A DNA stretch of 64,000 nt from Acanthamoeba lenticulata. Taxonomy: Eukaryota > Discosea > Longamoebia > Acanthamoebidae. A program made the position numbers and the translations under genes. The stretch is taken from positions 21,344-85,343 of the forward strand of contig NAVB01001151.1 of the NCBI GenBank assembly GCA_002179805.1, read 5' to 3'. Of the stretch, positions 1-64,000 are shown in pieces. The notes under the pieces are model-generated. The model was not told the origin of the DNA, ran no database searches, and saw only the letters and a list, made by a program, of their open reading frames with translations. Numbering within the stretch: the stretch's first letter is position 1; each line of letters starts with the position of its first letter.

Positions 1-3000
1 ACCACCTCGGGAAGCAGCGGCAAGAGCTCCTCGGACGGGTCGATCGAGCTTGTGGTGGCCACAGAAGGGGCAACAGCAGGGGCGGTGAGCAGCAAAAAGA
101 GCCACTCGACGATGTGTGCGTGGATCAGAACGGCCAGGCGGAACGTGTGGACCAGGCCGCGATTGTAGCAGTAGGTGTTCGGGTCGAGCGTGCCCAAGAT
201 GGTCATGAGCTCGGCGATCTCATTGCGCAAAGCGGCAGCAAAGAGGGTCCCAAGCGGCAGGCCGCGGGTGCGCCGAATGGCATCACGCACAAAGCATAGG
301 AAGACGTCAATCTCATCGTATGTCTGCAGCATCTCTGCGCTCGGCTCCCTGAGAGAATGTGTGCGTGCTGCACCGTCAGACGTCGTTTGCGTAATAGTAA
401 TCGTGCGCTTGTTGAGGACTCACGTACACACTGCGGATTCGTTTCTCCAGCTCGAGAAAGTGGTGGAAGTGTTTGCGTAAACTAGCAAAGAGGCTCGGCA
501 GCTTCTCCACCTCGTCCTTTTGAGGACATGAGATGGTGGTCAGCACGAGTGAGCCGAGGGCACAGGATGTGGCGAAGAAACCAGCTGGCGCACCTGGTCC
601 CGCGTGATATAAACGCCCAGGAGTGCGAGACCCTGTTCGGATGGCCATGTCCAGTCCTCGCGGCCCAGCGGCTCCAAGCGCGGGGCCGTCACCGGATTGG
701 CATCCACGAGCTGGCCACTGTCATTGAACAATAAAACAAAACAAAACAAAAAAAGCGCTTAGCCCGAACTGTAGAAGAAAGAGAGAGAGAGAGAGGGAGA
801 GAGCGGCGCAGAAACGAGCGACGCACTGCAGCGACATGGCACGCGGGAATCGCGGGACCGCGGGTGAGAAGAAGACTGGACGGCCGCCCCGTTGGGCCGC
901 GCGCAAGTCTTCCAACAGCCGATTCGTGTCGGCATCCATTATTGCATCGTCGTCACTGGCGTTGTCATCCGTGCCCGCGGCGGACGGAGATGGAAACGTC
1001 GATGTGGCCGCTCGCAGCACGGGAGTATGCGCCACCTGGTATTTTGCGTTGGGGTCAGAGCCACCACACAGAGCCGTAGCATCTACATTGTGTGAAATGG
1101 ACGTGTACCGGCCGAGGGCTCAGCACAGTTGGCCGAGGGCTCGTCGGCACTGGAACTCGCTTGGCTTCGCCTTCGGTCAGATCGAGGACGTATTCCACGT
1201 TCGGTGGCGCCTGCGCGTGTCTGTGAGCCCAGTTCATCGGGTCGTCTTGGACACATCACATGTAACGGAATACCTGAACGGAAGCCGCGAGGAGTGGTGC
1301 GCCGGCGCTGGGTCCGGACGGGGGAGTGCGTTGTTGGGCGCCCCCGCTGAGCCGCCGCCTTGTCGTTTCCTTCTGCTGTGCGCGCTTATGCTGGGCCTCA
1401 CGCCGCCGCTGAGACGATCGCACTTGGCCGCTCTGCAGCCGCGCCCGCACGGTGCGACTCTGTCATACGTCGACAGGCAGCAGCGCGAGTTCCTCTCGTG
1501 GTCAGAGGCCCTCTGAAGGGCATCAATCACAAAAGACGGAAAAGCTGTACAGTCTGCGGTGCGGGCCAGCCGTAAAAGCCATGCAGATGTAGTAGCTCCG
1601 CATCAACTGCAACATCATCATCGCCGTCGCGTTTGGTGTTGCGGCCTAGACTCATGCATAAGCCATGTTGAAGCGAGCATGTTGAGTGACCGTCACCAAC
1701 CAAGCTGAAGACAAAGACGACTTACCCAGTATGACGACATGGCCCAGCAGGTTGGAAGAGGCGGAACCAGAGCCTGTCGGTCGGGCATCAACTCCTCCGC
1801 GCCATGGTCTCGGCAGTGCACCGCCCACATTAGTACCTACGTCATCTTTGTGATTCCCTACCATGCTGGCGTTGTCATCTCCATCATCATCTTCGGGCGG
1901 CACCTGCCTGCGCCGCCGAGTCTCACGACGTCGTCTCCGCTCGCTCCGTCGAATCAAGACAGCATTCCAGCGCTGATGTTGCAAAAGCGAGCTGCGGTGA
2001 GCGCCGTACGGAACTTACTTATACACGTCACAGCGCACCTTGGAATAGGCCGTGTTCTGGAACTTGGCGTAGAGGGCGCCGTGGTAGTGGGCCACCCACC
2101 AGTCGATGTCGGCTTCGAGGCGCTGCACCTCGGGAGTGGCCCATACGTCGCGCAGGGCATTGAGGTTCGGGTCGATGTCCTGTCCACCCACGATAGTGTA
2201 CGCTTGCTTGAACTTGCCCGTGTTGGGGTCCCTGTCACCATCAACAACACCAGCATTAAATCTCCAGCCATCATCATGCCGTCCGACCACCGTTGCAACC
2301 ACGTACAGCTCGTAGGACGGATCCTCCAACTCGCGCTCGTCTAGCAGGCGCCGATAGTGCGTGCTGCACTGATAACCCACACTGTGTGCCAGCGCGCACG
2401 CACGCAAGCAAAGATCAGCAACGTAAACAAGCCAAGGATCCTTTGAATAAAGTCAGGCGCACCGGTTCTCCAGGCCGGGACCCAGAGCGAACACGCCCCA
2501 ATTGGCGCCCACGCGCCAGTCGTTTCGCTTGAACTCATCGTAGCGTTGTAAGAAGGCTTGCCGCTCTTTATCCGTGAACTCGCCCTGACGTTGCACCACT
2601 CCCGGATCTACCACAAAACCATCATCAGTTCAGATGCACCATGATCAACGTTTATAGAGGTGCGCGTCGAGTTGGTACCGGTGAGGCGGTAGTAGTAGCC
2701 GTTCGGGTTCTGGTAACGCTGCACCCACGCGCGGACCTTGTCGGCCGACCTATTTTGAAGTATGAAGTACTAAGTGAGATCTCGTGAGCTTGAAGTAAGA
2801 CTGGAGACAGAAAGAACGTGCCAAACGCGGATGCTGTTGCGGCTGAAGAAGTAAATGCCACGAACGCCGTCGATCGTGCAAAGCTGGAGCTTGACCGGGG
2901 CCTCGCTTGGCGAGCGCTTTTCGAGGGTCGGTTGTTTACCTGCCCCAGCACCGGTGCTGGTGGAGTTGAAATCGAGGTGGAGGTCGAGGTCAAGGGCATC

Positions 3001-5275
3001 CTCTTCATCGCAGGTCTCCTCTTCGGCCTCTCCATCGGCTTCGGTGATCAGTCCTTCCGGCCTTGACATTGGATATTCGTCATACTCATCACTTGCGTCT
3101 GAACTAAGCTCGTCGTTCGAGTCCTCTGCAATAGACACAAAGAGAGGTGTGTTAGTTTGTTTAAAGGACTTGGTCCATGATTGGCAACAACAACGTGCCT
3201 CGTATGTCCAGCGAAGCACCCGGAACAAACTCAGGGTCCCAGGCCTCGGTTTCGCCCTCGCCAAAGATGCTCCAATCGTTCAGGGTGGCCCTAGCCGTCC
3301 GGCGCCTGCTCATCGTCTGACAGAAGGGAAATAAGACAGATGTCCGATATGCACACGATCCGGGAGCAAGTACCGTCCAATAGCTGCCGTCAAGACCGCC
3401 ATAGATGTCCTTCACGGCAACCCGTTCGGCATCTTGAGACGTAGTTTGTGCACTGTCGTTTTCGCTGTCACTTGTATCAGCCAGGCTATCGGGCCCAAGA
3501 TCTTGCGCGTCCTCGGTGGACTGACTGGACACATCGTCTAAGTCGTCTAGTATGTGGGCACGCTCTTTACCCTTGTCCTCTTGCGTCTTTGTTGTCGGCT
3601 GCACGTCCTCTTGGGCATGAAGGTCCTCCTTGTCTCCTTCACGATCTGATGCACAAGAGTCGTCGGTGTCGGCGTCAGAGCCTCGCTTGACTGAGCGCCG
3701 CTGCTGAATGTTCCAGTAGCCGCCGTCCAGAAGGTCGCCCAGTAGGTCGAGTCGTCTGCGCTTTCTTTTCTTCTTCTGTTTCCTCGTCGCCTTTGTCATG
3801 CTCAACTGCTCCGTCAACACGCTGCAGTTGTTGGTCGAACTGGTGTCGACCGACAGTGCATCGCCCTGTTCCAGCTGCATCACCTCTGCAGCATCAGTCA
3901 AAGGCTTTTGTTGCTCCTCGGCCGCCATGGGCTCAGCGGCTCCCTGGCTTCCTGCATCTTCGCCAGTAGTGGTGTCGGGCAAGTCCTGCTTGACAACAAC
4001 GCCCGAGTCGTCACCTGCAGCGCGATTGATGGGCAGGAGCAAATTCAGAAGGGTGGAGGCATCTTTGGACGAGGTTAGCATGCAGTACCTGTGGTAAGTG
4101 TAGAGGGGCCAAAGGATTCAAGGAATCGCGGTTCCATTTCCGCTTGCGTTGGTGGTTCAATTTCTTCTCCCTCATCTTCGCGCTTACGTTTCAACCGTCG
4201 CACTTCCTCGTTTCCTTCTGCGTCGCGACGTGGGTCCCACGACGGGCTCCCGCCCTCCATCACAGATCTGCCTCCAATCGAAGCCTTCCCTCCGAAAATT
4301 CAAGACAAAGGTGACCTTGCGAACACAAATCCAACAGCAGAGGACAAAAGCGCGGGAAAACAGCCAAATTGCCTGCATGACATTTTTCACAAGACCAGCT
4401 CGCGGACAGCACCAACGAGGCTACTTGGGATGATGCAGTTGAAGCTGAAAGTGACGCAACAGGAACTCCTCCGGGTCGGGAATGGGGAAGGGAGGGGCGA
4501 AGAAGGGAACAGGTGGCAGTGTGTGTGCCCCTGGGTGCTTATCGGCCGGCGTGGGGGCGGAGGAGGCAGAGGGGGGAGGAGAGGGAAGCTTGCCTCCCGC
4601 AGAGGCTGCGTGGTGAGGCTCTACTCGAGGCAGAATCGGTTGCTGTTGTCGCTGCCGCTGGTGGCTCTCATGTTCTTGCTTTTGTTGATACTGAGAAAGC
4701 TGGGGAGGAGGGCCATAAGGATGCTGCTGTTGTTGTTGTTGTGAGGTGTCGCTGAGCCTTTTGACAGACCCCGAACCTGAAGAAGAGGAAGAAGGGGAAG
4801 CAGAAGTGGAAGTGGAAGTGGGCCGGATGGAGTGGCCAAGGTCCAGCGCCATGGGAGCTGGATACTGCGTCGCAAAGACTCCCGAGCTCGCACTGGCGTC
4901 TTCGTGGCCGCCTTGCTGTTGGGCGTGTTCTTGGAGCGATTGCTGTTGAGCAGCTAGCACATGTAACTGTTGCAGCTGCTGAAGCTGTTCAAGTGGCACC
5001 AGTCCAGCAGCAATCTGTTGTTTCAAACAACCAAAGTTGAACAAAACTAACTTGGCCCGAGGGAAAGGGAGAGAGCAAGGAATTACCTGCCACTGTAGGG
5101 CGGTTTGAGGATCCATCTGTGAAAAGAGACCGGGGAATGCCGTGAGCAGCGCCACCAATTGTTGTTGAAATGCCTGCTGCTGCAGCAACAGCTGCTGCTG
5201 TTGTCCCGGTTGCTGCCGTCCAGCCCCATTCGTAAGGGCGCCACGCAAAAGGCTTTGTAACGTCCTCTCATCCAT
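1..5275 (-). CDS. Gln-rich/acidic nuclear protein with SANT/Myb-like module (partial, runs off left edge)
   Basis: Spliced minus-strand gene starting at the ATG ending at 5275; its 3' end lies outside the window. The first exons encode a Gln-rich, Ser/Pro-rich N-terminus (about 5275-4425). An intron of about 4425-4272 keeps phase into an acidic, Lys/Arg-containing region (about 4260-3160) with NLS-like runs such as KKKRKRRR. Exons at about 2750-2300 read RAWVQRYQNPNGYYYRLTG, then FTDKERQAFLQRYDEFKR and VGYQCSTHYRRLL. That pattern (aromatic-rich, ending in GYQCSxxYR) resembles SANT/Myb-like helical DNA-binding modules. Phase-compatible exons continue to about 1530, and open coding at 1-330 includes EMLQTYDEIDVFLCF. 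The composition suggests a chromatin or transcription co-regulator, which is inference. The part left of about 1500 is poorly resolved and could be a separate gene. One junction near 3200 seems to need a GC-AG donor. Confidence 0.5.
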
Positions 5276-5438
5276 GCGAGCCGAAGTGCGTTTTTTTTAA
5301 TTTTGATATTATTAATTATTTTTTGTTTTTTTCTTGTCTTCTTTTTCTTCAGTCGTGGTTTTATCTTGTGCTGCAACACAATTGAGGCAGAACGGATTTC
5401 GAGTGTTAAGGCAGGCGTGCCCCACCTGACGCCCGTCA

Positions 5439-7545
5439 TGCTGGCTGAAGAGGAAGATTTGAGCCAGAACACCACTTTACATCCAGATGGGATCTACGAT
5501 CTCATCGCATGCGGATATGGAGAGTACGGCGTCGCCCTTGCTCCCTAACTCTCAGCTTTTCCCCTTCGGAGACATAACGAGAACATGTGTGCTGTGCCTC
5601 AACCACCAGCCTGCTTGTGGTCGACATCCGTCAGGTGGAGGACTTTCGTGGTTGCCACCTGCGTGGTGCCATCCACTTTGCCTTTCAGGTTGAACAGGCA
5701 GGTACGTGCAAGCGGTTGTGCGCACTTTGCGTCCTTATGGGCTACATTCACCGACGCTTGCACGCAATCACAACCACCCAGAAACGAAGCGGCACAAAGC
5801 GATCCGGTTCTACAAGGAAATGCAGCGGCTCGAACGAACGGTACGCTAGACCTTCCTCTCTCTCTCTCTCTCTCTTTTAATCACTAGGCTCAACGCACTT
5901 CCTTATATGCTATGCCACCAGTGGTTCACTCGCGTGCTGGTCGTCACCGACGTCGACGACCCCGTGGGCGAGGGCGATGGCTCCGGCGACGCTGTCGACG
6001 CTATGCCGCTTTCGCCCGCGTCTCCCAGTCGTGCGCAGCAGAAGCAAAAGCAGTCCAAAGGTGACACCGCAGCATCGCTTCACCAACAAACCCGATGATG
6101 TTGCTCAATGAACCGCATGGCTTCTCCAGGGCTCGAGTTTGCGGAGGTGATCAAAAGCGCCCCTGGCATGAAGCACGTCACCTCGGTCTGGATCATTGAC
6201 GGTGCGCCAATACTCCTCCTGAAGTGAGCTCATCATCAGCTCGTGGCCCGCTTGAAACGCTCTGAATACTAATGATAATGACGATGAACTAGGCGGGTTC
6301 GTGCGCTTCGCGGAGAAGTACCCCTACATGTGCGTCTCGAGCATCAACGCCAAGCGCGAGGAGGCTTCCTTCCGGGATGCCACGCGCCAACTCCAGGAGT
6401 ACTACGCCAACATGCCTCACGACGAAAAAGTCCCGATTCTTGCGTCCCTTGCTCTCCCCTCTCCGTTCGAGTTCCCTGAGCCCAACCCTCCATCATCTTC
6501 TGCTTCATCTTCCTCTACTTCATCGTCTTCTTCCTGTACAGCCACCACCTCAACATCGACGTCATCTTCTACGACGCCGCATGACGACACCAGCGCAGAC
6601 GATGGCCAAGACCACGCCGAGGCGTCGGCGTCCTCCAACGGCGCAGCGACAACGACGCCAGTCACGCCGGCCAAGCGGCCGCTGCGCTCGCTGCCATGGG
6701 CCGCCAAATACGTCAAGTGCAGCCCGGGCAAGTGGCCCAGCCGCCTGGTGGAGGGCTTCCTCTACCTGGGCGACTACGAGACGGCCTGTGACCCGTTGGC
6801 CCTGCGCGCCCTCCACATCGGCCGCATCGTCAATTGCACGCCGGATCGCATCAACTTGTGGGAGCGCCGGCCGCCCCGAAAGCGACCACGGCTCGATGCC
6901 GAAGAAGGAGCTGACCCGACGCAACCGCCATCATCGTCATCTGCTTCCGCTCAGCCAATTAACACCTGTCCGCCTTCATCGTTGTCATCATCCTCTCCAC
7001 CACCGGACGAACACCCGGGAGGCGACGACGGTGAGGCGTTGGAGGAGCCGCTGGCCCGCGTGCTCTTCCCCGACGTCAAGATCGAGTCCCATCTGCGGTA
7101 AGGGCTGACCAGAAAGCGTTCTTCTCTCGAGCCCCGACTCATCTCGCGCACACAAAAACACACACGCACACACAGGATAGCGGTGCTGGACAACTACAGC
7201 GACGACCTGGCGCAGTACTTTGAACAGGCCATCAACTTCATCGGTGCGCTAAAGAGCAACAACGCGCTTGTTGGCCAGATGCTTTGTGCTGACGCTGGCT
7301 GTGGTGCAGAGCAAGCGCGACATGGCTCGACTCCGCACGCTGTGCTGGTACACTGCGCGCAGGGGATCAGCCGCAGCGTGACCATCGCTATCGCCTACAT
7401 GATGAAGGTCCACGGCATGTCGCTGCGCGAGGCGCACGACTTGGTGCGCAGCAAGCGGCCCGTGAGCAAGCCCAACGTGGGTTTCCTCAAGCAGCTCGCC
7501 GCCTATGAACTCCGCCTCCGCGGCACCGTCAGCATGGAGACTTGA
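5439..7545 (+). CDS. Rhodanese-like plus dual-specificity phosphatase (MKP/STYXL1-like layout)
   Basis: The first ATG is at 5439. The first intron (5524-5609) joins in phase to give DLIACGYGDLLVVDIRQ, a rhodanese/CH2 start. Later exons supply FRGCHLRGAIHFAF and VWIIDGGFVRFAEKYP, completing a rhodanese-like fold with no obvious catalytic Cys. The C-terminal half has the dual-specificity phosphatase core SRLVEGFLYLGDYETA, the acidic VLDNYSDDL segment with the likely general acid, and the P-loop HCAQGISRS, so the phosphatase half should be active. This is the MAP-kinase-phosphatase layout, where the rhodanese-like part docks the kinase. Two low-complexity Ser/Thr insertions break it up: about 90 residues between the domains (around 6430-6670) and about 60 residues inside the phosphatase (around 6860-7070). 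It converges with the BTB gene. Target unknown. Confidence 0.85.
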
Positions 7546-7614
7546 TCTGCGATGATCATTGTTTCGAGCGACGATGATGATTGTTCTTCGTTGTCAACAT
7601 ACATCGGGCGGTCA

Positions 7615-8835
7615 TCATTCTCCTCTTTCCCCGCGCAGGGGCGTGGGCCGGGAGCGCGCTCGAGAGGGCAACTGGACGAGCAGTGTCCCGAGCGATTTCG
7701 AGCAACTCGGACTCTTGATGGAGCACGCAAACCTGGTGCTCGCTTTGACGCAGGTCTTCCCCTGGAACAGTTTCTTGCGGTCGAGAACGAGATTGCGATC
7801 CGTGTACCAGCTGAAGAAGGATGAGCCCAGCATGTTCACCGTGCCGGAGCAGGAAGGCGTGAACTGGAAGATGAGGGTGCCCGGTTCGAAGCTGACAGTT
7901 AGGCGGTAGGGCTCCGTAGCGTAGCCCGGGATGTCGAAGCTGCATGATCGCTGCATCGGGACGGTGGCGCGCCAGTACAAGCCTGAGGCTCGGTACCACG
8001 CCAGCAGGGTCTCGTCGTTGACCCAGCCAGCCTCTTCAATCACTGCCAGATCGTTGCCGGAGAGCAGCTCGGGGATGATGCCTTCACAGATGGCCTTCTT
8101 CATTCGGTCGACTTCCACTTCGTCTATGCCAGCTGGATTCTTCGCGCTGCCCGATACTTCTTCCTCCTTGTCTGGTAAGTCTTCGTCCTTGGCGGTGAGA
8201 GGCGCTCGAAGCCAGCGATCAGCCATAAGGAACAGATCAACTTCGCGCAAACCCACCAGATTACAGCTCAACACGTAGGCCATGGCGTCCGTCGATAACG
8301 TGAGCCACCCCTCCCACTCCACCATATGTGGGTTGGCGGTGAAGATCTCGCCCCACAAGGCCGTGTCCATGGTAGGGGCGAGGGCAACTGCTTGGTTCAA
8401 GGTGGCGAACGCGTTTTGCGTAGAGATGCGCTTTTCCATGAAGGGCATGATGGCGCTCTTCAGACCTTCAAGGAGGTACTGGTCAGCAGCAGCGTAGAGG
8501 TGCAGCAGGTCCTCGATAGCCGCTTCGGCGGCAAACGCGGGATCTAGGCAGTCGGAGTAGATAAAGGCCAGCAATTGCTCAAACACGTGCGGTTCGATGT
8601 TGGGGATAGTCACCTGCATCATTCCCTGTGCTCTTTCAGCAGGCGCAGAGGAAGCCTCGGCAAAGGGGCCAAAGAGTAGCGTTCGAAAGGTGGGGGAGCG
8701 GGCGGCAAGCACTGCCCTGTTGGCATGCAGAGTGCGCACGCTTGTTGACCCCACGTGAAACTGCACATCCGCTAAGGCTGGGTCCGCCAACAGCTGCAAG
8801 AGATCGCGGCCGAGCGGAGTTGGTCCTTGCGCCAT
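7615..8835 (-). CDS. BTB/POZ domain protein
   Basis: A single-exon gene of 406 codons, starting at the ATG ending at 8835 (MAQGPTPLGRDLL). Residues about 10-120 are a BTB domain: ADVQFHVG, HANRAVLAARSPTFRTLLFG, then IPNIEPHVFEQLLAFIYSD. A helical BACK-like region follows (AADQYLLEGLKSAIMPFM and onward). The last 120 residues form a beta-rich segment I do not recognise. BTB proteins commonly dimerise and serve as cullin-3 adaptors; that role here is inferred from the family only. Longer upstream reading in this frame uses non-ATG codons and is ignored. The gene shares a 112-bp divergent upstream region with CCZ1. Confidence 0.85.
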   Translation of the reverse strand: MAQGPTPLGRDLLQLLADPALADVQFHVGSTSVRTLHANRAVLAARSPTFRTLLFGPFAEASSAPAERAQGMMQVTIPNIEPHVFEQLLAFIYSDCLDPAFAAEAAIEDLLHLYAAADQYLLEGLKSAIMPFMEKRISTQNAFATLNQAVALAPTMDTALWGEIFTANPHMVEWEGWLTLSTDAMAYVLSCNLVGLREVDLFLMADRWLRAPLTAKDEDLPDKEEEVSGSAKNPAGIDEVEVDRMKKAICEGIIPELLSGNDLAVIEEAGWVNDETLLAWYRASGLYWRATVPMQRSCSFDIPGYATEPYRLTVSFEPGTLIFQFTPSCSGTVNMLGSSFFSWYTDRNLVLDRKKLFQGKTCVKASTRFACSIKSPSCSKSLGTLLVQLPSRARSRPTPLRGERGE

Positions 8836-8947
8836 GTCCTCTTGCGTTGTTGCAAGCTGTTCGGTTTGTGCGCAGGTTTCGGCGCGTTTTTTAAAAAATT
8901 GATTATTTTTTCTTTTAGGTTTTTCATTTCTTTGTACAAAGGCAAAG

Positions 8948-11471
8948 ATGAGCATTGGCAGCAGTTTGGCCAGGTTCTTTGTCTTTGATCCCAACCTCGG
9001 CCCGACCGAAGAAACTGAGCATGAGAAGATTCTCTACTATTGGCCCCCTTCAACTCCTCTCAACCGCCAGCAGTCGGACATTGGTCTCAGCGAAGCCCTC
9101 ATCAATTTCACCAGGTACTGTTTTCAATTCGTAAGCACTTGAAACAAAGCCAACACAACCTCAATCTTTCTTCCTTCGAATTGTTGAACTTTTCCAGGAC
9201 GTTTTCAAAGGACCGCCCGTGCGAGGCGGTGCACTTGGAGAAGACACGACAAGCCTTCTACGAGTGTGAACCCGACATTTGGATGGTCCTGGTACCGTGC
9301 TCTCCTTCATTAGCCACTACCTTCGGCCCTGTCCTGGAGACAGCGTCTGACGCTGGGGCTGGTTGGTGGCAGGTGGCCAACAACCCACACACGCCGCGCG
9401 CGAAAGACGCATCGTCGGCCGACTACGAGAGCGAGGAACTCTCCGATGCCACACTCCAGCGAGTTGTCGAGCAGGCCTACAAGACCTTCCGTGTACGTGA
9501 CGCCGCTCGCATTCTCCGCTTCTCTCGCTGACACTCGTCTTTCGTCTTCTTCTTTGCACAGCTCTTCAATGGGACGATAGCGCAAATCGTACGAGAGAGC
9601 ACGGTCGAGGGTCTCCGCGAGAAGCTGGGCCACTTCTTCGGCCACTACGCGCCCTCCATCAACTTCAAGACGGTCGACCTCTTCTCGGCGCTCGATGGTA
9701 CTGTAGCCACGCCCTCCTTCGCGAAGGTGAAGCTCTCCTACTCACGCGCTCACACTGTGTGCACGCGCCCAGGCGTTCATTTCCTGCCGGTGGACAAGAA
9801 CGTGTACCTTCGGATCCAGTCGTTCATCAACTGGACGGAGAACAACTTCCCCGCAGTCGAGTACTCGTGCTTCCTCTACCGGTAAGTTCACCTCCTCTAA
9901 TACAATACGATGTGTGCATGTGCTTTGTTGGGGAAATGGAGGCCAACCTTACCCACTATGGCGGGGACTGTAAATAGAGACCACCTGGTGTGGAGTGGAC
10001 TGGAGCAGGATGATATGCGCATCATGTACGGCCACACACTTGTATGCACAATCCTTTGAGGGGCTAGAACTGATCGAGCCACGTCGACACGTGTGAATGA
10101 TGGCACTAGGTACCACTACTTGGTGAACCACCTCCTCCCGCCCTTCAAGAAGTGGAAGGACCCCAAGAAGCAGGAGGTCTGGCCGGTACCGTCTCGCCCC
10201 CTCCCCTTCCCTTCTCTCGAGCCCTTGTCTCTGGTGCTGGACCTGCTCGGGCTCACTTGAGCCAATGTCAGGTGATCCACCCTACGAGCAAGCCCGAGGC
10301 CGTCCCCTACTTCTTCCTCAAGTACATCATGACCTCCTTTTTATTATTAATTGATTCATTTCATTTTATTCCGCTGGTTTTTATATTTATTTTATTTTTA
10401 TTTATTCAGTAATTTATTTGATGGGAAACTATCTCAAATACTTCTTGGAATTAACCGGTTAATCGTGCAGGCGATTGTTCGACGGGAAGTGGGACGGGTA
10501 CATGCAGGCGCCCCAGGGCGTGCCGCCCACCAGCCCAGGCCTGCCCATGCACTGCCCGACCGTCCAGCTCTCGCGGCCGCACCCGCCCGCGCACGCTGGC
10601 GGGTTCCCAGCGGCTTCCTCGTCGTCATCGTCCTCTGGCAACAGCGACGAGGGCTCCAGCCACAGCAATGGCGTCGAGGCCGACGACCGGTTCAACTTGA
10701 TCATGTTTCAGATCATGGACTCGACGTGTCTGTTCCTGGTCCGGGACATCGCCCGGCTCGACGCGCGCTTCTTCTCTGAGCTCCGGTCGTTCGTGATCCC
10801 GCAGCTCGAGTTCCTCACGCCCATCCTCGCCGATCACTGGACCAAGAAGCAGGGGTCCGTTTTTGTTTTGTATTTATTTTTATTCTTATATTTTTTATTT
10901 TGTATTATTTTATTTTTATTCGTTTTATGTTGCTCGACTGTCTTTGCCTGACCGGTGATGGTGATGGACAACAGGTACGCGAACGAATATCGGTACATTT
11001 ACTTCAACCACATGAATCTGGCCCTCAAGACGTCGTTCAAGAAGAAGGGCCTCTCGATCTCGCGGGAGCACATGAAGATCCTCAACGACATGCACGCCGA
11101 TTTTGAGAAGTGCGTCGACCAGCTTCAATTTTAACAGTCCTCCTCTCCTCGCCAACACGGGCGTGGCCCTGTTTACGGACTTGCCATGCGTGCGCTGCGT
11201 CGACAGGGCGTCCGAGAGCGTGACCGAAATGATGGTGCGGACGCAGAACGACGGGTGGGTGGTGGGCCGAAAGTCGGATCAGCGCGAGTTCTTCGTCATC
11301 TTCGACCAGAAGAACGCCAACCTCCTCGAAATCAACGGTGCGTGCTAATTTTTATTATTAACGCATTTTTATTTTCTTTTTTTTAGAATAAGAAAAAAAC
11401 TCATCTCTAATCGTGCAGACGACGTGCGCAAGCTTTGTACGACCTACTTCAACAACATCTTCATCGACTAG
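8948..11471 (+). CDS. CCZ1: Vacuolar fusion protein CCZ1 homologue
   Basis: About ten exons. The start ATG at 8948 gives [19 protein letters not shown] followed by [11 protein letters not shown], the typical N-terminal longin opening of CCZ1. Later exons include [47 protein letters not shown], and the C-terminal [15 protein letters not shown] and [19 protein letters not shown], ending at 11471. CCZ1 pairs with MON1 as the exchange factor that activates Rab7 on late endosomes, phagosomes and contractile or lysosomal compartments; that is established for the family. A Ser/Pro-rich insertion sits around 10520-10680. AT-rich introns at about 10330-10470 and 10860-10975 contrast with the GC-rich exons. 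Confidence 0.88.
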
Positions 11472-11547
11472 TCTTGTTGGTTCCCCTTTGATGTCGTGCT
11501 CCAAAACAGCGATTTTTGAGCCGTTTTATTTATATTCTCTTCATTTT

Positions 11548-14500
11548 TCATGATCGTTCGGGCTGGGGAGACATGGCGAAGCTGTCCAAGCCAGTGAAGA
11601 GGTCGTTGGGGATGGTCTGGATGTTCTGGGAGAGGAGCCGGCTGTTGAAGAGGGCGCTTGTCAATGGCGGCTGCTCCGGGTCCTTCTTCCCCTCCTCTTC
11701 CTTTTTCTTCTTGTTCCTGCGGCGACGCAACGCGAGCAAGGCCGCGCCAAAGATGCAGCAGCAGCAGGCCAGCAGCGCCAAGGCCACGGGGATGCCCGCC
11801 CCCGCCGCGATCACGATCGTACTCCCGCTTGACGTCGCTGTTACCACGCCCAAGAACATGCACATGAGCGACTTGTGCAACAGAAGGAAAAGAAAAGAAC
11901 GAGAGTAAGAGAGAAAGAGACAACGACGTACCAGCGCTTGCGACGATCAAGCCCGGCGTGGGCGAGGTGGTGCGCGTGGGTGATGGAGACCTTGAGCGCG
12001 AGGGGGAAAGCGAAGGCGTGATTGACGGCGAGGCCGAGCGCGAGGGCGTTCGTGTTGGGCTGACCGACCGCGTGGGCGTGCTCGAAGGCGAGACGGACGG
12101 CGAGGGCGTGCCGGTGGGCGACTGCGAGCTCGTGGGCGACCTGGTGGCCGACGATGACGGAGTCGTGGTCGACGTCGTGGTGGCAGTCGCCGATGGCGTG
12201 ACTGTTGGCGAAGTGCTCGGAGAGGACGACGGCGAGTTGGTGGGCGACATCGTGGGCGAGGGCGTCGTGGACGGCGAGCTGGTCGGCGAATTGGTGCTCG
12301 AGGATGAGGGCGAGGGCGTTGACGTCGTGGTCGGCGTCACCGACGGCGAGTTGGAGGGCGAATTCGTTGGGGAAAAGGACGGCGTCTGCGTGGGCGAGAA
12401 GGTCGGGGACGATGTTGACGACGGCGACTGCGTGGGCGAAGCCGTGGGGGACTGGGAAGGCGACGGTGTTGGTGTTGACGTCGGCGTCGACGAGCAGCTG
12501 GGCGAGGGCGAGGCTGTGGGCGAGACCGTGGAAGACGGCGAAGGCGTGCTCGTCGGCGTCACCGTCGGCGTGACGGACGAGCTGGGCGAAGGGGTTCGTG
12601 TGGCAGAGGGCGTGGGCGTCGAGGTGGGCGAACGAGAAGGCGACTGGGTGACCGACGGCGAGGACGACGATGACGGACTGGGTGATCGCGTTGGCGTGGG
12701 TGTTGAGGTGCTGGTCGGTGAGGGAGACATCGACGATGAAGGCGATGGCGTTGGCGACGGTGTCGTGGTTGAAGACGAGGATGGGGAGCTCGTTGGCGAC
12801 TGAGAAGGTGACGACGTCGGCGTCGGCGTTGGCGAGGCGGAGGCGCTAATCGATGGTGAAGGTGTGAGCGAGACCGAAGTCGTGGGCGAGGGCGTGGTGG
12901 TCGGCGTCGAGGTCGACGTCGATGAAGGCGATGATGTTGGCGATGCCGTCGAAGAAGGCGACGTCGTTGGGGTGACAGTCGACGTTGGGCTGGACGACGT
13001 CGACGGCGAGACCGAAGGCGTCGAGGTGGGAGATGGCGTGGGCGTCGAGGTAGGCGAACTAGAAGGCGACTGCGTGGTCGATGGCGTGGGCGACGACGTT
13101 GGAGACTGCGTCGAAGACGGCGATGCCGTCGGTGTGACGGTCGGCGTTGGGCTGAAGGAGGCAGAAGGCGATGCGGTGGGCGATGGCGTCGGCGTCAGGC
13201 TCGGAGGGGCCGAGACCGAGGGTGTAACAGAAGAGGACGGATTCGGGCTACTCGGCGGGGACATCGAGACGCTCACGGTCGGTGAAGCGGACAAGCTCGC
13301 TGATGTTGAGGGCGTGGGAGAGAAGGAGGACGTGGTGGAAGGCGTCGCCGTCGAAGTGGGCGACGAGGTGGGCGACGGACTCGGTGTCCGGCTCGACGTG
13401 GCCGAAGGGGAAGTCGACGGCGTCGGCGTCCGGCTTGCCGTCACCGACAGCGTCGGTGACCTCGTCGGCGAGTTGGACGGCGTCGGCGATGGCGTCGGCG
13501 TGACCGACGGCGTGACGGACGGTGTAGGAGAGTTGGTCGGCGTGATCGACGGTGTGGGCGTGGGCGACGGAGGCACGTAGCACTGATTGACCGAGTAGCG
13601 CGTGGACAACACGGTGTTGTCGGAGCCGCCTGTCGTTTCCGCCACACATGAGCATCATCGAGGAATCGTCAAAGGACACACACACACGCAAGGCCGGATC
13701 TCGTACTGGTGTCGGTGATGTTGGCCAGCGCGTAGTAGCTCACGAGGTAGATGTTGCTCGAGATGACCGTCTTCCGCTCGGGAGGCGAGAAGTAGAGGAG
13801 GTACGCAAACTGGACCGACGTGTCTGTGGCGGTGAAGCTGGTGATGTAGATCTGGAACCAGGTGTCCATGACTTCCGCCATCCGGGTCATCAGTTGGTTG
13901 TACAGCTGCCCCGTCCCCCACAAGCGTGAGCGGCCCACACAAGATCCATTTCTTCGAAGAGGGACGACGTACATCGTTTTGCGTGCCGAGGCTGCCGAAC
14001 GGGACGTCGGTGTCGTACACTGCGGAAAAGCTCTGCAGGCACTGGCCGTCGACCAGCGGCGTCGTCGAAGGGGTGGAAGAGATCGAAGGCGTGGGCGAGG
14101 ACGTGACCGACGGCGAGGGCGAAACGGTCGGTGTCGTGGTCGGCGTGACGGAGCTCGTGGGCGACTGCGTCGGGCTCGTGGTCGCCGATGGCGAAGGCGT
14201 CGCCGAGGAGCTCGGCGTGATCGACGGCGTGCGCGTGCTCGTGGGCGACGTCGACGGTGTCGGGGTCGAGGTCCGCGAAACCGACGGCGTGACCGAGATC
14301 GAGGGTGTGATGGAGGACGTGGGCGACACGGTAGGCGTCTGCGAGGGCGTAGGCGAAGTCGTCGGCGTGTTTGTCGCCGTGATCGACGGCGTGGCCGTGA
14401 TGGAAGGCGTGACCGACGCGGACGGCGAGTTGGTCGGGCTGGTCGTCGAGGTCGGGCTGGGCGTGCGCGTGCTTGATGGCGTGGGCGTGGAGGTCGGCGA

Positions 14501-15975
14501 TGGTGTCCGCGTCGGGGAAGGCGTACGCGTGCTCGAAGGTGTCGCCGTCATTGTTGGGGTGGACGTGCGAGTCGGGGACGAGGTCGGTGTGACCGTGCGC
14601 GTGGGAGACGGGGTCACCGAGATCGTCGGCGTGATCGACGGCGTCACCGAGATCGTGGGCGTGATCGAGCGCGAGGGGCTGTTGCTCGGGGTGTTGGAGG
14701 GCGTCACGGAGATAGTCGGCGTAATCGACGGTGTCACCGAGATCGTGGGCGTTATGCTGGGCGTGACCGATATCGTCGGCGAGTTCGAAGGCGTCATCGT
14801 CGGCGTTATGGTGGGCGTGCGTGAAACCGACGTCGAGGGCGTCGAGGATCGCGTGGGCGTGGGCGTCACCGTCGGCGACGGAGATGGAGTCAGCGATGTC
14901 GACGGGGTGGGCGAGCTCGTGGGGCTCGGTGTGGGAGTCGGCGTCGAAGTGATGGACGATGAGGGAGACGGCGTCGGCGTCTGCGAGGCGGTGGGCGTTG
15001 GGGTCAATGACGCCGTGGCAGACTGCGAAGCTGACGGTGAAAGCGACGGCGTGACGGAGATGGACGGCGTTGGGGTGATGGAGGAAGACTTGGAGGCAGA
15101 CGGCGACAAGGAAACGGACGGCGACGGCGACGGCGAAAGGGAAGAGGAGGCCGAGGCCGAAGGCGAGTTGGTCGGTGAGATCGAGATGGAGGGAGAGCTC
15201 GTGGGCGTGATCGATGGCGAGGAAGATATGGTCGGTGTGGTGCTGATTGTGGGCGTGGCCGACGGCGTCCACGACGCACTCGGGGACAACGTGGGCGTTG
15301 TGCTGATCGTCGGCGTAGAAGAGCGTGAGGGGGACGGCGAAGGAGACATGCATGACGCCGAGAAAGTGGTTCTTGTTGTGATGATCCCGGCGATGGTGGC
15401 GCAGATGATGGACATGACGTCGTTGTTGATTGCGCCAATCTCTGCGTGGCTCGTGTGAGCGAGTAGAACTTTGCACCGTACACTCGAGTGACCACGTACC
15501 GATCCTCTTGGACGACGTGGAGACGTAGGCGCTGTCAAAGATCACGTAGCTGAAGTTGGCGCTTCCGGCTTGCTGGTAAAACACCAGCGCATTGTTCCAA
15601 TTGTAGCTGCACACGGCGCGAAAGAGCACCAACCCGGGGTGAGCAAGTGCATTGGGCGGAGCGGGAGCTCGAGTGAAGTGGGGAGGGGCGGGGACGAGCG
15701 TCGTACGATGGGCCGAAGAGAGCGCTGACTGAGTAACGGGCAGAGAGCAAGCTCTCCACGGTCGAGAGGGGTGTGTTGGGGATCAGATCTGTGGACGTGC
15801 ATGACGCGCCCACCGCCAAGCTGCAGTTGAGCTGCGCGTTCACCGCAGCTAGCGGCAGAGAAGAAAAAAGTCAGTTGACCATCATGGTTGGGCTTGCCAA
15901 AACTACAAAGACGGGTGTACCCGCAGTGAGCAAGCAAAGCACTGCCAACCGGACAACTGAGGCGAGCGAGGGCAT
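11548..15975 (-). CDS. Secreted/type I membrane mucin-like protein with two Pro/Ser/Thr stalks and a SEA-like domain
   Basis: The start ATG at 15975 encodes a signal peptide ([18 protein letters not shown]). A short intron (donor at 15920) leads in phase to [16 protein letters not shown]. After a small N-terminal domain (about 15840-15500), a stalk of roughly 430 residues is built of SPTPT/SVTPS-type units (about 15350-14060). A compact domain of about 110 residues follows (about 14040-13590: [50 protein letters not shown]). A second stalk of about 540 residues (13580-11960) ends in a hydrophobic helix ([20 protein letters not shown]) and a basic tail RRRRNKKKK. Family knowledge: Pro/Ser/Thr stalks of this kind are usually O-glycosylated and hold binding domains away from the membrane. 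The middle domain has SEA-like spacing; that is inference. The antisense strand carries long spurious ORFs. Confidence 0.8.
11960..13575 (-). repeat. Pro/Ser/Thr-encoding tandem repeat (membrane-proximal stalk)
   Basis: Degenerate short-period repeat, read on the minus strand as TCGCCC/ACGCCG-type codons for SPTPS, VTPT and SPS units. It is strongly strand-asymmetric: G and GT dominate the plus strand (ggcgtgggcga, gtcggcgtg). It lies within the coding sequence of the mucin-like gene and is probably length-polymorphic. Confidence 0.85.
14050..15350 (-). repeat. Pro/Ser/Thr-encoding tandem repeat (distal stalk) with 10-residue units
   Basis: Second repeat block of the mucin-like gene. It is mostly degenerate SPS/TPT units, but about 14600-14800 contains a more regular sub-array of about 30 bp per unit encoding variants of [10 protein letters not shown]. 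The near identity of these units points to recent expansion or recombination. Confidence 0.85.
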
Positions 15976-16331
15976 GGCTAGCCAGCGTCTTCTAGTGTTG
16001 GCTTCTGGGGGTAAGAGTGGGTGGTGAGGTGATGATTATTGAGGTAATGTCCTTTGGCTTAAGCTCCTGGGACAGAGCGCTATTGCATAAAAGCAACCTT
16101 GTTGCACTCAGTTGTGAGGTTACGTTGCTACGTGCATATACCTTAAGTGTACAAGTGCGTTCTTTTGGCGTTGGCTGCCATGCGACGGACATGGACACCA
16201 AAAAAACAAAATTATTTCACGGACACCAAAAAAATAAAAGAAAGGGATTGAAAATACGGACGAAGAAAAGAAGGAAAAAGCAACTGCAGCCACGTAGCCG
16301 CACATCAGCATTTGTGGAGGGGGCTCGCACC

Positions 16332-17426
16332 ATGGGTTCGGTCACCGTTGCTGACAGCTCCTTGATCATTGTGGCACGCTAATTGTATGTGATCATCACC
16401 AGGAAATCTCTTCACCAGCCTCTTCTCGCGGCTATTTGGCTGGAACAAGGACGTCCGAATCCTCATCCTTGGGCTCGATGGTGCTGGCAAGACCACCATC
16501 CTCTATCGCCTGCAGTGCGGTGAGGTGGTCTCCACGTTGCCCAGTACTTGCTCCCCCCCTCGTGCACCACCTCGTCGCCATCCTCACCGCTTTTTTTTCT
16601 GCAGCGATTGGCTTCAACATGGAGACCGTCACCTACAAGAACGTAACCTTCCAGGTGTGGGATCTCGGTGGCCAGACCTCCATCCGGTTCGTTTTGCGTA
16701 AAAGATTGAGATTCCCAGCGCCTGAGGCTGACGTGGCGCCACGCTAGACCCTATTGGCGATGCTACTATGAAAATGCGACGGCGGTGATCTACGTCGTGG
16801 ACAGCTCTGATACCGAGAGGCTGGGCATATCCAAGGATGAACTCATGGCTATGCTCAACGTGGGTTTCCCCTCCATGTCATGTCGCGCGAGCTATGCAGC
16901 CATGCTGACACGCACGCATCCCACGCCAGGAGGAAGAGCTTAAGAACGCGGCGTTGTTGGTGTTTGCCAACAAGCAGGATCTGCCGGGCTCGCTGACCGA
17001 GGCCCAAGGTGCGCCTCCTCCCCCCCCCCGACCGCCTGCTATTGCGCTTGTGTGATGATTTGAACTGGGCTGAATTCGGCCGACGCTGCGCGGTGAATTC
17101 AAGTGTCGGAGGCGTTGGGGCTCGATGCGCTCAAGCAGCGGCAATGGGCCATCTTCCGAACGTCGGCCATCAAGGGCTATGGTGCGAAGACTTATCTTCT
17201 CTTAGACGCGCGAGCTCTTTAGGCGATGAAATGATGGCTCACCACTTACCCACCTATTTCTGTGCCTTGCATCTCCACCACGCCCCTTTTCCTCAGGCCT
17301 GCACGAAGGGCTTGACTGGTGCGTTCGCCCTCAGATCTTCTTCAGTGCCTCTTGAACTTATGATGACGCGGCGTGATGGTGCGCACGACACACAGGCTGG
17401 TGAACGCAATCAGCTCCGCCAAGTAG
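16332..17426 (+). CDS. ARL1: ADP-ribosylation factor-like GTPase 1
   Basis: All exons join in phase. Exon 1 is only ATGG (16332-16335); the intron 16336-16402 then gives [15 protein letters not shown], with Gly2 available for N-myristoylation. Motifs: P-loop GLDGAGKTT, switch 1 [34 protein letters not shown] ([12 protein letters not shown]), and [15 protein letters not shown] near the C-terminus. About 180 residues, the usual ARF size. The TVTYKN and [17 protein letters not shown] segments favour ARL1 over ARF1 or SAR1. ARL1 recruits GRIP golgins and acts at the trans-Golgi (family knowledge). It is transcribed divergently from the mucin-like gene, with 356 bp between the starts. Confidence 0.92.
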
Positions 17427-17739
17427 CCGGACGCCGTGACCCGAGTTTCTCTTTTTTTTTTAATGTGCTATTCGTGGACGAGAGAGTTGAGCGGACTCGC
17501 TGGGAACTGCTATGCAGGCTCAAGGCAACAACACAACCTTTACAACACCACAACAAACCCAGTGGCTTGCCCAGCTGACGTCAGCCGCTCCCTTATTAAT
17601 GTTATTAAAGGGTTTGCGACCGTTGCTTCAGGCCCGCATTTCGGGGATCCTGCTTCTGCCTCAACCGCCGGCAAACACGAACACACACCAGCCTGGCCGG
17701 AAAGCGCGCACCAGATTTTGTTTTCAACCAGCGTAGAGA
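17427..17739. other. Intergenic, ARL1 to Lys-rich gene
   Basis: No convincing ORF. A T-run occurs at about 17452-17461. The stretch holds the 3' flank of ARL1 and the upstream region of the next gene on the same strand. Confidence 0.5.
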
Positions 17740-18495
17740 ATGAGTAGCGTAAAAGAGAAGAAGGACAAGAAGGACAAGAAGCTGAGCCAGGAGAAGCATC
17801 TGGATTTAACCAAGCTTAAGGACAAGAAGGAAAAGAAGGCCGAGAAGAAGGATTCGAAGACCAAGAAGACGCCACGGGATGAAAAGGCCCCACGCGACGG
17901 AAAGACACCACGGGAAGGTGGTGCCAAGGTTCGACCTTTCGACTGGCTTCCTTTAAATCGTTCATGCCTCTAACGGTCACTTTGTCGGTAGACCCTGAGC
18001 CCCCGTGACGTTGGGAACGGACGCAACACTTCGCCTCGTCTTCGCAGCGGGACGTCGGTACTTCCCCCCCCCCTTCGCTCTTCATTCTTCTGCCGCTTTT
18101 TCGTTCTTCGAGCTCAACGTTCTCGTGTCCGGTACCAGCCGCGACCGACGTTTGAGGTGCCCAAGGAAATGGACGACTGGGTCATCGACGTCCCCGAAAG
18201 CAAGCCGCCGGCCCAAGAGCAACAGGCCCAGGAGGACAAGGGCAAGGGCAAGGAGAAGGCCGATGACGTTGAGGTGGAGGCCAGGAAGACGATCCCTACG
18301 ATCACCAAGACGAAGTCGCCGAGGAAGAAGAAGGATGAGGGCGATGAGAGTGCCCACAAGGACGAGGAGGCGAAGGAAAAGAAGAAGCCGAAGGAAGACG
18401 AAGAGCTCAACGGCCACCAGGAGGGCGAAAGCGGCAAGAAGGAGAAGAAAGAGAAGAAGGAGAAGAAAAAGAAGAAGTCCAAGTCCGATGAGTGA
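17740..18495 (+). CDS. Lysine-rich disordered protein
   Basis: Two exons. Exon 1 (ATG 17740) reads MSSVKEKKDKKDKKLSQEK and ends GGAK before a GTTCG donor near 17928. The next exon starts near 18139 with PRPTFEVPKEMDDWVIDVP and runs to a stop at 18495. About half the residues are Lys or Glu/Asp, in runs such as KKEKKEKKEKKKKKSKSDE. There is no folded domain except perhaps the short hydrophobic DDWVIDVPE patch, which could be a binding motif. I do not recognise the family. The composition fits a nuclear or nucleolar charged protein. Confidence 0.7.
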
Positions 18496-18779
18496 CCCAA
18501 CAGACTGCGGCTCAACAAGTGACGGTGGAGGAGGGACGGCGTAAGCGTGTGAAGCAATCATCATGGGTGTCAACGCAAGAGCGAGCGGTATCTCGCGTGC
18601 TTTCTTCTTCGAGGAAGAAGAAAGCAGCAATAATAAAGCGTCTCTCCACTACTTTGTGCAACAACACATGACCCCAAGGGAAGAAGGAAGACAGTTTTGG
18701 CGAGAAGGTGGTGGTACACGCATGAAGGTACAACAAGCTGGTGAATTGCGGTGCGCGCCAAGAGCCCAGCAAACGTTGT

Positions 18780-19519
18780 TTACTTAAAGAAGGCGAGCTT
18801 GTCCTTCAGCCAGTCCTCGGTAAGCTCCTCGGTGGTCGCAACCGAGAAGAGCTGCGCAACGAGCCCGGTGAGAACAACGCCCAAAGTTGAAACTGGCCGA
18901 AACGAAAGGCTTGTCTTGAGAGGAAAGGAGAGCGAACCTTCTGGACCTGGAGCGACTCAGTGAGGATCGGCTTGGTGCTGGCGTACAAGATGTTAAGCTT
19001 GGTGTTGATGCCCTTGGGGCAGTAGAAGACGAACACCAACGGGAACGAAACGCGGCCGTCATCGTGCACCCACTTGTAGCTGCGCACGCCAACGAAGGTC
19101 AAACTTGAGCCGGGGCAAATGTCACATAATCGCTCTCGGTAAAGCGAACCTGTAGGCGATGTAGCGGGGCGCTGACTCGGGGAGCTCATCGGCGATCTCC
19201 GAGATGGAGACGTTTTCGAGAATAGTATCAACCACAACCTCGAGGGCAGTAGGGTTGATCTTCACTGTGAGGGAGTAAAAAATTAAAATAGTTCCTGATT
19301 GCTCCTGGGAAGCACATACTGATGAAGGCATTGTTCGCCTGGTTCTTGCCGGTCTTGAAGGCCTTGAACTTGGTCTTCACGTCCTCGCTGACGGTGCAAG
19401 TGGTGGTCTGGCCACCTTCTTGCTACAAAATCACATGAGCAAACACGCCCGAGTTAGGACTGAGAGCCTGGTCACAATATATAAAAGAAGCAGAATCATA
19501 CGGGCAGTTGCATGAACAT
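18780..19519 (-). CDS. GMF: Glia maturation factor homologue (ADF-H family)
   Basis: Five exons join in phase: MFMQLP, then TCTVSEDVKTKFKAFKTGK and NQANNAFIMKINPTALEVVV; SISEIADELPESAPRYIAYS; YKWVHDDGRVSFPLVFVF and LNILYASTKPILTES; LFSVATTEELTEDWLKDKLA, FFK. About 145 residues, close to the usual GMF length of about 140. The segments LPESAPRY, YKWVHDDGRVSFP and the WLKDKLAFF C-terminus are GMF hallmarks, distinguishing it from cofilin and coactosin. GMF binds Arp2/3 and debranches actin networks (family knowledge), fitting an amoeba that moves by Arp2/3-driven lamellipodia. Two of its introns use GTTCG donors. Confidence 0.92.
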
Positions 19520-19657
19520 CTTGTCTTGAGGGGATTTGAGGGCGATAACAAATGGGGCTGGTCGCGAGCCTTTCCTTCTCCTTTTCAGGTTATTGTATTT
19601 CTTTTCTTATTTGCAATATTCTTTTGATTTAATTATTTATTTTTTTTGCTTTCATCG

Positions 19658-20712
19658 ATGCAGACCAACGATGGGAGTGGGCATTCGAGCCCTTTCCGCC
19701 TGCAGATCTTGTCCGACGTGCATCTGGAGATGAGGGAAGGTCGATTCCCCGAGGTGCCTGCGACGGCACCCTACCTGGCCCTGCTGGGCGACATTGGCTA
19801 CCCGCACGTTGGCTCGGACTACCAGCGCTTCCTTCTCTCGCTGGCTGATCGGCCCGCCCCTTCCTCATCTTCACCTTCTTCAACCGACGCCGAAACAGCA
19901 CTCGCGCAAGGCTGGGCGCGCATCTTTGTGCTGGCGGGCAACCACGAGTTCTACAAGGGGCACTACGAGAAGGTGAAGCCGGTCATCGCCAGCGTGTGCG
20001 CCATGCGGCCGGATAAGCTCGTCTTTCTCGACCGCACCGCCGTCCACCTCGTACGAGCCGCTGCCCTCGGTGTCCTCTAGCACTGGACCACAAGCACTCA
20101 CACCATCATTGCGTCATCTCGTCGTTCATCATCGTCATCGTCTCGACCAGGAGAAGGAGCGCGTGTGGCTCCTGGGCTGCACGCTGTGGACGCACATCCC
20201 CGAGAGCGTACGCTCTAGTCTTGCGGTTGTAAGCCTATTGACTTTTATGAACATAACCTCGTGCACATGGGCAGGTTGGCGCAGAGGCGTCGCGGATGGT
20301 GAACGACTACTACAACATCAAGTACAACAAGACGAGGCTGAGCGTGGACGACACCAACGCGTTCCACGAGGCCGACTTGGCGTGGCTCCAGGAGCAGGTG
20401 GCCCGGCTCGCCGCTGAGGGCGGGCACGACCGCGTGGTCATTCTCACCCACCACGCGCCCACGCCCAACTCGGTCAACCCCAAGCATCATTGCCTCGACG
20501 CCTCGGCCTTCACCGACCTCGAGGCCTTCATCGTCGCACACGCGCCGCCCATCGCGGCGTGGGCCTACGGGCACACGCACTGGTGCGCGCGAACGACGAT
20601 CGGCGCGTGCCAGGTGGTGAGCAACGCCATGGGCTACCCGCGCGAGACCATCCCCGACTTTGACGTCGCCTATGCCCTCACCCTTCCCGAAGCTTCTTCC
20701 TCCTCGCCATGA
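19658..20712 (+). CDS. Calcineurin-like metallophosphoesterase
   Basis: Three exons; ATG at 19658 (MQTNDGSGHSSPFRLQ). Metal-binding motifs appear in order: SDVH, LGDIG, AGNHEFY, THHAPTP and YGHTHW, so the di-metal centre looks complete. The exon junctions VHL/EKERVWLLGCTLW and PES/VGAEASRMVNDYYN are in phase. About 285 residues. The family covers a range of phosphodiesterases and phosphatases; the TCxLW and NPKHH context resembles the single-domain proteins common in bacteria and protists. Substrate cannot be read from sequence. It is divergent from GMF (138 bp) and converges with the U-box gene. Confidence 0.85.
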
Positions 20713-20788
20713 TGAACCTCTTGTGCGGGCAAACAGGATCATCATCAAGTATTTAATCCAAACTCTTGATGTTCTTCTGTGGCTGGCT

Positions 20789-23763
20789 TCAGTCGAAGAG
20801 AGCCTTCCTAATAGCCTCAGGCGCCGGCTGGCCGGTGGCGACGGCCTTCTCCTGCCAGAAGCGCGCCTTCTCCATGTCCGGGACCACTGCACATCATCAT
20901 CGTCCTCACGCGGGTCAGGATGAGCGGAAGAAGGAGGACTATCATCGATGAGGTCGGTCGTTCGAGGACAACGTACCGCCCTTGCCCTCCTTGTAGCACA
21001 TGCAGACCTCCCACATGCTGTCCTCGTCTCCGTCTTCGGCCAGCTTCTTGAACAAGTCAAACGCCTGCGAGACGTCGACGTACGTAAGAGCGGATGAGGA
21101 GGTTGCACCGACCACCTTGTACGGGGATGCAGGATCTTAGGTGAGGTGGACGTACGTGGGCCTCGTCCTTGGCCTGGATCTCGTCCGACTGGTAGAGGAT
21201 GGCCAAGTTGTAGAGGGCCATCTTGTCGCCCTGCGCCGCGCTCTGCTGGAAGTAGTGGAACGCCATCTCCACATCCCGAGGGATCACCCCGTCCATCTCG
21301 TTGTAGTAGTTGCCCACGATGTTCTGCGCTCTCGCGTGGCCGCTGAAGTAGAAAGAGTCAGAGACTGTCCAGGGCCACAGCAGGGGGGAGGGGTTGTGGT
21401 GTGGTCGTGCCTCTCTGCCGCTTTGAGGAAGTACTGGAAGGCCAGCGCCCGGTTCTTGGCGGTGGTACCCCCCAGGCCGCTGTTAAAGCAGGTGCCCAGG
21501 TAGTAGTTGGACTTGACGACCCATATGCTCTCGCGCTGGTCCTGGCCTCCAACGCTGGGCTGCGCTGATTCGGCGACGCGCAAGAAGCAGGGCATGGCAC
21601 GTTGCTGCTCCTCCACCTGCTCCGAATACATGTAGTACTTGCCCAACCGGCATAGCGCCTCCTGCGACCCAAACTCTGCCGCGCGCTCCAGCAGCAGCGG
21701 TTTGAGGGCCTCGTCCGACCCCAGCAAGCTGCAGCGTTCACCGTGACACTGGTCAGTCCAGTGCGGCCTTTCCCAGGTGGTTGAAGCTTACCGAGCATGC
21801 TGGCAGAGTTCCTTGGCGATCTGGGTCTGGAGCTCGGCGATCTCCTTCTGCTCTTGGTCCACGCCCTCAGGGGAGGCCTGCTTCTCCAAGCGCTGACGCA
21901 GTTCCCGAATCTCGGGCTCTTCATCGGCAGCTTGCTGGACCTTGCGTGCCTCTTCCAGCTGCGAACGGATTCGGGACGCCTGCTCCCACACCTGATCCAG
22001 CTCCTCCCGCATGCCCGCCTTTTCCTCCAGAATCTCTGACCTGCAGTTGATATGAGCTCGCGGCTCACTTCACACAGATGAGAGAGGGACACGAACCCGG
22101 ATCGGCGCAGTGTTTCGGTGTCTGAGTTGAGCGCCTTGGCCCTTTGTTCCAGCGCGAGGACCTCTTGCTTGATGACCTCCATTTGGTCTCGCTCTGCTTC
22201 GCGAGCGGCCTTGAGCTGTTGGAGATGCTTTTCCAGCTCGCGAAGCTGATTCTCGGTCTCGATGATCTCCGCGTCGTGCCCGACGAGGATGGTCTGCTTT
22301 TGGGCTACCAGAGCTTGCTTCTCCTGAACCGACTTGCTCACCTTGGCTTCTTGCTCATGAGCCTCCTTCAGGTCGGTAGCCAGCCGGCTCAGCTTCTGAG
22401 CCTTTTCGTAGTGGTTCAGGTGGCGCTGTCTCAAATCCGTCAGCGCCCGACGGAGCTGCCTCATGAGTTCAGGATCGTTGCGGCTGCGTCTGATGCTCTT
22501 TAGAGCTTTCCTCCGCCTCCGCCATCGCGTCACGGCTTCCTGGGTCATGATGTGAGGGATGAGCAGGCTGAGCGAGATGCTGGGTCTGCTGGGGTCGGGG
22601 CCTGGTATGGCCACGTTGTCGTTCTCTCGATCGGGTGGTAGTCGCTCCCGAATCCAGGCCTCAATCGCGTTCCGGTCATACGTGTTGCCGTCGGCAGCAA
22701 CCACGGGCTGGGTCATGACTCGTTTGGTCAGCGCGCAGAGGATGTGCGTCGGTGGTGCGTAAGCAGGCGATCGCAACAGTTCTTCTATCGTGGCACGCAC
22801 ATCTCCATCCGAGCGGAGACGTTCTCCGTTGGGCGCAGTGGCCTGCAGCCGTCTTTGAGCCTCTGGGCTCTCTGCAGCTGTTGTGCTTCCAGACGACGTC
22901 TCCCTTGGGCTTCGGCTGGCGCTCTCAGGCAACCGGCTGGGGGACGGGCATACGAAGTCCGTTGGGGCCTCTGCTCGGGCATCGGCAGACGTGAAGCGAG
23001 GTGAGGGGGAAGACATCAACGGTGAGCCTGTGGCAGCTGAAGGAAGCTTGCGCTGGTCGAAGGCCAACAGCTTCCTCGTGTTCGAAGCCATCGTTAGGGA
23101 CTGCAGCGGCCGACCAGAGACAGAGGCCGAAGGCGAAGCGCCTTGGTCACCAGTCCTGCCACGCTTGGCGGGTGGAGCAACAGCCTCCAATGGCTTTTGA
23201 CTTGGGCTTCCACTAGTCAGAGTACGCTTTGGCGAAGAGGATGATGCGGTTACGGAGGGTTGATCGCCATTGTTGGGTGTCCGAGAGCTCTTCTTGGGTT
23301 CAGCTTCTTTCCCAATTCCTTGGCCAACGTTGCTGGAGCCGCCAAGGATTCCTGCCTGCTCCCTTTTTCTCTTGCGTTCGCTGCTGTCTTCTAGTTTCGC
23401 TCCTCTGCTGCTCTTTTCCATGTCCATTGTTTCCGTTGTCTTCTTCACTTCTTCATCTCTCTTTACAAACGGGGCTGAGCCTGAACGCGATGAAGATGGG
23501 GCATACACGCGCGCTGTGAACTCTTGGGACATCACCTCCATTCCACTCCCAAGCTTATCGTACAGCTCTTCTGCATCTTCACTATCAAGCGGTGGGTCTG
23601 TCGGGGGAGGTGGTGTGTTGAGTGGAGACACAGGGGGGAGGTCCTGTCCCTCATCAAAGTCTTCTCCTTCCTCTTCTGGGGGAGGAGGTGCTGGGGGTGC
23701 GGTGCGGGGAGCCGCAGGCCTGTTCCATGGTGAAGTGCTCGATGGAAGTCGAGCGTTCTTCAT
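20789..23763 (-). CDS. U-box, coiled-coil and Sel1-repeat protein (candidate E3 ubiquitin ligase)
   Basis: ATG at 23763 (MKNARLPSSTSPW). A long disordered, proline- and serine-rich N-terminus (about 330 residues) leads to a U-box at about 22760-22600: CALTKRVMTQPVVAADGNTY, then DRNAIEAWI. A long coiled coil follows (about 22500-21790, Glu/Lys/Gln-rich, e.g. ENQLRELEKHLQQLKAAREA), then Sel1/TPR-like repeats (ALCRLGKYYMYSE, SNYYLGTCFNSGLGG, AFHYFQQSAAQGDKMALYNL, DEDSMWEVCMCYKEGK), ending ALFD at 20789. At least four introns lie in the 3' half. U-boxes bind E2 enzymes, and Sel1 repeats are protein-binding scaffolds (family knowledge). Substrate is unknown. Confidence 0.8.
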
Positions 23764-24092
23764 ACCTGCAAAGATTCTTTACCACTCGCCTTCTGGCGTG
23801 TCGTGCACAACGATAGTAATTATTAAGGAAAACAGTCTTTTCTTGTATCTCTCCTTTAGGAGAAGACCTCCCATTTATGGAAATTACCCCAAAAATGAGT
23901 CTGAAAACGCAAAATCCAACTCGCTTTCGAGTAGCTTCAGCAACTTCAAGCACTAGACGACGTACCGCCCTTGCCATTCTCATTGCAACGGCGAACACTC
24001 AGCCAGTTCATATCTCAATGTTTCTATTTCTACAAAATAAAATAAATAAGTGAACCCACCAGCAGGTTGGGTTGATGAGGGGAATGCGGAGG
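23764..24092. other. Intergenic, upstream of the U-box gene
   Basis: No supported gene. The sequence is AT-richer, with a run of AAATAAAATAAATAAG near 24034-24050. It includes the 3' flank of the PPG1-like gene. A CAG just before the ATG at 23763 leaves room for a 5' UTR intron. Confidence 0.45.
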
Positions 24093-25507
24093 TCAGATGA
24101 AGTAGTCCGGCACGTTGGCTTCCGGAGCAGCTCTCGAGTTCTCCGGCGCAGCATCAAAAACATTGAAGGTGCGTTCTCCACTCTGTTGTTACAGAGCCAC
24201 GAGCAGCACGCAGGTGAGGAACAAGAAGGCGAGTCATGACATGAGGAACCTGAACACGAGCATCTTCGGCCTTACCTCAGAGATCTCCAGCACGGAGGCG
24301 ACGTTGCCGCAGCGATAGCAATAGTTGGGGGCCGACCACACTGTGGAGAGCTTGTCCTCCCAAAGCACCTGATAGCCACCCATGCAGAGTTGGTGGGCTC
24401 GGAGGATGTGCTGCAGATTGTTCGTTCGCAGGAACTTGTCCGCTACGTCGGCACCAAACAGGTAGCCCGCATTCCGCTGCGAAAGGTAGAAGCCCTCTTT
24501 GTTCTCGTCCGGGTCGGACCACATGAGGTCGGCTATGGCACCCTCCATAGGGATCTCCCCGAATCGATAGAGCACGCGGATCTGGTCCAGCGACATCGTC
24601 TCTGGCGAGAGGCCTGATTGCGCCCATGCCAGAGGAAGGGAGACGGGAAGTAAGCTAACGGGGCGACGGGACCAGGCGAGGGTTGTTGTGAACCTCCATG
24701 TACGGCAAAGATCTTGCCATCGATGGTGGCAGAGATCGTCAGAAAGTCAAAGACGTCCATGAAGTACTTCCTGTGCCGTTCAAGTGAGGAATGTGTCACA
24801 GTACAGGCCAGAGTTTCTTGTTGTGTGTGAACACATACCAGACGTTGGAGCTGTTGCCGTACTTCTTCTTGCACTCGGTGTAGAAGCCGTACGTGAGCGA
24901 GATGGCCCGCGATTCGTGATTGCCCCTGAGCAGGTGCACTACAAGCAACAGCATGAAGCGAGTAACAACAAGAAGTTGAAGGAAGATAAGTTATTGAGCA
25001 AGAAGCATGCCTCGAGAAATGCACACGAACGTGCTTAGTGGGGGGGGGGTTACTACCGCGGTGGGGATGGCGAAGTTTGAGGGCTAGCAGGAGACTAACC
25101 GTTTCTACGCTGTGATGACCTCTGCACAATAACGAGCATGAGTATCTTGCACCACTTGAAACAGCACTGTATATGCAGCACGAGGGCGAGCACCGATCGA
25201 CAAAATCGCCGAGGAAGAGGTAGTTGGTGTCCGGCACGTGGCCGGCGATGCGAAAAAGTTCGATGACATCATAAAATTGCCTGGTCCGAACGCATTTGTT
25301 AGTTGGGGACTGAAGTGGCAAAGAGCGCTGACCTACGGCACGAACGCACCCGTGAACATCGCCCACAACAGTGAGAGGTGTGGAAAGGGAGAGCACATTC
25401 GGCTCATTAACAAGTAACTCCTTCACTTTGCCACATATCCACTTCACTGCATGCTCAGAAACTGGCTCACATTTGTACAACTTCTCTAGACAAGCGTCCA
25501 AGTCCAT
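24093..25507 (-). CDS. PP2A-like Ser/Thr protein phosphatase catalytic subunit, PPG1 type
   Basis: ATG at 25507 gives [15 protein letters not shown]. The PPP-family metal and phosphate motifs are spread over several exons: GDVHG, GDFVDRG, RGNHESR, then [14 protein letters not shown] and a C-terminal PDYFI. The C-terminal Leu of the usual DYFL is Ile here. The closest relatives I recall are yeast PPG1-type enzymes, because of the N-terminal LDxCLEx[31 protein letters not shown] and [11 protein letters not shown], rather than PP4 or PP6. PPG1 acts with FAR/STRIPAK complexes in yeast (family knowledge). About seven short introns, one inside the GDFVDR/GHHS active-site region. Confidence 0.85.
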
Positions 25508-26077
25508 TTTGGTGTGGATCAAGATCGTTTACCTTCGCATTTTCTGTTGTGTTTTCTTTTTGAATATTTTTGCTCCACTCCCGACAGCAGCCAATTTGTG
25601 AACGATAACTGCAAACCTTCTTGCCTCATTACTGTCTTGTGCGAGCATGAAGCAACCACAACAACACTTACAAACAGTCGCAGATGGCGGTTTCGGTCGT
25701 TCATGCTCATGGCTGTGCGTCTTGCGTAGGACTGGAAGCAAGGGTCGAGTTGCACACCAACACGAGATAAGCGACGCCAAAAAGACACCCCGAAACACAC
25801 ATTGTGGACATTCTTTCAGCTGCTGAAATGTGGGAAAGAAACGACAAAAAAGCCAAAAAAAAAAAGTAAAGCAGCAATCACCAAGAAGATCATCTGGTAA
25901 AGGTCTTGCGTACAAGGGAGAATTCTACATACAACCACACACGGGGTCTTTACTAACCGCGTTCCTGGTAAGTATTTGAGTAGCCATGGATGCGCCTACC
26001 CTTCGCCTGCAGGTGATGGGCTTTGAATTGTTGGTGCTCGTGAAAAGGATTACCTCAAACTTTGTCGTTCGTTCAGG
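25508..26077. other. 570-bp intergenic region between divergent genes
   Basis: Shared upstream region of the PPG1-type phosphatase (minus) and the NET/zinc-finger gene (plus). It contains an A-run around 25855-25868. Short ORFs on both strands have no recognisable features. I see no RNA gene in it. Confidence 0.5.
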
Positions 26078-28767
<2,690 letters not shown>

Positions 28768-29046
28768 TCTTCTCTCTTTATCCGCTAGAAGAGCGAAAAC
28801 ACGACAGCTCTTCGTTCTTTGGTGCGACGGCCCACCCCCAGGCCGCCGCTGCTGTGTACATAAAATCGATTTCGTTGCCCATTGGTTGGTTGTTGTCAAG
28901 GAAGCGCCTCTTGGCAACTCAAGTTGCCCAGACCGGCGAGCAAGCGAAGGAGCCAGGAAGAGGCTCTGGTCACGCTTGGGTTCTCAGAAACACCGCACAA
29001 CACGCACATAGCTGACTTCACAGACCTCTTGTTGCTTCCAAACAAC

Positions 29047-29445
29047 ATGACGAGCGCGCTGGGTCTCGTGCTGCGTTTCCTCATCCTCGCCTTCTTCTGT
29101 CTGTGGCCCATCCCCTACGTGGGGGCGCTGGGCGGCAGTCCGCAGTCTCCTTCCACCCCTATGTCGACATCGCCTGCTGCACCGCCACAACGACCATCAG
29201 CCGCCGCGCAGGCCGCGGCCTCGCTCGCACCATCGCCGTCGCCAAGTGGTCCCTTCGAATGGTCAGAGGCGCACAAGCTGGCGCTCGGTGCTGGCGTGAT
29301 CGGAGGGGCTGCGGCTGCAGTCGCAGCTCTGGGAGGTGTGACCTTCGCCGCTGTGGTGCTGATACGCGAGCAACGGCAACTACGACGATGCGCCCAGCAG
29401 CAGAAAGCCAGCCCGGGGCCGTACTTCGTCGAGGACGTCTTCTAG
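29047..29445 (+). CDS. Small single-pass membrane protein with Pro/Ser-rich ectodomain
   Basis: 132 codons, one exon. Hydrophobic N-terminus LGLVLRFLILAFFCLWPIPY is a likely signal peptide. A Ser/Pro/Ala-rich segment of about 45 residues follows, then a second hydrophobic helix (LGAGVIGGAAAAVAALGGVT and on to VVLI) and a basic tail ending PGPYFVEDVF. No family recognised. The layout (signal, short stalk, helix, tail) is a small version of the mucin-like gene at 11.5-16 kb, but there is no sequence similarity beyond composition. Confidence 0.6.
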   Translation: MTSALGLVLRFLILAFFCLWPIPYVGALGGSPQSPSTPMSTSPAAPPQRPSAAAQAAASLAPSPSPSGPFEWSEAHKLALGAGVIGGAAAAVAALGGVTFAAVVLIREQRQLRRCAQQQKASPGPYFVEDVF

Positions 29446-29750
29446 CTCATAGTTCTCGCAAGGAGTGGGTGGCTGTGTGGTTTCGGGATAGGCCCGAAGC
29501 GACAAGCCGACGACGTCTAGTGCGCCCTCCTCTTGATGGCAATGTAAAGTTTGAACAATTGTACAAGCTATGTCCCCACTCTCGTCTGCAGCAGTTGGGG
29601 GTCGATGAAGAATGAACGAAAGCTCCTCAAGGAAAGGAAGCTGGGATGAGAGATCAGGCGCCACCGACGCCAGCAGGGCATGGGTAAGGATTGACACTAG
29701 GCACGCGATTGGCCATGCTCTGAACAACAAGATGACGTTAGAACAGGACC
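29446..29750. other. Intergenic, convergent 3' flanks
   Basis: Lies between the stop of the small membrane protein and the stop of the TOS1-like gene. No coding or RNA feature recognised. Confidence 0.45.
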
Positions 29751-30938
29751 TCATGAAGGAGCCGGAACAGGAGGCACTACGCGAACCATGGTGAAGCCAA
29801 CGTTCGCGTTCCACCGATCGATGGTGGCCTTGTCCACGCTCTTTGGAAAGGCGAACGAGTCCTCGACGATCGTCATTTGCACCCGTCCCAGCCCCTTGGT
29901 CGGGTCAAAGATCACTGCGTACGTCGTGGGCTTCTCGTTCGCAGGACACGGGTCAGATTGCTCCTTGAGCCAGAGGACGAGACTCGGGCCAACTGTGAAC
30001 GCACCGTGGTTGGGCGAACAAACGAGTTGCTGTTTCCTGTGCCGACGGCTCCACGGAAGGAGTAGATGGTGGAGGTGGCCACGCTTTGGTTTCCACCGAT
30101 CAACACTTCGAGAACGTCGAGTTCGCCGCAGCCCTTGGGCCCGGTGCCGCGGCAGTTGCACCCGTACTGAGCCGTGTGCACAATCTTGGCGTTGAGGATC
30201 CAGAAGGCGGGCGATTGGGTGCCCACGAAAGGCATGGACAAGCGCAGCAGGAAGGCTTTGGCGCCCCGAGGGCCAGCCCAGCCATGGTTGCTGGCCGGCC
30301 TGAAGAAAGGGCCTGATGACAGTATGGAGAGTCGATCAACAGACGTCAATGTGTGTTCCGGAGAGGAAGTGGTCCGTACCACAGGCGGTCCCGGAGCATG
30401 GCTGCCCGGTGAGGATGTTGACTGCGCCGTCTTTGCCAAGGGAGCCGGTGAAGTGCTGCGGTGAGGCTGCGGGGAGGGACCCGTTGGCAGACGCGTACGA
30501 CTGCGAGTTGCCTCCACAAATCGACCACTGCCCGCTGACGCCACCGCCCAGGTTGTTGAACCACACCAGGTTGTCGCTCGCGGAGCGGTTCCAGTTGGAC
30601 TCCCTCGTCCAGGTCGTGGCTGCGAGGTTGTTGTTGGTCGGGTAGTACACGGCGATGTTGGAGAACTCGATTGGGCCATGGAAAACCATGGTCAGCTCCT
30701 CGTCGAACGGCGCCAAGCTGGCGTTTCTGAAGACCGCTGTCTGATGGCACGCCGCTGCCCCTTGCGAGCACGTGGGCCACGTTCCGTTCTCCATGAGGGT
30801 GACCTCGGGGTAGCAGCCAGGGCCACCGACGTCGGTGATGGTGATTGTAGTGACGGCACCGTTCGCTTTGATCCCCAGCAGTATCAGGCACAACAACAGC
30901 CCGAGGCAGCGAGGCACGGTAGGTGCAGCCATCGACAT
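29751..30938 (-). CDS. TOS1-like secreted glycoside-hydrolase-type wall protein
   Basis: ATG at 30938; signal peptide RCLGLLLCLILLGIKANGA. The mature part carries the two conserved blocks of the fungal TOS1 family (DUF2403/DUF2401): ATTWTRESNWNRSASDNLVW followed by NNLGGG and SYASANG; then PRGAKAFLLRLSMPF, SPAFWILNAKIVHTAQYGCN and CGELDVLEVL. An intron with a GTACGG donor (about 30377-30313) joins CSGTACG to PFFRPASNHGW in phase. Several NxS/T sites. TOS1 proteins associate with fungal cell-wall beta-glucan; here a role in the cyst wall or in digesting prey walls is inference. The splice near 30060-30000 is uncertain; the C-terminal exon reads AVIFDPTKGLGRVQMTIVED. Confidence 0.78.
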
Positions 30939-31102
30939 TTTCTGAAGAGTGTTGCGTTGGTGAGGGTTGTTTAATAATGAGCTGTGTTAACTAATAAAAG
31001 GTCTGTGGCGTAGGCCAATTGGCCGTAGAACCAGGACAGCAAGTCTCCCTCCAATCACGTTGGGCACAAGGGATCACGTGCCAACGAAGAAGAAAAAAGC
31101 TT

Positions 31103-31174
31103 TAGCCCCACCGAGAATCGAACTCGGGTCACTAGAACCAAAATCTAGCATGCTGCCAACTACACCATGAGGCT
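31103..31174 (-). tRNA. tRNA-Gln (anticodon TTG)
   Basis: Reads on the minus strand as a 72-nt cloverleaf with no intron. Acceptor AGCCTCA pairs with TGGGGCT (one G-U). Anticodon stem CTAGA/TCTAG closes the loop TTTTGGT with anticodon TTG. T-arm CCGAG-TTCGATT-CTCGG. Discriminator A. Just downstream is a pol III terminator of six T (complement of 31093-31098). It sits in the upstream region of the TOS1-like and mL44 genes. Confidence 0.92.
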
Positions 31175-31287
31175 TGGTTGCTTTTGTCGCAAACAGAAGA
31201 ATTTGTTGACATATTAGTCGTTTTTCTCAACCTTTTCAGAGTTTGTTTTTCTACTTTGTTTTAAACGCGACAAAGTGGGCTGACATC

Positions 31288-32675
31288 ATGAAGCGCACAT
31301 CGGGCACCCTCCGACTTTTGTCTCCTTCCTCCTTCAGTGCCGCTCGCGCTGCTTCTCCTCTCGCTTTGTCGCGGACCTCCGTCGCCGGTCTGCTGGTGTC
31401 GTCTTCTTCGATTAATTCCCGCCGTCTCTTGGCCACTACCGTGGAGGGGGTGACCCCGTCCGCGCCTGCCAAGGTGAAGCGAGCGCCTCGCAATCAAATT
31501 AATGATCCCGAGCTGCTTCATGAGCGTCTTGATGCCTTCATGGCCCGCATCGGGCTCTATTGGAACAACAAGAAACTCCTGTTGCAAGCCTTTACGCACC
31601 CGTCCTACTCACACGGCAAGGAGGTTGCCCACGAGCGCATGGAATTCTTTGGTATCCGCTACTTACGCTCATCATGTTCCTCTGATGAAGGCAAATTAAT
31701 CGCTTCCCGGGTGCAGGCGATCGAATGCTCAATTTCCTTGTTTGCGAGCATTTGGCGAACAAGTACCCGAGCTTGCCCGTCCGCGCCATGTCTGATGCCA
31801 CCTTCTTCTTCACCAGCAACTCCTCTCTTGCCGTCGCCGGCAAGCGACTTGGCCTCCAAGATTTTGTCCGCTGGACACCGATCGAGGTTCGTTTTTTTTA
31901 CCGCTTTACTCGCCAATCTGTCGGCTCCTTCTCTTCCTGTGGTTGATCGATTCGCCTTCCCTCGCAGGACGAGGAGGACAGGGGCGAGCCCACCGTGATC
32001 GCCGCCACGATGGAGTCTCTCGTGGCGAGCCTCTACATGGACCAGGTAGCGTACCCTCCCCTTCTTGGAGAGGACAAAGCTCCGCGAAGGGAAGAATAAC
32101 ACATCGTAACTACGCGACTCTCGCTGCACACAGGGTCTCAAGGCGGCGAGGGAGTTCGTGACCCGGTTCATCCTGCCGCAGGAGGAGAATCTCGACATCA
32201 TCTCCTTCCTGAGGCAGAAGCTGCCCCGCAACACGCTCTCGGAACTCCTCACGCGCCGCGGCTCTGGCGCTCCCTACTACACGTACGTTGTTGTTGTTGT
32301 TGTCCTGATTCACCTGCGCCCTCGTGAGGTGTCTCGTCTGATCACCGTCTGCGTCTTCCTCTGCTTGTCTTTACTCGTCATTGTCATCATCGTTATCATC
32401 AACAGAGTGCTGCAGGAGTCGGCCAGATACTCGACCAAGTCGATGTTCGTCGTTGGCGTCTACTCGGACTCGCAGCTGCTGGGCCAGGGTTCGGGCCAGT
32501 CCATCGTCAAGGCGCAGACCGAGGTGCGTCTCTACACCCCACAGAGATAGCTTTGCAGGTGTCTCACATCTTCTCTCTTTCTACTTGCTCCACCACACAG
32601 GCCGCGCAGGACGCGCTCAACAAGCTGTGGGGCGAGAAGGCCTACACCAAGCTGCCCGCCGATGAGTACCCTTGA
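31288..32675 (+). CDS. MRPL44: Mitochondrial large-subunit ribosomal protein mL44 (RNase III-like plus dsRBD)
   Basis: ATG at 31288. The N-terminus MKRTSGTLRLLSPSSFSAAR and following RRLLATT is rich in Arg/Ser and lacks acids, a typical mitochondrial presequence. RNase III-type core: HPSYSHGKEVAHERMEFFGD, RMLNFLVCEHL, then AATMESLVASLYMDQGL. In active RNase III the second motif begins with Asp (D-x-x-E); here that position is Ala, which fits the inactive mL44/MRPL3 branch. The C-terminal part is a dsRBD-like segment (SMFVVGVYSDSQLLGQGSGQ, SIVKAQTEAAQDAL). Six exons join in phase; stop at 32675. Acts in the mitoribosome central protuberance/exit region in other eukaryotes (family knowledge). 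Confidence 0.82.
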
Positions 32676-32815
32676 AGAAGGCACCAAAAATACACGAAAA
32701 AACCCCAAAACAAGTCGTACACAGAACGCCCCAGGGTTTGTGTGTGGTGTAGTACAAAAAGGCTTCCTTCTTTTTCTTCTTCCTGTTGGGCAACAAGACG
32801 AGCAGGCAGCAGGGC

Positions 32816-35800
32816 CTAGGCCAGCCAGGTGAGGAAGAGGTCGGAGATCTTCTTCTCGACGCACTGTTCGAGCTCGCGCTGGTCGTTGAGTGGACACATC
32901 TCCCACGAGCCGTCGTTGTTGGGATACACGATCCTGTGTCGTGCCAACCAACCATCAACGCCCGCGACGTCAACGACAAGAACAGCAGCGGCTTTGGAGA
33001 AGGATGAAGAGGGGAAGGGAAGGAAGAAGTACCGGAAGCCAACGGCGGGGCCGATGTCGAACTTCTTGCGGATCTGGTCCTGGAGGGCCGGCAGCGTGAC
33101 GTTGTCCTTGGTCAGCTTGATCACTCGCTTCTCGCTCTCCGGCGCGGGGCTGTTGCACACAAATCGCACCTGCGCGCGGGTCCACACACGACCACGACAA
33201 GAAGAGAGACTTGAGCCGAGACGGCCAAGCGAGAGGAAAGAGAGAGAGAGACAGAGAGACAGGCGCGTACGCAGTCGTCGCGCGGCGGCAGGACGGGGAG
33301 CGGCTTGGCCTCGAGCTTGTTCTTCCAGTCGGCGAAGGACAGCACAGAAAAGTCCGGCGGGAGCTCGGCTTCGGTGGGCATCGGCGCGTCTGGGTTGACG
33401 GGCTTGACCTGCATGGCAAGCGTCTTGGCTGCACTCGTGGTGGTGGAGTGATGATGGTAATGATGACGGTCAGCCGCATTGCAACTCCATCCGGACCGTA
33501 TCTTCATCACGAGAGAAAGGGACTCGAACCGATCTCCTTCTGGACAAACTTCTTGTAGCGCATGTCGAGGTGGGAGGCGATGAGCTCCTCGAGGTCCTTC
33601 TTGAGCTCGGCCTTCTTGGCCGCCGACGGCGCCGCGAAGAAGATTCGCTTCTGCCCGATCTGGGTCAGTTCGAACGCGTCCTCCGCGATGTCCGAGTCTT
33701 CACACACCGAGCCGGTCCAACCACGTCAGCATCTCGAGAAAGCGAAAGCGAAAGCGAAAGCGAGAGAAAGCGAGAGAAAGAGAGAGAGAGAGAGAGGGCG
33801 GACCTTTGTAGAGGGACTGGGTGAGGGGCACCTGGGCCTTGAGGTCGTAGGAGGAAGAGGTGGGCTTGGTGAAGAGGAACAGGTCGGAGAAGAGGAAGTA
33901 GTGGCCCTGGGTCTTGAGCAGCAGCTTCTTGCCCAGCACCTCCTTGGGCGCCACTCGCGTGAGCTCGCCCTCGCTGATGAGCCGTCGGTTGGGCGAGTTC
34001 AACAAGTGCATGTCCTGTCCACGCCCGCGTTGTAAGAACGTTTATTTCAAGTATTTAATTAAAATTAAAACAAACAAAAATAAAAGAATAATAATTATAA
34101 TAAAAGACATGTACCCCCTTGAGGTTGATCTTGTGCGAGAGCTCGTAGAGGCGCATCTTCTTGTCGAGATCGCTCTTCTTCTCGTTGATGGTGCCCACGG
34201 TGGAGGTCATGCGCTGAAGAGCTGACTCGAGATTGACGCGGTCGTCATGATCCTCGGGCGTGTTCTTCAGCAGCTCGCGCAGCAGCAGCGGATACTTGCA
34301 AATTCGTTGGATTCTGGTGGTCGTGTTGTTGTTGTTGTTGTGAACCACATCGTACGTCGATTGGATTGTCAGTTGAGCTGCAACCACCCCACCCCATCGC
34401 GTGCAGCTGGGCTCTGAGAGCGGGAGGGCGCACGGTTTGATCAAGAAGCTGCTGAGGTCCATGCTCCGGCATTCCGGTTTCCGGCTGCAATTCTGTGTAC
34501 CAACAATGACAGGGGAGGGGAGCTCAAGGGTCAGAGAACGAAGCGACAAAAAAGCGAATTGAGGGGGGGGGGGCAACGCACGTAGAGGAATTGCTCGATC
34601 TTGGGATTGGCCTTGAGTGCGGCCAGGGTTTGCATGGAAAGGTCTTGATTTCCACAGTAAACCATGTACAGCTTCAAGTAGTCCACCTGGACGAAAAACA
34701 TTTCGAGTATTAAAAAAGAAAAGAAAAGAAAGAAAAGAAAGAAAAGAAAAGAAAAGAAAAGAAAAGAAAAGAAAAAAACATTGCAATGAAGTGGGAGGAG
34801 CGTACGACAGAGAGGAAGGCCTTGCCAACCGAGTCCGTCTTGAGCACGGGCAGGAAGAAGCCCTTGTTGATCTACCCCATCACCACCTCGCCCCATGAGA
34901 TGACAGCGACCTGCTTGATGATGGTGATGATGACAGGGATGAGGGCCACAGCGAGGAAGAGTACCTTGTAGATCATCTCGATGTTGGAGAAGACGTTGTT
35001 GATCTGGTCCTTGGTCCCGATGCTCTGCTCGCGCATCGCCACCAAGTAGACGTTGATGATGACCTCGAGATCGCGGATGTAGTCCTCCTCGGTATCGATG
35101 ATTTCCTTGATCACGCGCTCGCGCATGGCCGGATCGCACGCGGCCGCGGGAGTCTCGCCTGCGTGCGGTCGTGCGTTCGTGCGTGCGTGCGTGCGTGCAT
35201 ACCATGTCCCGTCAGAAAAACGCGCACAACATCGCGCACGAGTCTCAGGACGCACCAGACGGCGGCCTCGAAGGGCCCGACGACGGGAGTTCTGGTCGGT
35301 TGACCGACGTCGGCACGGGCGGTGCTCCGCCAATCACTGCCAAAGCCGCCTCCGTTAGTCTGCGCCGTGAGCTCTGCAGCGTGGCGGTGAGGGTCGTGGG
35401 GCAAGGGCGTACTGCTTCCCATGCTGCCGATGCTGATGCCATTAGCGCCGAGGCTGCTGCCGCCCGAGGGAGGCGCCGGCGCGGCCGACAAGAGCTGCGT
35501 TTTGGCCGAGGCTGCCGGCGGCGGTGGCGGCAGCTTCTTGCCGCCGGTGCGCGGCGCCACGGGCGGTGGTCCGCTCGGCGTGGGCGGCGGTTGTGCGGGG
35601 ATTGTTGTCGACGTCGACGTCTGCGATGAGTTGCGCGGCGACAGCAAACCAGCCGCCGCCGGCGAGCCCGACGAAGCCTCGGGGCCGGAGTAGGTCGGCA
35701 TCGACGTGCCGCGGGCAAACGGCGTGACCGCGGGCGGCGGCGTCGTGGCCGCAGCCGTGGAAGGCGTCGAGGCCACAGAAGGCGGCGCGCGCGGCGGCAG

Positions 35801-37196
35801 CGTCGAGAACGAGTGCGAGTTGGTCATGGGTGGTGGCGGCGTCGGTCGCGCGGGCACCATGCGGCCGCCCGGGCTGGCGTTCTGCTGGCGAGAGGGCACA
35901 GTCGGCGGCCCCTCGCCGCTTGGCGACGGCACGGCCGCGGGCGCCGACGCCGAGAGTCCGGCGTGGCCGCTGGCTGTGGCCGCAGGCACCGAGGCGGGCG
36001 CCGGCGTCGCTGTGGCCGAGGCGCCCAACGACCCGTGCGAGGTCCCCAGCGAGCCGTGGGCGCGCTGGGGCAGGGGTGGGGGCCGGTCGCCGACGACCGT
36101 GTTCCGGCGCCGGAGGTCGTCCGGCTCGGAGGTCTCTCCGGCGCCGGTCCCTTGCTGCCGAGCGCGCTCGTGGGCGTCGGCCTTGGCCTTGGCCAGCGCC
36201 AGGAATTCGAGGCCGCCATCAGAGCCCGCGCTGGACTGCTGCCTAGTGCGCCCGCTGGTGGCGTTTGATCGATACGACGACACGCCCGCGCCCGGTACGA
36301 TCGTGGCTCGCCTGTCATGACCACACACAAACGCACACGCGCGCGGACATCGTCAGCTCGGCCAAGACCACAAGGCCGCAGGCGGGGGCGTACCGCTGGG
36401 CGAAGGAGCTTGACTGCGACGGGTTCGAGTCCGGCCGGGTGAAGGTTGGCGCGGCTGAGGGAGGTGTCGCCGGAGCCTTCCGGAGGGTGGATGTGTAGGG
36501 CTGCGACGGGCCGCCCGTCGAGGAGGGAGACGACTCGCCGCTGCGCTGGAGCAGGCCCGTCGGGTTGAACTTGGGCGTTTCGTGGATCGTGAACGACGCC
36601 GACGTCGCCGAGCCGGCGGCAGGGGTGCGCTTCGACAGCGTGAGGCCGCCGCTGGTGGGCGACGATGTCGCCGGCGGCGACGGCCGGGCCGGGCTCGTGC
36701 CGCTGATCGTCGTCGACGCTTTTCGCAGGCCGCCATTGGCCGGGCCTGACCGCATGGCCGCCCCCCTTGGTGAGCTTCGGGCCCTGAAGAAGTGGGGGGG
36801 GGGGGAACGAGGAAGGCATCGCGCACTGATGACCGGGGACGAGGGGGCCGATGAGGCGGGCGAGGCCGGCAGCGTCTTGCCGCAGCTGGTGCAGAACTTG
36901 GCCGGCCGCTCAGTGGGCACCGGCTTCCCGCAGAAAGTACAGAACTTGGGCACCCCTTTCGTGAAAAACCCAAAGTGTGTTGATGATGCGCATAAAAGCA
37001 CGTGAGATTAAACGAAAGGAGGAGAAGATGGGCGCATGAAAAATGGAGGGAAGAAGGAGAGTGATGCGACTCTTGACGAAAGAAGGGGGGGAATAGGAAG
37101 GGGCACTTTCCCCTGACCACGCATAAAAATCAAGTAGAGATTGGTTCGAACGGGGATGGGGGAAGGAGCAGTACCAACGGGGGCAGCCGAGTTCAT
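32816..37196 (-). CDS. Zinc-ribbon, RhoGEF (DH-PH) and PB1-like signalling protein
   Basis: ATG at 37196 (MNSAAPVG). The next exon gives a double zinc ribbon, FCTFCGKPVP and FCTSCGKTLP. About 500 residues of Pro/Ser/Thr/Ala-rich disorder follow (about 36850-35180). The Dbl homology domain starts at about 35130: ERVIKEIIDTEEDYIRDLEV, INVYLVAMREQ, QINNVFSNIEMIYKV, then IQRICKYPLLLRELLKNTPE. The PH domain (about 34010-33510) has GKKLLLKTQGHYFLFSDLFL and FELTQIGQKRIFFAA. The C-terminus is PB1-like: KRVIKLTKDNVTLPALQDQI, NNDGSWEMCPLNDQRELEQC, ending at 32816. DH-PH modules load GTP on Rho/Rac (family knowledge). Introns carry microsatellites (about 33735-33800, 34710-34790, 35170-35200). Confidence 0.82.
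33735..33800. repeat. GAAAGC / GAGA microsatellite in a RhoGEF intron
   Basis: Tandem gaaagc units followed by gagagaga on the plus strand, inside an intron of the minus-strand RhoGEF gene. Confidence 0.85.
34710..34790. repeat. AAAAG pentanucleotide microsatellite in a RhoGEF intron
   Basis: Repeated aagaaaagaaa units on the plus strand. On the transcribed strand it is a long polypyrimidine TTTTC tract within an intron, next to exon VDYLKLYMVYCGNQ. Confidence 0.85.
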
Positions 37197-37552
37197 TTGC
37201 TCAAATGTTTAGAACGTCCTCGCGCGAGGGGGCGTTATCGTTTCGTTTTCGTTCTTTCGAACGGTGCGAGGGGCGAGCCAAGGGCACGAGCGGAGCGCCA
37301 GTCCGCTGCTGTGGGTCTCTTTTCTTGAACTTCATTTTCCTCTTCAGTTTTCCCCCTTTGGCTGTGGAGCAACCGTCGTTGTTTGTCTTTGGGGCCCCAG
37401 GAGAAGGAGAAGCTGGTCTATTCGTGACGCTCGTTTGGAAAGATAAACACAGTGATATGTACAGACTTTTTTTGTGAATGAGGCAGGTATCTGCCTTGAG
37501 CGCATCCTATGATGGCTAGAGAACGAAGAAAGAGAGCCCCCTACGACTGCTT
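37197..37552. other. Intergenic, upstream of RhoGEF gene
   Basis: Lies between the RhoGEF start and the stop of the next minus-strand gene. Short plus-strand ORFs show no recognisable features and are treated as chance. Confidence 0.45.
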
Positions 37553-39035
37553 TCAGACGCAGGAGATCGAGTCGAGCTGGGGCTTGATGGCGTGGTGCTG
37601 CTCCATGGCCGAAAGAGGGACACGTTCAATGAAGCCAGCAGACAGCGTCGTGCCAACACGCACGGGCGCGGCCGGGTGGAACACGCTCGCTGAACCAGTC
37701 CTGTTGATATCCCACCACTGCGATGATGCCCTCAAGGTTAGAGGTCTGGCTGAAGAAGAGGAAGAAGTGCAAGAAGCGCCAGTTGAAGCACAAACCTGAA
37801 TGATCTCGGCTTGAGGCGAGAGCGGAAGGCTGAGGCGAGCGTCCGTGATCAAGCGGCTGCCCATGTTGGCCATCTTGACGTCCCACACCTGGTAGAAGTA
37901 CTCCCCGTCGGACCACCTGCTGCGGTCCTTGTCGGTGCGAGCGGTGATGTTCAAGTTGGCTCGGCAGAGGGCGGGCGGGGCCGGGATGAAGATCTCGGCG
38001 CCGACGCAAGAGACCTGGCTCAGCGCGAGAGTCGGCTCCTGGCCACCGCGGGCCAACAGCGGGGAGCGAACAACGTAGCCGGCCTTCAGGACTCCACCGG
38101 ACTCCAGGCCACCGTTGGTGGTAAGCTTGAGGACAGGCTCGGTGGCTGTGGGCCTCACAAGGTTCCACCACTAAGGGAGGAGAAGGTCAGCTTTGGTGCA
38201 TCCCCTCGTTATGCAAGACGGTGAGCAAGACGAACCTCATAGAGCTCCTCGTCGGGTCTGAGGCTGACCTGGATGTGAGACCAGGCCAGTGGCTGTCGGC
38301 CCACGTTGGTGATGTTCAGCTCGTAGGTGCGGTAGATGAAGTCAGAGTCGAACCAGAGGCCACCAGCACTCTCCGAACGGGCCAGCTGCTCCACCTTTAC
38401 GACACACTTGTCGTTGTGCGAGGGCTGCTGAGTTTGGGATGAAGGGGCAGGGGAAGCAGCAGGGCTTGGCTTGGTGTTGAAGAGGGAGAGCCATGGGCCG
38501 GCGTAGAAAGGCAGAGCAGAGGCGGAGTGGTCGGACTGCGTGGACACGCAGGACACCGAAGACAGGGAAACACTGGCGGGGGCCATGCCACGAACGACGT
38601 ACTCAAAGCCATGAGATTGGCTGGCCTTGAGACCACCCTTGACCGCGCGCCACTTGGGGAGGCGGTAGAAGGCGGATGACGAGGCCGACCCTGGACTGAG
38701 AGGATCAGCACTTTCCATGCCGCGGACTTGCGTCACGGGATGATTCGGCGACGGCGGAGACAGCGACAGGCGAACGGAAGAGACCTCCATGTTGGAGGCA
38801 CTGGGCACGGTCAGGTCTACCCGCCACAGCGAATGAAATTGGCCGTCCTCCACGAAGGAGTTGATCATGGTCTGTCTGACGTCGAGGGGGCAAGGCTCTG
38901 TAGAGCAAAGCATGCTTGTTAGCGAGATAAAGTTGAGGGTGGGTATATGAAGCATGAAGCCTCCAACGTACGTGCAGAGCAGGCCACAATACAAAGCGTG
39001 ATAAAGGCGCCGACGCAGAGAATGTAGGACTGCAT
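37553..39035 (-). CDS. Secreted protein with three tandem beta-sandwich modules (CBM49-like?)
   Basis: ATG at 39035; signal peptide MQSYILCVGAFITLCIVACSA joins in phase across an intron to QPCPLDVRQTM. Three related modules of about 100-130 residues follow. Each has a Cys-led strand, a motif like WxDGxYxYQVWDV / DSDFIYRTYELNITN / DGQFHSLWRVDLT, then an LSLSP strand, a WWxxxR turn (ELYEWWNLVRPT; EIIQWWDINRTG, each created by splicing), and a closing GGVLKAGYVVR-like strand. The alternation and the aromatic pairs resemble CBM49-type cellulose-binding domains of Dictyostelium and plants. I offer this as the best guess, not an identification. Acanthamoeba makes a cellulose-containing cyst wall, which would suit such a role. 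Confidence 0.65.
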
Positions 39036-39469
39036 GCTGGCACGCGTGGGAAGGTGAGAAAAGGCTAAAGAAGGGCTGCACAGGCACTGGGTCTTGTCTT
39101 CTGTTCTGATGATAAAGGCGATCGGCTGGACGGCTTTTAAATGGTGCTGCCACCTTCTACGCCAAGCGATCTGCGCCCTCCTGAACTGGTGGAAATTCCG
39201 CAGTGGCGCCCTCGCAACACACGAACGCCAACAGCGAGACCACAAAAGCCTGTTTCTTCTGGCATTTCAAGAATCCTCCTTCTACTCGTTAGTGCAATCC
39301 GCAAATGCCTCATGTGCACAACCTGTCAGTCGGCAAGACAAACGTCTCAGAGAGGCCTTGTCAAAGGCTTACAGGCGGGGCAGCCGCCCAGTGTATATTC
39401 CAAGCTTTTTTCCCTTCCTCCACTCTGCCCAGGCCTTCGGCCACCGGTTCGACACCCCGCACTGGCCGT

Positions 39470-41437
39470 TCACGCCCAAATGGTCTTGTACTTGCGGATG
39501 GCGCCGTCCCCGCAGGCCGCAAACGCGTAGTCGTTCAGCACCACGAGGGCGTTGATCGGGTCGCAGTCCGAGCCGGTGAGATCGCGGCGCACGACCTTGC
39601 TGTCCACGCTCCACTCGAAGCAGAGGCCATCAGCGGTGCCCACCCACAGGGTTCGTTCTTGCGGCACTTGTGGGCGCTCGACTGCCGGCGCGGCCGCTGT
39701 GGCATCTGCAGTGGCCGCAGCCGCGGCCGAGTCCATCGTGAGTGGCACCTCGGTCGACGACAAGGCCGGCGTCCAGGCGTCCCGCCGGACGGCCAGACTC
39801 AGCACCGGTCCATGTGACCTGCAAAATTTCTGGTGAGATTGACTTTACAAGGAGGGGATGCTTGATGGGGAGGAAGTAACACACCTCTTGACTGTCTCGA
39901 GCAGAGTTGGTGCACGCATGTCCCACCGGAAGAGAGTGCCCTCGTGACCACCAGCCCATACGTCGTCGCCATCAACGAGGCAGCAGTTGAGTGCCTCGGT
40001 CGCCTTCCACTGCGCACGAAGGTGGAATCAGGTAAACTCTGAAGTTGTACGGTGTTGAGAGGACCGGCACTTCAAACCTGGAAGAGCCTATGCTTCGAGC
40101 GCACGTCCCAGCCCTCCACATTACCATCCTCCTTGGCCAGCAAAAGCATCATGGGCGTGTCCGCGTCCGGTTCTGAAGTCAAACAAAGTTAAAAAAAAAC
40201 GGTCAAAAGTCATCCTGACGATCCAAAACATTCATGCCGCAAGAAGATAGAAGGCACGTACGGCTTCCGCTTGCGCACCAGGTGGGACGCGAGCCTGCCA
40301 CCAGCTGACATGCGTTCACACTGTTGCCCACCGCCACATCGCCAAACCGAGTGGTGGGACGCTGCGTGGGCACGTCCCACAGCAGAGCTGTTCCATCTCT
40401 TGAAGTCGCTGTGCATGCACGAGACGTGATCAATTGATGAGCTTCGGGTAGCTTTGACTGTAAGCGGGGGTTGGAATCGCACAGATAAGGTTACGGCCGC
40501 GTTCGATCATGACGGCGTTTGTGACCGCGCCTGAGTGTCCGGCAAGCGTGGCTGCGCACTGTCCCGTCATGGCGTCCCAAATCTGGAGCATGGCAAACGC
40601 ATCGAGAATCAGCTAGGCGAGCACGGCACGCGAGCACCGCATGACAATGTGGAGAAATATTGAAGCTGCGGCACCTTCAGACGGAGGTCCTGCGCGCCCG
40701 TGAGGACCACTTTGCCCGAGGGGAACCACTTGACCAGGTTGATCTCTCCGACGTGTCCTTGCAGGTCGCGCTGCAGTCTCGAACGTCAGGCACCAATTTG
40801 GCGAATTCAATGATGGTCAGTGCGCAGTGTACATACCCGCAGGAGACCATCTTTGGTGTGCCAAATGCGTACGGTACTGTCGCTACCACCAGACAGGCCC
40901 AGCTCGCCCCCGGGTGACACGTCCATCGAGAGTACTGTATGTGCAGCCCGTTGTGTCAGAGAGGTCGATTGGTCGAAGGAAGCAAGTGAGCAATTGCATA
41001 CCGTGCTGATGCGGGTGTATTTGTTTCCACGTAGAAGAGGGTGCTTGCAGCACGCCCTTGGCCTCGGCATCACTCACAGGAGCGAGGGTAAGCTGCCGCT
41101 TCTGCACCGAGAGGAGCTGGTCAGCAGTGCACAAAGTAGGTGCGTTGGACCATACCCTCCACTCAATTGAGGCTGTTAGTTGGGCACAGTCGAGCTTGAA
41201 CGTGGTTCCTTGCTTTGCCACCTTCACGTCATCATAGAGCGCCTTCTCCTGCACTGCAGCGAGGATTAATGCATATGCACGTGATTGTCTTGGCGGAACT
41301 GGCGGACCTGAAGGGCGATAGGAGACCCAAAAGGAACCCGGTTCCTTCTCTTGGCACACTTCATCCCAATCTGCTTGTGCCAGATGGCTTGGTGGCGTGT
41401 AGTTCTGCCTCTCCTGCTGCATCTTATCCACTTCCAT
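39470..41437 (-). CDS. PAAF1: Proteasomal ATPase-associated factor 1 / Rpn14-like WD40 protein
   Basis: ATG at 41437 (MEVDKMQQERQNYT). After an N-terminal non-WD domain with QADWDEVC, WD repeats follow: VLSMDVSPGGELGLSGGSDS with TVRIWHTKDG; GHVGEINLVKWFPSGKVVLT with KVWDAMTGQC; GHSGAVTNAVMIERGRNLI; TSRDGTALLWDV. The end LTGSDCDPINALVV and GDGAIRKYKTIW matches the PAAF1 C-terminal signature (LTGxDCDPxxxxxx...DGxxRxY). Conserved middle motifs such as GRNLI and SRDGTALLWD support the same call. PAAF1/Rpn14 is an assembly chaperone for the 19S base, binding Rpt6 (family knowledge). About eight introns; those between 40180 and 39850 are only partly resolved. Confidence 0.87.
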
Positions 41438-41624
41438 CTTGATCAGTTGACGCCTTATATGTTTTCCCGCTCCTGCGTCAGAGGTCCACAGGAGTCAGCT
41501 GCTGGCCGCTTCGTTGTAGCCAGATGCTCGCCAGCGAAGCACTACATGGAAGAACAGGAGAAAAGCACGCCAGACAAAGGAAAAACAAAATAAAATAAAA
41601 AATACCCTTTCTCTCGCCAACAAG

Positions 41625-42042
41625 ATGGAGGGAGAAGAGGCGGAACGGAAGAGGCGGGAAGACGAAGTGTTTCGGCAGGAGTTGCACCTCTCCCAACGTG
41701 AGAAGGAGGCGCGCAAGGAGCAGGCACGCATTGCTTGCGCTCCACAGGAAGCGGCACTCTTGGAATGCTATCAGACGAAGTGGTTTCCGTTTGTGAGGTG
41801 CACCGAAGAGAATGAAGCGTTTTGGGCGTGCTTCAAAGAAAAGCGTGTACGTTTCTGCCCCTTCACACTACTCCACCCGTGCTCACCACGCGCCTACTCC
41901 GGCGTACGTAATCATTGACTGGTGTCCTTCTCAGGGCTTCTTGCGGACGAAAATGGAAGGGTGGATGGCGCAGCAAAGGGACCAACAGAGGCAAGCAGCA
42001 GAGCACGCTGCTGACTCGCGAGATCAACAGCGACCGCAATAA
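41625..42042 (+). CDS. Twin CX9C mitochondrial intermembrane-space protein
   Basis: ATG at 41625. A charged helical N-terminus is followed by CAPQEAALLEC and CTEENEAFWAC, two exact C-x9-C motifs separated by QTKWFPFVR. This is the coiled-coil-helix fold oxidised by Mia40 in the intermembrane space (family knowledge). One intron (donor GTACG after KEKR) leads to GFLRTKMEGWMAQQ and a Gln/Asp-rich tail. About 113 residues. The Cmc/COX-assembly type is likely, but I cannot tell which subfamily. Confidence 0.82.
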
Positions 42043-42088
42043 ACACTTATATTTATTTTTATTTTATTTTATTTTAACCTAAAAAGTC

Positions 42089-42895
42089 ATGGAGGCAGCA
42101 ACGCAGGAGCTGCCGTTGGGGTGGCCCAGGGGGCTGGTCCTGCTGGAAGACTTCATCACGCCAGAGGAAGAGGTGACTCTGGTCAGTGCGTTAGATGCAC
42201 AGCCATGGCTCAATGAAATCCGGCGACGTACCCAGCAGTATGGCTACCACTATGTATACCGCAAGCAGGGCGTCGTGCACGACGCACCCGTACCGCCACT
42301 TCCTCCATGGCTTGACTTCCTCCTTGAGCGCTTTCGGCTGAACGACCGAGTGCCCCTTGAGGCCGACCAGCTCATCGTGAACGAGGTGCACACAACATCT
42401 TCTTTTCTATCTTTCATTTCCTACTTTGCCTCTCAGGCACACGGCATCCTGCGCAGTACAACCCGGGAGAGGAAATCAAGCCGCATGTGGACTCAACCGT
42501 TGACTGGGAGGGCTGTGTGGTATCGCTCTCCCTGTTGGACAGCTGGGACATGACCTTCATCCACCCGGATCATGTATACACCCTCCACCTGCCTGATGCA
42601 AGCCGGGGTGGCGCTAAGCGGCCAAAGCATGCAGGAAACGCTGACGATCAGACTCCCCCGACGTTCCTTGCTTGTCCTGACTGACGCCGCCCGCTACGAA
42701 TGGTTGCCTTGAACACCGCACCGCACACTGTCTCTCTCTCGCTGTATGCTGGGTGCTGACCAAGACTGCGTGGCCTGGAACAGGAAGCATGGCATTCGAC
42801 CGCAGGTGGAGGACAGGTCACGCCGCATCTCCCTGACCTTCCGCAAGTACAAGTCCACGCCCGCTGGTGCCACCAACGACGACAAGAACCTGTGA
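42089..42895 (+). CDS. AlkB-type 2OG-Fe(II) dioxygenase, ALKBH8-like
   Basis: ATG at 42089, just downstream of the CX9C gene's AT-rich 3' flank. Exons join in phase to give LVLLEDFITPEEEVTLVSAL, PPWLDFLLERF, ADQLIVNE/YNPGEEIKPHVDST (HxD iron ligands), WEGCVVSLSLL, HPDH/ETLTIRLPRRSLLVLT, DAARYEW/KHGIRPQ (distal His), and RRISLTFRKYK (Arg for 2-oxoglutarate). The PRRSLLVLTxxARYxWxHGI block and the overall order fit the AlkB domain of ALKBH8, which hydroxylates wobble uridine side chains in tRNA. Here the domain stands alone, without RRM or Trm9-like methyltransferase parts. Substrate by homology only. Confidence 0.83.
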
Positions 42896-43015
42896 CGATC
42901 CTCAGACCCAAACCGCCTTCTTGTTTGTCGTGCTCAGTTCTGTACACAAAAGGGGAAAGACAAGACAACAGGAAGATCTAATGACCCTCGCCGGTGCGGT
43001 CTCGCACCCCTCTCT

Positions 43016-44326
43016 TCACTTGACGAGGCTCGTGGTCATCCGGCCGGTGTGTTTGATCGTGCTCATGCTCAGGGCGACGGCCGTGTGTTGCCCGAGGTCC
43101 ACCAGCAACCGCATGCTCTTCATGGGCTCCGTCGCGGTCCGCTCGAGCCAGTCGCGGTGCGCGTAGCGAAGCGAGTCGTCGGTGTGGACAGTAATCACGT
43201 CGCCGTCCTTGTCCCGGTAGCGGACGCGCACCGTTGACGAGGCCGCTTCGGCGGCCGTCAGTCCGTAGATGCGCTGCAGCTCGCGTAGGAGGTCAGCGTA
43301 GAAAAGGGGCTTGTTGGCGTCAAGCACGATCAATGAGACGTCGGCTTCCAGCGGCCACCGTCCCTCGTCTTCCCCCTGGCTTTTACCAGCTTCTTCCTCT
43401 GGCTCCTCTTGGTCGCCTCGTAGGCGATCGCTGCTCGGGCTGCAGGGCGGCTGCACAACGCACTTAATGGCGAGGGCGCCGAAGAGCGAGATGTAGGCAT
43501 GTGAGAGGGAGGTCTCGTGCCAGGCTCGCTCCTTGTTCGTTCGTCGGGCACTGCCCGGACACAACGTGCGGCCAGACAGCGACGCCCGACGCGGCAACTC
43601 CTTCGTGCGGCTGATCGAGGTGCTTCGGATGACCTCAACGGGGCCCGACTTGAAGAAGCCGGACGCACCCAAGAGACCTTGCTCGACTACCCTTTGTGCT
43701 GTGGGTGAACCAAAAACCTCCGAGATGATTGCGGCGCCAGGCAGCAGCGTCGGCGTAGTTTGAGTGTACGTAGTGGTGATGGAGATGGTCGGCCGAGAGG
43801 AGGCCACGATGGACGCTCGCCGAGGAGACCGTCTCGGGAGGGGTGAATTAGGGGTGGAGAGGGACATAGAGCGGGTCGGGGAAAGCATGGGCGGAAGCTG
43901 AAGGCTGTCGGACGAAGACATGGCGCCGAGCTCGTCCTCGCCATCCTTGTCGTGATGGTCCTTCCCCGCTTCTACGGCAGGCTGCTCCCCCCGAGAAGAC
44001 AGTTCGCGACGGAGTTGTAGCAGAGCCAGACGTAGTCGTCTTTGATCCGGTGGCTCGGTCATGTTGAGTGCGGCACAGAGTCGGGAGAGGCCTTCCTCCT
44101 TGGACGAGAGGGCCGCAAAAGAGATGGAGGTCGTTGAAGTGGCCAGGGCCGGCACCAAAGGCAGTTCCTCCGCTGCCGTGACCAGGGCCTGGCCCTTCAA
44201 TTTTGCCTTCTTGGCGACCACAACATACTGGTCGAGGTCGTGCTGCTTCAAGAACTTGAGCACCTCTTTTGTTTGCCACTCGCGGGCTGGCTTGGGCGCC
44301 TTGCTCCTCCACACTCGAAAGCTCAT
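43016..44326 (-). CDS. SAM-like and PB1 domain adaptor protein
   Basis: Appears intronless, ATG at 44326 (MSFRVWRSKAPKPAREW). Residues about 16-50 (EWQTKEVLKFLKQHDLDQYV and following) resemble a SAM domain. The middle is Ser/Pro-rich with Arg-Arg-Ala-Ser phospho-site-like motifs. The C-terminus is a PB1 domain: SLIVLDANKPLFYADLLREL, then VRVRYRDKDGDVITVHTDDS (the acidic OPCA loop of type I PB1), followed by MKSMRLLVDLG. PB1 domains pair acidic to basic faces. The stretch between RRASLSG and the PB1 could hide an intron. No Trm, kinase or GEF part is present, so this looks like a scaffold. Confidence 0.75.
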   Translation of the reverse strand: MSFRVWRSKAPKPAREWQTKEVLKFLKQHDLDQYVVVAKKAKLKGQALVTAAEELPLVPALATSTTSISFAALSSKEEGLSRLCAALNMTEPPDQRRLRLALLQLRRELSSRGEQPAVEAGKDHHDKDGEDELGAMSSSDSLQLPPMLSPTRSMSLSTPNSPLPRRSPRRASIVASSRPTISITTTYTQTTPTLLPGAAIISEVFGSPTAQRVVEQGLLGASGFFKSGPVEVIRSTSISRTKELPRRASLSGRTLCPGSARRTNKERAWHETSLSHAYISLFGALAIKCVVQPPCSPSSDRLRGDQEEPEEEAGKSQGEDEGRWPLEADVSLIVLDANKPLFYADLLRELQRIYGLTAAEAASSTVRVRYRDKDGDVITVHTDDSLRYAHRDWLERTATEPMKSMRLLVDLGQHTAVALSMSTIKHTGRMTTSLVK

Positions 44327-44791
44327 CAGCAGCAGCACAGGCGCGATGTTTGGTCGTAGGGAAGTGGAAACGTTAGTGTGTTGGCAAGCAGCACACAGTT
44401 TCCAGCGTTCAGGTGACAGGCCAATTACCCCGTTTGAACGATCGTGCGGGACAACCACCTGGCGAACGTGGTAAGATCGTTTCTAACCCTCTACGTCAAA
44501 TTTAGGTCTGCCCAAAGCCTGGGTTGCTGTGTGTGATTGAGAGAACCCCGTAACCACCTCCATCTCCGCTGAGCTCGCACCAATGCAACTCGAGAAAAGG
44601 TTGAGAGCAAGCCCTCTCTCAGCGAACAATTAGATAAACGCTCCAACTCGTTGCGACTGACGGAACACTTGAACTGGAGACCGTTCTAACAAAGGAACAC
44701 TGTGGCCAACCGCAACGAGCAAAAGAGTTTGTACGACCCGAGAATCCAGATACAAGTAGAGGACGAAGAAGAGCAGAAAGAAAAGAAAAAG
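44327..44791. other. Intergenic between SAM-PB1 gene and 5S rRNA
   Basis: Upstream region of the SAM-PB1 gene and downstream flank of the 5S gene. No ORF with recognisable content. Confidence 0.45.
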
Positions 44792-44910
44792 AGGATACGG
44801 CACGGTGGATTCCCGGGTGGTCGCCCACCCCAGTACTAACACCGCCTGGCGCAGCTTAACTTCGCTGTTCGGATGGGAAGCGGTGCTTTCTGCGCAGTAT
44901 GGCCGTATCC
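44792..44910 (-). rRNA. rrn5: 5S ribosomal RNA
   Basis: The minus strand reads GGATACGGCCATACTGCG through CCGCTTCCCATCCGAACAGC, GAAGTTAAGC, TACTGGGGTGGGCGACCACC and CCGTGCCGTATCCT, 119 nt. The ends pair (GGATACGG with CCGTATCC), and the box A/C pol III control region (GAAGTTAAGC, AGTACTGGGG) is intact. A T-run (complement of 44786-44790) ends the transcript. The sequence agrees with my memory of the Acanthamoeba 5S, which is the best evidence for the source organism. It is a single dispersed copy between protein genes. Confidence 0.97.
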
Positions 44911-45000
44911 GTCGATGATGGTCTTCATCTGCACGATCACCACGCCAAGAGAATACACGCCCCATCTGGCCTGCGTAGAGAAATAAAAGAGAAATCAACA

Positions 45001-46313
45001 ATGAAAAGAATAGAGGCAGTACGTCCTTTCGTGTGTCGTGGATTCGTGGTGCACCATGACCGCTGCGGACTAAAGGTGGGCACTGACACCATTTTCTTCG
45101 CCGCCCATGTCGCCCGATCACACGTGCGCCGATTTGCCACGTTCAACTTTACCCCCCCCCCCCTCCCTCTCTCAAACTCCCCACAAACTGATCCTTGTGG
45201 GCAGTGGGTTTCGTCACGCTCGCCACGGACCGCACTAGACATTGGACCTGGGACAGGCTTGCTTTCTCTCATCTTGGCGCACCGCTTGCCGTCGGTGAGG
45301 CCTCCCTCTCTTCTTGGCATGCTTGGCCCTAGCAGCTCACTTGTGCACGCAGCTCGAGGAAGTGCACGGCGTGGAGATAGATGCCGACGCGTACGAGCAG
45401 ACCAAGCTCAACTACGACCTCTCCCCATGGCGCGACAAGCTGCATGCCGTCCATGCGCCCTTTCAGGACTTTGTTGAAGTCAGGAACGCATCGCCACCCG
45501 AGACGCCCAAGTCCGACACAACGGCGTCCACGAGCATCAACGCGACACGCCATTGTGGGCTGCCAAGCTACGACCTTATCATCTGCAACCCGCCTTATCA
45601 TCCGCGGCCGCCTCGATACCCGCACACAGAGCCCACGTCGCGGTGCGTGCACCATCTTCTCACCGATCGATGAGGCCTTTGGAGCGAGTTGGGACCTGAC
45701 CCTCAGGAGAAAATGGGGGCGATTGCAGAGCACACGCCCGCTTTAGCGACTACCTGAGCTCAACTGACTTGTTGTCCGGAGTGAGTCGATGTCTCCACCA
45801 GGTGAGTGGCCCTCTTTCCTCTTCTTTATCGATGAAAGACACCTCTTAAGGTCAAGCGTTTCACGCTGGGGCGGGAGACTTCAGGATGGCGGCCAGTTCT
45901 GGCTGTTCTACCCCTACATCCTGGCTGATCAAATCACCCTCGAGGCCACCCAGCACGATCTCTCGCTCAGGTCTGGTTATACTACTAGCACCAGATGTGG
46001 ATGGAATGCTGATCGCAGCGTTCGTTGGCGCATTTCTCACACTCGTCAGCCACGTCACTCCTCGCACAGGCACCGCTGCGACATCTGCTTCAGGAGGGGC
46101 AAGCACTGGCAGCGGTCGATTCTTATGTTTGAGCGGACCCAGAAGAAGGACCTCGAACGAACAAATGGTCGCGTGGAGAGGGTACAAGCCACGTTGCGCG
46201 AGGAGAACAGCAGTTTCACAGACGAGTTTGTGGAGGCGACAAAGGACATCTACCTCGAAACCTTGCGCTCCGACAGGAACAGACACAACGTCCCACCGCC
46301 AGACATTGAGTAG
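45001..46313 (+). CDS. TrmN6/YfiC-like tRNA adenine-N6 methyltransferase
   Basis: ATG at 45001. Exons: KRIEAVRPFVCRGFVVHHDR, CGLKVGTDTIFFAAH; ALDIGPGTGLLSLILAHR (SAM motif I); EVHGVEIDADAYEQTKLNYD with SPW; YDLIICNPPYHPRPPR (NPPY catalytic motif for adenine-N6); RAHARFSDYLSSTDLL; DGGQFWLFYPYILAD; a C-terminal HWQRSILMFE. Junctions around 45655/45735 and 45800/45887 are in phase; the one after 45970 is uncertain. The bacterial counterpart methylates A37 of tRNA-Val. The match to bacterial-type order is strong; a bacterial or organellar origin is inferred. A 60-residue Glu/Arg-rich tail extends beyond the bacterial length. Confidence 0.8.
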
Positions 46314-46395
46314 CAAGAAAAGGCGAAGGACGGCCAATAAAGAGACCAAGACAAGAGAACCACGATGAGGCACCGTTTTTACCTACAATGGGCTC

Positions 46396-46780
46396 GGGCG
46401 TGAAGCGGCCAGAGGAAGCCACTTGAAAGTGCTCCAGTGGGCGCATGCCAACGGCTCCCCGATGGACTGTATCAGTGCTGGAGTGGTCGACGGAGGCCTG
46501 GCTGGGCTCCAGTGGGCAGCTGCCTCTCCTCCAGTGGGCACGCGCCAACGGCTGTCCCTCGGACGGTGTTGAGCCGTATGGGCGCTATGTAGGTTAATAG
46601 CGTACAGAAGAGGAGACCTGCGCTAAGGCGGCCAGCCACTTGGCGATGCTCTGCCAATGGCTGCCCGTGGGACCAGAGGACGGGCTATGAAGCAGCCAAG
46701 GCTGGTCAACTGGAGGTGCTCGCATGGGTCCTCGCTGAGGAACAGAGCCGCTTCGGCCGTACAATCCTGAGCGATGGTGA
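46396..46780 (+). pseudogene. Decayed ankyrin-repeat gene fragment
   Basis: Typical amoeba/giant-virus-style ankyrin units can be read only by switching frames: EAARGSHLKVLQWAHANGSP, then SAGVVDGGLAGLQWA; LLQWARANGCPSDG; ETCAKAASHLAMLCQW; ANGCPWDQRTGYEAAKAGQL with EVLAWVL. In-frame stops and shifts separate them, and no splice sites rescue a continuous frame. It overlaps the 3' flank of the SENP8 gene and follows TrmN6. Probably a relic of one of the large ankyrin/F-box families of Acanthamoeba. Confidence 0.7.
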
Positions 46781-46849
46781 ACCTGGTTGTTGGCTGATCA
46801 AGCGTGTGCACCAGTCATCAAACACATACGACGATCGGCTGTCGCTTCT

Positions 46850-47873
46850 TCACGGCATCGTTGCTTCTTGCTGTTTGATCACTGCCTCAAGGGCTCGCTT
46901 GATGTCGGCCCGCGTGATGGTGCCTGTGTCCGCGCCAAGTCGCTGGGTCATGCCTCCCGCCGGCAGCTGGCCCAGAGCCTCCGCGGCTAGATCAGCACTC
47001 ACAGCGCACACGAACACACCACAATCTGCTTGGTCGAATTTGAAATGAGCGTCATTAGCAGTCATCAGCATCATCTAGCCTCAGCTTCATCAACCAACCT
47101 GAGCTGTTGCGCTGCTGAGGCGTGCGTGCGGCTTCCACGACTGGTTCGCCCTTCCCGCCCATCACGGCATGCACCTGAGCGGCCAAGCGCATGAGCGAGG
47201 TGTAAGTCCATCGCCATGCGATCCGTTGTCGTATGAAGGTGGAGATGGGCACCATCTTGGCCGTGCGCTTGGCGGCCGCCGCGACTGAGCTGTGCGTGCC
47301 GTAGGAGTCGTAGTGTCGGAACTTGCCGTCGGCTCGTGTCCACACCAAGAGCGTCCTGCACGAGGCCCTCGCTCAGCGCGTTGACTGCCAAACAAAAGAG
47401 GGAAGAAGCGGTACCAGTGCGTGCCGCCAGCGTGGGTTACGCTGGTGTTGTCGTTGATGGGCATGAAGATGACGCTTCTCTTCTCCAGCTCGAGGGGCGC
47501 CATCACCTCTTGCACTTCGGCCACGTCTGCCAGGTGTTTGCCGCCTCTCAGGACGGAAGCTCGATTGTGTATTGAGAGCAGAGGGTGGGGGGGGGAAGTA
47601 CCAGAAGAAAAGTTGATCATAAACATGGCTGAGGGGTCAATGAAGAGGAGCTCCTGCTGGTCCTTAAATCGCTCCTTGGCCAGGTATCTGTGCCCGTTGC
47701 GCCACTACGTTAAAACGGCACTGGCAAGCCATGAAAGCGAAGGATGCAGGTTACTACTCAAACCAGAAGGAAATGATGGAGTCATTCAGCCACTGCCCCG
47801 GCCTGAGCAGTGTCACATCCGACTCGTACAGGGTCGTGTCCCCATACGTGATGACCACCTCGTCTTCTGCCAT
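46850..47873 (-). CDS. SENP8: Sentrin-specific protease 8 / deneddylase DEN1 homologue
   Basis: ATG at 47873 (MAEDEVVITYGDTTLYESDV). N-terminal block LLRPGQWLNDSIISFWFE matches SENP8/DEN1. Further exons: LFIDPSAMFMINFSSG, MAPLELEKRSVIFMPINDNT, AGGTHWSVLVWTR (catalytic His), YDSYGTHSSVAAAAK (catalytic Asp), QADCGVFVCAVS (catalytic Cys in a Gln-x-x-Cys-Gly context). The triad is complete. This Ulp1-fold protease removes NEDD8 from cullins and other proteins and matures NEDD8 (family knowledge). A polar insertion sits between the Asp and Cys motifs, around 47160-47080. It shares 109 bp of divergent upstream DNA with the DDX24 gene. Confidence 0.87.
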
Positions 47874-47982
47874 GCTTGGCGAAAGCAGGAAATCGTTTTC
47901 TGCTGTATTTCCTAGCTGTTGTGCTGATCGACTCCGCCACGCCGTACTTGTGTTGCAAACTCGACCGGAGCATCTGCCAGCC

Positions 47983-50900
47983 ATGCCTAAGCAGTGGCGG
48001 ATTGGCGCTACCAAAACCCTTTCCACGGGAGTGAAGGGCAAGAAGGGAAAGGCCAAGGATGATTTTGACGATTTCGACGATTTCGACGATGATGGTGGTG
48101 CCGCGCAGCCATTTTCCCAGCTGAATTGGCGCACAGTTCCTATCGATAGCGCCATCCGAGGTGAGGCTGGATTGGTGGGCTTTGAAGAACTTGACAGTTC
48201 GGAAATCGCTCATCTCCTCCCCAACAAGCCTGCTCCTCCTGCTGCCGCTTCGCCCAAGCAAACGCCCAAGCAAACGCCCAAGCAAACGCCCAAGAACAAA
48301 CGCAAGAGAGGCAGCAAGGACGCCAGCACCAAGGTACACCAAGTCGCATTTAATTCACGATTGTACATTCCAACCCTAAAATCTGAGTTGTGCTCATAAT
48401 CTTGATTGCAAATACAGGAGCAGGAGCCAAATGAAGAGAAGGCTGCGCCTCCCAAGAAAATGCAGAAGCGAACCAAGACTGCCAAGCAGAGTACCCCGAG
48501 GCAAGCCCCACCAGCGCCGGAGCAGCAGGAGACCAAGTATGCTGTGGCGAAGGAGACGACGGCTTCAGAGGATGGCAAGGAGACGAAGCAGGCCAAACGC
48601 GCCCGCAAGCGGCGGGAGAAAGCCGCTGCCAAGCGCGCCGCCCAGCAGGCGCAGTCACCGCAAAGCAAGAAGCGCAAGCAGCCACCAGCACAGCAAGACG
48701 ACGACCAAACCACGGAGAAGCCGGAAAAGAACAAGAAGAGCAAGAAGGATGGCGCCGACAAGAAGCGCGCCAAGCCTGTGGCGGATACCAAGGACCAGGA
48801 GAGCAGCACCAGCGCAGATGCCACCGATGATGCAGCCACGCCCACGCCCACAACCACTGCCACGGCCACCTTGACACCAGGCGGCAAGACGCAACCGGAC
48901 ATTGTGCCGGCCATCGTCCCGACGACTAACGTGGAGGACTGGAAGCGCAAGTGGGGACGCCTCAAGTCGTGGCAGCCTTATCGCCTGCACCCGAACCTCA
49001 TGGAGGCCATCAAGGAGTATGGGCTTTTCTCGCCCACGCCCATTCAAGAGCGCGCCCTCACGGCCGCCCTACTCGAAGACAAGGACGTTGTCGGTGTCGC
49101 TGAAACCGTGCGCTCTCTTCTCTCTTTCTTTCTCTCTCTCTCTCGCTCGCGTTTGTCCACATGTGGACGTCATGATGACCCACATACGGCTTGCAGGGTT
49201 CGGGCAAGACGCTGGCCTACGGTCTGCCCATCTTGCACAAGATTGCCCGTAAGCGCGAGCAGGAGGCTCGAGCCCCGCCGGACGGCCCCGAGCCCGACCG
49301 CCGGCTGAAGGCGCTGATTCTGGCCCCTACGCGCGAGCTCGCCGTGCAGGTCTCTGACCAGCTCAAGCTCATCGCCAAGCACACGTCACTACGCGTGGTG
49401 CCCGTCATCGGCGGTCTTGCGCCGCAGAAGCAGATCCGGCTTCTGTCCAAGAAGCCCGAGGTCGTCGTCGCCACGCCGGGTCGCCTGTGGGAGCTCATCA
49501 ACGAAGTGCGTACTTGTCATTCCTTTGCCAGTGCCTGGCTAACCACACGCGCGGGTCTCTAGGGTAACCCCTTCCTGAGCGATCTCACTGGTCTCGAGTT
49601 CCTCGTGATCGACGAGGCCGACCGGATGGTGGAGACCGGCCATTTCCGGGAGCTCAAGTCCATCCTCACGCTCGTTCAGCATCCGGCCAGCCGCGAGCTC
49701 ATTGCCCTGCCCGCCACGGCTGCCCTCGGCCGCGTGCTGCCGCCCACCGAGGCCGAAATCCAGAACGGCGAAGACGACTCTCAAGCGCCCAATCCTGACG
49801 CCGACGTCGACGAAGACGACGATAACAAGGAGCAGGACGCTGATGACGATGACGACAATGTGAAGGAAGAAGAGGATGGCGATGTGAAAGAGGAAGAGGA
49901 CGACGAAGTGCAACACGATGGAGAACAGAACGGAGAGGACGACGAAGAGGAGGCCGAGGATCATGAAGGCGTTGAAGAAGGTTGTGAGAACGACGATCAA
50001 GAGGAGGAAGAGGAGGAGGAAGGTGAAGACGAAGATGCCGAGGAAGACGTGCTCGGGCCAAAGACGGTGGTCGAGCCCGTGCCGGGCGAGCCCGAGAAGG
50101 AGTTCAAACGCCAGACGTTCATCTTCTCGGCCACCCTCACCCTGGCGCCGCAAGGCCGCACCAAGCTCGGGCCCAAGCCCAGCACCAGCAGGCTCCGGGC
50201 CAACAGCAACGCCCTCGGTACGTAGAGCTTGCCTTGTGGGCGAGCTGCGACACGGTCAGGCCGGAGGATTCTCACGTGGCTTGCGGCTGATCGATGGTTA
50301 TCTGTGGCGTGCAGCCCAAGTGTCGAAGCTGGTGGGATTCGAACGCCAGCGCAAGGTGATCGATCTGACCACCAAGAAGGTGGTGGTCTCCACGCTCGAG
50401 GAGGCCGTCATCCAGTGCCTGAACGAGGAGAAGGACTACTACATGTACTACTTCTCGCAGCAGCACAAGGGCAGGACGCTTGTGTTTTGCAATTCGATTT
50501 CATGCATCCGCCGCCTGTTGCCGCTCCTTAGCATCCTGGGGGTGGCGGCTTGGGGCCTCCACGCCTCTATGCAGCAGCGCCAGCGCCTAAAGAACCTCGA
50601 ACGGTGCGTTTTTGTTTTTATTTTCTTGTTTCTTGTTTTCTTTTGTTTTCGTTTTTTTTTACTTTGTTTATTTATGAGAGGACTCACGCGGCTTCTGCAG
50701 GTTCCGTAACTCGAAGGAGTCGATCCTGATCGCCACCGATGTGGCCGCGCGCGGTCTCGACATTCCGTTGGTCGACCACGTCATCCACTACCAGCTTCCT
50801 CGCACGGTCGAGCTGTACGTGCACCGGAGCGGCCGTACTGCCCGTGCGACGGCCAGCGGCCTCAGTATCATGCTTGTGGGTCCCGAGGACATGAAAACCT

Positions 50901-51656
50901 ACCGCCAGATCTGCTCCGTCCTCCGTAATGGTACGCGGACGCCTGCGACTCACGCTTCGATGGTGACGATGATGAGGACCAGAAGATGCTGGTGGCAGAA
51001 GATGATGCTGATGCTTTTTGCTGGCAGGACGCGAGGTGGAGCCCTTCACGGTGGATCGCGGAATGCTGCCGGGCGTGGCCAAGCGCGTGAACCTGGCGCG
51101 CAAGCTCGACGCCGTCACGCACGAAGTGCGAAAGAAGAAGTCCAAGAAGGACTGGTTCCAACAGGCCGCCGAGGAGATGGACATCGATGTCGACGACGAC
51201 CTGTACGCGTCCCCCTCCCTCCACAGACGTTGTGATGAGTGTGGGCGATGCTGATCCGGCCCGCACATGTGTGCAGTCTTTCCGAGGAGGATGAAGAGAG
51301 CGCCGAGGTTAGCGTCAAGAAGCAGCGCGAAATCGACAGTCTGCGCGCTCAGCTCAACAGCCTTCTCAGCCAGCCTCTTCTTCCCAGAGGTGCTTGCTTT
51401 TGCCATATTTACTTTATTTTATTTTATTTTTGTTGTATTTTTATTCGGTTTATTGGTTTAAATTTACGTTTTGTGGTGATCGCGATGTGGTTGCAAACCA
51501 CTCACAGGAGGATTCACGACGTTCTTCACGCGGTCGCTGCTCTACGATCCCAACAAGCTGTCGGCCGAGCTCAACAAGGTCGTGGCGGACCCCACCAAGA
51601 CGGCCACCAAGAAGAGCAAGAGCTCCGTGCACCGAAGAAAGGGCGGCCGCAAGTAG
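47983..51656 (+). CDS. DDX24: DEAD-box RNA helicase DDX24/Mak5
   Basis: ATG at 47983. N-terminus [20 protein letters not shown], then [18 protein letters not shown], and a [13 protein letters not shown] run (12-bp repeats at about 48255-48295). A long Lys/Ala/Glu-rich linker leads to the helicase core: [45 protein letters not shown] (motif I split by an intron), [34 protein letters not shown] very acidic insertion of about 100 residues (49740-50040) precedes [10 protein letters not shown]; then [38 protein letters not shown]. The acidic insert between DEAD and SAT, with the [12 protein letters not shown] context, marks DDX24/Mak5. Acts in 60S pre-ribosome assembly (family knowledge). Basic tail [15 protein letters not shown]. 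Confidence 0.92.
48255..48295 (+). repeat. 12-bp tandem repeat encoding KQTP
   Basis: Three near-perfect copies of cccaagcaaacg inside the DDX24 coding sequence, giving (KQTP)3. Confidence 0.9.
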
Positions 51657-51748
51657 AGCTCCTCCCCTCTTCGACCTCCAGTTCTCTTCAATACACAAAC
51701 AGCTGCATACAACAGCTTTCCAGTCAAAAAAAAGAAGGCCCAAGCCCG

Positions 51749-52417
51749 CTAGTGCTGAGGTGAAGTCGAGCCGACCGCCAGCTGCTGCTGTTGGTCCTCG
51801 AGCTCCTCCTCGCGCTTCATGCGTCGCCAGTCGAGGAACCAAGATGGGAGCCGGTCCTCGGGTGGGAGGGTCACCAGGTCGGTGTCGAAGAGTTCGATGA
51901 ATTGCTCATTGATGGCGCGGGTGTTGGAGAGGGCGTAGTCACGGTACTCTTGCAGAATCGAGGTGAGATTGTAGTCAAGCAGCTTTCGTAGACAGGCCAC
52001 AACGATGCCCGTGTGGTGGCAGCCCGAGCTGCAGACGAGAAGCAGTGGGTGGTGTCGCGTGTCGAGGATGATTTCTAGTGCTTCCTTAACCACCTCTTCC
52101 GTGAGTAGCGTGGTTGTCTCCGATGAATTGGCCGTGGCCCGCTCCTTCGAGATTTCGAGCGCCTTCAAACCCAAATGGATTATGCGCACCCCATTTTCCT
52201 CGTAAAAGGCCGTGATGTACTTGTTGGGTACCTCAGGCGAAAGTCGAACGACGGTACGCAGCCGCAGCTGCTTGACGTAGGCAAAGTTGGGCGGTCGCAG
52301 CACCGCCGATCGGTACACGCCATTTTCGACCACACCAAAGCGCGCCGGCGGGAAGAGCGTGGGCAGGTCTTCCTCTCTCTCCATCTCGTGTGCTGCTTTT
52401 TCCTTCTTGGGCTTCAT
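51749..52417 (-). CDS. Oca/Siw14-type (Y_phosphatase2) protein with degenerate P-loop
   Basis: Single exon, 222 codons, ATG at 52417. GVVENGVYRSAVLRPPNFAY, VKQLRLRTVVRLSPEVPNKY and GLKALEISKE match the atypical dual-specificity family of yeast Oca1/Siw14. The P-loop, normally HCxxGKHRTG, reads VCSSGCHHTGIVVACLRK: Cys and Gly remain, but His before Cys is Val, Lys is Cys and the phosphate-binding Arg is His. Catalysis is therefore doubtful, as in pseudo-phosphatase Oca members. C-terminus DLVTLPPEDRLPSWFLDW is family-like. Divergent from the membrane protein gene at 52682. Confidence 0.82.
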   Translation of the reverse strand: MKPKKEKAAHEMEREEDLPTLFPPARFGVVENGVYRSAVLRPPNFAYVKQLRLRTVVRLSPEVPNKYITAFYEENGVRIIHLGLKALEISKERATANSSETTTLLTEEVVKEALEIILDTRHHPLLLVCSSGCHHTGIVVACLRKLLDYNLTSILQEYRDYALSNTRAINEQFIELFDTDLVTLPPEDRLPSWFLDWRRMKREEELEDQQQQLAVGSTSPQH

Positions 52418-52681
52418 TTCTCTTCAATTTTTCATCACCAGCACTAACTTTTCTGCAGACTTCGTCGTCCCTTAGCAGCAGTGAACTACCGCAGCAGAAG
52501 TTGGTGGGGAAGGAAGCTCGTTGCGGTGTGTGCAAGAAGCTTCTGCAGTCCTGTTTTTTGCTCTCTTTGACCTCTCCCCTCTCTAAGGTACGGTACCGCA
52601 CCTCCTTATTTTGTTTTTTCATCCTTGCGGGAGGTTAATTTTCATGCATTATTGATGTGCAGGCCATAATTGCTTAAAAAG

Positions 52682-54209
52682 ATGGAAATGGCAACATGGA
52701 AGCGCGGGTACGAGCAAATTCCCGACATGCGGACGGTGGAGAAGGAGCTGGGCGAGTCGCGTAAGCGCACGAGCCCTTTGTGGAAATATCTTGCCCTTGG
52801 TGCCATTCCAATCCTTTGTTGCTTCCTCATTGGGCTGGCCGCCTTTGCTGGTGCCCTCTCGCTGGGCCTTGTCATCCTGCACGACCGATGCCCGCCCGCA
52901 GAGATCCCTGTTACGCGCACCTACGAGATCCCGCTCAACCTGGCTGCCCGCAACTGGACCGACCGCGTGGGCAGCATCACGCAGCTGAACACCTACCTCC
53001 AGACCCTGGTCGGCACCAAGAACATCGTCTACACCAACGCCTATAACCCTCTCGTGGTCCGCTTCACGCACACCTCGAAGGAGGTCTACAACGTCCTCTT
53101 CCAGGAGATCTACTACGACACGCCCGACCGCGTACATGCCTCTCCTCTTCCTACTTCTTCTTTTTCTTATCACCACTTCGTCTCTCAACAATTTGCTTCG
53201 TGGAACGTGTAGGCGCTGGCGCGGGTCGGGGCGGCGATACGCGTGCGGTCGTTCTTGTCGTCGTCGGGCAACGGCGGGGTCATGGCGGGCAAGAGCATCG
53301 CCGAGTACATTTTCAGCAGCGGCGACTCGGTAATCGCTACCGACTCGCCGATCGACCCGTCGGCCAGCCAGGCTGACAAGGGCCGCGAGCGCCTCGCCAT
53401 GGGTATGCGTACCCCCCCCCTCTTCCCCCACAACATTCACCATGATCTCACGCGCAGGAGGCACGCCACAGTGTACATGTTTTTGCCCAACCAGACGTCG
53501 GCTGTGAGCCGCTACGAGCACCACGTCGAGGCCACCAACATCGTGTATCAAGTAAGTCACCTCACACCGCATCGGGAGGCTCGGTGTTGTGAACGCCACT
53601 CACTGCCAGCTGTGGTTTGATCTGATTGCAGTACGCGCCGACGACGATCGCTGACCTGCGGCTCCTCTATGATCGCCTCGACCAAGTGCTCCCCAACGTG
53701 GCCGACTCCACTCCCCTTAACGTACGGCCATACCAAGCGCGAAGCTTATCTCCACTCGGCTCGTGCTCACACATGAGCGTACAACGTACAACACACGCAG
53801 GCGACGAGCATCAATTTTGTGTGGCAGCAAAGTTATTACAACGACGGCATCGGGCCGACCGACGCGCTCTACCCACAGCGCCTCGAGACCCTCATCCACC
53901 TCTACTACCCGACGCAGGCCCTGGCCCAGTCCGGCGGCAGCCTTCCCAGTACGGCCCACGACGCGATCTTCTCCTTTTTTCTTCTTTAGGGGGTTGAACA
54001 CGTCATAACCATTGATGTGGGCGGACGGCATCACAGCTTCGGGTTCGCTCACGTTCCAGATGTGGATGGGCATCGACGGCAAGGGACGGTGGGACCGGGA
54101 CACGGTCGACATGGGGATGACCCTATTCCACACGGTGGCCACGTCGGCGTGGTCGACTGGCCCGACGCCCACCCCGAGCCCCTCCGCCAGCCCTTCTCCC
54201 GCCGCCTAG
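52682..54209 (+). CDS. Single-pass membrane protein with large exoplasmic domain, family unknown
   Basis: ATG at 52682 (MEMATWKRGYEQIPDMRTVE). Residues about 36-62 are a transmembrane helix (YLALGAIPILCCFLIGLAAF and following); the basic N-terminus predicts a type II orientation. The rest is a polar exoplasmic region: PLNLAARNWTDRVGSITQLN, FTHTSKEVYNVLFQEIYYDT, VYMFLPNQTSAVSRYEHHVE, NFVWQQSYYNDGIGPTDALY, GSLTFQMWMGIDGKGR, ending in a Pro/Ser run. Several NxS/T sites. About five introns; joins near 53210, 53630 and 53800 look sound, those near 53450 and 53950 less so. I do not recognise the family. Confidence 0.65.
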
Positions 54210-54927
54210 AAGCAGAGGAGGACGTTTAATGTTTGATGTATTTGCGCGTCCCAGTGGGCTGCCTTGGCCGTCCACCGGCCAGCCCCCTTTCTGTTTGGGA
54301 GCTGGACACAGAGAGAGAGAGAGAGAAGACAAGCTGCTGTACATAACCCGACACACACGCGCGTTGGTCCACCTCATTCTTCTTCTTCTTCTTCTTTTTC
54401 TTCAACTCGAAACCGGTCAAGAGCTGGCGGGAACAAGAGGGCACGTTGGGCTCTCGTGCAGTTCGTCACCAGGTTGCGCGTCACAGGGTCGTTGTTGCGC
54501 CGGCGAGCAGTCTCCAAGCGCCAGTTCTCGTCTCTCTTTCCGGGCTAGACCATCTTCCAATAGCCTCTTTAACCAACAGGGCTTCGCCGGAGAGCCGCGG
54601 CCAATCAGTTGCACGCGTGTGACGCGAGATGCATAAAAAGAAGCCGACCGCGGAGTTAGCTTGACACCTGGCACCGCAACGGCTGGCGAGTTGGGACAAG
54701 TTGCCGGCGCGTGTCGAGCCCGATACATATCGATCATTGGGCACGGTATCCGGTGGGGAATCATAATGGGGAAGAGATTGCCCTGCAGCCGTCGTTCTTT
54801 GCCCCACACGGCAGCTCCAATCCGGTGACGATCGGGGTCTGTGCCCTTGACGGAGCTGCCGCTCCTATTCATTCTCCAACTGCCAAGCGAACAAACACAA
54901 CCCTCTAACTGCACACTCTGCGCTCAC
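54210..54927. other. 718-bp intergenic region upstream of the receptor kinase
   Basis: No gene recognised. It contains a GA run (about 54309-54325), a CTT run (about 54377-54402), and an A-rich GCATAAAAAG near 54631-54640 that could serve as a TATA-like element, though it is almost 300 bp from the ATG. Confidence 0.5.
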
Positions 54928-57900
54928 ATGGAGCCCGCAAAGCGGCTTACCACTCTGGCCGTCCTGTGCTTCCTCTGCGCTCTCTGTTGTCTTCTTCTAC
55001 CTCACTCAGCCAATGGTTTGTGTTCCTTTACTTTCCTCGTCTCCTCGTTTCTGTTGTCTTATTCCCGTCTGGGCTGACAACGTTTCAACTTGGTGTACCC
55101 AACTTCCAGCATCTTTGACAACTCGCCTCTATGGAGACGGTTCCGCCCTTCCACGCGTCCTCTTGCAAGCGTGGGCTGACCGCTACACCTATGTCCGAGA
55201 TGACGTGAGGTACAAATCAAAACGTTTTTTGGTCCTGTTCGCAACCTCAACACTCACACGTCATATGATCTCGGTGACCTTTGTGTCTTGAATTTTGTGG
55301 CCATAGTGTGTCCTACCCGGGCACCAACATCAGCTCCGCCTTGGTCCAGTACCAGCGCCGTTCCCTGGTTCGTTCTTCTCCCCTTTCGTCTCTTGTCCCA
55401 AAATATTATGAAACAAGACTCCCATGGCCTCAACATTGCAACAACTGCATTTTATAGCTCCGAGACGACCAACTCTATGATGCTTTTATCAACCAGGTAG
55501 ACTGATCGTTCCTCCCTTGTGATATGTTGCACATGTTCATTTTTACAGGACTTTGTTGCTGTGGATACCCCCATGTCGGCCGCCGCTGCCGAACAGTACG
55601 GCGGCCTGGTCCAGTTTCCCCTCTATGGCCAGGCCATGGTGTTGAGTTACAACATCGACGGCCTCAACACCACAACTGCCCGTCTCGTACGTCTACCCGG
55701 CCGGCCATTTATTTATTGATTTACTAATATCTTCTCTTTTTTTTTTTCTCAGAACCTATCGCGAGAGGCGGTGGGGCTCATCTGGACCGGCGGGATCGTC
55801 CAGTGGAACGACTCACGCATCCAGGCCCTCAACCCGGGCGTCAAGCTGCCCGAGGTCAACATCACGCTGGGCTTCAACGACAACACGGTCCTCTCGTCTT
55901 CGGAGAGTTTCAAGCGCGCGGTTTCTTCCTTCAGCGAGCCGTTCCGAGAGGCCCTCGACGCGGCCAACAACTCGTTCACGGGCCTGCAGCCCGCGATCGA
56001 CGGCCGGGCCACCGAGATCGGCCTCACCAGCAACCGCGTGCTCTGGGTCAAGGTGCGCTCTCGTGGCCTCTGCCCTGGTTTTTTTGCTCCTCGCAAGGAC
56101 GACCCAAAGCTGATGTGCCGTGTGTGTGCTCGACGCAGGCCACAAGGAACTGCATGACGTTCCTCACCCTCAAGGACAGCGTTTCGGCGGGCCTGCCCTT
56201 CGCCAATATGTACAACAAGGCCGGGCATCTGGTGTCGCCCGGCGTGACCTCGGTGCAGGCGGCCATGGCCAACTTCGCCTCCAACTTTAGCTCGGGCGAC
56301 CTCACCATGCTGATTGGCGATGCGCCCGGCGACGCCTCGTGGCCGATGGCCTACATCACCTACATCCTGCTCAACCGTAGCATCACCGTCGCGGACTGCA
56401 CCAACATCGAGCAGCTCATCCGGTTCATCGCCTGGATCCAGACCAACGACGCGTACGTCCTCGTTCTTCACTCGCCGCTCGGCCTTTGTCCTGACGACCC
56501 TTGGCCGCGACTCGCACAGGGCGTCGACGCTGGCGTCGAGCAATGGCTACGTGCCTATCGACGTGAGTCTGCGCAAGAACATCCTCGACCTCTTTGACCA
56601 GATCCAGTGCAACGGCGAGCTGGCCCTCAACACGTCGTACCTCATCGGCGCCGGCCCGGCGCTGCCCATCTACACGGCGTGGAGCATGGGCCAGTCGACC
56701 AACCAGGCCACGGTCAAGTACTACGAGGCCTCCGAGTCCCAGGCCAAGCTGCAGCTCATCAGCTTCGACGAGCACTTTGGCACCACGAGCGAGGGCCTGT
56801 CGTCCACTTGGCGGGAGCAGGTCCCGGACATGGCCCTCATGCCGGCCGTCATCTACGGCCTCGTGCCCGGTACGTCTCGCATGCAGCCGATCTCCAGTGC
56901 CTCGTCGATCGATCTTCTGACCTGTTCTGCGCGCAGTTTACAACTTGGCGTCCCTGGCCGCGCAAGGGCTCGAGCTGGTGCTCGACTTTGACACCCTGGC
57001 AGGCATCTACCTGGGCGAGATCACGACCTGGAACGACGCTCGCATCCAGGCCATCAACTCCAATGCCACGGCCCTGGCCTTGCCCAACTCGCCCATCATC
57101 GTCGCCGCCGAGGCCGAGAGCTCGGCCATCACGACGCTCTTCACCACCATGCTCAACGCCACGGTGAAGGCGTTTGCCGACCGTGTGGGCGTGCGCGACG
57201 TGGCCGACTTTGTCCAGGCCCTCAACCAGTCCGTCACGACGGCCAACTACTCGGCCCTCGTGTCCAAGCTAGCCGATCAGGCCGGCAGCTTTGGGTTCGT
57301 CGACCGCTACGACGCTCTCTTGGTACGCCCTAAGCCAGATCCCTTCCCGCGTGGGAGGGGGGGAAGGCGAGCAGCTTGATGACTGATCCTCCGTGTCTCT
57401 TATGGCTGCAGTCGCCGAGTCTGGTCGCGGCGAGCCTGTACAACCAGGCGGGCAAGGTGGTGAGCGCCAACGCCACCACAATCCAGTCGGCCCTCACCCA
57501 CTACCTCGATGATACCGCCGAGCCCGACTACTCGGGCATCGTCCTCAGTACCGCCACCCGCCCGCGCGGTTTTTTGGATGATTTTTACTTTAATTTTTTA
57601 AATTATTTTTTGTTTTCTGAAATGCAACAGGCGACGGAGAGGACAGCTGGCCGCTGGCCGCGTTTGGCTCGTTCATCTATCGCAGCCAGTCCATGCAGGA
57701 CTGCGGCGCCGCGGAGGCGCTGGCCAACTTTTTCTACTACACGCAGACCGACGATGACGCCAGGCGCGCGGCCGACCGCCAGGGCTTCCTCCGGGCGTCG
57801 AGCGACGACACACTGCGGCGCCAGTTCCTGAACCAGCTCAAGGCCTTCACGTGTGATGGCGTGGCGGTCAGCTCCGTGGCCGGTTGCATCAACGACGGCG

Positions 57901-60900
57901 AGCTCTGCTCTGGCATGGGCACCTGCGCCAGCGGGACTTGTGTGTGCAACAGCGGGCGGACGGGGACCTACTGCGAAAACTTGGTCTCGTCGAGCTCGGG
58001 CACCGACGTCTCTACGATCGTCCTTGGTTCGTCTTCCCCCCCCCCCCGTCCAAGGTTTGCGGCTTCACCTCACGCTGCTGACCGTTTCGCTTTTCGTTCT
58101 TTGCTCGTTTTTCGTTCTTTGGGGGAACGTGCAGCCGTGGTGATCCCGACGGCGGCCGTCGTGCTGCTGGTGATGCTCTGTATCGCGCTCGCGCTCTTCC
58201 TCGCCTTCCGCCTGCGCGGCAACCAGACCGACGACTGGGAAATCGACTACACCGAGCTCGAGGTGGGCGAGCAGCTCGGAGCTGGCGGCTACGGCGCTGT
58301 GCACCGGGCTGTGTGGAAGGGCACCGACGTGGCCGTCAAGGTCATGGCGGCCGAGAAGATCACCAAGGACATGGAGAAGAGCTTCCACGACGAGGTCCGC
58401 GTGATGACCTCGCTCCGGCACCCGAACGTCGTCCTTTTCATGGCCGCTTCGACCAAGCCGCCCAAGATGTGCATCGTCATGGAGTTCATGGCCCTCGGCT
58501 CGCTCTTTGACCTTCTCCACAATGAGCTCATTCCGGACATTCCGTTCGTGCTCAAGGCCAAGATGGCCTACCAGGCGTCCAAGGGCATGCACTTCCTCCA
58601 CTCGTCGGGCATCGTCCACCGCGACCTCAAGTCGCTCAACCTCCTGCTCGACGCCAAGTGGAACGTCAAGGTTTCGGACTTTGGCCTCACCAAGTTCAAG
58701 GAGGACGTCCAGAAGGGCGGCGGCGGCGCACATAAGCTCGCCGGAAGCGTGCACTGGACCGCGCCCGAGGTGCTCAACGAGAGCGGCGAGGTGGACTTGA
58801 TCCTGGCCGACGTCTACAGCTTCGGCGTCATCCTGTGGGAGCTGCTCACGCGCGAACAGCCCTACCTGGGCATGAGCCCCGCGGCCGTGGCCGTGGCCGT
58901 CATCCGGGACAACATCCGGCCGGTCATGCCCGAGGAGCCGTCGTGCCCGCCCGAGTACGAGCAGCTCATTACAAGCTGCTGGCACACGGACCCGATCATC
59001 CGCCCGACCTTCCTCGAGATCATGACCCGCCTGTCGTCCATGCACGGCGACTCGGCCTCGGGCGGCGCGACCTCCTTCACCTCCAAGACCTCGTCGTCGT
59101 CCTCTGGCGGCGTCGGCGGCTCGGAGCCGTCGACCGGAGGCAAGGCACTGCGGACGGGCGGCCTGTACAGCTCGTGGACGCTGCCCTCCACGGCGGGCTC
59201 GACGTCGACCGGCTCCTCTTCGTCGTCCGGCACCAACGCGTCCAAGAACCTTTCGGCGGCGCAGGCGGCCGGCGGCGGCGTGAGGGCGCCCGAGGGCGAG
59301 GTTGCCATCGTGTTTGCCGACATCACGCGCGCGGCCTCGCTGTGGGAGTTCAACCCGTCGGCCATGCGCGACGCCACGGTGGCCCACAACGAGACCCTCC
59401 GGGCGGTGCTCAAGCGGCACCGCGGCTACGAGGTCGTTTTCCTGCGCGACCGCAACAGTGGCGAGGGCTCCTTCTGCATGGCCTTCCAGCACGCTACCGA
59501 CGCCGTGGCCTGGTGCAGCGACGTGCAGCGCGCGCTGCTCAAGGTCGAGTGGCCCGAGGCGCTGCTCGACCACCCGGGCGCGGCCGAGGAGTGGGGCGAC
59601 ACCGACGACCGGGTCCTGTTCAAGGGCCTGCGCGTGCGCATGGGCGTCCATGTGGGCACACCGCGCATGGTGCGCGACCCAATGACGCGGCGCGTGGAGT
59701 ACATCGGCCCGGTGGTCAACGCGGCGGCGCGGATCACCGCCCTCACCCACGGTGGCCAGATCGTGCTCAGCCACGCCGCCCGCGACAAGCTCCTCGCCGG
59801 CGAGGCCGACGCGGCCGGCAGCTGGGCGAATCGCATGGTGTCGCTCGGGCGATTCGAGATGCCCGACGTGCCCACGGGCGCGCGCCTGTACGAACTCAAG
59901 GTCGAGGGCCTCGAGGCGCGCTTCTTCGGCGGCGTGACCCACGAGGGCGACACCAACTCAACGGACTCGCCCTCGGGCGACGGCAAGCAGAAGCAGGGCG
60001 GCAGCCACGCCTCGACGGCCTCCAACGACGGTGACGGCCGAGGCGGGAACGAGACCATCCAGACGGCCGTGGGCGAGGGCATGATGTTCAAGGAGGACAC
60101 GTTCCTCACATCGGCCAACCTGTGCCGGTGGATCATCGACTTCCACGAGATCCAGGTGGGCAAGCAGGTCGGTCTCGGCTCCTACGGCGTCGTCTACCGC
60201 GGCAAGTGGAAGGGCGTCGACGTGGCCGTGAAGCGGTTCATCAAGCAGAAGCTCGACGAGCGGCGCATGCTCGAGTTCCGCGCCGAGATGGCCTTCTTGT
60301 CCGAGCTGCACCACCCCAACATCGTGCTCTTCATCGGCGCCTGCGTCAAGAAGCCCAACCTGTGCATCGTGACCGAGTTCATGAAGCAGGGCTCGCTGAG
60401 CGAGATCCTCGGCAACAGCACCATCAAGCTCGTGTGGAAGCAGAAGTTGCGCATGCTCCGGTCGGCGGCACTCGGAATCAACTACCTTCACTCGCTCCAG
60501 CCGGTCATCGTGCACCGGGACCTCAAGCCCTCCAACCTGCTCGTGGACGAGAACTGGAACGTGAAGGTGGCCGACTTTGGCTTTGCGCGCATCAAGGAGG
60601 AGAACGCCACCATGACCCGCTGCGGCACGCCCTGCTGGACTGCGCCCGAGATCATCCGCGGGGAGAAGTACGACGAGCGGGCCGACGTGTTCTCCTTCGG
60701 CGTCGTCATGTGGGAGGTGCTGACGCGCAAGGAGCCCTTCGCTGGACGCAACTTCATGGGCGTTTCGCTCGACGTGCTCGAGGGCAAGCGGCCACAGATC
60801 CCAGGCGACTGCCCGGCCGACTACCGGAAGCTGATGAAGAAGTGCTGGCACGGGTCTGCTGACAAGCGGCCCAAGATGGAAGAGGTTGTGGCCTTCTTTG

Positions 60901-60950
60901 ATGCCCAGATTGGCGACGACGATGCAGCGGCCACTGGCTTGGCCGTGTAG
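54928..60950 (+). CDS. Receptor: tandem PstS-like domains, EGF, transmembrane, kinase, nucleotide cyclase, kinase
   Basis: ATG at 54928; signal peptide LAVLCFLCALCCLLLPHSAN. The ectodomain holds two PstS-type solute-binding halves: GLIWTGGIVQWNDSRIQALN and IYLGEITTWNDARIQAINSN are the conserved PstS G-x-I-x-x-WND motifs. An EGF-like knot (CSGMGTCASGTCVCNSGRTG) precedes a transmembrane helix (AAVVLLVMLCIALALFLAF). Kinase 1: GAGGYGAV, VAVKVM, HRDLKSLN, DFGLTK, APEVL. Nucleotide cyclase homology domain: EVAIVFADITRAASLWEFN, VRMGVHVGTPRM, VVNAAARITALTHGGQIVLS. Kinase 2: GLGSYGVV, VAVKRF, HRDLKPSN, DFGFAR, APEII. Both kinases keep Lys, HRD and DFG and look TKL/MAPKKK-like. About 12 introns, all before the large last exons. 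The ligand (phosphate?) is unproven. This architecture is typical of an expanded Acanthamoeba family. Confidence 0.9.
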
Positions 60951-61063
60951 ATGACGTGCCACTTCACTGTTTGTTGTTGTCACACATGTGGAATGTACCT
61001 TTGACGCCCTTCCCGCCATTTCTTTTTCTTTTCTCCTTTTTGTATTTTCTTTCTCCGCACAAG

Positions 61064-63870
61064 ATGCGAACGGCGAGGTTGGTGTCGGTGGGTGGCGCGG
61101 CCTCCTGCTTGGGCAGGAGAGGAACACAAAGTGGCTGCTTGGCACAAACACTGCTACGTTCGCGTGCATCACTCTTTCCTGTGGAACGAAGACAGGCCTG
61201 GGCACCGGTCGTGATTTGCATTCGCACCACTCGGCCGTCAACGATTAGGACCTCATCTGGACCCACAATACTCCCAAGGCGATTTGGCCACACTGCCGCT
61301 ACCGCTGCATCTGCGGCGAGCAAGGTACGCCACCAAGCAAAAAATAAATAAATAAATAAACAAACATAAAGGCCATTTTTCAGTTTTTGGCTTCCCGTAT
61401 TTTTCTCAGCTTGTGGCGACTAAAGGATTGATCGTCATCTCATCTCTCCATACGTCAGTTGCGATACCCACACATAATGGAAGCTCAGCAGCAAGTAAAG
61501 GCTAACACTGATCCCTTCTACAAGGTGAGCGCCGACGAAGAGCACTTTGAAAGCATCTCGATTTGTGATTTTCACATTTTCTCTTATCCATCACCAGTTC
61601 AAGTGGGCCATCGCCGAACAGGTAACTGCTCATACGGGCGTTTCGCCTGAGCAGGCCATTGATGCTGTGGAGATCCCCAAAAAGGACGGCGTCGCCGATT
61701 TCTCCCTGTGCGTAGCCAAGCTCAACCGCTACACCAAGCTGAAGGGCAAGCCGGCGGACGTTGCTGTCGCATGGGCTGATGCGGTGCGTTAACTGCCGGA
61801 AACGTTCTCTAGGTCATGGCCTTACATTTAACGCCCCAAACAAACACACTAGTTCACCCCAACCCCGCTCTTGACGAGCGCGAAGGCCGATGGACCTTAC
61901 TTGAACTTCAACGTGGACAAGATTCCGCTCGCTGAGGAGGTTTTGAAGATTGTTTACGCCTCGAAGGACGAGTGGGGTAATTCCGCTGACGGCAATGGCA
62001 AGACGATCGTTGTTGAGTACAGGTGAGTCTGCTTTCCCCTATTTCCGCCGAAATCAACGTGCTCATCTGACTGTCATGCACAGCTCGCCCAACATCGCCA
62101 AGCCGTTCCACTTTGGCCATTTGAGGTCGACCATGATTGGCAATTTCCTGCGTAATCTCTACAAGGCCCTTGGGTACAACGTCGTTGGCATCAACTACCT
62201 GGGCGACTGGGGCAAGCAATACGGTACCTTGGACCTACCCGAGCAGTGTGCAGGCACAACCCCTTAACTCACGTCAGCGCTTTTACTGTTGTGTGCAGGT
62301 CTGCTGGCGGTTGGCTTCAGCAAGTACGGCTCGGAGGAGGAGCTCGTGAAGAACCCCATTCGTCACTTGTATGACGTCTACGTGCAGATTAACAAGGTGA
62401 CGCCTCTGTCTGTCTCTTCTTCCGCGTTATCCCTTTCCTTAGCCAACATGATGAGCACTACATCCGAACTCTCGTGTGGATTAACACAAATTCGAGCTTT
62501 TTAAATCTGATAAAATCTTATCACTGTGATTGCTTCTTGAGCGCGCTTCAGCTCTTATCATTAACCGCATTCTTATTCCTGCAGGAAGCCGATGAAAACG
62601 AAGAGGTGGGTAAGGACATCCACGACCGGGCTCGTGCCTACTTCAAGAAGATGGAGGAGGGTGATCCCGAGGCGCTCGCCCTGTGGAAGAGGTTCCGCGA
62701 TCTGTCGATCGAGGAGTACAAGCAGCTCTACCAGCGCCTCAACGTCGACTTTGACGTCTACTCTGGCGAGTCCATGTTCAGCGAGGGGATGGTGGAAGCC
62801 GTCCAGCTCATGCAGGACAAGGGCCTCCTCGTCGAGGACAATGGCGCCCTCGTCTGCGATCTCTCGGTACGAGCTCTTCAGTCGCTGCACCGGGGTGGTG
62901 TGTGGCCATCACCTCACAGGTTCGTTGATGCAACGACCAACAGAAATACAAGTTGGGCAAGATCGTGATCAAGAAGTCGGACGGAACGACGCTGTACATC
63001 ACCCGTGATATCGCGGCTGCCATCTACCGCCAGAGGACCTACGGCTTCGACCAGATGTTCTACGTCGTGGGCTCGCAGCAGAACCTGCACTTCCAGCAGC
63101 TCTTCAAGATCCTCGAGCTCATGGGCTTTGACTGGGCCAAGAAGTGCACTCACATCAACTTTGGCATGATCAACGGCATGTCGACCCGTAAGGGCACGGC
63201 CAAATTCCTGTCGGACATCCTCGAGGCAGCGCAGGAGCTGATGTTAGAGAGGATGAAGGCCAACGAGTCCAAGATGAGCGAGATCACCGACCCCGAGAAG
63301 ACAGCCGACATTGTCGGCGTGTCGGCCGTGGTCGTGCAGGACTTTAGCGCCAAACGCATCAAGGACTACGCGTTCAACCTCGAGCGCGCCACGGCGGCCG
63401 AGGGTGACACGGGCCCCTACCTCCAGTATGCCCACGCGCGTCTCTCGTCGATGGAGCGCAAGAACGACATTCCCATCTCCGACGCTGTCAACTTCCAGCT
63501 CCTCAACGACAAGGAGGCGCTCGACCTCATGATGAAGCTCGCTCGCCTTCCCGAAGTCGTCAAGCGGGTAGCCGAGGAGAACGAGGCCTCGACCCTCGTC
63601 ACCTACCTCATGGTACGTTGTTGCCGAATTTTAAAATTTTAAAATTGTATATTTATATTTATATTTATTGTTTGTTCATGTCTGATAACAACAATCAACC
63701 AATCCCTACAGGACCTGTGCCACTCGATCTCGGCCGCCCACCGGGTACTGTGGGTCATGGGCCGTGAGCGTGACGTGGCCGAGGCGCGCATGCTGCTCTT
63801 CTGGGCCGCACGCAAGACCCTAGAGAACGGCCTCAAGATTTTGGGTCTCGCGCCCCTCCAGAGGATGTGA
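61064..63870 (+). CDS. RARS: Arginyl-tRNA synthetase, with in-phase upstream presequence exon
   Basis: The cytosolic start is ATG 61477 ([20 protein letters not shown]). Class I motifs: [20 protein letters not shown] (HIGH) and GMSTRKG (KMSKS-like). [24 protein letters not shown] segments, [40 protein letters not shown] and LGLAPLQRM at the end fix the identity. An upstream exon (ATG 61064 to 61324, 87 codons) ends at a GTACGC donor; the acceptor before 61459 continues in phase as [12 protein letters not shown]. That exon reads [19 protein letters not shown] and on, Arg/Ser/Ala-rich without early acids, as in mitochondrial presequences. So two starts could give mitochondrial and cytosolic forms. 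About eight introns. Confidence 0.9.
61325..61458 (+). other. Proposed alternative intron in the ArgRS leader
   Basis: Donor GTACGC after GAGCAAG and acceptor CGTCAG before TTGCGATACC. It is phase 0 on both sides, 134 bp, and contains an AAATAAATAAATAAATAA run. If unspliced or bypassed by a downstream start site, translation would begin at ATG 61477. Confidence 0.6.
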
Positions 63871-64000
63871 AGCAGCAGAGGAGCCCCCCAGAAGCCTATT
63901 CCCTACCACCTTCACTTCGCGTTGTTCCCTTCTCCACGAAGGCAAACATGAACCTATTTATGGCTTTTTGTTCAATATTTTATTTTAATTTAATTAATAC

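Follow-up and report, generated by a model that had tools for sequence, protein, structure and literature searches.

Animal receptor guanylyl cyclases are known to carry a flytrap ectodomain of the ANF-receptor type, followed by a kinase homology domain and then a cyclase domain. A layout in which the cyclase is flanked by two Ser/Thr kinases, behind an extracellular domain and one transmembrane (TM) helix, has been described in amoebae, with a large family of 67 receptor nucleotidyl cyclases reported for Acanthamoeba castellanii in 2013 and the layout also ascribed to several giant viruses (PMC4053784). The paper on the cyclase kinases of Physarum polycephalum counted 43 in that organism and gave 66 for A. 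castellanii (PMC4758236). The available parts of these two accounts do not identify the ectodomain as PstS; the first holds no ligand-site analysis, and the second gives no description of the ectodomain of the Physarum proteins, whose likeness to the receptor reported here is one of description. The A. castellanii ectodomain may already have been annotated in the 2013 supplement (Figure S3.3.1). Published accounts of the family date back to 2013, and their available text names no ligand. Among titles and abstract openings on Acanthamoeba or amoebae with PstS or periplasmic binding, a PstS ectodomain is likewise not described, and PMC3429862 concerns other transporters.

More distant systems share parts of this plan. 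The receptor adenylate cyclases of Trypanosoma brucei exhibit, in most members, two Venus-flytrap domains outside the cell, one TM helix, and a class III cyclase inside; their ligands are described as unknown, as in the receptor reported here, but their topology, as described in the available account, comes without kinase domains (PMC6027212). Venus kinase receptors share the Venus flytrap ectodomain, the single TM helix, and a kinase, and activation by L-arginine has been reported; unlike in the present receptor, a cyclase is not mentioned in the portion of the account at hand (PMC2680970).

The receptor gene studied here lies within a 64,000-nucleotide stretch of the Acanthamoeba lenticulata genome (the window; contig NAVB01001151.1, positions 21,344 to 85,343), and all coordinates below refer to the forward strand (+) of this stretch. 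A sequence-only reading of these letters had placed a single gene at 54928–60950, and these coordinates proved correct, with an ATG at 54928, a stop codon ending at 60950, and a spliced frame of 12 joined exons that stays open from start to stop (1714 a.a). The 11 introns (52–108 nt, all GT-AG) were positioned from splice signals and homology. The encoded chain comprises, in order, a signal peptide, two tandem PstS domains, an EGF-like knot, a TM helix, a kinase, a class III cyclase domain, and a further kinase. Exon 1 (nt. 54928–55015) provides the start codon and the signal peptide (hydropathy segment, residues 4–32), while the uninterrupted exon 12 (nt. 58135–60950) encodes the greater part of the TM helix and all of the kinase-cyclase-kinase region. 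Besides the signal peptide, the hydropathy scan of the chain returned one strong TM segment (residues 768–806, maximum 3.1; nt. 58020–58205, split by the intron at 58027–58134) and one weak segment within kinase 1. The EGF-like knot (residues ~730–759, nt. 57885–57974) matched PF23106 and PF07974 just above their cut-offs (EGF_Teneurin, 26.8 against 24.3; EGF_2, a bare pass at 22.4 against 22.1). The signal peptide, knot, and single helix proposed in the sequence-only reading are, as such, borne out by the hydropathy scan and Pfam. The receptor does not fit the animal receptor guanylyl cyclases, given that its ectodomain is of the PstS type and its cyclase is followed by another kinase.

Profile matches identify the ectodomain as two tandem domains of the PstS type (type II periplasmic-binding fold). 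Domain 1 (residues ~30–383; nt. 55015–56628 as computed from the gene model, starting at the end of exon 1 and reaching exon 8, introns included) matched TIGR00975 across profile positions 3–313 of 315 (E 1.1e-34, 119.9 bits), and domain 2 (residues ~384–721; nt. 56629–57860, exons 8–11, introns included) across positions 5–296 (E 2.3e-30, 105.8 bits), with an additional PF12849 match (E 2.3e-12). Both domains fall under the curated equivalog cut-off of TIGR00975 (205 bits), and Pfam PBP_like_2 (cut-off 27) was exceeded by domain 2 (47.7) and not by domain 1 (22.4). The two G-x-I-x-x-WND motifs that had first suggested PstS (GGIVQWND and GEITTWND) were found one per profile match. With domain 1 only as the query, 17 distinct PDB sequences were matched at E ≤ 0.1, all named phosphate-binding proteins (best E 6.7e-21); a protein search with the same domain alone matched five proteins, whereas one with residues 25–800 returned no match at E ≤ 0.001. 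Three rows from the domain 1 search (P0001–P0003) and E. coli PstS served as bacterial references. The receptor shares with bacterial PstS a nearly full-length family profile, matched twice, and the PDB matches of domain 1, but differs in being a tandem, membrane-anchored, and kinase-fused form below the equivalog cut-off that has lost phosphate contacts.

The phosphate site of PhoX is formed by Ser34, Ser62, Asp80, Arg159, Gly164, Thr165, and Asn201, and in E. coli PstS the equivalent Asp is described as the residue by which phosphate is told apart from other tetrahedral oxyanions (PMC5439949, available in part). We mapped these contacts by our own alignment to E. coli mature numbering as T10, S38, D56, R135, G140, T141, and N177, scoring either T or S as kept at the first position. 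Domain 1 of the window receptor retains one of the seven, the Asp at D56, with six changed, and domain 2 retains none, all seven being changed or missing; R135 is replaced by Asn in domain 1 and by Glu in domain 2. Across 21 receptor domains from 11 loci, the contacts were kept in 2 (T10), 10 (S38), 1 (D56), 1 (R135), 5 (G140), 1 (T141), and 2 (N177) domains, and the residues at ligand positions vary between receptor subfamilies. As controls, we used 45 loci with PstS pieces from a scan of viral contigs (viral_contigs), each with a PstS-type frame of 277–490 a.a; 44 showed all seven contacts and one showed six, and the key Asp and Arg were present in all 45, as opposed to one domain each among the 21. 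Eleven of the control frames (280–329 a.a) gave more than one alignment piece each, and we regard the pieces of each frame as a single domain whose match was split.

The loss of phosphate contacts appears to exceed general divergence, albeit with a modest contrast. The six invariant pocket columns were kept at 14%, compared to a mean of 35% for 77 non-pocket columns invariant in the four bacterial PstS (six at 95–100%, many near zero; permutation p 0.046). For this comparison, the pocket was presumed to consist of T10, F11, S38, D56, R135, S139, G140, and T141, of which the six invariant columns were used. Pocket residues in such divergent domains are alignment-dependent: two alignments disagreed on S38 for several rows and on D56 for L018_d1. 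L018_d1 was recut and kept and L038_d1 was kept, while L027_d1 and L027_d2 (near-copies of L022) were left out of the residue counts and of the tree below, along with eight further rows, most of them partial (L034, L042_x, L016, L012, L025, L026, L028, and L021). In an earlier alignment, both D56 and R135 were lost in seven of these eight; the remaining row, L042_x, is the intact domain of the C739 paralogue discussed below, re-entered with its other exons.

The receptor belongs to a large multigene family, answering the paralogue count that the sequence-only reading had proposed as a check. Profile searches of the genome returned 112 cyclase (PF00211) places and 131 exon-level PstS places, and a DNA pattern for the cyclase motif GEGSFC matched at 114 places compared to none for a reversed control. 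These cyclase lists include near-identical copies and overlap each other to an uncounted extent. Five compared pairs of near-identical copies shared 97.9–99.3% protein identity, and gene numbers are consequently lower than place numbers. At 74 of the 112 cyclase places, a PstS place was located on the same strand no more than 7 kb upstream, with 92 PstS places linked to a cyclase and 39 unlinked; the former figure rises to 83 with the inclusion of 22 places selected from the 150 of a second PstS search. Two of the remaining 29 cyclase places were inspected and both contained PstS pieces, and absences are weak here given that a profile search scores best candidates only. The tandem arrangement was present in those receptors with ectodomains readable in long frames. 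Neither of two scans of viral_contigs with the kinase-cyclase-kinase part as the query yielded a confirmed relative. The layout of the window receptor is not new, and the protein is a member of the published amoeba receptor family; what the present sequence comparisons would add is the PstS identity of the ectodomain across the family, evidence from a known site against phosphate as the ligand, and two paralogues in which that site appears to survive.

These two paralogues are C739 (L042:406-5960), whose domain 2 contains all seven phosphate contacts, and C1278 (L018; C1278:900-4718), whose domain 2 contains six. A DNA pattern for the canonical loop matched the genome no more often than its reversed control (27 matches each), and matches fell inside PstS matches only in C739 and C1278, with the proviso that intron-split loops would escape the pattern. 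The layout of C739 comprises two PstS domains, an EGF-like region and TM helix (both identified by eye), and one kinase, together with a weak HYDIN/ASH-type Ig-like match below the cut-off. No cyclase was found in C739 among the 112 PF00211 places or the listed GEGSFC places, and its frames of at least 90 a.a gave no match to the window cyclase at E ≤ 1; from these matches, C739 would be a receptor with one kinase and no cyclase. On its residues, C739 is a better phosphate-sensor candidate than the window receptor, and the strongest one here for a phosphate receptor in a eukaryote. For both C739 and C1278, the sensing of phosphate can be put forward as a genuine prediction, open to testing.

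In a tree of 29 domains, rooted by only four bacterial sequences, the 11 core domain-1 rows formed one group (100/98), which domain 1 of C739 and C1278 joined (98/94); a second group (99/97) was made up of the 10 core domain-2 rows. Domain 2 of C739 and C1278 instead made the earliest branching within the amoeba group and fell in neither domain group, a placement by which the best tree misfits a single tandem duplication. Forcing all 12 domain-2 rows together cost 4.7 log-likelihood units and was not rejected (p-AU 0.078). The slow evolution of intact domains may explain their position in the tree, a history more complex than one tandem duplication could also have produced it, and a single transfer from bacteria is plausible. 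One scenario from these sequences is that Acanthamoeba-like amoebae acquired a bacterial-type phosphate-binding domain, that a tandem doubling followed, and that the product multiplied into a set of dozens to ~100 surface receptors with ligand sites that diverged from phosphate, domain 2 of the early-branching C739 and C1278 keeping the site and C739 being a genuine eukaryotic receptor for extracellular phosphate. We rate this scenario at somewhat under an even chance, slightly lower than we would have without the tree placement. If true, it would represent a microbial counterpart of the odorant-receptor repertoire, built on PstS.

The intracellular part was as the sequence-only reading had proposed, with Pfam and motif matches supporting a kinase, a cyclase homology domain, and a kinase. 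Kinase 1 (nt. 58257–59040, ends approximate; one of two PF07714 stretches) displays GAGGYGAV, VAVK, HRDLKSLN, DFG, and WTAPE, and kinase 2 (nt. 60150–60893; PF07714 and PF00069) displays GLGSYGVV, VAVK, HRDLKPSN, DFG, and WTAPE, so that the G-loop, VAVK, HRDLK, DFG, and APE motifs expected of eukaryotic protein kinases each occur twice in the chain. The class III nucleotide cyclase homology domain (nt. 59289–59792) matched PF00211 (E 3.3e-10, 40.3 bits against a cut-off of 21.9), with the T. brucei GRESAG4.3 and GRESAG4.1 cyclases as the nearest solved structures (E 1.1e-20 and 7.5e-19, respectively). A regular expression for cyclase loops gave no matches, and the profile search was used in its place. 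We take the catalytic residues to be a first metal Asp, a transition-state Asn and Arg, and a second metal Asp in the hairpin. In an alignment of 11 rows, which excludes C36 (available in pieces only), the first metal Asp was kept in all 11, the Asn in eight, the Arg in eight, and both of the latter in seven; the window receptor has all three. At the place of the canonical second metal Asp, alignments put the motif GEGSFC (nt. 59460–59477) in a lengthened hairpin, with GEGSF in nine of the 11 rows, AEGTF in C155 (Glu kept), and no Glu in C258. The corresponding hairpin of the T. brucei cyclases is six residues shorter (VGD-SF) by pairwise alignment. Given the apparent replacement of the canonical Asp by GEGSF, a cyclic-nucleotide output of the window receptor is unproven from its sequence.

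Whether the ectodomain and the kinases belong to one chain, and whether the cyclase is active, can be weighed against the paralogues. The ectodomain and kinase part lie mostly on separate exons, as would be seen if an over-long gene model had fused a gene for a secreted double PstS with an adjacent one for a kinase-cyclase-kinase protein. However, C155 (L039) carries PstS, PstS, EGF-like, kinase, cyclase domain, and kinase uninterrupted within one open frame of 1703 codons, C36 (L043) carries the same order in 1650 codons (cyclase match weak), and the upstream same-strand PstS at 83 of the 112 cyclase places points the same way. We accordingly rejected the separate-gene reading, and a wrong fusion is very improbable, chiefly on account of C155. 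C258 (L041:1429-6831) likewise has the full series in an 1801-codon frame, with a degenerate cyclase region in place of the cyclase domain and no Pfam cyclase match there. A catalytically dead cyclase domain, leaving the receptor to signal through its two kinases only, is a serious contender that we consider somewhat less than evenly likely: GEGSF in a longer hairpin is common to most aligned rows (with the Glu also in C155), its DNA pattern is widespread in the genome, and the Asn and Arg are incomplete as a pair in several rows. Against this, the first metal Asp is invariant, the window receptor has both the Asn and Arg, the Glu could bind metal, and the nearest solved relatives are receptor-type adenylate cyclases. 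HMMER pairwise alignment with the latter also places another Asp, that of LRDR, on the canonical position, with the caution that this residue is E, N, or T in five of the 11 rows. The presence of active cyclases behind the large cyclase count of these amoebae is now in question.

Regarding the ligand, the earlier interpretation stood in part: a bacterial-type PstS ectodomain, two kinases, and a cyclase-type domain do appear in one chain, while phosphate as what the ectodomain senses was not upheld. We rejected the phosphate-receptor reading of the window gene on its contact residues, and given this loss the receptor probably binds and senses something other than phosphate. Continued phosphate binding by the domains, with other residues making the contacts, would agree with both PstS profile matches, with the Asp retained at D56 in domain 1, and with the two other genes in which the site is intact or nearly so, but is improbable considering the single contact left in domain 1, the lack of any in domain 2, the Asn and Glu at R135, and the complete or, in one case, near-complete sites of the control PstS. 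Lost contacts do not, however, prove that any ligand is bound, and the domains could serve as a scaffold only, for dimerisation or for adhesion (e.g., recognising bacterial surfaces or partner receptors). Such a role, which we regard as unlikely though less so than phosphate binding by other residues, is consistent with the disappearance of ligand contacts while certain structural positions (W111, N120, P73, P126, P251, and G8) are kept at 95–100% over the 21 domains. It sits less well with the preservation of both domains and with the purifying selection on ectodomains in the tested pairs of near-identical copies (dN/dS of 0.10 for L022/L027, 0.10 for L023/L024, and 0.099 for the L028/L030 frame). 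The differences between subfamilies at ligand positions are also those expected of changed ligands, though relaxed sites would give them too.

We favour, with reasonable though far from complete confidence, a type I membrane receptor whose PstS flytraps have a rebuilt ligand site, respond to a non-phosphate ligand, and drive a kinase output, as one member of a large chemosensory-style repertoire. Under this model, the domains would descend from a bacterial-type phosphate-binding domain with the ligand site subsequently rebuilt for a ligand other than free phosphate, plausibly an anion, a metabolite, or a bacterial product. Closure of the flytraps on the ligand would reorient a dimer of the receptor across the membrane such that its kinases meet, and phosphorylation would be the main output. 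The cyclase domain may either produce cyclic nucleotide via a modified metal site or act as a dimerisation or regulatory module. Treating the ectodomain as a rebuilt PstS tandem makes the ligand search concrete, in terms of which residues line which cleft, and cautions against labelling these receptors as phosphate sensors.

Some further observations were made on the copies and the surroundings of the gene. In the L022/L027 pair, the kinase tail gave a dN/dS of 0.69 (125 codons), in contrast to the ectodomain value above, perhaps due to a frame running into an intron that was read as coding. Elsewhere in the window, nt. 12001–16000 showed GC skews of +0.33 and +0.31 with GC contents of 0.66 and 0.64, unlike the adjoining stretches. 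Downstream of the receptor gene, the neighbouring frame matched the catalytic domain of arginyl-tRNA synthetase at nt. 61950–62267 (PF00750, E 3e-24).
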